Origin: Lycium barbarum
Taxonomy: Eukaryota > Streptophyta > Magnoliopsida > Solanales > Solanaceae
Assembly (NCBI RefSeq): GCF_019175385.1
Contig: NC_083341.1
Location: 89,864,321 to 89,928,320 of the forward strand
DNA: 64,000 bases
Reading direction: 5' to 3'
Under the pieces are notes generated by a model. That model ran no database searches, was not told the DNA's origin, and worked only from the letters and a program-made list of their open reading frames with translations. Positions 1 to 64,000 of this stretch are shown one piece after another (position 1 is the first letter of the stretch; each line of letters opens with the position of its first letter). The translations under genes and the position numbers were made by a program.

Positions 1-343
1 TTCTGTAATGCCGCTTCGGCGGTTTCTCAGACCGCTATGGCGGTCCCGCTTGGGCAGAGAAGGGGTCGCAGCAGCGGTCACAAGGGAAACTGAAGGCACC
101 GCTTTAGCGGTGGAGGACCCGCTATAGCGGTACCATCACAGCGAATGACTAACCGATGTGGCGGGACCACTGAACATATTTCTACAACCTTGCACTCACG
201 GAACAATTAAATAAAGCCTTCGCACGAACCAAGTCGAATCAGTGACGTAACACACTTATAGGCGTAGATACCAGTTGGAATCGTCCAGCTACCAATGGAA
301 CCCACCGAGATACCAATTTCACCGAAGTAGCACGATTTGAAAG
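1..343. repeat. Duplicated flank, copy 1 (upstream of O 5' LTR)
   Basis: This segment is nearly identical to 19041-19383, with about six or seven differences noticed by eye. In both places it ends in CGATTTGAAAG and is followed at once by an LTR beginning TGTTATAGCCCG. It contains short palindromic words (CCGCTTCGGCGG, ACCGCTATGGCGGT, CCGCTATAGCGG) at about 11-160. It is the flank of the original target site, present twice. The first copy is cut by the window edge, so the duplication probably extends further left. No coding potential was recognised. Confidence 0.85.
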
Positions 344-882
344 TGTTATAGCCCGTACTTTGTGCGTTTGGATATTTCAAGGTCGTCGTGGAAAGTTAAG
401 GGCGAGACCATTTTCAAAACTTATTATTGTATACAAGTCGATTATGAATATTATTTATGAATATTGGTAGTATGGAGAGATTGAGAAAGGTTAAGGATAA
501 GAAGAAAAATTCACAAAAAGGAGTCGTGGAAATAATGTGGAAGGTTAGGGGCGGAATGGGAATATTGAGGAAACTCGAGGAGCAAATGGAAATTTTATAA
601 AAGGAGTTCATGAAGGTTCCAAAAAGGGCATATTGGCCATGTGATGGAAATCTATGGACCAAAGTGTACATGGAAAGACAATGAGTCATCTTTTAATTCT
701 TTAAGAAAAATTCAAGAAAAAGAGAAGAATTCTCTAGGAAATGAAGAAAGGAGCATGTGGCCATTTAATAAGTAATGGGGGCTATTTGTAAATTTTAAAA
801 AGTTAGGGGCCAAAGCTTCTTAAGAAGACATTAGTAATCTTCTTTTAATTTTAAGAAAAAGCAAGAATTTTCTAGAGAGGGG

Positions 883-904
883 CATGTGCCCCTCACATGC
901 TTGG

Positions 905-946
<42 letters not shown>
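883..946 (+). promoter_or_regulatory. Putative LTR promoter: CATGTG boxes and (TA)n TATA region
   Basis: CATGTG (883-888) and CACATG (894-899) lie just upstream of an uninterrupted TA repeat (908-946). A purine-rich, mRNA-leader-like stretch follows. The same order occurs at 15851 and 19948, with 35 and 13 nt of TA repeat. N1, N2 and E also have CATGTG shortly upstream of a TATATAT stretch. CATGTG is a CANNTG box of the type bound by plant bHLH factors. Promoter function is inferred from position only. Confidence 0.5.
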
Positions 947-949
<3 letters not shown>

Positions 950-1888
950 TCTACCCTCCAATTCAAGACAAAAAAAACAAGAACAAACAAAAAAAAAAAA
1001 GATGAAGAGAGTGAGATAAGGAGGGTTTCGGCCAAGGCTTAACAAAATTAGGCCATGGAAGTTGTGTTCCAAAAATTTATTTCTTCATGCAATCCTACTA
1101 ATTTGAAGGCCCTCTTTAACATGGTATAGTTGTTGAAACAAAAATCTTCCTCTTTCTTGCAAGATGACAACCTTGGCTAAGTTGAGGAATTGAAGAGAAA
1201 AGGTAAGAATCCAATCTTCTTATATGTATTATGGATGGTTGTGCATGTTGTGATATGTAGAAGTGAATGGAACTCATGAAATATGCATATGCATGGTGTT
1301 GGCCGAATAGAGTAGTAGTGGTGTAGAAATGATAAATTAATTTTATTAAGTAATTTGATTGTTGTGTTGTGAATTCCATGATGTAAAATGGATGAAAAAC
1401 ATGAAGTCATGGATGTTGTATAGTGGTCGTGTGCATGGTGTGTGAGGCCGTGTGTGTGTTGTTGCATGTAAGGATGGTGAACCAATTTTATCTAGTATCT
1501 TGATTGTTGTTGTAGTGTATAGAAAAGATGGAAAAATTCATGGAAATATGTATGTAATGTTGTGGCCGAGAATGGTGATATTTTGTAAGCTATGGTGAAT
1601 TGGTTTCATGTGATGTTCTAGTTGATGTCGTTGTGGATTTGATGAGGCGAAATGAGAATTAAATGGTTAGAAGTGAAGTTGTTATTGTTCTTGTGGAAAT
1701 TGGAAAGTGTTGGACAAAGAAGCATGTTGATTGAATCATTTTGAAAGATACGTGAATTGAATATTAAAGTGTTGCTAGAATAATTGTTGGTATTGTTGAT
1801 AGTTTGGCCGGGTTGAATTCCCGGATTGTTGTCGATTAAGAATTTGGCCGAGTTAGATTTTGGGGAATGGTGTATTTACAGGGGAATG

Positions 1889-1906
1889 CTGCCGAAATTT
1901 CGGCAG
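1889..1906 (+). repeat. Conserved LTR palindrome CTGCCGAAATTTCGGCAG
   Basis: A perfect 18-bp palindrome preceded by GGGGAATG. Related copies lie at 16826-16843 and 20901-20918 (plus), 4350-4367 and its N1 partner near 10540-10557 (minus), and 39466-39483 and 42143-42160 (N2). Looser versions (RGGGGARATGCTGCC-like) occur in the LTRs of F, D and E. Orientation always follows that of the element. Confidence 0.7.
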
Positions 1907-2687
1907 ACAAAGTGTTACTTTATGAATCAACTTTTAAATGCTTTAACTAAGGTTTGGTAAATGTGACCTAATTGTAGATTTTGGCGAATTTGGAACGTGA
2001 ATTTCGAGAAGCGTAAGGAGCGGAAAAAGGTATGTAAGGCTTCACCATTCTTTCTATGGCATGTCTTAGATGTAATAAGTCGGATACGAGCCGTGGGGAC
2101 AACTCCGTTCTCCGGAATCCGCACCCAAAGTTTTCCATGTTTCGTTCATTAGAATTGAGCTAAAAATTGTGCAAAATGTTAGAAAGACTTCCTAAATATC
2201 TAGAGCTCGCATAGAGAGGTCCCGACTACCCTAAAACCCTCCCAGGAGACGTCATGAAATGTAATGAACGTGAATTTGATATGCCTCCTCATTTGACCCG
2301 AGGTGGGCCCATGGATCCCGGATTTTATTTATTGTTCCGGTTGACCTATTTTGAAATAGAACCTAAAGGAAACCTTTGATCCTTATACCGCTTATCTAAT
2401 GACAAGTAATGTAGCTATTCTAATGAGAATAATCCTACGACGATAATGATAATGACGATGTAAGGAAGAGAATATGTCTATGATGAGAATGACGAGAAGG
2501 ATTGCATGCCTAAAAGTCTTAAGTGAAGGATTCAATATGAATACAAGAATAATGGACTAGTTCTTGAGTCCAACCCTATTCCTTTGTCATGACTCTATTT
2601 TCTAAAGACTCTAAAGTACATGAAATAATGTTTTATAAGCTTTACGATCTTGTCCCATGTTTTCCCTTAATACTATTTTTCATTGAT

Positions 2688-2692
2688 AGTCT
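2688..2692. repeat. Target-site duplication AGTCT, left of N1
   Basis: AGTCT directly precedes N1 and is repeated at 11954-11958. The uninterrupted site is seen in the solo LTR near 21700-21708, where GATAGTCTCGCC reads through with a single copy. That confirms a 5-bp duplication and the exact ends of N1. Confidence 0.93.
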
Positions 2693-5600
2693 TGTCACGA
2701 CCCAGCCCCGTGGGCCGCGACTGGCACCCTATCTGGGTACCCAGACCAAATCGCATATTCATTTACCAAATCCGAACATATTCCAAAAATTCAGAAAAGT
2801 CATATCAACCAGAATTTTTATCAAAATATGTCTTAAGCGGTCGCACAAATCAAAATGTCATATCGAATCCAAACTGAGCGGCGGAATAGACATCGCCGGT
2901 CAAAAGTGCAACATAAGCATAAGGGCCATTTAGGGCCATCAAAACAAACGGACCGCTTTAAGACCAGAAACAAAATCAAACAAACATATATAGGACCCTC
3001 GCCCCACATATATGACTACAGGCCTCTACGAACTCAAAACAAAGACATATGGCGAGACAGGGCCCCGCCGTACCCAGATAGTCAAATATACCGAATATAT
3101 ACAAAGCAAAAGGAGTCTATACCAAAGGTGGACTCCGGGTAAAAGAGGAGTACTCCGGAATAGCAAAGAGTGAAACCTACTGTGGAGGATCACCGACATC
3201 TGCACCTGCGGGCATAAAACGCAGCCCCCAAAGAAAGGGGGTCAGTACGAAATATGTACTGAATATGTAAAGCACGGAGTACAGAAATATGGATCAAAAC
3301 AGAAAGCAAATCAGATAACAAAGTGGAGTACAAATCGGGATGTCAAAATCCGTATCAAAATCATATACGTATACATAATGCAAACGAAATCATGCAAACG
3401 CTTAGGAACGTGGTCGCCACTCCGACGCTGGCGCCACACACAACATAACACCAGAAGGTTTCAAATCTCCGTATCTCCGAACACAAACACAAACATAGGT
3501 GAGCGTATCGCATCACGAGCCATATCACAGCATAACTCCAAACGGAACCCGACCCTATGGCGAAGCCTCGGGAACCGTAACACAGCATACGGCCGAATTA
3601 TTGTAAGGCGCACGAATCATAGCCGGCTCGGGAACCGGTGAACGAAGTCATAATAAGGCACGAGCGGAGTCGTGAGCAAACAAATGCAAATCATACTTCA
3701 AAATAGTCTTTCAAAACAGAGTAATCCCATAAGTCATTTCATAATACAAAGTAGTCAAATACTTAGTCGATACAAGGTTTCATTTCACAAAACGTTTTCA
3801 AAATAGTACGTATAGCTCAAAACGTAACTTAGCGTATCGTAATATTCAAAACACATCCCGTAGGAGGAAGTTCCAAAATCGAAGGTATCATTTCAAACTT
3901 TATTCAAAAGGACAGCCCAATAAGACAAATAGGGCGCCTCGGGGTTAGCGGGCCCACCTCGAGTCGAATTGAGGTGGCGAACATAATTTACGAACATTTA
4001 GGGGCCAAAAGTTCATACATAATCATTTCTAAGTTACCCGACCACATTTCGATAGATTTCGGACGATTGGTGGCATTCTAGCCAAAATAGAGCCCTTAGG
4101 CTTCAATTGAATTGAATGAATAGTAACTTTTCTGTGGATCGGGTTTCGAGGAGCAGAAATGCTCCGGAAGTTCCCATATTCGCCTATCACACTAAGACAT
4201 GCCAAACGAAGAAGTGGGAAGCTTTACATACCTTACAGACATCTTACGCTCTCCCAAAAGTCAAGTCCCGTTTCGTTTGAAATCTGCAAATGGTCAAAGT
4301 TACCAATTGAGATTCTTAGGCTTAAAAATGCCATTAACTTCATTTTTGTCTACCGAAATTTCGGCAGCATTTCCCCTATAAATCTAACACCCCCGAGACT
4401 TAGCTCGGCTCCAAATACATCAACAACAACAGCCCACACATCATCAAACAACACAAATCATAATCAAACCACTCTAGCTTCAAAGTTCTACCTTATTACC
4501 TAAGTTGGCAACTTTTCATTCAAACTTCCAAAACTCCAAATCTATATCCATATTATTGTATTCATTAACTCATTCAAGATTATTCAATCACATTCCAAAT
4601 ATATTCCAAGCCATATACGAAATTGCCCAAGATTCATTACTTTCCATAATTCTTTCAAAACATCAAAACTTACAACGAACGTTCTAACTTGCGTCGTTTC
4701 ATTCCGAATTCACTAACAACAACATCAATTTACATCCTATGATCTTACTTTCACAATTATACAAAAACTATATAAATTCACATAATTTCCCATAATGACA
4801 TACAACCAAGTTCAATGCCATAATTCTTCCAACACTTCCAAATCAATGCAAACTTACATCATTTAAATTATAAGGATCATAACCATACAACTAACATATC
4901 AAACAAAACAATTTATCACCATTCCAACTTCTTCCATAGCCACGGCCAACATTCATTTTTTTCCAATTCCACCCAATGCATTCAACTTTCATTTCTAATA
5001 CAATTTCTACCATCACATACTAGATTCTAACATGAATTCAAGCCACCAAAACCATGCAATATACATGCTTACCTACGGCTAACACACACTTAGTCCCAAC
5101 ACACAAAATTCCCATGTTTTCCATTCATTCACACATACTACAACATACATATACCATTCATAACATAACAAAAGCATGAAATCCTCACCTTTCTTCAAGT
5201 CCTTCACTTGGAGATAAGAATTGTTTTCTTGCCACCACACTTATATCAACTTGTAGAGGGCTTTGCACTTCATAATAATTTCACAAGAGATGAACTTTTA
5301 AACCAAGGAATTGGCTCCAAAAAAATTTTCTTTCTTTTCTTTCTTTTCTCCTCTCAAACCCGAATTGCCCTCTCTTTTTCTTTCTTTCTTTCTTTGTTCT
5401 TTCTTGAACATTCTTGATAATTATCCACTATATCATGATATATATCCATATCATTGATCATGTGCATGGCACATGATTATTAACAAAGGGGCTTGGGCCA
5501 TGGATATGGCCGGCCACCCCAAGTCCCTTGGGCCTAAATTTTTGCATTAATTTGTTGAGCCCAATTAGTGTAATCTCGTTTTGAAATTCCCGAAACTAAT

Positions 5601-5762
5601 TTCCGAAATTCCAAATTTACCCTCGGCCTTCCCCGATGTCTTAACATTAATGATTCCACAACCAACCTAGTCATATTCACCAAAATCAAAAATATTTCCT
5701 TATAACACACAAGTCTTGTTTATTTCTCGATTTCCAATTATACGAAAGCACGGGACATAACA
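2693..5762 (-). repeat. N1 3' LTR
   Basis: On the sense (minus) strand it runs TGTTATGTCCCG... to ...GGGTCGTGACA. Landmarks: TATA-like TATATCATGATATATATCC at 5430-5448 with the palindromic box CATGTGCATGGCACATG (5459-5475) upstream in sense; the conserved motif ending GGCAG at 4350-4367; the double hairpin 3225-3261. A TC/TTTC-rich stretch around 5325-5405 lies in the putative leader. Confidence 0.93.
3225..3261 (-). promoter_or_regulatory. Double hairpin in N1 LTR
   Basis: Two adjacent inverted repeats. CCCCC-AAAGAAA-GGGGG is at 3225-3241, and CAGTAC-GAAATAT-GTACTG is at 3243-3261. The pair recurs in most LTRs here (12582-12618 in O, 43686-43724 in D, 48614-48652 in E), with changes on both sides of the stem. 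A role in the transcript (R region, 3'-end formation or stability) is inferred. Confidence 0.6.
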
Positions 5763-5798
5763 TTCTCCCCCCCTTTAGAACATTCATCCTTGAATGTT
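5763..5798 (-). promoter_or_regulatory. N1 polypurine tract and pre-PPT hairpin
   Basis: Immediately inside the 3' LTR, the minus strand reads CTAAAGGGGGGGAGAA (5763-5778), the usual position for the plus-strand priming tract. Just before it in sense is an inverted repeat with 8-bp arms and a 4-nt loop (AACATTCA-TCCT-TGAATGTT on the plus strand, 5779-5798). The same hairpin and spacing occur in O, N2, F and D. Confidence 0.8.
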
Positions 5799-6109
5799 AA
5801 ATTGACCTCATGGGGTGTCATACTACTCCGGGAGGGTTCTCTTTGTAGATGTCCTTTATTGATTTTCCGACATGGCCCCTTCACCACGTCATGGGGAAAT
5901 TTTCACATCACTGATTCAAACGCCTTCCTGATTTATTTTCTCATACCCCTCGTAATCATCGAACCATAAGATATATTCTTATAACAAACGAACGCTTTCC
6001 AGACATCATAGCCAATATCATTTTCTTTGTTACACTGCTGAGTTTCTTACCACATCGTCGTAATCTCACTTTACTTCATACCAGACATTTCATGCCAAAC
6101 AGATTCAGA

Positions 6110-6590
6110 ACTAGGGCCAGACGCGTATAAGCATATCGGACGGATTCAAGGTCAACATCAGAGGTACGGAAGTATATCAGACAAATCTGAGATCGGAGTC
6201 AGACGTACAAAGGCGTATCAGACTAATTCGTAATCAGAATCAAACACACGAAGATATACCAGACAGATTCATAATCGGAGTCAGACGTACAAGATCATAT
6301 CGGACAGGTTCGAAATCAGAATCAAATGTACAAAATTGTATCATACAGAGTCGTGATTAGACAGACCGAAATGTATCGAACATACGCGTAATCAAAATCA
6401 AACGCACAGAAGCATATCAGACGGATTTATATCCAGAGTCAGACATACAGAGGTGTGCCAGATAGAAACGTATCCAGAATCAGACGCACAAAGATTCATC
6501 AGACGGGAACATAATCGAGCCCAGAAATACAGGGGCGTACTAGACAGAGCCCTATCGGAATCGGGAGTGCAGAAGCAGAACAGATAGAAT
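6110..6590. repeat. Degenerate 41-bp tandem array inside N1
   Basis: About eleven diverged units of 41 bp, each containing a TATCAGAC-like and an ATCRGARTCARAC-like block. One unit is shortened to 35 bp. Neighbouring units alternate between a GGAGTCAGACGTAC type and an AGAATCAAACACAC type, suggesting an 82-bp higher-order unit. The array lies 350-830 bp inside the polypurine tract. I see no equivalent in O. Confidence 0.8.
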
Positions 6591-7221
6591 GTCGAATTAG
6601 AATCAAATCGCTCCTATTAAGGTTCCAATAATTCATGAGAATTTCCCTTTTATTGGTAAACTTATTCGCCCAATTGTCACACAAATTGTCTTACGCCTCG
6701 CGTATCGACTCTTTCAAGGATTCCACTTGTTCACACTGCTTACCTTCCATCTTTCCTACCCTCCATACTCATTTTCTCTTTCAGACATCGTCATTCTAAA
6801 CTGAGTTATAATGTACTTAGGGATTTTCTATCCCTTGACAACTTTCGGATCGTCGCCCCCCGCTTCGCTTCATGTATTCGGTTTAGTAAAACCTTTCCGT
6901 CTATCACAACATTAGTTGCCGGGTCTCGGCTCTTAACCCACATGGGCACCAAACGAAAATCATACATACCCACATACACATACACATACACACATACACA
7001 TACATTTACTCATATCTTACTGGCGGGCGTCTCTGACCGTTATTCAAATTCGTTCAATTTCCCAAGCGGTGTTGTACCCTTTTCTTTTTGCCCATTTAGT
7101 CTGCCTCGTTCTGTGCGACTCCCGAAAGGGCACTAATTACTCCACACACATTCTATTTACCTTTTGGTTACCCCAAATTTCCATTTATATTTATCGCACT
7201 CTCACTTATGAAAACTTTACA

Positions 7222-7283
7222 TTACTTCCCAGGGGGTCACCCATCCCAAAATTGCTCTGGCTTGAGCACGCTTAACCCCGGAA
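7222..7283 (-). other. 5S rRNA-derived fragment in N1
   Basis: On the minus strand the sequence contains GGTTAAGCGTGCT, then GGGATGGGTGACCCCCTGGG and AAGT. These match the 3' half of plant 5S rRNA (GTTAAGCGTGCTTGGGCG ... GGATGGGTGACCTCCTGGGA) in order and spacing. The retained part covers box A, the intermediate element and box C of the internal Pol III promoter. The 5' half of 5S is absent, so it is not a 5S gene. It lies about 1.45 kb from the polypurine tract, as does the copy at 13768-13828 in O. Confidence 0.82.
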
Positions 7284-7659
7284 CTTTCATGCATTTTGAC
7301 GCGTTAGGGCAAATATAATTTCGTCGATTGCCCCGCACGGCCTTTGTCACGTAATGTTAGGGCAGATCGGGGTCTTAGCAAATTTTCAGAAAATTTTTGT
7401 TGCGGGTCCTACCCCCGGTTAAGTCGTACCATTACCATGTCGCCCTTCTGAATCTTAAACATTCACTTTCATACACATATACATATGATTACGGGTAACC
7501 CACGGATTTAAGTCTTCGTCCCACGAATTCCACCTCCAAATAGTCGGTGGAATCTGATAAAAATATCACCGTAAGGTGTTCTCCGACCACCGACCGAGGA
7601 AAACTAAAGTCCGACAAGTATCGCGGGACCTTTTTGTACTCAGTCTACATATTTACTTC

Positions 7660-7830
7660 CATATTTCTGGAAAACTTTGGGCAGAGGTTCCTCTATTTTT
7701 CTTACTATCCAAAACCTGTACACCAGAAAATACCAATCATGCCTCACAGGGCCAACTCATATACACATATATACATATCATATCATGTCGTATCGCAGCC
7801 ACACGGGGCTGATAACTTCAAATAAGAATT
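7660..7830 (-). repeat. Shared internal module (TTTGGGCAGAGGTTCC type)
   Basis: This block resembles 54680-54850 in E, including CCAAAACCTGTAC, AATACCAA and GCCTCACAGGGCCAAC. Both also resemble the untranslated stretch between integrase and polypurine tract in F (about 26955-27060) and D (about 45445-45560), and part of the LTR piece at 34455-34570. No coding function is visible. Confidence 0.6.
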
Positions 7831-8129
7831 ATAACGTCGACGACACTTACCACACGTGCCCAACTCAAACAGCATCGGAGGCACTTTCCTGTTTACTTTC
7901 ATCCGGGATTTCCAGACTCACACTGACGGTGGGGACATCTCAGTCGCCCTTGCCTTGGGTCACTAGGTCTCTAATCCTTTTAAATTTTCGTTATCGTCAT
8001 TGAACAACGTTTTACAGATATCATACACATATCGAAAATTCTAGGAAACTTATATGTTTATACTTATCAATCTCGAGTCTAACCTGGGGAGCTGCCGCGG
8101 GAACTGTGTCCCTCATCCTCGTCGTCCGA

Positions 8130-8594
8130 CTAGCCCCCACTATTTCCTGCATCTGAATCGGAGGAGTGTAGGTAGCCTGGCAATTCCTGGTTCACCGACG
8201 GCCGGGACAAAGGGCTGGAATAGGGCGTAACACTCTCTGGGGAAGCCTGTCTAACATACTGCTCCACTACCGGAGCTGCTGGCACATCCTCGGGAATCTC
8301 CTCCTCCGGCGTCCCAGAGGAATGCTCGAGTGGCTCATCCTCGGGGCTATCCTCCTCCCTAGGAGCAAGAAACTCTGGAGGTATCGTCGCTGGGTCCTCC
8401 GAAGGGTCGGTGTCATAACTGTCTTCCCTGGGAGCCTCTGCTCCGGGGATCAAAAACTCTGGAGGAATTGTCTCTGGATCCTCCGAAGGGTCGGTCTCAA
8501 TCGAGTAGCTGGGGATCTGTCTACTCGGTCCTGGTGATGTCCTAGGGGCCTTATTAGCACCCCCAACCCCATCATCTGAAGCGCTCCTCTTCAT
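8130..8594 (-). CDS. Acidic low-complexity protein in gag position of N1 (unknown)
   Basis: A 154-residue frame starting with ATG at 8594, about 270 bp after the primer site, where other elements here begin gag. The N terminus is basic and serine-rich (MKRSASDDGVGGANKAPR). The rest is rich in Asp, Glu, Pro and Ser, with two copies of DPSEDP(E/A)TIPPEFL about 29 residues apart. It ends in a Ser/Asp/Gly tail. No zinc knuckle, capsid helices or catalytic motif is visible, and it is probably disordered. It may be a remodelled gag N terminus (N2 gag likewise starts with a short basic segment), a captured host fragment, or a frame open by chance. Function is unknown. Confidence 0.5.
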   Translation of the reverse strand: MKRSASDDGVGGANKAPRTSPGPSRQIPSYSIETDPSEDPETIPPEFLIPGAEAPREDSYDTDPSEDPATIPPEFLAPREEDSPEDEPLEHSSGTPEEEIPEDVPAAPVVEQYVRQASPESVTPYSSPLSRPSVNQELPGYLHSSDSDAGNSGG

Positions 8595-8785
8595 TATTTA
8601 TCAACCTACAATCACCTGCAGGAAGAGGGTCAGAAACATTTTTTTTCCCAAATACCGACACTTCTGCTCTTTGGAGCCCCGCTGTAGATACAGCAATACG
8701 TAGGGGAGAATCATCCTAATCATACTGCTTTATAGCACGATCTAAGAATCCAAAGAAGGGTAACATCCTAAATGCCCTGTAGCTT

Positions 8786-8825
8786 CCTGTTTATAGATGT
8801 GGTGCACAACACATCGATAAACAAG
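8786..8825 (-). promoter_or_regulatory. N1 leader hairpin with GTGCAC loop
   Basis: A 40-nt inverted repeat with 16-position arms and an 8-nt loop TTGTGCAC on the minus strand. It lies 41 nt downstream of the primer site. The loop holds the self-complementary hexamer GTGCAC. There is one C/U mismatch at stem position 10. Homologous hairpins are at 13071, 40181, 41409, 55188 and 59973. Confidence 0.78.
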
Positions 8826-8866
8826 ACTCTACGAGACACGGCCTGTAGACATTCCGAGGAAAAACT

Positions 8867-8878
8867 GCTCTGATACCA
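8867..8878 (-). promoter_or_regulatory. N1 primer binding site (initiator Met tRNA type)
   Basis: The minus strand reads TGGTATCAGAGC, the classic complement of the plant initiator-Met tRNA 3' end, 4 nt inside the 5' LTR. It fixes the orientation of N1. Confidence 0.95.
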
Positions 8879-8882
8879 CTTT

Positions 8883-11800
8883 TGTCACGACCCAGCCCCG
8901 TGGGCCGCGACTGGCACCCTATCTGGGTACCCAGACCAAATCGCATATTCATTTACCAAATCCGAGCATATTCCAAAAATTCATAAAAGTCATATCAACC
9001 AGAATTTTTATCAAAATATGTCTTAAGCGGTCGCACAAATCAAAATGTCATATCGAATCCAAACTGAGCGGCGGAATAGACATCGCCGGTCAAAAGTGCA
9101 ACATAAGCATAAGGGCCATTTAGGGCCATCAAAACAAACGGACCGCTTTAAGACCAGAAAAAAAATCAAACAAACATATATAGGACCCTCGCCCCATATA
9201 TATGACTACAAGCCTCTACGAACTCAAAACAAAGACATATGGCGAGACAGGGCCCCGCCGTACCCAGATAGTCAAATATACCGAATATATACAAAGCAAA
9301 AGGAGTCTGTACCAAAAGTGGACTCCGGGTCAAAGAGGAGTACTCCGGAATAGCAAAGAGTGAAACCTACTGTGGAGGATCACCGATATCTGCACCTGCG
9401 GGCATAAAACGCAGCCCCCGAAGAAAGGGTTTCAGTACGAAATATGTACTGAGTATGTAAAGCACGAAGTACAGAAATATGGATCAAAACTGAAAGCAAA
9501 TCAGATAACAAAGTGGAGTACAAATCGGGATGTCAAAATCCGTATCAAAATCATATACGTATACATAATGCAAACGAAATCGTGCAAACGCTTAGGAACG
9601 TGGTCGCCACTCCGACGCTGGCGCCACACACAGCATAACACCAGAAGGTTTCAAATCTTCGTATCTCCGAACACAAACACAAACATAGGTGAGCGTATCG
9701 CATCACGAGCCATATCACAGCATAACTCCAAACCGAACCCGGCCCTATGGCGAAGCCTCGGGAACCGTAACACAGCATACGGCCGAATTATTGTAAGGCG
9801 CACGAATCATAGCCGGCCCGGGAACCGGTGAACGAAGTCATAATAAGGCACGAGCGGAGTCGTGAGCAAACAAATGCAAATCATACTTCAAAATAGTCTT
9901 TCAAAACAGAGTAATCCCATAAGTCATTTCATAATACAAAGTAGTCGAATACTTAGTCGATACAAGGTTTCATTTCACAAAACGTTTTCAAAATAGTACG
10001 TATAGCTCAAAACGTAACTTAGCGTATCGTAATATTCAAAACACATCCCGTAGGAGGAAGTTCCAAAATCGAAGGTATCATTTCAAACTTTATTCAAAAG
10101 GACAGCCCAATAAGACAAATAGGGCGTCTCGGGGTTAGCGGGCCCACCTCGAGTCGAATTGAGGTGGCGAACATAATTTACGAACATTTAGGGGCCAAAA
10201 GTTCATACATAATCATTTCTAAGTTACCCGACCACATTTCGATAGATTTCGGACGATTGGTGGCATTCTAGCCAAAATAGAGCCCTTAGGCTTCAATTGA
10301 ATTGAATGAATAGTAACTTTTCTGTGGATCGGGTTTCGAGGAGCAGAAATGCTCCGGAAGTTCCCATATTCGCCTATCACACTAAGACATGCCAAATGAA
10401 GAAGTGGGAAGCTTTACATACCTTACAGACGTCTTACGCTCTCCCAAAAGTCAAGTCCCGTTTCGTCTGAAATCTGCAAATGGTCAAAGTTACCAATTGA
10501 GATTCTTAGGCTTAAAAATGCCATTAACTTCATTTTTGTCTACCGAAATTTCGGCAGCATTTCTCCTATAAATCTAACACCCCCGAGACTTAGCTCGGCT
10601 CCAAATACATCAACAACAACAGCCCACACATCATCAAACAACACAAATCATAATCAAACCACTCTAGCTTCAAAGTTCTACCTTATTACCTATGTTGGCA
10701 ACTTTTCATTCAAACTTCCAAAACTCCAAATCTATATCCATATTATTGTATTCATTCACTCATTCAAGATTATTCAATCACATTCCAAATATATTCCAAG
10801 CCATATACGAAATTGCCCAAGATTCATTACTTTCCATAATTCTTTCAAAACATCAAAACTTACAACGAACGTTCTAACTTGCGTCGTTTCATTCCGAATT
10901 CACTAACAACAACATCAATTTACATCCTATGATCTTACTTTCACAATTATACAAAAACTATATAAATTCGCATAATTTCCCATAATGACATACAACCAAG
11001 TTCAATGCCATAATTCTTCCAACACTTCCAAATCAATGCAAACTTACATCATTTAAATTATAAGGATCATAACCATACAACTAACATATCAAACAAAACA
11101 ATTTATCACCATTCCAACTTCTTCCATAGCCACGGCCAACATTCATTTTTTTCCAATTCCACCCAATTCAATCAACTTTCATTTCTAATACAATTTCTAC
11201 CATCACATACTAGATTCTAACATGAATTCAAGCCACCAAAACCATGCAATATACATGCTTACCTACGGCTAACACACACTTAGTCCCAACACACAAAATT
11301 CCCATGTTTTCCATTCGTTCACACATACTACAACATACATATACCATTCATAACATAACAAAAGCATGAAATCCTCACCTTTCTTCAAGTCCTTCACTTG
11401 GAGATAAGAATTGTTTTCTTGCCACCACACTTATATCAACTTGTAGAGGGCTTTGCACTTGATAATAATTTCACAAGAGATGAACTTTTAAACCAAGGAA
11501 TTGGCTCCAAAAATTTTTTTCTTTCTTTTCTTTCTTTTCTCCTCTCAAACCCGAATTGCCCTCTCTTTTTCTTTCTTTCTTGCTTTGTTCTTTCTTGAAC
11601 ATTCTTGATAATTATCCACTATATCATGATATATATCCATAACATTGATCATGTGCATGGCACATGATTATTAACAAAGGGGCTTGGGCCATGGATATGG
11701 CCGGCCACCCCAAGTCCCTTGGGCCTAAATTTTTGCATTAATGTGTTGAGCCCAATTAGTGTAATCTCATTTTGAAATTCCCGAAACTAATTTCCGAAAT

Positions 11801-11953
11801 TCCAAATTTACCCTCGGCCTTCCCCGATGTCTTAACATTAATGATTCCACAACCATCCTAGTCATATTCACCAAAATCAAAAATATTTCCTTATAACACA
11901 CAAGTCTTGTTTATTTCTCGATTTCCAATTATACGAAAGCACGGGACATAACA
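8883..11953 (-). repeat. N1 5' LTR
   Basis: The partner of 2693-5762, about 3,071 bp, with the same termini and few substitutions. On the sense strand it ends GGGTCGTGACA at 8883, followed by AAAG and then the primer site. Confidence 0.93.
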
Positions 11954-13012
11954 AGTCTCGCCTCATGATATTAGTTCCTTCAAGGTGAGGCATAACGATC
12001 ATGATTATTTCATAATGTAATCGGAGGCTACCGACCATACGTCACTCCGACGTGGACATGGTTTTCTTGGGCCCTCGAGCGTGTTGTATGCATGTTATAA
12101 GTATATGTATAAGATAAAAGATCCAGAGCGCTATAGACGCTGATATATGTACATGATACACGTCTATGTATACGATAAAAGAGCCAGAGTGCTATAGACG
12201 CTGATATATGTACATGATGTATGCATATGTATACGGGGAAGATGGGAATGAGGCCAGAGCGTTATATACGCATATCCACCTGATCAGTTGGCATTATATG
12301 ACATGACATCGTCTCGGACGCGGGATGCCCGGACGCGGGATGTACATATTTATGGTTAAATAGATCGGCTGCCGACGCCTCGGCAATATGACATGTTCTA
12401 TTTTTATATATATGAGCAAGAAATGTTTTTTTAAAGGAAAGCTAAGCATGCATGGTATCCGCCCTCAGCGGCCCTCATATGTACAGGTTACGCTTTTATC
12501 CTATGATATGTTCTATGTTTCCATGCAGTTATTGTTCATACGCATATTTCTTGCTAAGTTACTAATCTTGCCTTACATATTCAGTACATTACTCGTACTG
12601 ACCCCTCTTCTTCGGGGGCTGCGTTCATGCCGCGCAGGTACACCCAAAGGTTGCGAAGTTAGCATAGAAGATGTTCCGGCAGAGTCGGTAGGCTTCATTT
12701 GTCCTGTAGTGCTACCAAGTCAGAGTATATGTGCTATGACGCTATGTTCGAGGTTAGAGACTTTGCAGACAGAGTCGTGGGTATAGAGTGTCAGCTTGTA
12801 GACGGCTTCGCCTGTCGATATGTTATTATGTTTCATATCATGGGTCCCATATGATGGTAGTCTTTACTTATGAAAAAAAATTGAGAGCTCACTATGTATT
12901 TTATTCTTAATTGATTCAAGAGTTTATATGTGTAATAAGAGTCAGCGGGTTCGCTCGGCTCCGGATATGGGGTCGGGTGCCCATCACACCCTAGTAAGGT
13001 CGGGGTGTGACA
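11954..13012 (+). repeat. O 5' LTR, second part
   Basis: It starts with the second AGTCT and aligns with 21704-22758 of the solo LTR. It carries a roughly 61-70-bp tandem repeat, about 12110-12275 (GATCCAGAGCGCTATAGACG type), the double hairpin at 12582-12618, and the terminus GTCGGGGTGTGACA. Reading frames of 132-153 residues on the plus strand recur in both LTR copies but match no known domain. Confidence 0.9.
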
Positions 13013-13015
13013 GAG

Positions 13016-13027
13016 TGGTATCGGAGC
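13016..13027 (+). promoter_or_regulatory. O primer binding site
   Basis: TGGTATCGGAGC lies 3 nt after the LTR end. It differs from the initiator-Met complement TGGTATCAGAGC at one position. Confidence 0.88.
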
Positions 13028-13070
13028 AGGTCGGTCTAAGGGTTGTCTGCAAAGTCGTGTCCGGTAGAGT

Positions 13071-13110
13071 CCTGTTTATGAGTGTGAAGCCGGCCACATT
13101 TATAAACAGG
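13071..13110 (+). promoter_or_regulatory. O leader hairpin with GCCGGC loop
   Basis: A 16-position stem, complete apart from two G-U pairs (arms CCTGTTTATGAGTGTG and CACATTTATAAACAGG), closes the 8-nt loop AAGCCGGC. GCCGGC is self-complementary. The hairpin starts 43 nt after the primer site. It is the best-formed member of the six leader hairpins in the window. Confidence 0.82.
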
Positions 13111-13767
13111 AGGCTGCGGGGCATCTAGGAATTGTTGACCTTCTTTCTGTCTTAGATCGTGCGATAGAGCCAAGTCATAGGAAATAAGATTCCTGATACT
13201 AACCGTTAATTTCCGCAGACGCCTGGTAGCAGCGGAAGTGGGCAAGTGACAAGATGGCAAGTTACAAAGGTAAGCTTGAATAATCATTCTGTTACTTGGA
13301 ACTGGAAAGTTCTGATGGCTGGAATATGTCCTATAGCCATATGTTTTGCGAAGTATTGTCGATATTTGCTATGTACTGATTTTAAATAGCGGAAGTGGTG
13401 AACGAGTTCCTGCCAGAATGGATACGTTTAATAAAAAGAGATGCGAAAACAAAAGGGGTAAATGCCATAACCAGACAGTAAACGGGATGTGTTGTTCTAG
13501 AGGACCTATGGGTCTGGCGTGGCGATAAAGGTGCGATCACTGCTATCAGGAATCTGGAAGTCCAGGATAGGAGTTAGCTATATACACGGGCGGAAGGTGA
13601 GCGTTAGAAATCGAGAAGGGCAAAACGGTAATTATAAAAGCAGGGACGTGTTACGGAAATGTCCCAGAATCTGTAAGACTTCGACTTGCTCCAGAACATG
13701 TGATAAAGTTCATGTGAGGAAGCGGACGCGAAAATATCAGTATTAAGACACTGAATTTCAGTGAAGT

Positions 13768-13828
13768 CTTTGGGTTAAGCGTGCTCAGGAGGGAGCAATT
13801 CCATGATGGGTGACCCCCTGAGAAGTTG
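13768..13828 (+). other. 5S rRNA-derived fragment in O
   Basis: The plus strand reads GGGTTAAGCGTGCTCAGGAG, then GATGGGTGACCCCCTGAGAA and GTT. This corresponds to the 3' half of plant 5S rRNA, including the box A and box C regions. It is homologous in position to the N1 copy, 1.45 kb before the polypurine tract end. Upstream bases are also alignable with N1, so the block is an inherited part of the element rather than a chance hit. Confidence 0.8.
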
Positions 13829-15247
13829 ACAAGAAATTTTATAAATCGAGGCATAAGAGACAAATGAAAAGATAGGATAGGCTAATGAAAAACTAGAGTG
13901 TATGGGATGGTTGGAGACTATAAGAAGACACGTAGGACGAGGCAGACTAGCTCGGTGAAGAGACAGAAAAGGCATCACAGCCCTAGAATTAGGCTAAGCC
14001 TGAACAGCGTTTGGAGGTATATTGTGGGCTGGTAGATAGTAAATATATATAAATATATAAAGGTGTAGCGTATCCCATACATGATTGTAGCGGAGGACAC
14101 GTGAGTCCCAGCGCCCGGAGCTACGGAAAAGAGGCATTGATCACGCAAGGATACCGAAGTTCGAAAAGTGGCAAAGATAAGCGGTGAAACTGTTGCCAGG
14201 TAAATCATTATTGTTCTACTATAGGTAAAGATTGGAAATTCTAGTATAAAAACACTTAGAAAATAAAGAGTGAGTAGATGGAAAACAAAGAGATCAAAGT
14301 GTCACAGGAAAAAGAGAAAAGTAAGAAACCTCCGCGAGTAAAATCTTGGGAGAAGCTACCGACAAAACACGAACCCGCTTGGATGGAAATCCAAGAAGGC
14401 ATGTAAAAAGGGATAAAGTGTGGTTAGGTGGGACAAAAGAAGAGTGTATGAAGTTCGAGAACGAATGTCGATAAGGGGGCGAAAGGAGTAGTGACTAGGA
14501 TACGAGAACGTGAAGTGAGAGGAAGAGTGCTTGGGCTTGCAATGATGTTGAGGTGAGAGATTTATAAAAGAATAAGTATGTAGCTATGGTAATGTACGAG
14601 CAAGGATAGGGAGAGCGGAAGTTGTAAGAATTTGGTGCGAAGGACAAAAGTAGTGGACGCCTGAGAGATATAGACGTATAGCTGTAATACAAACATGTAG
14701 TTGAAGGAGAATCACGAGCAGGTGGGCCAAACGAGTGAAAGGACGAATAGTGAATGGAAAGGTGTGGAAATATGGACAAAATGAGGACTGTTGGCATATA
14801 AGGAGTCCCCTAAAGGGGGGGAGACCATATTAGACCTAAAAAGGAAACCTATTAGCTTGGGATCAGAGTTTAAAATAGGTCGGCGTGTCGCAAGAATACT
14901 TGGGAGGGAAGTAGAAGCGAAATAACAATGAGTATACTAAGAGATATACCTGAAGATGAAGAAATAGCCTACGGCTACACTGAACCATTAAGTAAGGATG
15001 GTGCACTAAGACATGGTTTCCGTTTAGGTGCGGTGACGAGACAATAATAAAAAAGGAAGGACCCGGAAGGAACAAGGATAATGAGGTGACACAGTGAGTT
15101 AGACAAAACCTATGACATAGAGCAGTGACTCATGAAAAGGGCAAGGAGTTCGATTATAAGGTAAAGGATATGGAACAGACATGGAGAAAAATGCAACTAT
15201 AAAGGAACCCCCTCCCGAAGTGCTACCAGACCCCACAAGATCAGTTG

Positions 15248-15285
15248 AACATTCGAGGACGAATGTTCTAAAGGGGGCGGGAGGA
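15248..15285 (+). promoter_or_regulatory. O pre-PPT hairpin and polypurine tract
   Basis: AACATTCG-AGGA-CGAATGTT (15248-15267) is a perfect 8-bp stem with a 4-nt loop. AAAGGGGGCGGGAGGA follows and abuts the 3' LTR at 15286. Confidence 0.85.
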
Positions 15286-15847
15286 TGTTATAGCCCGTAC
15301 ATTGTGCGTTTGGATATTTCAAGGTCGTCGTGGAAAGTTAAGGGCGAGACCATTTTCAAAACTTATTATTGTATACAAGTCGATTATGAATATTATTTAT
15401 GAATATTGGTAGTATGGAGAGATTGAGAAAGGTTAAGGATAAGAAGAGAAATTCACAAAAAGGAGTCGTGGAAATAATGTGGAAGGCTAGGGGCGGAATG
15501 GGAATATTGAGGAAAGTCGAGGAGCAAATGGGAATTTTATAAAAGGAGTTCATGAAGGTTCCAAAAAGGGCATATTGGCCATGTGATGGAAATCTATGGA
15601 CCAAAGTGTACATGGAAAGACAATGAGTCATCTTTTAATTCTTTAAGAAAAATTCAAGAAAAAGAGAAGAATTCTCTAGGAAATGAAGAAAGGAGCATGT
15701 GGCCATTTAATAAGTAATGGGGGCTATTTTTAAATTTTAAAAAAGTTAGGGGCCAAAGCTTCTTAAGAAGACATTAGTAATCTTCTTTTAATTTTAAGAA
15801 AAAGCAAGAATTTTCTAGAGAGGGGCATGTGCCCCTCACATGCTTGG

Positions 15848-15888
<41 letters not shown>

Positions 15889-17233
15889 TCTACCCTCCAA
15901 TTCAAGACAAAGAAAACAAGAACAAACAAAAAAAAAAGATGAAGAGAGTGAGATAAGGAGGGTTTCGGCCAAGGCTTACCAAAATTAGGCCATGGAAGTT
16001 GTGTTCCAAAAATTTATTTCTTCATGCAATCCTACTAATTTGAAGGCCCTCTTTAACATGGTATAGTTGTTGAAACAAAAATATTCCTCTTTCTTGCAAG
16101 ATGACAACCTTGGCTAAGTTGAGGAATTGAAGAGAAAAGGTAAGAATCCAATCTTCTTATATGTATTATGGATGGTTGTGCATGTTGTGATATGTAGAAG
16201 TGAATGGAACTCATGAAATATGCATATGCATGGTGTTGGCCGAATAGAGTAGTAGTGGTGTAGAAATGATAAATTAATTTTATTAAGTAATTTGATTGTT
16301 GTGTTGTGAATTCCATGATGTAAAATGGATGAAAAACATGAAGTCATGGATGTTGTATAGTGGTCGTGTGCATGGTGTGTGAGGTCGTGTGTGTGTCGTT
16401 GCATGTAAGGATGATGAACCAATTTTATCTAGTATCTTGATTGTTGTTGTAGTGTATAGAAAAGATGGAAAAATTCATGGAAATATGTATGTAATGTTGT
16501 GGCCGAGAATGGTGATATTTTGTAAGCTATGGTGAATTGGTTTTATGTGATGTTCTAGTTGATGTCGTTGTGGATTTGATGAGGCGAAATGAGAATTAAA
16601 TGGTTAGAAGTGAAGTTGTTATTGTTCTTGTGGAAATTGGAAAGTGTTGGACAAAGAAGCATGTTGATTGAATCATTTTGAAAGATACGTGAATTGAATA
16701 TTAAAGTGTTGCTAGAATAATTGTTGGTATTGTTGATAGTTTGGCCGGGTTGAATTCCCGGATTGTTGTCGATTAAGAATTTGGCCGAGTTAGATTTTGG
16801 GGAATGGTGTATTTACAGGGGAATGCTGCCGAAATTTCGGCAGACAAAGTGTTACTTTATGAATCAACTTTTAAATGCTTTAACTAAGGTTTGGTAAATG
16901 TGACCTAATTGTAGATTTTGGCGAATTTGGAACGTGAATTTGGAGAAGCGTAAGGAGCGGAAAAAGGTATGTAAGGCTTCACCATTCTTTCTATGGCATG
17001 TCTTAGATGTAATAAGTCGGATACGAGCCGTGGGGACAACTCCGTTCTCCGGAATCCGCACCCAAAGTTTCCCATGTTTTGTTCATTAGAATTGAGCTAA
17101 AAATTGTGCAAAATGTTAGAAAGACTTCCTAAATATCTAGAGCTCGCATAGAGAGGTCCCGACTACCCTAAAACCCTCCCAGGAGACGTCATGAAATGTA
17201 ACGAACGTGAATTTGATATGCCTCCTCATTTGA
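15286..17233 (+). repeat. O 3' LTR, truncated
   Basis: It matches the first 1.95 kb of the O LTR and stops at TCATTTGA (17233), where the solo LTR continues CCCGAGGTGG (from 21308). Its TA repeat is 15851-15885. The cut-off leaves no R/U5 end and no target duplication on this side. Confidence 0.9.
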
Positions 17234-17774
17234 AATGAACTTGTGTCCCTTATATTAATTTAGAACCTGTCCCAACTCAGTTCTTCGGACCAACATACGG
17301 TCCATATAATTTATATGGACCGTATGTGTGGCCGTATATTAGGTCCTGTGAGGGATACCATCCTGGGCAGAATATACGGCCTAACTTATGGCCAGTATAT
17401 ATTTTTACTGCCACTATGTTGTACCGTATAATGCCCAGCTTTTCTGAAACTCGTTCTTGTCAACTCGTTCGATCTCCAATCCTTATGGAACATTCATAAC
17501 ACTTGTTTGACACCTCATTAACAATCTAAGGGATGTCATAACTCTTTCCCAAGACATAATTAAGCCATCATTAACTTTTTACTCGTAAATCCTTTCCGAT
17601 ACATAACGTATACCTTGCCTTTCTTGGCAAACTTTCTTCTCCTACCTCGAATGTCTTTGAAATCTGAATTAGGATCATCAAATGCTATTTCTTACTTATT
17701 GAAACATCGTATACTTCATGCCCTTCATTAATCTATTCACTGCGCATTAACATGAAAGTTTTCAAAGTGTAACA
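17234..17774 (-). repeat. LTR fragment (F/31233 family), interior to U3 start
   Basis: It aligns with about 32600-33303. Shared features are a weak TATA region (17247-17258), a GGTCC/GGACC palindromic array (17283-17430), and a long stretch ending GTGTAACA at 17774 (TGTTACA in sense). It begins abruptly mid-LTR at the junction with the truncated O LTR, marking a rearrangement breakpoint. Confidence 0.75.
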
Positions 17775-17789
17775 TTATTTATTGTTTCC

Positions 17790-18430
17790 CACAGGGTTCG
17801 ACCGTCTAATAATGATTGTGATGTGACCTTTCCTCGTGCCTTGGTTGTTTCTTGTGTCCTTGCTGATATTCTAGTGAATACAGGCGCTCAGTTTGTTGAT
17901 GAGTGGAAGGAGTTCTTGAAGGATGGGGGGTGCCATCTTGATGTTTCCTTCACTAATCACTTCGCTATGCAAGAGGTTTAAGGTGCTGAGAGAGAATAAG
18001 ACAGATGAGTGGGTTCCCAGTGATAATCTATTTCATCCACTTCTAGTAAAAGAGTGGGGCACTGTTGTTAGTAGAGGGGGTAGGAAGAAGAGGAACGTTG
18101 GCAATGCCCTAGAGCGAGGTAGTGGGGCCGAGGCTAATGATGAGGCCGGAGACAAGGGCAGTCAGGAGACTGGGGATGAGGTTCCCCGCCTTCAGGGGCG
18201 ATTTGAGCATATAGACTCGCGCTTTGACGAGATGAGGAGTATGTTCCAGTAATTTTCTATGTTCTCTGAGGGTTCTAGTTCATCGAAGGATGCTGTGGCT
18301 TTTGTCATGAGGGATGAGATGATGGGTTACTTCAAGACCCAGAAGACCATCGACGAGTCACTTTCTTCCTTGTAGACAGCCTACTCTACCTTTGCCACGG
18401 ACCACAAGAATCTTCGGGAGGAGTTCGATA
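17790..18430 (+). pseudogene. Broken reading frame of unknown, probably repeat-encoded protein
   Basis: The plus strand reads GAQFVDEWKEFLKDGG in one frame, then shifts near 17945 into the 109-residue frame at 17923-18252 (LITSLCKRFKVLRENKTDEW, FHPLLVKEWG, a basic RGGRKKR, then an acidic segment and FEHIDSRFDEMRSMFQ). After a stop the sense continues (FSMFSEGSSSSKDAVAF...). At least one frameshift and two stops make it non-functional. The charged C-terminal half looks like a short coiled coil. I associate this arrangement with repeat-encoded hypothetical proteins of Solanaceae but cannot name a family. Confidence 0.4.
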
Positions 18431-19040
18431 CGGAGTTGAGAAGGAACTAATCTCAGAACAAGGTGCACCTTCGTACCTGGAGAGGAGTCAAGGGAGTGTG
18501 GGGAACCATGCATCCCGATGTTCCCATTCCCGTAGGAGACGAGGATAAATGTAATAGGTACTGCTTCCTGGAGGTGTCTCGAGAGATTGGTTGCACAGCT
18601 AGACTGGTAGATGTAACCGGCAGCTCGAATGATGATGATGCCTTGAGCAAGATTGATGATTAGAGACTCCTTCCCTCCCCCACCCCCCCTTGATGGTTTT
18701 ATGGTTGCCCATGTCGGGCTTTGCTGTTTAAACAATTTCTGTTTGATTTGTTTGGTTTTTATGTTTAGATGACTTTGGGATAATATTGTTTTGGGTCTTA
18801 GTTAGCCTTGTTTGGGCTTATTGTTCGGATATTTTTTGTTTGAATGTTGGATCATCTAGTTTTGTGTTTTGGTAATTGTAATTGGGTTTCTAGTAATGAC
18901 ATGAGTGATCTTTCCCCTTATCGGGCTTGGCTTTATGTCACTGTTGGTTGAATTTTGCTGCTGTTTCATTTGGTTGTTGTTGGTTGGTACGAATAGGGGA
19001 AAACCAGCTGAAAAATAGGGGAGGAGTTCCAGTCTCTGGA
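18431..19040. other. No recognised gene
   Basis: After about 18660 the plus strand becomes T-rich and GTTT-rich with no long frame, compatible with a 3' untranslated or intergenic stretch after the broken frame. Frames on the minus strand at 18358-18735 look like shadows. The segment leads directly into the duplicated flank. Confidence 0.4.
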
Positions 19041-19383
19041 TTCTGTAATGCCGCTTCGGCGGTTTCTCAGACCGCTATGGCGGTCCCGCTTGGGTAGAGA
19101 AGGGGTCGCAGCAGCGGTCACAAGGGAAACTGAAGGCACCGCTTTAGCGGTGGAGGACCCGCTATAGCGGTACCATCACAGCGAATGACTGACCGATGTG
19201 GCGGGACCACTGAACATATTTCGACAACCTTGCACTCACGGAACAATTAAATAAAATCTTCGCACGAACCAAATCGAATCAGTGACGTAACACACTTATA
19301 GGCGTAGATACCAGTTGGAATCGTCCAGCTACCAATGGAACCCACCGAGATACCAATTTCACCGAAGTAGCACGATTTGAAAG
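19041..19383. repeat. Duplicated flank, copy 2
   Basis: The second copy of bases 1-343, ending in the target sequence GAAAG (19379-19383) and followed by the solo LTR. Palindromic CCGCTNNNGCGG words are preserved. Here its upstream continuation (17234-19040) is visible. The same sequence would be expected to the left of the window. Confidence 0.85.
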
Positions 19384-22300
19384 TGTTATAGCCCGTACTT
19401 TGTGCGTCTGGATATTTCAAGGTCGTCGTGGAAAGTTAAGGGCGAGACCATTTTCAAAACTGATTATTGTATACAAGTCGATTATGAATATTATTTATGA
19501 ATATTGGTAGTATGGAGAGATTGAGAAAGGTTAAGGATAAGAAGAGAAATTCACAAAAAGGAGTCGTGGAAATAATGTGGAAGGCTAGGGGCGGAATGGG
19601 AATATTGAGGAAAGTCGAGGAGCAAATGGGAATTTTATAAAAGGAGTTCATGAAGGTTCCAAAAAGGGCATATTGGCCATGTGATGGAAATCTATGGACC
19701 AAAGTGTACATGGAAAGACAATGAGTCATCTTTTAATTCTTTAAGAAAAATTCAAGAAAAAGAGAAGAATTCTCTAGGAAATGAAGAAAGGAGCATGTGG
19801 CCATTTAATAAGTAATGGGGGCTATTTGTAAATTTTAAAAAGTTAGGGGCCAAAGCTTCTTAAGAAGACATTAGTAATCTTCTTTTAATTTTAAGAAAAA
19901 GCAAGAATTTTCTAGAGAGGAGCATGCGCCCCTCACATGCTTGGAGGTATATATATATATGAGTCTACCCTCCAATTCAAGACAAAGAAAACAAGAACAA
20001 ACAAAAAAAAAAGATGAAGAGAGTGAGATAAGGAGGGTTTCGGCCAAGGCTTAACAAAATTAGGCCATGGAAGTTGTGTTCCAAAAATTTATTTCTTCAT
20101 GCAATCCTACTAATTTGAAGGCCCTCTTTAACATGGTATAGTTGTTGAAACAAAAATCTTCCTCTTTCTTGCAAGATGACAACCTTGGCTAAGTTGAGGA
20201 ATTGAAGAGAAAAGGTAAGAATCCAATCTTCTTATATGTATTATGGATGGTTGTGCATGTTGTGATATGTAGAAGTGAATGGAACTCATGAAATATGCAT
20301 ATGCATGGTGTTGGCCGAATAGAGTAGTAGTGGTGTAGAAATGATAAATTAATTTTATTAAGTAATTTGATTGTTGTGTTGTGAATTCCATGATGTAAAA
20401 TGGATGAAAAACATGAAGTCATGGATGTTGTATAGTGGTCGTGTGCATGGTGTGTGAGGCCGTGTGTGTGTTGTTGCATGTAAGGATGATGAACCAATTT
20501 TATCTAGTATCTTGATTGTTGTTGTAGTGTATAGAAAAGATGGAAAAATTCATGGAAATATGTATGTAATGTTGTGGCCGAGAATGGTGATATTTTGTAA
20601 GCTATGGTGAATTGGTTTCATGTGATGTTCTAGTTGATGTCGTTGTGGATTTGATGAGGCGAAATGAGAATTAAATGGTTAGAAGTGAAGTTGTTATTGT
20701 TCTTGTGGAAATTGGAAAGTGTTGGACAAAGAAGCATGTTGATTGAATCATTTTGAAAGATACGTGAATTGAATATTAAAGTGTTGCTAGAATAATTGTT
20801 GGTATTGCTGATAGTTTGGCCGGGTTGAATTCCCGGATTGTTGTCGATTAAGAATTTGGCCGAGTTAGATTTTGGGGAATGGTGTATTTACAGGGGAATG
20901 CTGCCGAAATTTCGGCAGACAAAGTGTTACTTTATGAATCAACTTTTAAATGCTTTAACTAAGGTTTGGTAAATTTGACCTAATTGTAGATTTTGGCGAA
21001 TTTGGAACGTGAATTTGGAGAAGCGTAAGGAGCGGAAAAAGGTATGTAAGGCTTCACCATTCTTTCTATGGCATGTCTTAGATGTAATAAGTCGGATACG
21101 AGCCGTGGGGACAACTCCGTTCTCCGGAATCCGCACCCAAAGTTTTTCGTGTTTCGTTCATTAGAATTGAGCTAAAAATTGTGCAAAATGTTAGAAAGAC
21201 TTCCTAAATATCTAGAGCTCGCATAGAGAGGTCCCGACTACCCTAAAACCCTCCCAGGAGACGTCATGAAATGTAACGAACGTGAATTTGATATGCCTCC
21301 TCATTTGACCCGAGGTGGGCCCATGGATCCCGGATTTTATTTATTGTTCCGATTGACCTATTTTGAAATAGAACCTAAAGGAAACCTTTGATCCTTATAC
21401 CGCTTATCTAATGACAAGTAATGTAGCTATTCTAATGAGAATAATCCTACGACGATAATGATAATGACGATGTAAGGAAGAGAATATGTCTATGATGAGA
21501 ACGACGAGAACGATTGCATGCCTAAAAGTCTTAAGTGAAGGATTCAATATGAATACAAGAATAATGGACTAGTTCTTGAGTCCAACCCTATTCCTTTGTC
21601 ATGACTCTATTTTCTAAAGACTCTAAAGTACATGAAATAATGTTTTATAAGCTTTACGATCTTGTCCCATGTTTTCCCTTAATGCTATTTTTCATTGATA
21701 GTCTCGCCTCATGATATTAGTTCCTTCAAGGTGAGGCATAACGATCATGATTATTTCATAATGTAATCGGAGGCTACCGACCATACGTCACTCCGACGTG
21801 GACATGGTTTTCTTGGGCTCTCGAGCGTGTTGTATGCATGTTATAAGTATATGTATATGATAAAAGATCCAGAGCGCTATAGACGCTGATATATGTACAT
21901 GATACACGTCTATGTATACGATAAAAGAGCCAGAGCGCTATAGACGCTGATATATATACATGATGTATGTATATGTATACGGGGAAGATGGGAATGAGGC
22001 CAGAGCATTATATACGCATATCCACCTGATCAGTTGGCATTATATGACATGACATCGTCCCGGACGTGGGATGCCCGGACGCGGGATGTACATATTTATG
22101 GTTAAATGGATCGGCTGCCGACGCCTCGACAATATGACATGTTCTATTTTTATATATATGAGCAAGAAATGTTTTTTTAATGGAAAGCTAAGCATGCATG
22201 GTATCCGCCCTCAGCGGCCCTCATATGTACAGGTTACGCTTTTATCCTATGATATGTTCTATGTTTCCATGCAGTTATTGTTCATACGCATATTTCTTGC

Positions 22301-22758
22301 TAAGTTACTAATCTTGCCTTACATATTCAGTACATTACTCGTACTGACCCCTCTTCTTCGGGGGCTGCGTTCATGCCGCGCAGGTACACCCAAAGGATGC
22401 GAAGTTAGCATAGAAGATGTTCCGCCAGAGTCAGTAGGCTTCATTTGTCCTGGAGTGCTACCAAGTCAGAGTATATGTGCTATGACGCTATGTTCAAGGT
22501 TAGAGACTTTGCAGACAGAGTCGTGGGTATAGAGTGTCAGCTTGTAGACGGCTTCGCCTGTCGATATGTTATTATGTTTCATATCACGGGTCCCATATGA
22601 TGGTAGTCTTTACTTATGCAAAAAAATTGAGAGCTCACTATGTATTTTATTCTTAATTGATTCAAGAGTTTATATGTGTAATAAGAGTCAGCGGGTTCGC
22701 TCGGCTCCGGATATGGGGTCGAGTGCCCATCACACCCTAGTAAGGTCGGGGTGTGACA
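19384..22758 (+). mobile_element. Solo LTR of element O family
   Basis: An uninterrupted 3,375-bp LTR from TGTTATAGCCCG to GGGGTGTGACA, flanked by GAAAG at 19379-19383 and 22759-22763. No primer site or internal region follows. A solo LTR with an intact target duplication normally results from recombination between the two LTRs of one insertion. It gives the empty site for N1 (near 21704) and the shortest TA repeat (19948-19960). Confidence 0.92.
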
Positions 22759-22847
22759 GAAAGAAAGAGGGGAAATTTCATATAGCTTCCCGCGGATGGG
22801 CACGAAAGTCTACATACCATTCGGTGAACTAGGGTTTGATACCAACT
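22759..22847 (-). other. Leader piece with Met-tRNA-like primer site (element G)
   Basis: On the minus strand, directly after an LTR end GGGTCGTGACA (22848), the sequence reads AGTTGGTATCAAACCCTAG. TGGTATCAAACC is related to, but not the same as, the TGGTATCAGAGC site of the other elements. The O-family solo LTR is inserted 85 bp into this leader. Confidence 0.5.
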
Positions 22848-24516
22848 TGTCACGACCCAATTTAGAATAGCGCGGGCACCTACCATTCCCACCTCGGTAG
22901 GCATACCCTTAATCAAATAACACATTTTTCAAGTAAAGAACAATTTGACTTCTTTCAATATATAAGTAATTTACAGCAGAAATCAATAATCATACTAACT
23001 CAGTTTGGGGAAGTAATTACAAAAGATAAATAGTTACAATGACTCATTTCAATTCCCACGACCTAGTCTAGACTAGTACAAAAGTGACTAATGTAAATCC
23101 AGAATGCAATAATAACTCTATGACCCAACCTTCATCCTTGAATGAAGTGGGTGGAGGCCCTCAAGATAGGCACCGTGCATCTTCCGAACATGCCAACAAT
23201 TAATCACCTGAAACACTCTACACCCCAAAAGGGATATAACAAGAGTAGTATCAGCACAATCAACATGTACTGAGTAAGCATCATAGGCCGACAAAAGTTA
23301 GAGGCACATATCAGTAAAAGAGTTCGAAATTAGGCATGATAAGTAACTAGACCAACAACGTACATTATCTACCATTCATCATATCGTCAAGACCCTTAGA
23401 TTACTTAACTCTTATCGAACAGACACTAGGCAATTCCACACAAGTCTCGCAAGTCAAATATCATTACGCTATTCAATCTTAGTATAGAAGCCAACTCGCC
23501 ATTATGATAACCATTGTTCACCTAATTTTTATCGACCCTACCTATACAACTTGAACAAAGAACAACCAACAAGGATAATTCAAGATCATAGCCTATGGTG
23601 TAGCGACTAAGCCCAATAGTGTCAAGCCTCAATATATCTAACCTGAAACCTAACAACACAAGGAATTATCAGATCATCACAATATAAGTCATAATGCATG
23701 CAATGCAATAATGTATGAATGTAAATGCAATGCAAAAGCAAGTATTGATATCCCAGTAGTACAACCCATAGGGCACTCACAAAGTCCATGTACTCACTCA
23801 ATCCACGAGTCCGGGACAACTATCGGACATTGAACTCTCATATCACTCCACTCAATCCACGATTCCGGGACAACCATTGGATATCGAACTTCTCACATCA
23901 CTCCACTCAATCTTCGATTTCGGGGCAATCATCGGATATCAGACTTCTCATATCACTCTCAGCTCATCACAGGTTTTCCTCAAGTATCAACAATGTATCA
24001 ACAGTATATCATGAGAGATGAGAATGCGTGCAATGTATGAATAAACATTAATAGTCATATCAATATCACAAGTACCAAGCATGGGTACGCCAACCATATC
24101 ATGAAAGACTATACAAGTCATATAGAATACTATCTTCGTATCAACGTCAACAAGCGAGATACTACAATATCATGATCGAGATATAACATTAGTCTCCAAT
24201 ATCTACTATTACCACGCGGCATCAAGTCAACGATAATAGAACAATCAAGTCGCAACACAACATTACCATTCCTCTTTTACTACCTATCAACATTAATATA
24301 TGATAATTTCACCTTCTACTTACATGACGTGAACAATACCCAGTCTGGCATCAATTCATGGTTGTTGGTACGTTTTATCCGTTTCAATACCAATTAAGAT
24401 CCACTCTTCTAGCAGAGAACCCACTAGGCGCACATTACAGAAATTTCTCATCAAGGGACACAGAAAAGTAAGTACCAACAACTACTTCCAAGTCACACAA
24501 ACTCCACCACTATTCA
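22848..24516 (-). repeat. LTR fragment of element G
   Basis: It begins TGTCACGACCCAATTTAG and shows the general organisation of the other LTRs (a TGTACTGAGTAAGCAT segment at about 23266-23282). It is cut at 24516 by the F LTR. A tandem repeat of three 54-55-bp units lies at 23795-23960. No coding sequence was recognised. Confidence 0.6.
23795..23960. repeat. 54-55-bp tandem repeat, three units
   Basis: Units begin CACTCAATCCACGAG, CACTCAATCCACGAT and CACTCAATCTTCGAT at 23795, 23849 and 23904. Each contains TCGGACAT- or TCGGATATC-like text and ends CTCATATCAC. Other LTRs here have different tandem repeats at a comparable place. Confidence 0.8.
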
Positions 24517-26885
24517 TGTCACGACCTGGCTAGGGGCGTGACGGGTACCCGGGGCTAACCACCGAGCACAACTTATTCTACTACTCATCATACTCATTAA
24601 CTGTTCTTTTATCAATTTCATACTCAAATCATAGAAAAATCATTTTTCATTTGAGAACATAAATAATTTTATATACATAAGCCTTTCGGCTATCAAAATG
24701 ACAATATGTATATATACAGTAGTAACCTCGTGAGACCATAGAACCCACAACTGCGTATCTACGAGCCTCTACTAAAGTGCTAAACATAGGGATGGGACAG
24801 GACCCCGTCGTGCCCAAAATATATATGTGTACGCAAAAGAATAATCAAGGCACCTCCGAAACAATAGAGTGCTCTCAAATCAGCCACTAGCTCTTACGAA
24901 TCTGGATCAAGATCACCTCCTTGTCTACCTATGGGCATGAACACACCGTCCAAAGAAAACGGACGTCAGTACGAACATTGTAATAAGTATGAGAGGCATA
25001 AGTAATGAAAATACGTCACTGAGATAGAGGAAGCATCAATAAGGGGCAACTGTAGATGACTGTCACTTATAAAAGAAATAACACATGCTGGCTTACTCAT
25101 AATCATCATCATGTCATGTATGCATAAATGTATAAGCTGCCCGTCCATATAGGTATGGTGTAATAATCATTAGCCTGCGTCAAGGCCTCCCGCGTCCGGG
25201 GTACCATCTCATGCCGCCCACTAGTGGTGTCTGCCCATGTCATCTAGACATGGTGTATACATGTAGCTGCCCGCCGTAGCGGTGTCTGCCCGGCCATATA
25301 GGCGCGGTGTAATATCATCAACATATACTCATCATAATTCATGCATAATAACTCCAAGATAGCTATACTTTATCGGGGTGACATAAGGTCGTGAACCCCC
25401 GATTCCATTATGGACATTTATAAGTATTCTGCCTCACCTTGAAGGAAATAGTATATAAGGTGAGTGTATGCAATAAACGGCATCATTAAATTTATAGGAA
25501 CATCATATCATTAGGCTCGTAACATATCTCTTATCTCATATAGCTACTCATGAACATAGACATTTAGTTTTCCGGAATGTTGGAAATTCATGAAGAGGAA
25601 GGAAAAGTCTTGCTATAGGATTCATTCCATAGAAAGAAAGGACTAGCTTCAGATACCTTTTACGTTTAACAAATCTATCACTTGCTTGTTCTCCTTCGAT
25701 GCCCATGTTTCTGCCTTCAAGAGAAGTCGCATGAACATTACCTAATCGATTACTTAAACGTACCTTCTAAAGCTAAAGAAAATTGGGCAGCATTTCCTTT
25801 GTTTATACAACTTTTCCCATATTCTATATCAACTCCTAGACATTCATAACCATATTCCCAATATCACAAATAACAATCATCACTCATCTACATTACCCAC
25901 ATTTCGTAGTTTCACTCCAATTTCTCCATAATCACGATCATAGTTCATTATTGCATTTTTCTCACATATAATACTTATTCTATGTTCTAAATGTCATTCA
26001 CAACATACTTACAATTACAACATACCAATATTCATAATTCACCCCAAACTACTACTCAACAATGACACTATTCACACATTCATGACCCATTTTCTACATC
26101 CTTTTACAATCCAAGTGTTTCAAATTTTCAATACCTTAAATAACATGTAAATACAATAAAAATCACCTTACATAGTGTAGGAATAAGCCTTGAGTTGAAA
26201 TATTCCTCTTTCACCAAAACCCTAGTTCACTTCCCATGAAATTTTCTTGCCTTAGGTGAACCCTAGTGAGTTTCTTGCACTTAATTCAACTAATTCTTGG
26301 TGTTTACTACTTGATTTCCCTTGGATATATGTTGAAATTGTATGGAGAAGGTTCTAGAGGTTTGGAGAGAGATTTGGAGAATGAGTGGGAAAAAATGAAG
26401 ACTTGGGGTCTCTTTTTATAAAAATCAAAAGCTGCCCGATGAGGATTGTACGGTACGGTCAACGAAGCTTTGAGCAGATCGACGGAGCGTCGATCTGACC
26501 GTCGAAGTCGTGAAATTTCCAGTGAGCAGCCTTTCGTTTCCTTTCATTCTACTATGAGAAGGACGGTCCGTTGAACTGAACTACGGAGCGTCGATCTGCT
26601 TCGTCGAATGGTCTTTGTGCTAAATAAATTCTACGGCACAATAAATGAGGTGTCGACCCATCCGAAGGTACAAAGAACGACCGTCGAACCCCCCCCCCCC
26701 CCCCCCCTCCCATTTTGCAGAACTGTAGTGAAGTTTCATTTGACGAACTTTTCTCCCTAGCCTCAAATGTCTTTGGACTCTTAATTAGAATCATTAAGCA
26801 TCCCTTCTTACTTGTAGGGATATGTACACCTTAACTTACATTATTCCATTCACCGCTCAACAACCCAAAATTCTGAGGTGTAACA
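24517..26885 (-). repeat. F 3' LTR
   Basis: TGTCACGACCTGG at 24517 to GGTGTAACA at 26885 (TGTTACACCTCAG in sense). Stem pieces of the conserved hairpin are at 24947-24965 (CGTCC...GGACG). A GGTGT tandem segment lies at about 25195-25310. The TATA stretch is 26412-26423, with an array of GACGGTC / GGAGCGTCGATC words just upstream of it in sense (26440-26690). A run of about 19 C residues interrupts 26689-26707. Confidence 0.85.
26412..26690 (-). promoter_or_regulatory. F LTR promoter with palindromic word array
   Basis: In sense, the array of GGTACGGTCAACG, GGAGCGTCGATCTG and GACGGTCCGTTG words precedes TTTTTATAAAAAGAG by tens of bases. D (45068-45190, 61904-62045) and the 31233 LTR (32616-32960) have different word sets in the same place. 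A transcriptional role is inferred. Confidence 0.45.
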
Positions 26886-26949
26886 TTCTCCCCCCCCCCC
26901 CCCCTCCCCCTTTTTTTGGAACATTCGTCCTCGAATGTTAAGCTCTCGG
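26886..26949 (-). promoter_or_regulatory. F polypurine tract and pre-PPT hairpin
   Basis: The long C run with CCCCC/TTTTTTT on the plus strand (26886-26927) is the purine tract in sense. Next to it AACATTCG-TCCT-CGAATGTT (26930-26949) forms a perfect 8-bp stem. The homopolymer is unusually long and may vary between individuals or be a sequencing uncertainty. Confidence 0.75.
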
Positions 26950-27119
26950 GAATCCTACGAAAATTTTGCCAGAGTTTCCCTTGTAATATGGCACTACCAT
27001 CCTGTCACAACAACCCATAATAATGTTGCCTCATAGGGCTACAACACGATAGTAATATAAACTGGCCACACACGACCCAAAAGCATGGAAAGAAAGCATA
27101 CATACCTCATAGTGTTAGT

Positions 27120-28370
27120 GTTTCATTTTGAATCTTTTTAGGGGTTGGAATAAGTGTGGCTACATGGACTTCATACTCTCTTCTGCTTCCCAAGCCATTT
27201 CCTCTCGGTTGTCATTTCACCACAAGACTTTGACTGAAGATACTTCCTTATTTTGAAGTCTTCGTACTTGCATGTCTAAAATGGCAATGGGCACTTCTTC
27301 ATATGCTAGCTTTTATGTCACTTGAACATCATCTATTGGGACAATCCTCGTAGGATCCCCAACACACTTGCGGAGCATCGAGACATGAAAAACTGGGTGG
27401 ACTGATTCAAGCTCTGAATGTAAGTACAATTCGTAAGCTACTTGACCCACCTTGCGGATAATTTTATAGGGTCCAATGTATCGAGGACTTAACTTCTCTT
27501 TCTTGCCAAATCTCATCACCCCTTTCATTGGCGACACTTTTAAAAACACCTAATCATCAACCTGAAATTCCAGGTCTCGCCGACGGTTGTCCGCATAATA
27601 TTTTTGGCGACTTTGGGCTGTCAACAATCGATCTCGGATCACCTTGACTTTTTCTACCGCTTGCTGAATCAATTCAGGGCCTATTGGCTGTACTCCTCCA
27701 ATTTCAAACCACCCAATTGGTGATGTACACTTCCTTCCATATAAAGCTTCATACGGAGCCATTTGGATACTGGAATGACAGTTATTGTTGTATGCGAACT
27801 CAATCAGAGGTAGGTGATCATCCCAAATACCACCGAAATCTAGTACACATGCCCTTAGCATATCTTTCAAAGTCTGAATAGTACGCTCGGCTTGCCCATC
27901 AGTTTGTGGATGGAAGGCCGTGCTAAGCTTCACTTGAGTACCTAGACCTTCTTGAAATGATTTCCAGAACTTGGCTGTAAATTGTGCTCCTCTATCTGTG
28001 ATAATGGATATTGGAATGGCATGGAGTCGTACAATCTCCTTGAGGTACAACCTTGCATAGTCTTCAGCCGAGTATGTGGTTCTGACTTGAAGAAAATGAG
28101 CTGCTTTTGTTAATCTATTCACAATCACCCATATAAAATCATACTTGCCTTGAGAACGAGGTAACCCCACAATAAAATCCATGTTGATTACTTCCCACTT
28201 TTAAGTAGGGATTTCTATTGCTTGCAATAATCCTCCTGGTTTTTGATGTTCGGTTTTCACTTGCTGGCAATTTGGACACTGAGCTACAAATTCTGGTATG
28301 TCTCTTCATGCCGTCCCACCAATATATCCACTTGAGATCATGATACATCTTGGTTGCACCTGGGTGAGTA
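27120..28370 (-). pseudogene. pol: F integrase with chromodomain-like tail
   Basis: In sense: a broken H2C2 zinc finger (about 28350-28210; the QCPNCQQVK-type segment lies in another frame from what precedes it), the integrase core (28182-27550), the GPY-type C-terminal domain (KLSPRYIGPYKIIRKVGQV, 27549-27313), and a chromodomain-like tail with stops (to about 27130). The core has ITDRGAQFT and DGQAERTIQ, supplying the second Asp and the Glu of the DDE triad. The first catalytic position reads VNRLTKAAHF instead of the [10 protein letters not shown] seen at 37130, an Asp-to-Asn change. Frameshifts, stops and the lost Asp make it inactive. Confidence 0.85.
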
Positions 28371-28399
28371 GAATACCGAGAATAATGAGCTTCTTCTAG

Positions 28400-29560
28400 A
28401 ATTCTACGGCGTAGTTCTGCAACATCCGGAACACATAGCCTGCCTCGGTATCTGAGAATTTCATCCGTAGAAGTTTCAAATGGAGACTTCTCTTTTTCCA
28501 GAAATATGTCTCTAGATTAGCTCAGCTGAGGATCTTCATACTGACGCTCTTTCACTTCCATATTCTGGGACAAAACTGTGGGATCGTTAATACAAATCGC
28601 TGCACTACTCGAATCAATTACACGTACTCCAAGATTAGCTAGTTGGTGGATCTCATGAATCATCTCTTTCTTTTTTCGAGACTCTTCACATAGGCTACCC
28701 ATTGATCGGCGGCTAAGCACATCAGCTACAACATTTGCCTTTCTGGGGTGGTACAAGATGTTCACGTCATAATCTTTCAATAATTCTAACCACCGCCTCT
28801 GTCGCAGATTCAACTTCTTTTGTTTGAAGATGTACTGAAGACTCTTGTGATCTGTATAAATATCGACATGCACACCATACAAGTAATGTCTCCATATTTT
28901 TAATGCCTGAATAACTGCAGCTAATTCGAGATCATGAGTTAGGTAGTTCTTTTCATGTTTCTGCAGCTGTCTCGAAGCATAAGCAATAACTCTACCGTGC
29001 TGCATTAATACACATCCTAACCCAACGCCGGAAGCATCACAACATACCACATATCCATCTGACCCTTCTGGAAGTGTTAAGACTGGAGCTGAGGTTAATC
29101 TATCCTTCAACCCTTGGAGGCTGCGTTCAGAAGCATCATTCCATTGAAATTTAACTGACTTCCGGGTGAAATAGAGGAAAATCTCTCTAAGAACCTTCTG
29201 TAGTAACCTGCCAACCCCAGAAAACAACGGACTTCTATAGGCGTCGTAGCCCTTGGCCATGTCTTCACAGCTTCAATTTTCTGAGTGTCGACTCGAATAC
29301 CATTATCAGAAATAACATGGCCCAGAAATGTTACAGAATTCAGCCAAAACTCGCACTTTGAAAATTTTGCATACAATTCTCGAGTTCGAAGAATTCCAAG
29401 AACGATACGTAAATGATCTGCATGTTCTGATTATTTGTGAGAGTATACCAGAATATCATCAATGAATAAAATCATGAATAAATCCAAGAGAGACCTGAAT
29501 ACGTTGTTCATTAAATTCATGAACACTGCCGGAGCATTGGTTAACCCAAACGACATCACT
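28400..29560 (-). pseudogene. pol: F reverse transcriptase C-terminus and RNase H
   Basis: FIDDIL, the catalytic Asp pair of reverse transcriptase, is encoded near 29470 but sits between stops. The thumb/connection follows ([20 protein letters not shown], 29376-29200). A frameshift near 29190 leads into RNase H (29110-28520), with [27 protein letters not shown] and [11 protein letters not shown] carrying the acidic residues, ending in a connection to integrase. Lengths match the family, but at least one frameshift and several stops break the polyprotein. Confidence 0.85.
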
Positions 29561-30624
29561 CAGAATTCATAATGGCCATATCTCGTTCTGGAAGCTGTTT
29601 TAGGAATATCTTCTTCTCTAACTCTTACTTGATGATAACCCGACTTCAAGTCTATTTTAGAAAACCACTTGGCACCTTGTAGTTGATCAAACAAATCATC
29701 AATCCTTGGAAGAGGATATTTGTTCTTTATCGTTACCTTGTTCAACTGCCTATAATCGATGCACATTCGGAGGGAACCATCTTTCTTTATCACGAACAAG
29801 ACTGGTGCTCCCCACGGTGATGAACTGGGTCTAATAAACCCCTTCTCAAGCAAATCTTTCAACTGTGCCTTTAGCTCTTTCAATTCTACCGGAGCCATTC
29901 GGTAAGGAGGAATGGAAATAGGCTTGGTGTCCGGCAACACATCAATAGCGAAGTCAATTTCTCTTTCTTGAGGAAGGCCTGGAAGTTCATCTGGAAATAC
30001 ATCCGGAAATTCATTCACTATCGGAAAGGATTGGAAAGTTGGTGACTTTTCTTCGGTATCATAAACTCGAACTAGGTGATAAATATAGCCTTTAGCTATC
30101 ATCTTCCTTGCTTTAAAGTAGGAAATAAACCTACCTTTTGGAGAGGCTGAATTACCATTCCATTCAAGCACGGGCTCTCCCAGAAATTGAAATCGAACTA
30201 TTTTCTTCCGACAATCATCATTAGCATAACATGAAGCCAACCAATCCATGCCTATAATCACATCGAAATCTAACATTTCCAGCTCGATTAAATCAGCTTT
30301 GGTCTTGCGATCACATATCACAATTACACAATTTTTATAAACTTGTCTAGCTATCACGGGAACACCAACCAGAGTAGACACCTCAAAAGGTTTTATTGGC
30401 TCAGGTTTCACCCCAATACGACCAGCAATATACGGAGTAATATAAGATAGAGTTGAACCCGGATCTATCAATACATATACATCATGGGAAAATACGGATA
30501 ATGTACCTGTAACCACATCTGGGGAGGACTCAAGATCCTGTCTTCCGGCTAAAGTATACACACGGGGCTGAGTGGCACCTGAAGTAGATGCTCCCCCTCT
30601 GCCTCTACCTCGACTTGTTGACAT
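29560..30624 (-). pseudogene. pol: F protease and N-terminal reverse transcriptase
   Basis: A 354-residue open stretch. A basic Gly/Arg linker ([13 protein letters not shown]) is followed by the aspartic protease with active site [14 protein letters not shown] (about residues 50-64) and the flap/hydrophobic IIGMDWL segment. Then come the [14 protein letters not shown] linker and reverse transcriptase motifs ([64 protein letters not shown]). It ends with a stop after TRYGHYEF, before the catalytic FIDD. The ATG is probably not a natural start, because the family is read as a gag-pol polyprotein. The protein would be a fragment. Confidence 0.88.
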
Positions 30625-31232
30625 CTAGGGAGTCTGCCCTAACGGGCGCACTGAAGAGGAACCCGCTTCTTATCCTATGGGTTGAACCCCACCTCTACCA
30701 TACCTCGAGGGACAATCTTACACCAAGTGCCCAGTCTGTCCGCAAACATAGCAAGCGTCTGTACCCTGGCGACATAGCCCTGAAAGTAATTTACCGCACT
30801 GACTACATCGCGGTACTGGTGGTCTCCTCTGACTATGATCAGCCCCAAACTGAGAACCCGAAGCTCTCAAACTCTGACCCCATCCTGAAGGGAAGGAGCG
30901 ATCAAATCTCCTACCTGTAAATCGTAGAGGTGCACTAGTCACCGACTGGCCTGAGTGTCTAGAATGGGTCAGCCTTGATCCCCCTCTATAATCACTGCTT
31001 GCCCCCAGAGATCTGGCCCGCTTGCTTTTCCTTCTATCTATATCACGATCACCCCTTTATGGCTATTGATGTCCTTCAAAATTCTGGGCATGGGCTTGTA
31101 TTCGGGAAATATCCATCCCATGTTGTAAGGAAGCTGTCAAGCAATCCTTGAACAAATGTGTCCCTAAGCCACTCACAAAGAGATGCACTTTATCCCCCAT
31201 GTCGGCCACCATAGTCGGGGCATAAGTCGCCC
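30625..31232 (-). pseudogene. gag: F gag fragment with zinc knuckle
   Basis: In sense it starts within gag (MVADMGDKVHLFVSGLG-type and DISRIQAHAQNFEG segments, 31232-31080). It continues through an Arg/Ser-rich region to CSQCGK and a CCHC knuckle CYVCGQTGHLV that meets a stop at about 30718. The N-terminal half of gag, leader and primer site are missing. At 31232 gag is fused directly to LTR sequence. Confidence 0.82.
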
Positions 31233-33303
31233 ACTAGTGGTGATCATGCCCGGCCTTCTAGGCTTGGTGTAAACATAGCAGCCCGCCTTAGCGATGACAT
31301 GCTCAACCATTTAGGCATGGTGGAATCGTATACAGCCCGCCTTCGCGGTGACATGCCAGGCCAACTAGGTACGGTGGAATCGTATCGTCACATAATTAAT
31401 ATAAACTCCTCATTATCATACATATCATAGGCATATCATGACCTTATCATAACCTTAGCATTATTATATATTCATCACTAATCCTACATTGAAACTTGGA
31501 GATAACCCAGGCTATGTCGGGGTGACATGAGGTCGTGAACCCCCGACTACGTTATGGAGTGATTATAATCGTCATGTCTCACCTTGATGGGACTAGCATT
31601 TTAAGGTGAGTGTACACAAGGAAAAATCATCAATCGAACTATACTTAGCATCGTTAGCTTCATGGACATCTGATATTACTCTAGGATTCTTCATACATAT
31701 ATTCATCATTATCATGCTCGTATCGTATCTGCTTTCTTTATCAAGTGCGTAGGTGGCTTCTTATAGTCATGGACTCATAATTTCCGTTATTTAGGAAGAT
31801 TGTAGAAAATTAGGAAGATTCATGCCTTAGAAGGAAAGGGTTAGCGTTACATACCTTTTCGTTTAGCTACTCTATCGCTTGAACGTTCCTTTCCAATAAT
31901 CACGTTTCTACCTTCAAGAGAGTTCATACTTATATTAGATAATCGATAACATAAGCGTGTTTGAACTAAAGATAGAGAAACTTGAGCAGCATCTCCTTTA
32001 TTTATACTACTTTCTCTATATCACATATCAACCCCCAAACGTCACTAACAACATTCATAATATCATCATCAATAACTTTTATAAAATTCATCATTATCTG
32101 ATCCCCACAATTTTCTCTCAAGGTCATCCATAATCATGATCATAGCACAACATTACATTCATTCTTATCTAATGTTTCTCTCATACTCTTAACATCATTC
32201 CTAACGTAATTACAATCACAATCATATCAATACTCATGATTCATTCCAAACTACTACTCAAAATTTACATTATTCCCACTTTCATTACCCATTTCCTATA
32301 CCCTTCCACAATCCAAGTGATTCAACTTTTCAATACCTTAAATAACATAGAAATACCATAAAATTTACCTTAGATGGTGTGGGATTGAACTTTGAGTGGA
32401 AACACTTCCCTTGAGCAAAACCCTAGATCCACTTCCCATGAAATTTCTTGCCTTAGATGAACCTTAGTGAGTTTCTTGCACTTGTTTCCCTTGATTTGAT
32501 GAAGTTGATCATTGATTTCACTTGGATTCTTGTACATGAGGAGTTTGGAAAGTTCTAGAGAGCTCTTGAGTCGTGGAGAGAGAAAATAAAATGAGTTAAA
32601 TAAACTTGGGGTGTCCTTTTATAAATTAAAAATCTGTCCCGACATCATCATAAAGACACTTAAATGGTCTGTATAAATTTATACGGTCCGTATAAGTGAC
32701 CGTGAAATTGGTTCAGCAACCATCCCTTTCTGTGTCAATTATATGACATATTATACGGTCCGTATAAGTGACCGTGAAATCACCCCATTCAACAACTCAT
32801 TCTGTGACCATTATACGGCACATTATACGGTCCGTATAATTTTATATGTTCCGTATAAGTGACTGTATAATCCCATCAGTGAGGGACTTCACTGTGACGA
32901 TTCTGCGGTCCATTATATGGACCGTAAAACAGTATATGGACCGTATAATCGACCGTCTGACTCATCCTTTCACTAATTTTTGTTCTCGTCACTTCGTTTG
33001 ATCTCAAATCCTCATGGGAACTTCTTGATACTTGTTTAACACGTCGTTAACAATCTAAGTGATATTATAACTGCTCTCCAAAACATTATTAATCCATCAT
33101 TTGTTGGATTGTCGTAATTTCTGCCCGACACAGAAAATATACCTTGCTTTCCTTAGCAACTTTCATCTCCTACCTCAAATTTCTTTTGAAATCTTATTTA
33201 AAATAATCAAATGGTATTTCTTTTCTTATCGAAACATCGTATACGTCGTGCCCTTCGTTAATCTACTCACTGTACATTAACAAAAAAAAATCGGGGTGTA
33301 ACA
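31233..33303 (-). repeat. LTR fragment of a second subfamily fused to F gag
   Basis: It starts at ACTAGTGGTGATCATGCCC, inside an LTR, and runs to GGGGTGTAACA (33303). A tandem repeat of about three units (CAGCCCGCCTTAGCG...) lies at about 31228-31386, TATA at 32616-32626, and an array of TATACGGTCCGTATAAG words at 32655-32960. It clearly differs from 24517-26885, so it is not the partner LTR of that copy. No target duplication links 24512-24516 (ATTCA) with 33304-33308 (TACAT). Confidence 0.82.
32616..32960 (-). promoter_or_regulatory. LTR promoter with TATACGGTCC word array
   Basis: At least eight occurrences or near-occurrences of TATACGGTCCGTATAA, CGGTCCATTATATGG and AAGTGACCGT precede TTTATAAAAGGAC in sense. 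The words are palindromic and irregularly spaced, unlike a simple tandem repeat. A related array is at 17283-17430. Confidence 0.5.
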
Positions 33304-34229
33304 TACATTGAGTAAGATTTGTGATAAGGTGTTAAGTGGAGAGGCCAAGGAAGAAATTCTTAATAGTGAGGGGTTTTGAGGATAAAAGGGTGTGATTGCA
33401 TTCCACGGGCTGGTGGCTTGATCAAGTTGATTTTAGAGGTGGCTCATAGTTCTAGAAATTCTATTCACCCTGGTGCTACCAAGAGTATTGTGATTTGAAA
33501 CAACACTATTGGTGGGGTAGGATGAAATGTGGCATTGTTTAGTTCATTTCTTAGTGTTTGAATTTCCAGAAGGTTAAGTACGAGCACCGGAGATCCGGGG
33601 GTACACTTCAGAGGATGTCCATTTTACAGTGGAAGTGGGAGATAGCCATGAATATTGTTATTATTCATCCGAAGAACTTGGGCAAGTTTGTTCCATTTGG
33701 GTTATTGTCAACAAGTTGACTAAGTCTGCGCACTTCATACCAGTTCAGACGACTTACAATGCAGAGAAGTTGGACAAGATTTATATCCAAGAGATTATTT
33801 GATTGCATGGAGTGCCCATTTCAATTATCTCCAACAAAGGCACTCAGTTCACATCCTATTTCTGGAGGACTTTGCATGCTGAGATGCGGAATCAGTTGGA
33901 TCCTAGTACTGCTTTTAACCCTTAGAGGGATGGTCAGTCTGAGAGGACGATTTAGGTTATAAAGGATATGCTCTAAGCTTGTGTTATCGATTTGATGGTT
34001 ATTGGGACCAGTTCTTGGCAAAGTTTACGTAAAACAACAGCTATCATTCAAGTATCGACATGGCTCAATTCAAAGCCTTATATGGGAGAATATGCCGATC
34101 TCTAAATGGCTGGTTTGATACTTTTGAGGCGATACTTTGGGTTCTGATCTTTTGCGGGTGTCATTCGATAAGGTGAAGTTGATTCAAGAAAAGCTTCTAG
34201 CGACTTATACTAGGCAGAAAGAGTATGCG
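33304..34229 (+). pseudogene. pol: Older Ty3/gypsy integrase, N-terminal part (element H)
   Basis: The plus strand encodes, with many stops, WVIVNKLTKSAHFIPVQTTY (about 33700), ISIISNKGTQFTSYFWRTLH and DGQSERTI, i.e. the integrase core. The first two catalytic positions read N rather than D. It breaks at 34229, where element D is inserted, and the frame resumes at 62247. The amount of decay shows H is the oldest layer here. Confidence 0.8.
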
Positions 34230-34349
34230 TGTCACGACCCAACCAGAGGGCCATGACGGGTACCCGATACTAATATACCGAGCACCTCTAATCTAACATT
34301 CCATTCTCGCTACTAGGTGGGTCACATGGACGATTTATGCCTATTTTAC
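34230..34349 (-). repeat. D 3' LTR, first part
   Basis: It starts TGTCACGACCCAACCAGAGG and matches 60071-60190. It is cut by N2, with target duplication TTTAC (34345-34349). Confidence 0.9.
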
Positions 34350-34865
34350 TGTCACGACCCAACCCCGTAGGCCGTGACTAGTGCCCGATCTGGGCACCCA
34401 AACCCATCTATCAAATGCATTCAAGTATATAGCAGAAGCCGTCAAGGCTATATTCTAAATTTAGATAATTTCCAGAAAAATTTCGGCAGAGTTTCCTTTG
34501 TTTTACAGACTATCCAAAATAACCCCGCGCACAGAAAATACCAACAAAGGCCACACCGGCCAACAAAGCAACATGTAAACATATGCGGACCGGCCGCCGC
34601 GGCGAATGGGATCGCCCAAACACATCATATACACACATCCGTACAGAAAGACCCAACCCACAAACATGTCCACAGACCTCTAAACAGACCGACAGAATCA
34701 TATGACGGGACAGGGCCCCGCCGTACCCAAATAGTCAGATATACAGAAATATATACATAACAAAAGGTGTATGTACCAAAAGTGGACTCCGGATCAAAAG
34801 GGAGTACTCCGAAATAGCAGAAAGTGGAGCCTACAGTGATGGATCACTTGTGTCTGTACCTGCGG
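34350..34865 (-). repeat. N2 terminal LTR segment (end in sense)
   Basis: The last roughly 516 bp of an LTR (GGGTCGTGACA in sense at 34350). It includes the TTTCGGCAGAGTTTCC module (34480-34500) and stops at CTGTACCTGCGGGG, where pol begins without a polypurine tract. The rest of this 3' LTR is absent here. Confidence 0.82.
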
Positions 34866-34869
34866 GGAG

Positions 34870-37115
34870 TGCGTGGTAACCCAACAACGAAATCCATATT
34901 GATCATCTCCCATTTCCAGGCTGGAATTTCTATCTCCTGTAATAATCCACCGAGCTTCTGATGTTCAATTTTAACTTGCTGACAATTTGGGCACTGACCA
35001 ACGAACTCTGCAATATCTTTCTTCATACCGTCCCACTAATACAAACTTCTGAGATCATGATACATTTTAGTGGAACCAGGATGAATAGAATACCGTGCAT
35101 TATGCGCCTCGCCCATGATTTGTCGCCGTAAGCCTGCAACATCCGGTACACAGAATCTGCCTTCATATAATAATACCCCTTCAGGCAAAATTTCAAACGG
35201 AGTCTTTTCTTTATTAAGAGCCACATCTCTGTACTGAACCAGAATAGGATCCTCAAACTGTCGCTGCTTTACTTCTTCTATAATAGATGATTCAGCAACT
35301 GCACGAACAGAAATCACAGAATCTCTAGAATCTGCCAAACGAACTCCAAGGCTGGCCAACTGATGAATTTCACGAACCAAATCTTTCTTACCAGGTGGTA
35401 CATCAGCCAAGCTGCCCATAGACTTGCGGCTAAGTGCATCCGCTACCACATTGGCTTTCCCAGGATGGTACAGAATATCAACGTCATAATCTTTCAATAA
35501 TTCAAGCCATCTTCTCTGCCGCAAATTCAGTTCCTTCTGCTTAAAAATATACTGGAGACTCTTATGGTCCGTATAAATATCAACATGGACCCCATATAAA
35601 TAGTACCGCCAAATCTTCAAAGCGTGAATCACCGCGGCCAACTCAAGATCATGAGTGGGATAATTCTTCTCATGCGGTCTGAGCTGCCGGGAGGCATAGG
35701 CTATAACTCGACCGTGCTGCATCAACACACAGCCTATCCCAATACCAGAGGCATCACAATAGACAACATACCCGTCTGATCCTTCTGGAAGGGCTAGAAC
35801 TGGAGTTGTAATTAATTTTTCTTTCAACATCTGAAAGTTGAACTCGCAGGCATCAGTCCACTGAAATTTTGCTGCTTTCTGAGTAAGCTTCGTCAGTGGT
35901 GCCGCAATAGAAGAAAAAGTTTCCACGAACCTCAGATAATATCCGGCTAACCCCAGAAAACTGGGAACCTCTGTCGGTGTAGTAGGCCTGGGCTAATTCT
36001 GCACAGCTTCAATCTTCTGCGTATCGACCCGAATACCATCTGCTCCAGCAATATGCCCCAAGAATGCCACAGAAGTTAACCAGAATTCACATTTGGAAAA
36101 TTTAGCATATAATTTTTATTGCCGAAGAATGCCAAGTACTGTTCTCAAATGATCTGAATGCTCCCCTGCTGATCGTGAATAAATCAAAATATCATCAATA
36201 AACACAATCACGAACATATCCAGGAAAGGCCAAAATACCCGATTCATCAGATCCATGAATACCGCTGGAGCATTAGTAAGCCCGAAAGACATCACTCTGA
36301 ATTCATAATGCCCGTACCGGGTCCTGAAAGCAGTCTTCGGAATATCTGATTCTCGCACTTGCACCTGATGATAACCCGAGCGCAAATCTATCTTTGAAAA
36401 ATATTTGGAACCCTGAAACTGATCAAACAAATCATCAATCCGGGGGAGGGGATATTTATTCTTTATAGTCACCTTATTTAATTGCCAATAATCAATACAC
36501 ATTCGCAGTGACCCATCTTTCTTTCTTACGAATAATACCGGCGCTCCCCAGGGTGATGTGCTGGGTCTGATAAAGCCTTTTTCCAACAGATCCTTCAGCT
36601 GCTCTTTCAATTCCTTCAATTCAGCCGGTGCCATTATGTACAGAGGAATAGATATAGGCTGCGTATCTGGCAACAAGTCTATAGTGAAATCTATCTCCCG
36701 TTCAGGCGGAAGACCCGGAAGCTCATCTGGAAACACATCTGGGAATTCATTAACAACCGGAACAGACTGAAGAGTAGGTGTCTCGGCTGTAGTATCGTGC
36801 ACCCGAACCAAATGATAGATATAACCTTTCTGAATCATCTTCTTAGTCTTGAGGTACAAAATAAACTTACCCCTCGGCGATGCTGTAGACCCGAACCACT
36901 CTATAACTGGTTCCCCTGGAAACTGAAAACGGACTACCTTTTTATGGCAGTCAACATTAGCATAACAGGAAGCCAACCAGTCCATACCCATAATGACATC
37001 AAATTCCAGCATATCTAATTCTATCAAATCAGCTTTAGTGCAGCGATCACATATAGTCACAGAACAATCCCTGTATACCTGCCTCGCTATAATACAATCC
37101 CCGACCGGGGTAGCT
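34870..37115 (-). pseudogene. pol: N2 protease end, reverse transcriptase, RNase H, integrase finger
   Basis: In sense: the protease C-terminal half ([12 protein letters not shown]), reverse transcriptase (37060-36116: [42 protein letters not shown] with the catalytic Asp pair), a stop after GILRQ and another in the thumb, RNase H (35926-35400: [35 protein letters not shown]), and the H2C2 finger ([11 protein letters not shown] ... CPNCQQVK) with one Trp codon changed to stop near 35037. It ends at VVGLPRT, the start of the integrase core. One unusual residue is DYWQLNKV in place of the DYRQLNKV seen in F. It is the best-preserved pol in the window but still broken. Confidence 0.88.
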
Positions 37116-37120
37116 ATTTT

Positions 37121-38135
37121 GGATATTGTTGACAGATTGACGAAATCAGCCCACTTCCTCCCCGTCCGGACTACTTATTCGGCTGAGGATTATGCTAGAT
37201 TATATATCAGAGAGATAGTCAGACTTCACGGAGTCCCTGTATCTATTATTACTGACCGAGGCGCCCAGTTTACGGCAAATTTCTGGAGGTCATTTCAGGA
37301 GGGATTAGGGACTCAGGTGAGCCTCAATACAGCTTTTCATCCTCTGTCCGACGGGCAGGCCGAGCGCACTATTCAGACGCTAGAAGATATGTTGCGGGCC
37401 TGCGTTATTAATTTTAGAGGCAGCTGGGATGATCATTTGCCGCTTATTGAATTTGCCTATAATAACAGTTATCACTCCAGCATTCAGATGGCACCGTAGG
37501 GAGCTCTTTATGGCAGGAAATGCAGATCTCCTATTGGGTGGCTCGATGTGGGCGAAACTAAATTAATTGGGCCAGATGTGATCCAGGAAGCAGTGGATAA
37601 AGTAAAACTTATTCGGGAGCGATTATTGGCTGCACAGAGTCGACATAAAGCATATGTAGACAGACGACGTCGACCATTAGAGTTCCAGATTGGCGACTGG
37701 GTATTTCTGAAGGTGTCGCCTATGAAGGGTGTTATGATATTCGGTAAGAAGGGTAAGTTAAGCCCGCGGTATATCAGGCCGTATCAGATCATTCGGAAGA
37801 TAGGCGAGGTCGCCTATGAGATAGACTTACCATCCGATTTGGAGGCAGTGCACCCGGTATTTCATGTGTCCATGCTGCGAAAATGTATTGGTGATCCTTC
37901 CAGAATATTCCCAGTAAATGACATTCAGGTAACGGAGCATTTGTCTTATGAAGAGCAGCCTATAACTATTCTGGATCGGCAGGTCAGGAGACTACGCACT
38001 AAGGAAGTGCCTTCTGTTAAAGTCCTATGGCGCAACAACAACCGGGAAGAGATGACCTGGGAGTCGGAGGAGAAGATGAGGAGGAAATATCCCCACTTGT
38101 TTCCTACGCCCACAGGTAATCTAAACATTTTTTAA
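37121..38135 (+). pseudogene. pol: N2 integrase core and chromodomain, inverted
   Basis: The plus strand encodes [31 protein letters not shown] and DGQAERTIQ, so all three DDE residues are present. After SSIQMAP a single stop (37497-37499) replaces a Tyr codon of the family. The frame then runs on through the GPY-type domain (KLSPRYIRPYQIIRKIGEV) and a chromodomain-like tail (VPSVKVLWRNNNREEMTWES) to the terminator at 38135. It is oriented opposite to the rest of pol. Its first residues follow on from where the minus-strand pol stops, missing only a short stretch. Confidence 0.88.
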
Positions 38136-38227
38136 ACTTGTTGTATTAATCGATGGATGAATTATGTGTACTACATACAAGATAGGGACTCCCCCGTTAT
38201 GCTCATAAGACCTTATAAGAGTAATTT

Positions 38228-38263
38228 AACATTCGGGGACGAATGTTCTAAAAGGGGGGAGAA
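38228..38263 (+). promoter_or_regulatory. N2 pre-PPT hairpin and polypurine tract (inverted copy)
   Basis: AACATTCG-GGGA-CGAATGTT (38228-38247) is followed by AAAAGGGGGGAGAA, abutting TGTTATGTCCCG at 38264. The arrangement is normal for a 3' LTR on the plus strand, although the sequence after this LTR is a 5'-type primer site. Confidence 0.82.
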
Positions 38264-40125
38264 TGTTATGTCCCGTGTTTTCGCATAATTGGAAATTTAG
38301 AAATAATTGTGCCTTGTATGTTGTAAGGCAATATTTTGATTTTTGTTAATATGCCTATGTTGTTTATGAAAAATATTGGTGTGGAAATGTGGAGGAAGGC
38401 CAAGGGAAAATTTGGAATTTCGGAAATTACAAAACGAGATTTCAACTAATTGGGCTCAACAAATTAATGCAAAAATTGAAGCCCAAAGCCAAGGGGTGGC
38501 CGGCCAAACCATGGCCCAAACCCAACAAATAGATCATGTGCTTTGCATGTGATCATTAAATCAAGGAAGCATACTATATATTCATGCTAATCCTTAGAAT
38601 GTTCAAGAAGAACAAATCAAAAAAAAAAAAATGAAGAGCTCAAAAAGCCCCTCTCGGCCGAACCCTATAGGAAAATAAAAAAAAATTCCAAGCTTTGATT
38701 CTAATCTAAAAATCTTATTCTTCTTGTATACAATTAGTTAAGCGAAAGAACCACGCTTGCGGCAAGTCGGAATTTCAAGAAAAAGGTAAGATTTCTATGT
38801 TTTTGTGTTATGAAATGGATATATATGTTATAGTGATTAGAATTGGATGAAGAATATGGGATTGTGTTGTGTTGTGCATGGCCGTGTGTGTGTGGGTGGA
38901 AGGTGTTTGGCCGTGTACCATATAGGGAGGAGGAGAAGTGGATTCAAGTTTGTTTGGATTGATTAGTTGTATTATGGTGACCTCTTGTGATGCAAATGAA
39001 GGTTTAATGAATTGAATTGGCATTGGAATTCCTTGTATGTAATTATGAGAAATTATGTGAATTTTATATGATTTTTGTGTAAGTATGGGAGTAAGGTTCT
39101 AGAATAAGAATTCATGTTGTTGTTAATGAATTTGGAATGAAACAATGCGAGTTAGTATGTTCGTCGTAGTTGTTGACGTTTCGGGTAGAATATGGAAAGC
39201 GGCGGATTGCTTAAATCCATATAAATCGCTTGGGACATTATTGGATTGTGTTTGAATAATCTTCAATGAGTAAATAAATATGATAATGTTGATATTGGTT
39301 TGATGTTGTGAAGTTTGGATGAAAGTTGTTGAATTAGGTAGAAAGAAAGAATATTGACGTTAGAGTGATTTTGTTATGACTTGTGGTGTTTGTGAGATTG
39401 TGGGTTGTTGTTGTTGTATATGGAGCCGAGCTAAGTCTCGGGGTGTTATATCTATAGGGGAAATGCTACCAAAATTTCGGTAGACAAAAATGAGGTTAAG
39501 TGAATTCTTAAGCCTTGAAATCCCTAATTGGTAACTTTGGCCATTTGCAGATTCTGAACGAAACGGGACTTGAGTTTTGGGCGAGCGTAAGACGCATATA
39601 AGGTATGTAAGGCTACCCATTCCTTCTTTTGGCATGTCTTAGGTATACTAGGTCGATATTGGAGCCCCGAGGGAAATTCTGTTCCTAGAAATCCGAATTG
39701 GAAATTTAGTATTTTTCATTCAATTGAATTGAATTACAAAACTCATATTATATTGAAAAGTGATCTAATGTCTGAAACTTTTGTAAATGTAATCAAGTTG
39801 CCTCGAGACTTCCATGTATGATTCCATAGACCCCAAATGTCTGTGATTCATGTCCGCCACCTCGACTAGACCCGCGGTGGGCCCGCTAGCATCGAGACTT
39901 CTTTGTTTGCTCTATTATGCCCATTCTTGTATAATGTCGGAAAAACACTTTTGGTTATGAATTTGGCTATCATAAATTAATGTTTTGACTGCCACGATAT
40001 TCTAAACTATATTTTGAACCATAAATACTATGTTGGAAATACTTTTGTGAAACGAACCCCGTATTGACTAGTTATTCGAATTATTTGATTAATGAGTTAG
40101 CTTATGATATTATCAAGTTTCAAAA
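38264..40125 (+). repeat. N2 left-arm LTR (terminal part missing)
   Basis: TGTTATGTCCCG onward, related to the N1 LTR. A CATGTGC...GCATGTG box lies upstream of TATATATTC (about 38537-38582), and the conserved CTACCAAAATTTCGGTAG motif is at 39466-39483. It ends ATCAAGTTTCAAAAA directly before the primer site. The roughly 1-kb terminal part present in N1 is absent, in the same way as in the right arm. Confidence 0.85.
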
Positions 40126-40127
40126 AG

Positions 40128-40220
40128 TGGTATCAGAGCGGTTTGTCCTCGGAATGTCCACAGGCCGTGTCTCGTAGAGTCTTGTTTATCGGTGTGTTGT
40201 GCACCGCATCTATAAACAGG
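40128..40220 (+). promoter_or_regulatory. N2 left-arm primer site and leader hairpin
   Basis: TGGTATCAGAGC (40128-40139) matches the initiator-Met complement exactly. After 41 nt comes a 16-position hairpin (40181-40220) with loop TTGTGCAC and one mismatch, carrying self-complementary GTGCAC. Confidence 0.82.
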
Positions 40221-40327
40221 AGGATACAGGGCATTTAGGGTGTTACCTTTCTTTGGAATCTTAGATCGTGCGATAGAGCTGTGCTATTAGGATGATTCTG
40301 ATCTGATTCGTTATTATGTTTGCAGTG

Positions 40328-40504
40328 ATGCCTCCGAAGAAGGCAACGGCGGCCCAGAAGGGAAAGGCAGGGATAGCAGGGACCAGTCAGGCACAACGAG
40401 TTACCCGGGATCGTGTTTATGATTTGCCCGAGGTTGTGCCCCATTCAGAGGGATCCGCTACACCACCACCGGTGGAGCCTGGAGCAGGTCCATCAGCAGC
40501 TCCA
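40328..40504 (+). pseudogene. gag: N2 gag N-terminus, left arm
   Basis: It starts ATG at 40328 (MPPKKATAAQKGKAG), a basic segment typical of this gag group and similar to D (MPVKRKATAAQKGK). After about 59 residues (ending PSAAPGP) it runs into LTR sequence at CAGGGCCCC. This is a truncation at a short shared word. Confidence 0.8.
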
Positions 40505-40690
40505 GGGCCCCACCGTACCCAAATAGTCAGATATACAGAAATATATACATAACAAAAGGTTTATGTACCAAAAGTGGACTCCGGATCAAAAGGGAGTACT
40601 CCGAAATAGCAGAAAGTGGAGCCTACAGTGATGGATCACCTGTGTCTGTACCTGCAGGGAGTGCGTGGTAACCCAACAACGAAATCCATA
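40505..40690 (-). repeat. Second copy of the LTR-end/pol junction segment
   Basis: It repeats about 34710-34890, including the same LTR-to-pol junction (CTGCAGGGAGTGCGTGG against CTGCGGGGAGTGCGTGG). The direct repeat as a whole spans about 40502-41190 against 34710-35395. Confidence 0.82.
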
Positions 40691-40701
40691 TTGATCATCT
40701 C

Positions 40702-41301
40702 CTATTTCCAGGCTGGAATTTCCATCTCCTGTAATAATCCACCGCGCTTCTGATGTTCAATTTTAACTTGCTGACAATTTGGGCACTGACCAACGAACTC
40801 TGCAATATCTTTCTTCATACCGTCCCACCAATACAAACTTCTGAGATCATGATACATTTTAGTGGAACCAGGATGAACAGAATACCGTGCATTATGCGCC
40901 TCGCCCATGATTTGTCGTCGTAAGCCTGCAACATCCGGTACACAGAATCTGCCTTCATATAATAATATCCCTTCAGGCGAAATTTCAAACAGAGTCTTTT
41001 CTTTATTAAGAGCCATATCTCTGTACTGAACCAGAATAGGATCCTCAAACTGTCGCTGCTTTATTTCTTCTATAATAGATGATTCAGCAACTGCACGAAC
41101 AGAAATCACAGAATCTCCAGAATCTGCCAAACGAACTCCAAGGCTGGCCAACTGATGAATTTCACGAACGAAAGCTTTCTTACCAGGTGGTACTACCTCG
41201 GGCAAATCATAAACACGAGCCCGGGTAACTCGTTGTGCCTGACTGGTCCCTGCTATCCCTGCCTTTCCCTTCTGGGCCGCCGTTGCCTTCTTCGGAGGCA
41301 T
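40702..41301 (-). pseudogene. Fused gag N-terminus / RNase H end / integrase finger
   Basis: An open frame of about 200 codons. It starts with MPPKKATAAQKGKAG (41301 downward), runs to VYDLPEVV, and then continues in frame with [20 protein letters not shown] of the RNase H-integrase linker. It carries an intact H2C2 finger ([20 protein letters not shown] ... CPNCQQVK) before ending near EIPAWK. The junction lies in a shared GGTGGTAC/GGTAGTAC-type word. The frame is open throughout, in contrast with the copy at 34844-35400, which has a stop. A protein joining the gag start to an integrase finger might be made if the promoter works, but there is no evidence that it is. Confidence 0.7.
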
Positions 41302-41408
41302 CACTGCAAACATAATAACGAATCAGATCAGAATCATCCTAATAGCACAGCTCTATCGCACGATCTAAGATTCCAAAGAAAGGTAACACCCTAAATGCCC
41401 TGTATCCT

Positions 41409-41501
41409 CCTGTTTATAGATGTGGTGCACAACACACCGATAAACAAGACTCTACGAGACACGGCCTGTAGACATTCCGAGGACAAACCGCTCTGATATC
41501 A
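41409..41501 (-). promoter_or_regulatory. N2 right-arm leader hairpin and primer site
   Basis: The minus strand has TGATATCAGAGC (41490-41501, one change from the other arm). After 41 nt comes the hairpin at 41409-41448, with loop TTGTGCAC. Confidence 0.82.
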
Positions 41502-41504
41502 CTT

Positions 41505-43376
41505 TTTGAAACTTGATAATATCATAAGCTAACTCATTAATCAAATAATTCGAATAACTAGTCAATACGGGGTTCGTTTCTCAAAAGTATTTCCAACATA
41601 GTATTTATGGTTCAAATAGTTTAGAATATCGTGGCAGTCAAAACATTATTTTATGATAGCCAAATTCATAACCAAAAGTGTTTTGCCGACATTATACAAG
41701 AATGGGCATAATAGAGCAAACAAAGAAGTCTCGATGCTAGCGGTCCCACCGCGGGTCTAGTCGAGGTGGCGGACATGAATCACAGACATTTGGGGTCTAT
41801 GGAATCATACATGGAAGTCTCGAGGCAACTTGATTACATTTACAAAAGTTTCAGACATTAGATCACTTTTCAATATAATATGAGTTTTGTAATTCAATTC
41901 AATTGAATGAAAAATACTAAATTTCCAATTCGGATTTCTAGGAACAGAATTTCCCTCGGGGCTCCAATATCGACCTAGTATACCTAAGACATGCCAAAAG
42001 AAGGAATGGGTAGCCTTACATACCTTATATGCGTCTTACGCTCGCCCAAAACCCAAGTCCCGTTTCGCTCAGAATCTGCAAATGGCCAAAGTTACCAATT
42101 AGGGATTTCAAGGCTTAAGAATTCACTTAACCTCATTTTTGTCTACCGAAATTTTGGTAGCATTTCCCCTATAGATATAACACCCCGAGACTTAGCTCGG
42201 CTCCATATACAACAACAACAACCCACAATCTCACAAACACCACAAGTCATAACAAAATCACTCTAACGTCAATATTCTTTCTTTCTACCTAATTCAACAA
42301 CTTTCATCCAAACTTCACAACATCAAACCAATATCAACATTATCATATTTATTTACTCATTGAAGATTATTCAAACACAATCCAATAATGTCCCAAGCGA
42401 TTTATATGGATTTAAGCAATCCGCCGCTTTCCATATTCTACCCGAAACGTCAACAACTACGACGAACATACTAACTCGCATTGTTTCATTCCAAATTCAT
42501 TAACAACAACATGAATTCTTATTCTAGAACCTTACTCCCATACTTACACAAAAATCATATAAAATTCACATAATTTCTCATAATTACATACAAGGAATTT
42601 CAATGCCAATTCAATTCATTAAACCTTCATTTGCATCACAAGAGGTCACCATAATACAACTAATCAATCCAAACAAACTTGAATCCACTTCTCCTCCTAC
42701 CTATATGGTACACGGCCAAACACCTTCCACCCACACACACACGGCCATGCACAACACAACACAATCCCATATTCTTCATCCAATTCTAATCACTATAACA
42801 TATATATCCATTTCATAACACAAAAACATAGAAATCTTACCTTTTTCTTGAAATTCCGACTTGCCGCAAGCGTGGTTCTTTCGCTTAACTAATTGTATAC
42901 AAGAAGAATAAGATTTTTAGATTAGAATCAAAGCTTGGAATTTTTTTTTATTTTCCTATAGGGTTCGGCCGAGAGGGGCTTTTTGAGCTCTTCATTTTTT
43001 TTTTTTTTGATTTGTTCTTCTTGAACATTCTAAGGATTAGCATGAATATATAGTATGCTTCCTTGATTTAATGATCACATGCAAAGCACATGATCTATTT
43101 GTTGGGTTTGGGCCATGGTTTGGCCGGCCACCCCTTGGCTTTGGGCTTCAATTTTTGCATTAATTTGTTGAGCCCAATTAGTTGAAATCTCGTTTTGTAA
43201 TTTTCGAAACTAATTTCCGAAATTCCAAATTTTCCCTTGGCCTTCCTCCACATTTCCACACCAATATTTTTCATAAACAACATAGGCATATTAACAAAAA
43301 TCAAAATATTGCCTTACAACATACAAGTCACAATTATTTCTAAATTTCCAATTGTGCGAAAACACGGGACATAACA
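41505..43376 (-). repeat. N2 right-arm LTR (terminal part missing)
   Basis: The inverted counterpart of 38264-40125, with only scattered substitutions. It ends at ATAACA (43376) followed by target duplication TTTAC, so it forms the true right end of N2. Confidence 0.88.
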
Positions 43377-43381
43377 TTTAC

Positions 43382-44030
43382 TCAATACCGTCATCAATGG
43401 CAACATTCGTAAGCTTATGTTAATAAGCTTTACCAAAATATTATACAACAACGAGGACGGACAAAGTCATGAAACATCTATCCATATACGTCTGTCTACA
43501 AGCCTCTAAATAAGATACATAAATCCACGAGGACGGGGCACGATTTCACCATGCCCAAATATATACACATGATTAGTACCAATAAGCTGTAGCTCGGGAA
43601 CACCTAGAGCTCTTTCAAGATACCGCTAATGGAGTTCCTAGGGATCAGGAGCGTCTACCTGTTTACCTGCGGGCATGAACGCAGCGTCCCTAAAAGAAAG
43701 GACTCCAGTACTAGTAATGTACTGAGTATGTAAGGCATGAACAATAATATAATAAGACACATGGGGCATATCATGAGATAAAAGGGTAACCTGTACATCT
43801 TAGTGCTTCTTAAGGCGGATACCATGCATGCTTAGCTTTCCATAAAATATACCTCATGCATATGAATCACAATAGTGCTGCGGAGCGTGCAGCCCGATCC
43901 ATATGTGTGTATATATATATATTGCTGCGAAACGTGCAGCCCGATCCATAAGTATATTATATTGCCGCCCATCCATTTAACAATATATCCCGCGTCCGAG
44001 ACGATATGATAACATACTGACTGATCAGGT

Positions 44031-44070
<40 letters not shown>

Positions 44071-45387
44071 AGATACACACATATAATATAAGTAGCATGA
44101 ATGATAGCCCAAATAAAAGGTACGATTCTACCGAAGTGACGTAAGGTCGGTAACCTCCGATTATAGTACGGAATGATCATCATCGCTACATCTCACCTTG
44201 AAGGAACAAATAACACGAGATGAGATCAACAACAATGAATAAGATTGTGAAATCATGAAATAACTCAACATTCTCATATAATCATTGAAATCATAATTTG
44301 AGACTTTTAAACATAAAATCATCATCATCGTAATCATCATAGAACATTCTCATCTTTAACATCATAAGAAGCTTTAAGAGTCATAAACTTCTAGCTCTTG
44401 GAAACAAGGTGGTTATAGAAACATGTATGGGATCATAACATAAGAATCATGCCTTTGAAAGAAAGGGACGAGCCTTAACATACATGTTTGACCTCCTATT
44501 AGCCACGCTTATCCGTCTGAGCCTATAAATCTACATTCGAGAGGATTCACACTAACGTTAGACTCATTATCGCACACTTGCCCTAAGTTTTCAAATAAAA
44601 CTATTTTATATCCTGGCGAAAATCGGGCAGTATCTCCCCTATTTATATGCCTAGCCCGAAATCTCAATTCAGCAACCAAAAACAACAACAACATTACCAA
44701 CATCAACCATAATATTCTCAATACCAAAATACTTCATAAACACCCCATATGGTGCTTATCTCATATTTCCATCAACAAAATTATTTTATAACTATTTAAC
44801 AGCTCTATCTCTGTAAGGAAACCAAGATTAATATTAATAGGGAGAGATTCATACCTTGTTCTTACTAAAATAGCAATATCTTCAGTGTTCGCCTAGAATC
44901 AAAACTAAAATCCACCAAAAAACGATACTACAATCACAACTGTGCGCTATCCGAACCTAAACTAACACTCCGCTACTTGAAAATCACTCAATTTGGTGAT
45001 ATCCTAACCCCCTCATCTGTTTTCTGAGTTTTTTGGGAAATAAATAATGAAAAAAAGGGTTTTACCCTTTATATAAGGGGTCAATGTCGGTGAAACCGAC
45101 TTAATAATTGGCCTTTGTGAACGCGAGGGACTGTCACGAGCGCGATGGTCAGGAATTTTCATGGCTATCGCGAACGCATAGGGCTATTTCTGCCAGTTCG
45201 TCCAAATTTCCCTTTTTCGCACGATTCACCTCTAATCCTTTTGATACCTCTCATACATGGTCTTAAACCCTCATAACCATAAAGTAAGCATATATAATCT
45301 CGTATATCCTCAACAATAACCCAATGTTCACAGTTGGATGACTAACGCCTAGCGACTTCTTAACGCACCAAACTGCGAGGTGTAACA
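43382..45387 (-). repeat. D 3' LTR, second part
   Basis: It continues D after N2 and matches 60191-62241. Features: TA repeat 44033-44067, GCAGCCCGATCCAT units near 43875-43955, double hairpin 43686-43724, TATA region 45068-45076 next to a CGCGA-rich word array (45110-45190), and terminus GGTGTAACA at 45387. Confidence 0.9.
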
Positions 45388-45600
45388 TTCCTTCACCCCT
45401 TAGGAACATTCGTCCTAGAATGTTAGGCTCTTAGGGATTTCTACGAATATTTCGCCAGATTTTTCCCCCATAATTGTACCACTGTTGTCTTGTCACAACA
45501 GCCCAACATATACAGTGCCTTACTGGGCATCAACATCTATATTGAACTGGCCACACACGGCCATGAATTTATTTTAAAGAAACATTACGTACCTGTGAGT
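45388..45600 (-). other. D polypurine tract, pre-PPT hairpin, 3' untranslated stretch
   Basis: The minus strand has AAGGGGTGAAGGAA next to the LTR and an inverted repeat AACATTCG-TCCT-AGAATGTT (45405-45424, one mismatch). Then comes a non-coding stretch with the TTCGCCAGATTTTTCCC module that links it to F. Confidence 0.7.
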
Positions 45601-45609
45601 ACTGATGGC

Positions 45610-47930
45610 TCTGTCTGCACGTCTTTTGGGGGTGGGAATAAATGCGGGTATCTAGATTTCGTGTCCTTCTCAGCTTCCCAAGTTATCTCTTCCCAGTTAT
45701 TATTCTTCCACAGGACTTTGACTGAAGCCACGTCCTTGGTTCTAAGCCTTCGGACTTGTTTATCCAGACTGACAATGGGTACTTACTCATAAGATAGCTT
45801 CTCAGTGACTTGTACATCATTTATAGGCACAATCCTGGAAGGATCTCCAAGACAGTTGCGAAGCATGGACTTGTGAAACACTGGGTGGACAGATTCCAAC
45901 TCTGAAGGAAAATCTAGTTCATAAGCTACTTGGTCTACCTTGCGCACAATCTTATAAGGTCCAATATACCGGGGACTAAGCTTCCCCTTCTTGCCATATC
46001 TCATCACGCCTTTCATCGGCGATACCTTCAAGAATACCCAATTGTTAACTTTGAATTCCAAGTTTCGCCGATTATTATCCACATAGGATTTCTAATGTCT
46101 TTGAGCTGTTAGAAGTCGATCCTGAATAAGCTTAACCTTCTCTACTGCATGCTGAATTAAATCTGGGCCCACTAACTTTGTCTTTCCCACATCGAACCAT
46201 CCAATAGGCGATCTACACTTCCTCCCGTACAGAGCTTCCTATGGGGCCATCTGAATACTAGAGTGATAGCTATTGTTATATGCAAATTCAATAACTGGCA
46301 AGTGATCATCCCAATTTCCTCCAAAGTCTAGCACACAGTCTCTCAGCATATCTTCAAGGGTTTGGATAGTGCGCTCAACCTATCTGTCAGTCTGTGGATG
46401 GAATGTTGTATTAAGTCTCACCTGCGTTCCCAATCCTTCTTGGAAGGATCTCCAGAAATTAGTTGTAAACCGTGCTCCTCTATCCGTAATAATGGACACT
46501 GGAATACCGTGAAGTCGCACAATCTATTTGATATATAACTTTGCATAATCTTCTGCTGAGTACGTCGTTCTGACTGGCAGAAAAGGGGTTGACTTCGTGA
46601 GTCTATCCACTATCACCCATATAGAATCATACTTACGGTGGGAACGAGTTAAAACTGTAATAAAGTCCATATTAATCGCCTCCCATTTCCAAGTTGGAAT
46701 CTCTATAGCTTGCAGCAATCCTCCAGGCTTCTGATGCTCCATCTTGTCCTGTTGGAAATTAAGACGTTAGGCCACGAACTTCGCTATATCCTTTGTCATA
46801 CCATCCGACCAGTATATTGATTTAAGATCACGGTACATCTTTGTCGCTCCTGGATCGACGGAATAACGAGAGTAATGGGTTCCTCTAAGATCTGCCGACG
46901 TAGCCTTCCCATATTAAGAACACATAATCTTCCTCGATATCTGAGGATTCCATCCGCAGAGACGTCAAATTGTGACTTCTCCTTCTGGGAAAGCACATAT
47001 CTATAATGAACTAACACAGGGTCTTCGTATTGGGGCTTTTTTACTTCCTCCATTAAGGATTAAACAGCCAAGTCCTGAACAGTGACTCCCGCACTCCCCG
47101 GGTCTGTCAAGGAAACTCCTAGGCTGGCTAGCTGTTGACGTTCCTGAGCTAGCTCCCTCTTTTCCAATTGAACAACACACAGACTACTCATGGATTTGTG
47201 GCTGAGAGCGTCAGCTACCACATTCGCCTTTCCCGAGTGGTATAAAATGCTCACATCATAATCCTTCATTAGTTCCAACCATCGCCGTTGCCGTAAATTT
47301 AATTCCTTCTGTTTGAAAATATATTGGAGGCTCTTATGATCTATATAAATATCCACATGAACACCATATAAATAATGTCCCTATATCTTCAACGCATGAA
47401 TAACGGCAGCCAACTCTAGGTCGTGGGTCGGATAATTCTTCTCGTGTTTCCACAACTTCCTTGAGGCATAAGCTATTACTTTACCATGCTGCATAAACAC
47501 ACTACCTAATCCAACACCTGAAGCATGACAATAAATAACGTAACTCTTCGATCTTTGAGGAGTGTCAAGACTGGGGCCGAAGTCAACCTATCCTTTAACT
47601 CCTGAAAGTTGCGCTCACACACATCTGTCCACTGAAACTTAGCCGATCTTTGAGTCAGCTTCGTCAGTGGTGCAGAAATAGAAGAAAATCCTTCTATAAA
47701 TCTCCTATAGTAACCAGCTAACCCCAGTAAACTACGGACCTTTATAGGCGTTGTAGACCTTGGCCAATTCTTCGCAACTTCAATCTTCTGAGTGTCTACC
47801 CGAATGCCCTCAGCTGAAATAATATAGCCAAGAAAAGTTACAGAATTTAGCCAAAATTCACATTTTGATAATTTGGCATATAACTCCCGAGCCTGAAGAA
47901 TTCCAAGAACGGTACGCAAATGGTTTGAAT
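45610..47930 (-). pseudogene. pol: D pol, C-terminal half (RT end, RNase H, integrase, chromodomain)
   Basis: In sense from 47930: [20 protein letters not shown] (reverse transcriptase after FIDD), [20 protein letters not shown], a frameshift near 47560, RNase H ([20 protein letters not shown]; the usual YTDHKS is YIDHKS), a damaged integrase finger, core ([19 protein letters not shown]..., [11 protein letters not shown]) with several stops, the GPY-type domain (KLSPRYIGPYKIVRKVDQV, 46082-45783) and chromodomain remnants (VASVKVLWKNNN) to about 45620. Domain order is normal. The first part of reverse transcriptase lies beyond E. Confidence 0.85.
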
Positions 47931-50589
<2,659 letters not shown>

Positions 50590-53500
50590 TCCTTCCCCCC
50601 TTTGAAAAATTCGTCCTCAAATGTTAAACTAGTCCTGCACTCCCAATATTTCCTTAAATGTCCTTTTTATTGAATTAAGCCCTTCACATGTGTCTTTCGT
50701 TTGTCGATTCCCTTCAACTTGTTATAATGCATTCCAGTTCTCTAAGTAACTATTTCCATAATATTTCCTCTTTCTGTTGCTTCTCAAGGTAATAATTCCA
50801 CGTCATTGTCTTTATGGTTGACAGTTGTATTGCCAGCTCTTCTGCTGAAATGTTGCTCTCTCTCGTCTGCATACTGCTCAGTTGTACTGGCAGTGATTGA
50901 TTCTGACTTGTATTCATGGTGCTCTTAGTCAAAACTCGGCTCTCTTTCTTCTCCTATAGTTACTCTCTTAAGATGTATCGTTCACTTCGTCTTACCTCTT
51001 AATCCTTAATTGAGATTTTATAACGCGCAGATGTTCCTCATCGATTCATTAGGCTTTACAACCCTTGGAGTATTTCATACCTCCGGTAACTTGTAGACGC
51101 TTCGCAGACTCTACGAATAAAACGACATTTCCCAGGGTGTAACATTATTTTACTCCAATAACCTTGCTTTGCTCTGCTGTTACAGTTTGTATTCTGGAAT
51201 CTTCAGCATCGTGTATCACTTCTCGACTTTCTCTTTAAAATATTTTTAACTGTCACTTTGCTTTTAGCTCTTAATCTCCATCTTTAGAGTTGGTTATCAA
51301 GTAGCGCTGAAGTCTCCCCATATGATAACTTTACACAGCTGCCCCGTGCTCTGACTTTTATTAACTGGTATAATTCCGCAAGAGTTCCTTATTTGACATA
51401 TAAATTCACTGTCTCCTAGTAACCAACTCGTTCCGATCGTCTCGCTTAAGCTAATTCACAATTTCTCTTAACCCAACTTGTAACACTTTAGGCGTATTCT
51501 ATTGCCACTTTACCCAGATTTTGCTTTTAGTTTTACTGTCACACATTATGTTGCAATCTTTACGCAAATATGTGAAGGTGCTCAAATTAGCCCGAGAAAT
51601 ACCATAGCGTCGCTTCACTAGTCTTTACAATTTACCTTTCATTCTTCTCTCGTGTCATTCAATGGTATCGGGCTCAACTATGGCCATGTCCTATTTTCCC
51701 TCAGTATTAATTCTATCTCGGTAATTTTGCCTCAAACCATCGTACACTTTTCCTTAATGTATCCAAAATATCGCAACCGCATTGTTATTACTAAATCCTT
51801 ACTCTTCCTATCAAGTACTCACTTGGTCTCATCCTTAACTTACAAATACTCGTAGGTTGTATAACTATTCTTGTATAACTTGTATAAAATATATCCAATC
51901 TTAGTCCTAGCTTTTCCTCCTCCTGGCTTATTCTACTTTACATATCTTATTTGTACTAAAACTCACTTGCTGTCTATCTTGTCATACTCCTTTTCTTTCC
52001 TTTATTCACCATTCAATTTTCTCATATACCACTATAGGAGATTTTCTATCCCTTTCCTTTGTTACTCAAAAGTCGCAATATCATTAGCGCACAACTCTAT
52101 TGCCAAATCTTAGCCTCTAACCTAGTATACTATTGCTATCCTTTATAATATCTCTTAAGTTATGTGTTACCATTCTCTTGTCATACTCTTTCTTTTTATA
52201 AGCACCCACTTTGTAATGCCATATCATTCAAGTTCTTTACAGAAGCTTCTCCGCACCGTCTCAAATACCATCCTGACTTCTATCCATTCATTGCTGGCTT
52301 TCGGATCTTACTAACTTGTCTCAACAAGCGGTCTCACTTAAAGTTTAAGCATCTATATCAAATATATTACAGTGTCAATCGTTCCCATCTTACACTTGCA
52401 CTTCTCTCACCTGCATCCCCCCTTAAGGGCGTACTTATACCATTATCCATTTATATTCCGCTCTATGTCCCTATTTCCAATCTCAAATACACCCGATCCC
52501 TTTTCCAATTCACTTGGTATACTGCACCATACCCATGTCTTTCTTTATAATTTATAACTTTGATTATCCACGTACGAAACCTTCTCAAAATCTCAAAGCG
52601 ACGAGAACCTTTCTATGTATAGTACAAATCTCATCTGATAATCCGTAATCGAGTAATCCAACCAATGTAGCAACTCATCCAAGGCCACATTCCACTTACT
52701 CCATTCAATAATTATTTAGTATTTGTAGTCATTCCAAATTCTCAATTAGGTAGCACTTATATTCTGATGATAAGTGTCCATAGTTCTCTTGTAGCATTAT
52801 CTTTACCCCAACCTGTATCATCTATTTCCTCTAATGAATTTATAATACATCATTAGTTCCTCGACCTACAGTCCCTGTCCTTTAAGGATTTCACTGTTCC
52901 CGAGGTGAAGTCGTATACATGTAGTAGTCCTTTATGCCTTATGCTCTTTTACCCTTGTTGTGTACCTGGTACCAACTTCTAACTTACTCAAATTCATATC
53001 GGGTTCATCTAAATGACAATATTATCTTATAACCTCATCGTTGTAATATACCTTTAAGCTCGTAGCTATATATTTCCCTTTCGTTCTATACCCATACTCA
53101 ATTAATTACATCTATCTTGGGTGATAACTTTAGAATTCCCTTACCATTTCTCCAGTCTATACACATATTTTATTCTATGCAGAAGAAATCTTATGCTACC
53201 ACTATATCCCTCGGAAAACATTACTTCTACATAACCCCTTTCTCATTCTCAAAACGCACTCTGCTTATCCCTGTCTGTTCTTATCATACCAGTCATTTTC
53301 TAGCACTTATTTTACCTCGTTGCTCATCTTTCTATAGTTTGGTCTTTCATAATTCCATCACTTATATTGCTCGTGTTCCCGGCTATACATCTCATACCCT
53401 ATTATTTGGCATTGTTATCTCGCTTTCTTCTTATTTCCTTCCTTCAATTAACTCCTTCTTCTCTTGTGCTCGCTACCATTTCTGTTATCAGATAATATTT

Positions 53501-55284
53501 ATTCTGAACTTTCCGTATAGAAGAACTTCATAAGTCTTTCTCATTTGTTCTATACCTTGCCTTTCCATTTCACATTTGCCTTTATACTTTAATCACATAG
53601 ATCACGTCATATCTTTTAGTTACTTCCTCGCTAGGCTTTACTTATTTTCATAACAATCCTTATTATATTCACATTATATCCTGTTCGTAATCAATCCTAT
53701 AGTGTAACACTTCGTAACCTTTTACCTTTTTTGGTCAATCTTATCTTTAATACCTCACAAGCTGTCCTATCAATACATTCATATTGTCACTATTCCTCTT
53801 CCTCTGTACTCTTGTCTCAATCATACTATTACTTCTTCTAACTATAAACTCGTCGTAATTTATCCCTACTTATCCGTTCACTTGATACTTCACTAAAACG
53901 TTTTGTTAAGATTTTCCACCTTTTTCTAAATCATCCCTTAGTGTCACAAGCCCTTCCAAATTATCCTAGCACTTCATCAACAACACATGGAACACATGAT
54001 CTAAGACAGCCCACAAGTTTGAGTTTTCCTTCTACAAATCCCATCTCCAATTAGTTGATTAAGAACTAATAAACTCAAGGACATAAAGATATGATGAAAT
54101 GTTACCTCAAGAACACAAGAATGCTCCAACTCCAAGATTACGTCACCATGAAGCCTCCTCCAAAACCACCACAAAAAGAAGAACTAGAATCCGACAAGCA
54201 CCACGGGACTTCTAATGCTTGATTCACATAGTTTACCTTCAGATTTGTTCTTGGGTCATGAACGAACTATTTAGTTCATAAACTACTTTCTGTATGCTTT
54301 GTACTCTTCAAATAAAAGTGAAACTTAATTGCTAGACGTTTTTGCTCTTCAACATGAGCTTTTTCTAAGGTAAAATGTGGCTGGAAAGTATTCTGGTCCG
54401 TTCAAATGAATTCCAAACTTGTTGCTCATATTTGCTTCTTCGAAATAAAATTTCCCAAATAAGAATGATACCTCTTATGGATGACATGGAGGGTATCTCT
54501 TAAAACTTTAATACAACCTGATAAATTTACCATATCGATATCGATCTCATAATTACTATTACTATCAATTCAACCGTTAACTTTATTTCTCGAAGTCAGA
54601 CGTACTTGCAACTTAGTCAAATCTTATCATTACTGTTGACATGACCTTTCAAGACATTTTACGAATTTATATCTCATTCTCTTTTTATTTCTAGGAAAAT
54701 TTTGGCAGAGTTTCCTCTGTGTTTCTCGCTATCCCAAAACCTGTACGCAGGAAATACCAAAAATGCCTCACAGGGCCAACATATATACGTATATATCATA
54801 TCATATCATATCGTAGCCACACAGGGCTCCCAATTTCAAGTAAAGATATAAAGATGTCGAAACTTACCTCATATATCACACCTCGAGACGTACCTGATCT
54901 TTTCACGATCTGTCCTGTTATACCTTCCTGTCTACCTTCCGTTTCATTCTTCAACTTTACATTTCAATCATACTTCAATATTCTAACCTTATCTGACATG
55001 CATCTTTCGCACCGTTGCTTACCTGTGTACTTTGTAACTTCGAATATCATCGGTCACTTTCTTCTATCGATACCGTTCTTCAGCTGAAATCAAGGGTTAG
55101 TATAAGGAATTTCATTTCCTACGGCTGGGCTCTATCGCACGATCTTAGATATGAAAGAAAGGTAACATCCTAAATGTCCTGTAACTTCCTGTTTATAGAT
55201 GTGGTTCACAACACACCGATAAACAAGACTCTACTAGACACGGTCTGTAGACACTCCGAGGATGAACTGCTCTGATACCACTTT
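50590..55284 (-). other. E internal region (no protein recognised)
   Basis: It begins with a C-rich tract (polypurine in sense, 50591-50603) and an imperfect pre-PPT hairpin (50605-50625). Some 4.2 kb of sequence follow that is strongly pyrimidine-rich on the plus strand and lacks any recognisable gag, pol or long open frame. Frames up to 138 residues on the plus strand (antisense) are composition artefacts. Near the 5' end lies the shared module (54680-54850), and then a leader with the standard motifs. Nothing else was identified. Confidence 0.6.
55188..55280 (-). promoter_or_regulatory. E leader hairpin and primer site
   Basis: The primer site TGGTATCAGAGC is at 55269-55280 on the minus strand. 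41 nt further in sense is the 40-nt hairpin 55188-55227. Its loop reads TTGTGAAC, so the GTGCAC palindrome of its relatives is broken by one substitution. Confidence 0.82.
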
Positions 55285-57445
55285 TGTCAGGACCCAGCCC
55301 GGTGGGCCATGACTAGTGCCCAACCTGGACACTCGTATACGTACCTGTTAGATATAGTCAAACTGAAGCTAAAATCAATATGGAAACTTGCAAAGATCTC
55401 AAAAGGCTCATAACGTCATCATACATACATATATCCTAATAACCGGTCTCCTGGGGAGTCACAACTGATCAAAACATAATATGATACGCAAGCCGACAAG
55501 GCTGCCACAATATATCAACATGATACGCAAGCCGACAAAGCTGCCAATACATATCGTCACCATACGCAAGCCGACAAGGCTGCCACTCCAGACGAACATA
55601 TACATAGCACATCGTGTAGACACAGTTGAACAAAACTTATACACAACCCACACATATGTCTACAGACCTCTAAGAGTACCGATAACGAAATATGACGGGA
55701 CAGGGCCCCGCCGTACCCCTGGATAAACATATATATATACATCATAAGATCTTGTACCAAAAGTCTAGGCTCCGGAATAATGGAGCCCTCCAAGACAGCT
55801 GAGTAGAAGTCCTATGCTGAAGGGTCACCAAACCGACTATCTGTACCTGCGGGCATGAAACGCAGCCCCCCGAAGAAAGGGGGGTCAGTACGAGATATGT
55901 ACTGATTATATAAAGCATGAAACACAATAAAGAGGATCATGATTGAAATTTAAATTACAGGAGACAAGTATGACTTTCAAAATACCAATACACTTGCCTT
56001 ATAAAGTGTGAAACATGCATATCTATATCATATATCATATCCGACCCACTATGGGACTCGGTTAATAAAGTCATCACATACCATCCTTGGCGCCACAATC
56101 ACATCATCATATCATCATATCATCATATCATATATATACCGTATCCCGGCCCTCTATTGAGGGACTCGGTGAACAATGCAGTGAAACTGTGCTCGAAAAC
56201 GTATCCTGGCTCGGGACTCAGTGAAAGATATATTGAGGCATGCACGAGCAGAGTAGTGAGCAACCATATGCAAACTAAATCATATCTGAGACTCAATAAA
56301 ATAATCAAAAGGAACTATCATCTGAAAATCAAGACAATAGTCATACCAAATATTCTTCGAATGTCACTATGGAACATATCAAATAGAACTTCAGAAATCA
56401 TAGATACGTATCAAGACATAATAAAGTAAGCTCTGGGAATCAAGAACATTAGCCATCCTAGTGGCTCTAAGAATAAGAGCTCCTTTGGAGTCATATATAC
56501 GTCGTCTGTTTGTTTCATAAGGATCATGCCAAAAAGAAGGAAAAGATAACTTTACATACCTGTTATAGGTTAACCGTAACCAAGTTCGCTTCGTCGCCCC
56601 TTTTGCCTATTTAATATAAAAGTAACGCTATCGTTAGTAAACTATACTTTCTAGCTTATAGATCTACAACCAATCGCTTATAGGCGTCATTTTTTAGTTC
56701 ATACTTTCTTGATTAGGATTTTCGTTAGTTAAGAACTTAACGGAATTCGGGCAGCATTTCCGCTATTTAACTCACCTAACCCGAACGTCTAATTAATCTC
56801 CTGTTATCACAATAATACCAACAACAACAGTAATAGAAATATTCATATCAAATCCTTACAATCCAGCCCATAAACAATTCAGACAATCCAATAACCTTCC
56901 TTAATCCTTTTCCAATCCAAATCATTAACATTTAAGATTATACACCAAACAGACCAACATACGTTTTGTATACGATACATTATACACTTCTTTCTTCTAG
57001 ATTTAGAAGCCACACCACCACCAACACGACAACAACAAGAACAACAACACATGGACATAAAATCACACTTTTAATCTTTCAACTTAACAATTCCATATAA
57101 CAACTACATCTTTTATTATCATAATTCCTTCACTTTTAACACAACATCAACGACACCATTAACCCAATTATACCATAAAATGAGAAGATCTTACCTTAAT
57201 TTAATCGGATCCAATTCTACATTCACTTGCACAAATTGCACTATTTCTTCTTCCTCAATTCAATACCCAATGTTGGTATCCCCTCCTTGGACGTGAAAAC
57301 TACTTTGGAACTTTAGCAAATATATATATATTTTTTAAATGGGCTGCCATGGCCGAGAGCTTGGCAACCATGGCAAGCACCTCTTTCTTTGCTTTTAATC
57401 AAGTTGAAACTTGCAAATGATGATGACTAGCCAACCTTAGTCTTT

Positions 57446-57480
<35 letters not shown>

Positions 57481-57609
57481 TGTCCCTCCATAGGACACGT
57501 GCCCCCCCTAGTGACTCATCATTTTTCTTTTTTTTTTAATTAAATCGGTGGGGCCCACTTAATTATCTACTTAGCGAACTTAATTAATCTTTAATTAATC
57601 CCTAATCTC
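55285..57609 (-). repeat. E 5' LTR, truncated at its start
   Basis: It matches 47931 to about 50392. The sense terminus reads CCTGACA instead of CGTGACA (one substitution at 55290). The TA repeat at 57449-57478 is 30 nt against 88 nt in the partner. Confidence 0.88.
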
Positions 57610-58700
57610 AGATCTATTTTTGAGAACCACTTGGCACCCTGCGACTGATCGAATAAATCATCAATCCTTGAAAATGGGTATTTGTTCTTTATCGTGACCT
57701 TGTTCAGTTGTCTATAGTAAATACACATACGTAAAGAACCATCCTTCTTCCTTACGAACAACACAGGCGCTCCCCATGGCGATGAACTAGGTATAATAAA
57801 GCCTTTTTCAAGGAAATCCTTCAGTAGCGCCTTTAACTCTTTTAATTCTACAGGGGCCATTCGATAAGGAGGAATAGATATGGGCTTAGTATTCGAAAAC
57901 ACATCGATAGTAAACTCAATCTACCGCTCTGGTGAGAGACCTGGAAGCTCATCTAGGAACACATCCGGGAACTCATTTACCACTGGGACAGATTGAAGAG
58001 TCGGCGGTTTTGCTTCTGTTTTTTGAAGCCGGACCAAGTGATAAATATAGCCTTTGGCAATCATCTTTCCCGCTTTGATGTAAGAAATAAATCGACCCAT
58101 CAGAGACGCCGCATTGCCGTTCCATTCCAACACTGGTTCTCCTGGGAACTAGAATCGAACCACCTTCGTTCTACAATCAACGTTAGCATAACAGGAGGCT
58201 TGCCAATCCATACCCATAATAACATCAAAATCTAACATCTCCAGCACATGTAGGTCAGTAGTAGTATGACGATCGCAAACTATGATCACATAACCCCTAT
58301 ATACCTACCTAGATACCACTGGATCTCCTACAAGTGTAGCTACCTTAAAAGGTTTGATTGGCTTCAGTTTCATCCCCATATGATTTGCGACATTAGGAGT
58401 AATATATAACAGAGTAGAACTTGGATCAATCAATGCATACACGTGATAGGAGAATATCGATAATATACCTGTAACAACGTCTGGGGAAGATTGAAGATCC
58501 TGCCGTCCCGCCAGTGCATATATACGATTCTGAGGGCCACTTGAACTGGATGCTCCTCCACTGCCTCTGCCACGGCCTGCTGGAGTCTGGGATGTTTGTC
58601 TAGGAAGGCACACAGAAAATGATGAACAAATTGCTGATCCGGCGGGCTGAGCCTTGTCTCTGTCATTTCTCAATGGAAAATCGCGTATCAAATGACCAAC
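57610..58700 (-). pseudogene. pol: D protease and start of reverse transcriptase
   Basis: In sense: a Gly/Ser linker (AGRGRGSGGASSSSGPQNR) and the protease with ALIDPSSTLLYITP. The Gly of the DPGST active site in F is Ser here. Then come the [12 protein letters not shown] and FPDVFLDELPGL linkers, and reverse transcriptase from [20 protein letters not shown] through [16 protein letters not shown] to AKWFSKIDL, where E begins. Stops lie at about 58304, 58150 and 57920. The frame is broken, and the catalytic part of reverse transcriptase is deleted. Confidence 0.85.
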
Positions 58701-59861
58701 CCGTCCGAAGGCATAACAAGCACCTGAACCTAAGTGGCACTGTCCAGAATGTGGCCTGCCACACTGAGTACACCGTGGGAGGGGTGGTCTCGTCCAACTA
58801 GAATCACCTCTATACTAAGACCCTGAAACTCTAGAACTCTGGCCCGGTCCTGAATTGATAGGGCGGTCAAATCTCTTGCCGGCAAATTGAGGAGGTGCGC
58901 TGGCCACTAATTGGCCTAAATACCTGGAATATTGGTGTCTTCTCCCTCCTATGTACTCACCACCAGCACCAACATATCTGGCGCTCTTACTACGTCCTCT
59001 TTCCAAATCAAGTTCACCTCCCTACGGCTGCTGCTACTCTTCCAAGATCTGGGCATGAGCCTGAACACGAGCAATATCCATTCCGTCTTGAAGTGAGGCC
59101 GTCAAGAATTTCTTAATAAAATATGGCCCCAACCCACTCACGAATCGATGCACACAGTCTCCCATGTCGGCTACCATGGCTGGGGCATACCTGGCCAAAT
59201 AATTAAAGTGGAGACTGTGTTCCAAAGCGCTTATATTCCCTTTCTTGAGATTCAAAAACTTATCAGCTCGGGCCCGTCGAACCTCCGGTGGTAAATAATG
59301 TCGCAGAAAAGCATTTCTGAATTCTTCCTAAATTGGGGGAGGTGCATTGGCTCCTCGCGAAGATATCCAAGCATTATACCACTAGACGGCGACATCCCGC
59401 AATCTATACGAAGCCAACTCTATTGACTCAATATCTGAAACATATATTATCCGCAACGTCACCATCATCTCGTCTATAAAGCCTTACGGGTCCTCATTTG
59501 GTTTCGATCCATAGAACTCCGGAGGATTCAGACTAATAAAATCGCGGGCTCTTGCAGTCACCGCCCAATCACCTTGGCCCGCACCCTGCCACTGAGCCTG
59601 CGTGGCAATTAACTAAGTCAGAAACTGAATAGCTTCTATCATCTGCTGGCCTAGAGCTCCAGGCGGTGGAACTGGAGGTGTTGGGGCTGGAGCTGAAGCT
59701 CTTTCCTGCTCCGCTGACAAGGGTGGAGCATGAGAGGTCCAGGAGGAAACCTCGTTATGAGACTCACCCTCTTCTACCTCCGTCGGTGGTTCCCGTTCAA
59801 CTCTTCTTGCGGCCACCGTCTTGCCTTTCTGGGCTGCTGTAGCTTTCCTCTTCACAGGCAT
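58701..59861 (-). pseudogene. gag: D gag
   Basis: The likely start is ATG at 59861 (MPVKRKATAAQKGK), aligned with MPPKK of N2. The frame runs through a Pro/Ala-rich stretch to a stop at 59613. The capsid-like domain (LEHSLHFNYLARYAPAMVAD, VHRFVSGLGPYFIKKFLTAS, DIARVQAHAQILEE) lies at about 59250-59034. A CTQCGRPHSGQC motif and a knuckle that reads CYAFGRVGHLIRDF follow, where two Cys of CCHC have become Phe. Several stops and frameshifts separate the parts. Confidence 0.82.
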
Positions 59862-59972
59862 CGCTGAAATCATAACACACGATTAGGACAGGAGGAAAAC
59901 CTGATAACATGACTCTACCGCAGGATCTAAGATGAGAAAGAATGTCAATTATTACTATAGGCCCCGCAGCCT

Positions 59973-60066
59973 CCTGCTTATAAGTGTGGCGCGCTTCACA
60001 CCCATAAATAGGACTCTACCGGACACGACTCGTAGACATACCCTAGGACGAACTGCCCTGATATCA
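59973..60066 (-). promoter_or_regulatory. D leader hairpin (GCGCGC loop) and primer site
   Basis: The primer-site-like TGATATCAGGGC is at 60055-60066 (two changes from consensus). 42 nt further in sense is a 16-position hairpin (59973-60012) with loop AAGCGCGC and one A/C mismatch. GCGCGC is self-complementary. Confidence 0.8.
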
Positions 60067-60070
60067 CTTT

Positions 60071-60706
60071 TGTCACGACCCAACCAGAGGGCCATGATGG
60101 GTACTCAGTACAAATATACCGAGCACCTCCGATCTAATATTCCATTCTCGCTACTAGGTGGTCCACATGGATGATTTATGCCTATTTTACTCGATATCGT
60201 CATCAATGGCAACATTCGTAAGCTTATGTCAATAAGCTTTACCAAAATATTATGCAACAACAAGGACGGACAAAGTCACGAAACATCGATCCACATGCAT
60301 CTTTTTGCGAGCCTCGAAATAAGATACATAAATCCACGAGGACGGGGCAGGATTTCACCATGCCCAAATATATACACAAGAGTAGTACCAATAAGATATA
60401 GCTCCGGAGCAACTGGAGCGCTTTCAAGATGCCGCTGATGGAGCTCCTTGAGATCAGGAGCGTCTACCTGTGTACCTGCAGGTTTGAACACAGCGTCCAT
60501 AAAAGAAAGGATCCCAGTACGAGTAATGTACTGAGTATGTAAGGCATGAAAAATAATATAATAAGACACATAGGGCATATCCTGATATAAAAGGGTAACC
60601 TATGCATCTTAGTGCCTCTTAATGCGGATACCATGCATGCTTAGCTTTCCATAAAATATACCTCATGCATATGAATCACAATAGTGTTGCGAAACGTGCA
60701 GCCCGA

Positions 60707-60757
<51 letters not shown>

Positions 60758-60913
60758 GCTGCGGAACGTGCAGCCCGATCCATAAGTATATTATATTTCC
60801 GCGAAACGAACGGCCCGATCCATTTAACCATATATCCCGCGTCCAGGACGATATAATAATATACCTACTGATCAGCTGGTTATGCGTATATAACTCCTCA
60901 CCTTTCCCATACC

Positions 60914-60991
<78 letters not shown>

Positions 60992-62241
60992 AATATCATG
61001 CATGAGAGCCCAAATAAAAGCTACGATTCTATCGGAGTGACGTAAGGTCGGTAACCTCCGATTATATTATGGAATGATCATCATCGCTACATCTCACCTC
61101 GAAGGAACGAATAACATGAGATGAAATCAACAACAATGAATAAGATTGAAAAATCATGAAATAACTCAACATTCTCATATCAACATTGAAATCATAACTT
61201 GAGGCTTTTAAACATAAAATCATCATCATCATAATCATCATAGAAACATTCTCATCTTTGACATCATAAGAAGCTTTAAAAGTCATAAACTTCTAGCTCT
61301 TGGAAACAAGGTGGTTATGGAAACATGTATGGAATCATAACATAAGAATGTTGCCTTTGAAAGAAAGCGACGAGCCTTAACATACCTGTTTGACCTCCTA
61401 TTAGCTACGTTTATCCTTTCAAGCTCGTAAATCTACATTCGAGAGGATTCACACTAACGTCAGACTCATTATCGCATATTTGCCCTAAGTTTTCAAATCA
61501 AACTATTTTATATCCTACCAAAAATCGGGCAGCATCTCTCATGTTTATATGCCAAGCCCGAAATCTCAATTCAGTAACCACCACCAACAACAACAATACT
61601 AACATCAACCATAATATTCTCAATACAAAAATACTTCATAAACACCCTATATGTTGTTATCTCATATTTCGACCAATAAAATTTTTTATAACTATTTAAC
61701 AGCTCTATCTTCATAAGGAAACCAAGATTAATATTAATAGGGAGAGATTCATACCTTGTTCTTACTGAAATAGCAATATCTTCAGTGTTCACCTAGAATC
61801 CAAACCAAAATCCACCGCAAAACGATACTACAATCACAACTGCGCGCTATCCATTTTCTGAGTTTTTCTGGAAAATCACTGATGAAAAAAGAGGTTTTAT
61901 CCATTTTATAAGGGGTCAATGTCGGTGTAACCGAGTTAATAATTGGCCTTCGCGAATGCGAGGGACTCTCGCGAACGCGATGTTCTTGATTTTTCAGGGC
62001 CATCGCGAACGCAAGGCTCTATCGCGAACACGTAGGGCAATTTCTGCCAGTTCGTCCAAATTTTCCTTTTTCGCCTAATTTACCTCCAATCCTTTTGATA
62101 CCTCTCATACATGGTCTTAAACCCTCATAACCATAAGATAAGCATATGTAATCTCGTATATCCTCAACAATAACCCCTTGTTCACAGTTGGACGACTAAC
62201 GCCTAGCAACTTCTTAACGTACCTAACTGCGAGGTGTAACA
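60071..62241 (-). repeat. D 5' LTR
   Basis: An uninterrupted 2,171-bp LTR from TGTCACGACCC to GGTGTAACA, followed by target duplication ATGCG. It includes three units of a GCGRAACGTGCAGCCCGAT minisatellite (about 60685-60826), TA repeats at 60711-60752 and 60916-60986, a TATA region at 61904-61913, and a CGCGAACGCGA word array (about 61950-62035). Confidence 0.92.
61904..62045 (-). promoter_or_regulatory. D LTR promoter with CGCGAACGCG array
   Basis: In sense, four or more TCGCGAACGC-type words precede CCCCTTATAAAATGG. The partner LTR (45068-45190) has fewer and altered copies of the same words. Confidence 0.45.
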
Positions 62242-62246
62242 ATGCG

Positions 62247-62700
62247 GACCGAAAGATTCGAGATCTAGAGTTCATTGTTGGAGAGAAGGTTCTATTGAAG
62301 GTTTTGTCCATCATGGGTGTGATGAGATTTGAGAAAAAGGGTAAGCTTAGCCCTAGGTTCATTGGTCCATTTGAGATCCTTCGTCGTGTGGGAGAGGTAG
62401 CTTACGAGTTGGTATTACCTCTAGGTTTGTCAGGTGTTCACCCGGTGTTTCATGTATCCATGTTGAAGATTATCATTCAGACAGTTCTTATATTATTTAG
62501 TGGGATTCGGTTCTATTTGATAGGAATTTGTCTTTTGGGGCGGAGTCGATAGCCATCTTGGATAGATAGGTTCGAAAATTCAGGTCAAAAGAGATAGCTT
62601 CGGTGAAGGTCCAGTAGAAGCACCATCCAGTCGAGGAGGCTACAGGGGAGACTGAGGCAGATATACATTGTAGATATCTCAATCTTTTCACCCAGTCAGG
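62247..62700 (+). pseudogene. pol: Older integrase C-terminal domain and tail (element H)
   Basis: It continues the frame broken at 34229: [39 protein letters not shown] and [11 protein letters not shown] (GPY-type domain). A frameshifted, stop-containing chromodomain-like tail follows (KEIASVKVQ..., YLNLFTQSGTF) to about 62700. The ATGCG duplication of D sits exactly at the split. Confidence 0.85.
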
Positions 62701-62728
62701 TACATTTCCTTCATTTCATTCTATGTCC

Positions 62729-62773
62729 GTTCGAGGATGAACGGTTGTTTCATTGGTATTTGATGAAACAACC
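62729..62773 (+). other. Two inverted repeats after H integrase
   Basis: GTTC-GAGGAT-GAAC (62729-62742) occupies the place of the pre-PPT hairpin of the other elements. Next to it GGTTGTTTCAT (62743-62753) and ATGAAACAACC (62763-62773) form an 11-bp perfect stem with a 9-nt loop. No clear purine tract is visible. Confidence 0.6.
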
Positions 62774-64000
62774 AATTTGGTGGTTTTGTGTGTTTTGACC
62801 ATTTTACCCTTGTCGACTCAGTTCCCTAGGTATTCAAGCGATTTTAGTGAAAATTTGAAGAATTGGAGCCCTTAGGTGAAAACATTTTACCAATAGTTGA
62901 CTTTTGGGTAAATGGACTTTTTTTTTGGAATTTTATCAATTTCGTGAGGTCTGGATGATCATTTATGACTTCGTGGGGTGGTTGGTTCAATTCCCGAGGA
63001 ATCCAGAGGCATTTTGGGTAATTGGTTGGAAACTTGATTTTAGTCGTTTGGAGGTTGGCCGAGTGAAGGTGACCTCTATTGTGAATTTCGAGGTCACGGA
63101 TGGATTTGGAGCATGTTTTTGTTAGCATCTGCATGTTTTTGTTAGCATCTGCATGTTTTGTTTGTATCCGGGAGGTCTTGGATGGATGTCGGGATTTTGG
63201 GTTGAAACTTGGTGAAACCAGAATTCTAGCTCCTGATGTGTCGCCCCAGCAGAGTAGGTTCGCCATTGCAGGCAAGAGCAGAAGTTGAGTCATTTAATGA
63301 TGTCCGCCCCAGCAGACGAGTATCCGCTGAGGCGGGATAGCGAAAGCGAGTTTACTTTCACACCAGCGAAGATAGCTAAATCAGAAATCTTATTTCATTT
63401 CCCAACTTCGAATCATTTATCCCATTCACCAAAAACCTAATCCAAAGGAGTATTGTGGGCGATTTCTAAAGAAGTGTTGGTATAATCGTCTTGGGGTAAG
63501 TGTTTGTGCCTTATTCTAGTATTTAATCATGCTTAATTAGTATCCACGGTGGTTAATGACTAATGAGGGTGTGGGTTATAAAAGCCTAGGTTGTTGAACA
63601 TTAAATCCCCTAATCTAATTGTATATCGTTGTTCTAATTGTTGATTTCTATTATCTAGATTGTGGATTTATAGATTCTAGGTTTGAATCTTGCTTGGCTT
63701 CTAAAATCAATCCACGAACTTAGGGCTCTTTCTAATATTGGGATTTTTGTGTAATTAGTTAATTAAAGGACCAATTGTGGTTAGACCTCAATGAAATTAA
63801 GCATAATGATTGATTAGACTATGGGTATCTTAATTTCACCCTCAATTTTTTATTTTTCCCTTGAGGTTTGTTAGGGGTATTTTGGGGATTTTGGTTAAAT
63901 TTTACAATCAATTCTTCTTCCGAATAGTTGAATATTCTATGGTCATTTACTTTTACATAGAATTAGTAATTATTAGACTTTGATTGTTCTAAGGCGCTTC
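62774..64000 (+). repeat. Probable 3' LTR of H, cut by window end
   Basis: AT-rich sequence without a convincing frame. At about 63237-63350 it contains CCGCCCCAGCAGA, CGCCCCAGCAGAG and CCGCTGAGGCGGG words, recalling the word arrays of the other LTRs. A 21-bp direct repeat (TGTTAGCATCTGCATGTTTT-type) occurs at about 63119-63159. Assigning it as LTR rests on position after integrase. The start is uncertain and the end is outside the window. Confidence 0.45.

Follow-up and report, generated by a model that had tools for sequence, protein, structure and literature searches.

A leader hairpin with self-complementary loops as a likely kissing-loop dimerisation signal in apparent chromodomain Ty3/gypsy elements of Lycium barbarum

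In HIV-1, the SL1 hairpin of the leader lies 3' of the primer site, with an internal loop beneath it and purines as the spare letters of its apical loop. Among plant LTR retrotransposons, the BARE elements of barley belong to Ty1/copia. The portion of PMC5874298 cited here describes SL1 as a hairpin with a palindromic loop, mainly GCGCGC, GUGCAC or GUGCGC, and an internal loop that binds Gag/NC. Kissing loops have been proposed to initiate RNA dimerisation in Ty1 (PMC5454406, in the part cited), and for Ty3 the corresponding part of PMC11381356 places the palindrome PAL6 at nt 391-396, among three palindromes counted in the GAG frame, with one element probed. For BARE, conserved dimerisation and packaging signals are claimed to be retained in the Gag-less BARE2, according to the sections of PMC3735527 used here. 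In the literature on dimerisation, packaging and leader structure of LTR retrotransposons and plants, judged by titles and abstract openings, we found no such signal for plant Ty3/gypsy elements among the papers listed, and the word "dimer" is absent from the main text of a 2025 review on host factors in the plant LTR-retrotransposon life cycle. The choice and pairing of RNA by plant LTR retrotransposons seem to be little studied.

The window analysed here is a stretch of 64,000 nt of the Lycium barbarum genome with elements that we take to belong to the plant Tekay/Del lineage of chromodomain Ty3/gypsy retrotransposons. The initial annotation had placed a 40-nt hairpin in six leaders of this window. 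A scan of both strands, allowing at most 16 mismatches to four of the 40-mers, returned these six places on the expected strands and one poor match (30914, 15 mismatches). Each hairpin lies 3' of a Met-type primer-binding site, at a distance of 43, 41, 41, 41, 41 and 42 nt in O, N1, N2a, N2b, E and D, respectively, within the 41-43 nt annotated. The features are as follows.

13058..13123, + strand: O leader, whole tiered stem-loop; 16-bp core 13071-13110, loop AAGCCGGC
13016..13027, + strand: O primer-binding site, Met type, one change
8773..8838, - strand: N1 leader stem-loop; core 8786-8825, loop TTGTGCAC
8867..8878, - strand: N1 primer-binding site
40168..40233, + strand: stem-loop of N2 arm a; core 40181-40220, loop TTGTGCAC; one middle-stem pair lost
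40128..40139, + strand: primer-binding site of N2 arm a
41396..41461, - strand: stem-loop of N2 arm b; core 41409-41448, loop TTGTGCAC; same middle-stem loss
41490..41501, - strand: primer-binding site of N2 arm b
55175..55240, - strand: E leader stem-loop; core 55188-55227, loop TTGTGAAC, which misses a palindrome by one letter
55269..55280, - strand: E primer-binding site
59960..60025, - strand: D leader stem-loop; core 59973-60012, loop AAGCGCGC; outermost lower pair lost
60055..60066, - strand: D primer-binding site, two changes
59037..59327, - strand: gag piece of D (PF03732, Pfam), downstream of the D leader

The arms of 16 positions and the 8-nt loop are present in all six leaders, with 16 of 16 pairs in O and 15 of 16 in each of N1, N2a, N2b, E and D. 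The loop letters agree with the annotation, and the loop hexamer is self-complementary in five of the six, the exception being E (GTGAAC). The two N2 arms form an inverted duplication (window 38262-43378, 98.5% identity) with the two leaders head to head; being copies of each other they count as one, so that the window alone offers about four to five independent cases. The break in the 4-bp middle stem is common to both copies and is therefore probably older than the duplication. N2 is rearranged and contains an integrase fragment, which lies between the two leaders in a stretch 97% like window 34711-35401. A weaker primer-like site, TGGTATCAAACC (window 22833-22844, - strand), has no such hairpin 3' of it in the letters examined.

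To these cases we added leaders from the window's own assembly, which has 164 contigs and 1.67 Gb. When its DNA was searched with the O leader, 2703 candidates were obtained, and the 40 of them that were scored are all 98-100% identical. An anchor pattern consisting of the primer site, the spacer and CGTGTCNNGTAGAGTC, which ends at the first letter of the hairpin, matched 14,559 + 14,739 = 29,298 places, while the reversed control matched none. All 100 anchored places listed, which come from a single contig and lie within its first 22 Mb, were taken blind to the hairpin, and 72 nt around each were folded. An 8-nt apical loop was obtained in 93 of the 100 sampled leaders, and a self-complementary 6-mer lies within the folded loop in 84, in the usual register in 80 and in a shifted one in four (TTGTACAC three times, TTGCGCAC once). 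Among the 16 failing loops, eight are one letter off a palindrome, five are palindromic but folded differently, and three (L066, L114, L159) are neither. The palindrome is retained in 15 of 30 folded loops of the GAGCTC lineage, which is older. The distance from primer site to hairpin is 41-44 nt in 99 of the 100 leaders, a range limited by the anchor pattern. All 110 distinct primer-site leaders found in 286,680 bases carry the loose GTAGAGTC anchor, most of that DNA having been selected by the anchor. Outside this genome, no relatives were found in IMG/VR (patterns and one protein query), GTDB (patterns) or plasmids, and peptides translated from two leaders had no protein match. The 15 + 42 IMG/VR and GTDB loci with the primer-site letters look, by their text and titles, like bacterial or phage genes.

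The 40-nt hairpin caps a 66-nt element which consists, from the base upwards, of a 5-bp lower stem, a one-letter mismatch, a 4-bp stem, a 2x2 purine loop, a 16-17 bp stem and the apical loop. We compared this element across a structure-blind alignment of 124 distinct leaders, from which nine duplicate texts had been removed; L066, whose hairpin is interrupted by other sequence, was dropped before pairs were counted, as were, from the 124-leader set, L175 and L192 with shortened hairpins. Pairs of the lower stem form in 103-116 of 120-124 usable leaders per position, which is poorer than in the upper stem. The mismatch above it is 1x1 in most folds and a bulge in some. The 2x2 internal loop has AG on its 5' side, where the anchor fixes it, and RG on its 3' side in 120 of 124 leaders; together with the stem beneath, it is visible in 87 of 100 folds. 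The two spare letters of the apical loop are both 5' of the hexamer and mostly T (80 and 99 of 124).

This layout resembles HIV-1 SL1 in that a hairpin follows the primer site, carries a GC-rich self-complementary hexamer (two of the hexamers are identical to those of HIV-1) and has an internal loop below, but differs in its upper stem of 16-17 bp and in the spare letters of the 8-nt loop, which are both on the 5' side and mostly T rather than purines. The likeness implies no kinship, and an Rfam search with the O leader (12950-13250) gave three weak matches, ascribed to chance, that all fall far short of the gathering score. Ty3, likewise a Ty3/gypsy element, has a 6-nt palindrome in the apical region of a hairpin near its 5' end, as described in the part of PMC11381356 cited; unlike PAL6 as treated there, the hairpin studied here lies between primer site and gag and its loop covaries. 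Ty1 also offers kissing loops in an LTR retrotransposon; in the cited part of PMC5454406, however, two different hairpins with mutually complementary motifs kiss. BARE is likewise a plant LTR element, but the portion of its account used here (PMC3735527) holds no loop-loop covariation of the kind seen in these leaders.

The initial annotation had suggested that the loop hexamers be compared with the background, and they are self-complementary far more often: in 84 of 100 leaders, against 6-10% in other hairpins. The control set was drawn from 271,220 bases, with the leaders excluded on both strands, and comprised other hairpins whose stem has 7 bp and whose loop has 8 nt; 74 of 729 contain any palindromic loop 6-mer, and the last six loop letters are palindromic in 43 of 729, of which 35 are TA repeats. 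Of the 124 aligned leaders, 100 have a palindrome in the hexamer window (GTGCAC 42, GCGCGC 34, GAGCTC 20, GCCGGC 3 and GTCGAC 1). The next-best window is palindromic in 48%, with a single palindrome. Of the seven other leading windows listed, six have one palindrome in at least two copies and one has two; this last sits at the middle stem (CTATAG 18, CTGCAG 7).

Further hexamers were sought with a pattern that allows only A or C at the third loop position and only G or T at the fourth, and that has 2,933 matches in the genome. Among the 100 of them that were listed, 97 are complementary at positions 3-4 and 88 are fully palindromic: GCCGGC in 73, GCATGC in eight and GTCGAC in seven. The seven GTCGAC leaders, two of which are alike, are a subfamily with O-like spacers, and six of the seven show a matched change from T-A to C-G in the stem. 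The GCATGC loops (L203-L210) are spread over several leader backgrounds and may represent double CpG decay of GCGCGC or repeated swaps; since the former is possible, we regard GCATGC as doubtful and leave it out of the count. Five self-complementary hexamers are thus found in families: GTGCAC, GCGCGC, GCCGGC, GAGCTC and GTCGAC.

Covariation, the other analysis proposed in the initial annotation, was assessed by mutual information corrected for background in the 124 aligned leaders, and both the loop and some of the stem pairs covary. Loop positions 2 and 5 are paired in 122 of 124 leaders (T-A 48, C-G 44, A-T 29). Among 7503 column pairs, loop pair 2-5 ranks second, stem pair 14 third, loop pair 3-4 sixth and stem pair 7 fourteenth, the top-ranked pair being two adjacent unpaired columns; in the first set of 105 leaders, the same four pairs score higher than each of the 7021 pairs whose columns are four or more apart. 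Most pairs of the upper stem are conserved without covariation, and loop pair 1-6 does not covary either. Because GTAG and AG on the 5' side belong to the anchor and are thereby fixed, no covariation can appear in the middle stem or the internal loop. The letters at stem positions 11 and 12 are as originally read, but the compensatory change claimed for them is weak, runs mostly via G-U and ranks 1615th and 956th of 7503. Set against three leaders of the window, L186 from the GAGCTC lineage has 6-8 different letters among the 16 of its 5' arm and 5-8 among the 16 of its 3' arm, and despite these differences it folds into the same hairpin, with the mismatch placed as in N1.

We also considered how far relatedness could account for these patterns. 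A weakly resolved tree built from 86 columns, with the hairpin columns left out, requires five changes from one of the four main palindromes to another, and in it the GAGCTC group is one supported branch. An independent-pairs test of loop positions 2-5 had too few pairs (two on starred branches, four on all), mostly matched, with a median p of 0.5; for stem position 12 the test came out either way. Neutral evolution was simulated on the tree of the 124 leaders from a palindromic start, with one substitution model, all sites alike and CpG decay not modelled. The simulations retained on average 15% palindromes; none of 2000 reached the observed 81%, one run had at least four palindromes, and no run combined the two. 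With the rate halved, 81% was reached in 71 of 2000 runs and four palindromes in one, again never together. The independent changes are few and come from one genome.

Given the predicted structure, where it lies, how it is conserved and the matched double changes in stem and loop, we consider it likely that the leader hairpin acts as an SL1-like kissing-loop dimerisation signal, as the initial annotation had proposed, and that it probably serves packaging as well. In our model, the stable hairpin would expose the 8-nt loop with two unpaired letters and a self-complementary hexamer, and two element RNAs would first kiss via identical hexamers. The predicted loop duplexes between identical hexamers have energies of -7.5 to -11.7 kcal/mol, compared with -0.1 to -3.8 for unlike hexamers, except for GUGCAC with GCGCGC (-6.6). 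Thereafter the long stems, being almost self-complementary, could exchange partners to give an extended duplex; its predicted energy in O, N1 and D is -42 to -55 kcal/mol, versus -31 to -41 for the two hairpins apart, and in E, with its broken hexamer, -33 versus -30. The all-purine 2x2 internal loop would be a likely contact for Gag, coupling the dimer to packaging.

The internal loop could also be read the other way round, the hairpin being a packaging signal bound by Gag in which the stem and the purine loop are functional and RNA pairing by the apical loop is secondary or absent. Conservation of the 3' side of the internal loop, which is outside the anchor (RG in 120 of 124), fits such a role, and the need of dimerisation for Ty1 and Ty3 packaging is still debated, to judge from the parts of PMC4974528 and PMC11381356 cited. 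We nevertheless find this account improbable, since it gives no reason to expect matched double changes by which the hexamer remains self-complementary. The palindromic loops are equally left unexplained if the hairpin controls translation as a scanning block, a shunt or an element of an upstream ORF. The hairpin of D does lie between primer site and gag, and each of the six elements has one sense frame, of 28-72 codons, that runs through the hairpin without a stop; this frame, however, is short, begins at a stop one codon 5' of the hairpin and lacks an ATG in five of the six (D has one, late), which makes a translational role quite unlikely.

The hexamers are palindromic as DNA too, as would suit a protein-binding site or a small-RNA source rather than an RNA contact; yet no single site is kept, and the hexamer varies by family while the register, the 8-nt loop and the stem pairing persist, so that we give an explanation at the DNA level very little credence. 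We give just as little to common ancestry with CpG decay as a source of palindromes without selection. Part of the variety could have arisen in this way, because GTGCAC and GCATGC are each two CpG decays from GCGCGC and GCATGC is held by several backgrounds. But GCCGGC, GAGCTC and GTCGAC require paired changes that decay of GCGCGC cannot give, and the neutral simulation, which started from palindromes and omitted CpG decay, fails to produce the observed pattern.

If the hairpin is a dimerisation signal, it matters which elements share it. Pfam identified pieces of gag, RVP_2, RVT_1, RNase H, rve and Chromo in several window elements, and no domain in O or N1, where one frame of each was scanned. 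Seven pol pieces of the window, used as queries in translated searches, found pol of D on both sides of the nested E (45627-47779 and 57600-58532), and none in the DNA that the LTRs of O, N1 and E enclose; E has no reading frame of at least 75 residues. The hairpin could be placed 5' of gag, as annotated for all leaders, in D, where the gag piece was found, but not in the remaining ones. The claim that pol-bearing and pol-less elements have the signal in common holds within the window for its architecture but not for the loop letters: D (GCGCGC) is the sole pol-bearing window element with an intact leader, and the pol-less hexamers differ from it. What could be shared in trans is therefore the architecture; trans packaging would read it, and dimers would form mostly within families.

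A bolder and rather doubtful extension of the dimerisation reading is that the hexamers are exchangeable, largely exclusive pairing codes, while the shared hairpin with its Gag-recognised base allows trans packaging of pol-less members. Each family would form dimers mostly among its own members, the best partner of a loop being an identical copy, in agreement with the energies predicted above. If so, matched hexamer swaps would divide the pools for co-packaging and recombination within one genome.

The analysis defines an element of 66 nt that most of the 100 leaders possess, these being a sample of the 29,298 anchored places, and in which natural loop swaps represent ready-made compensatory mutants. 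As a dimerisation signal, it would add an apparent plant chromodomain Ty3/gypsy group to retroviruses, Ty1 and Ty3 as users of kissing loops, and it offers a handle on trans packaging of pol-less elements and on recombination between families.

Two observations concern the surroundings of these leaders. An integrase/chromodomain piece just past the D LTR (window 62247-62716, + strand) is on the strand opposite D and is thus part of another element. Leaders of the O type occur head to tail, about 5-6 kb apart, at C11:69374746-69385804, C11:46135156-46145722 and C1:25236280-25264361; in the C1 series one gap is about double, and the spacing is as in tandem LTR-internal-LTR arrays.
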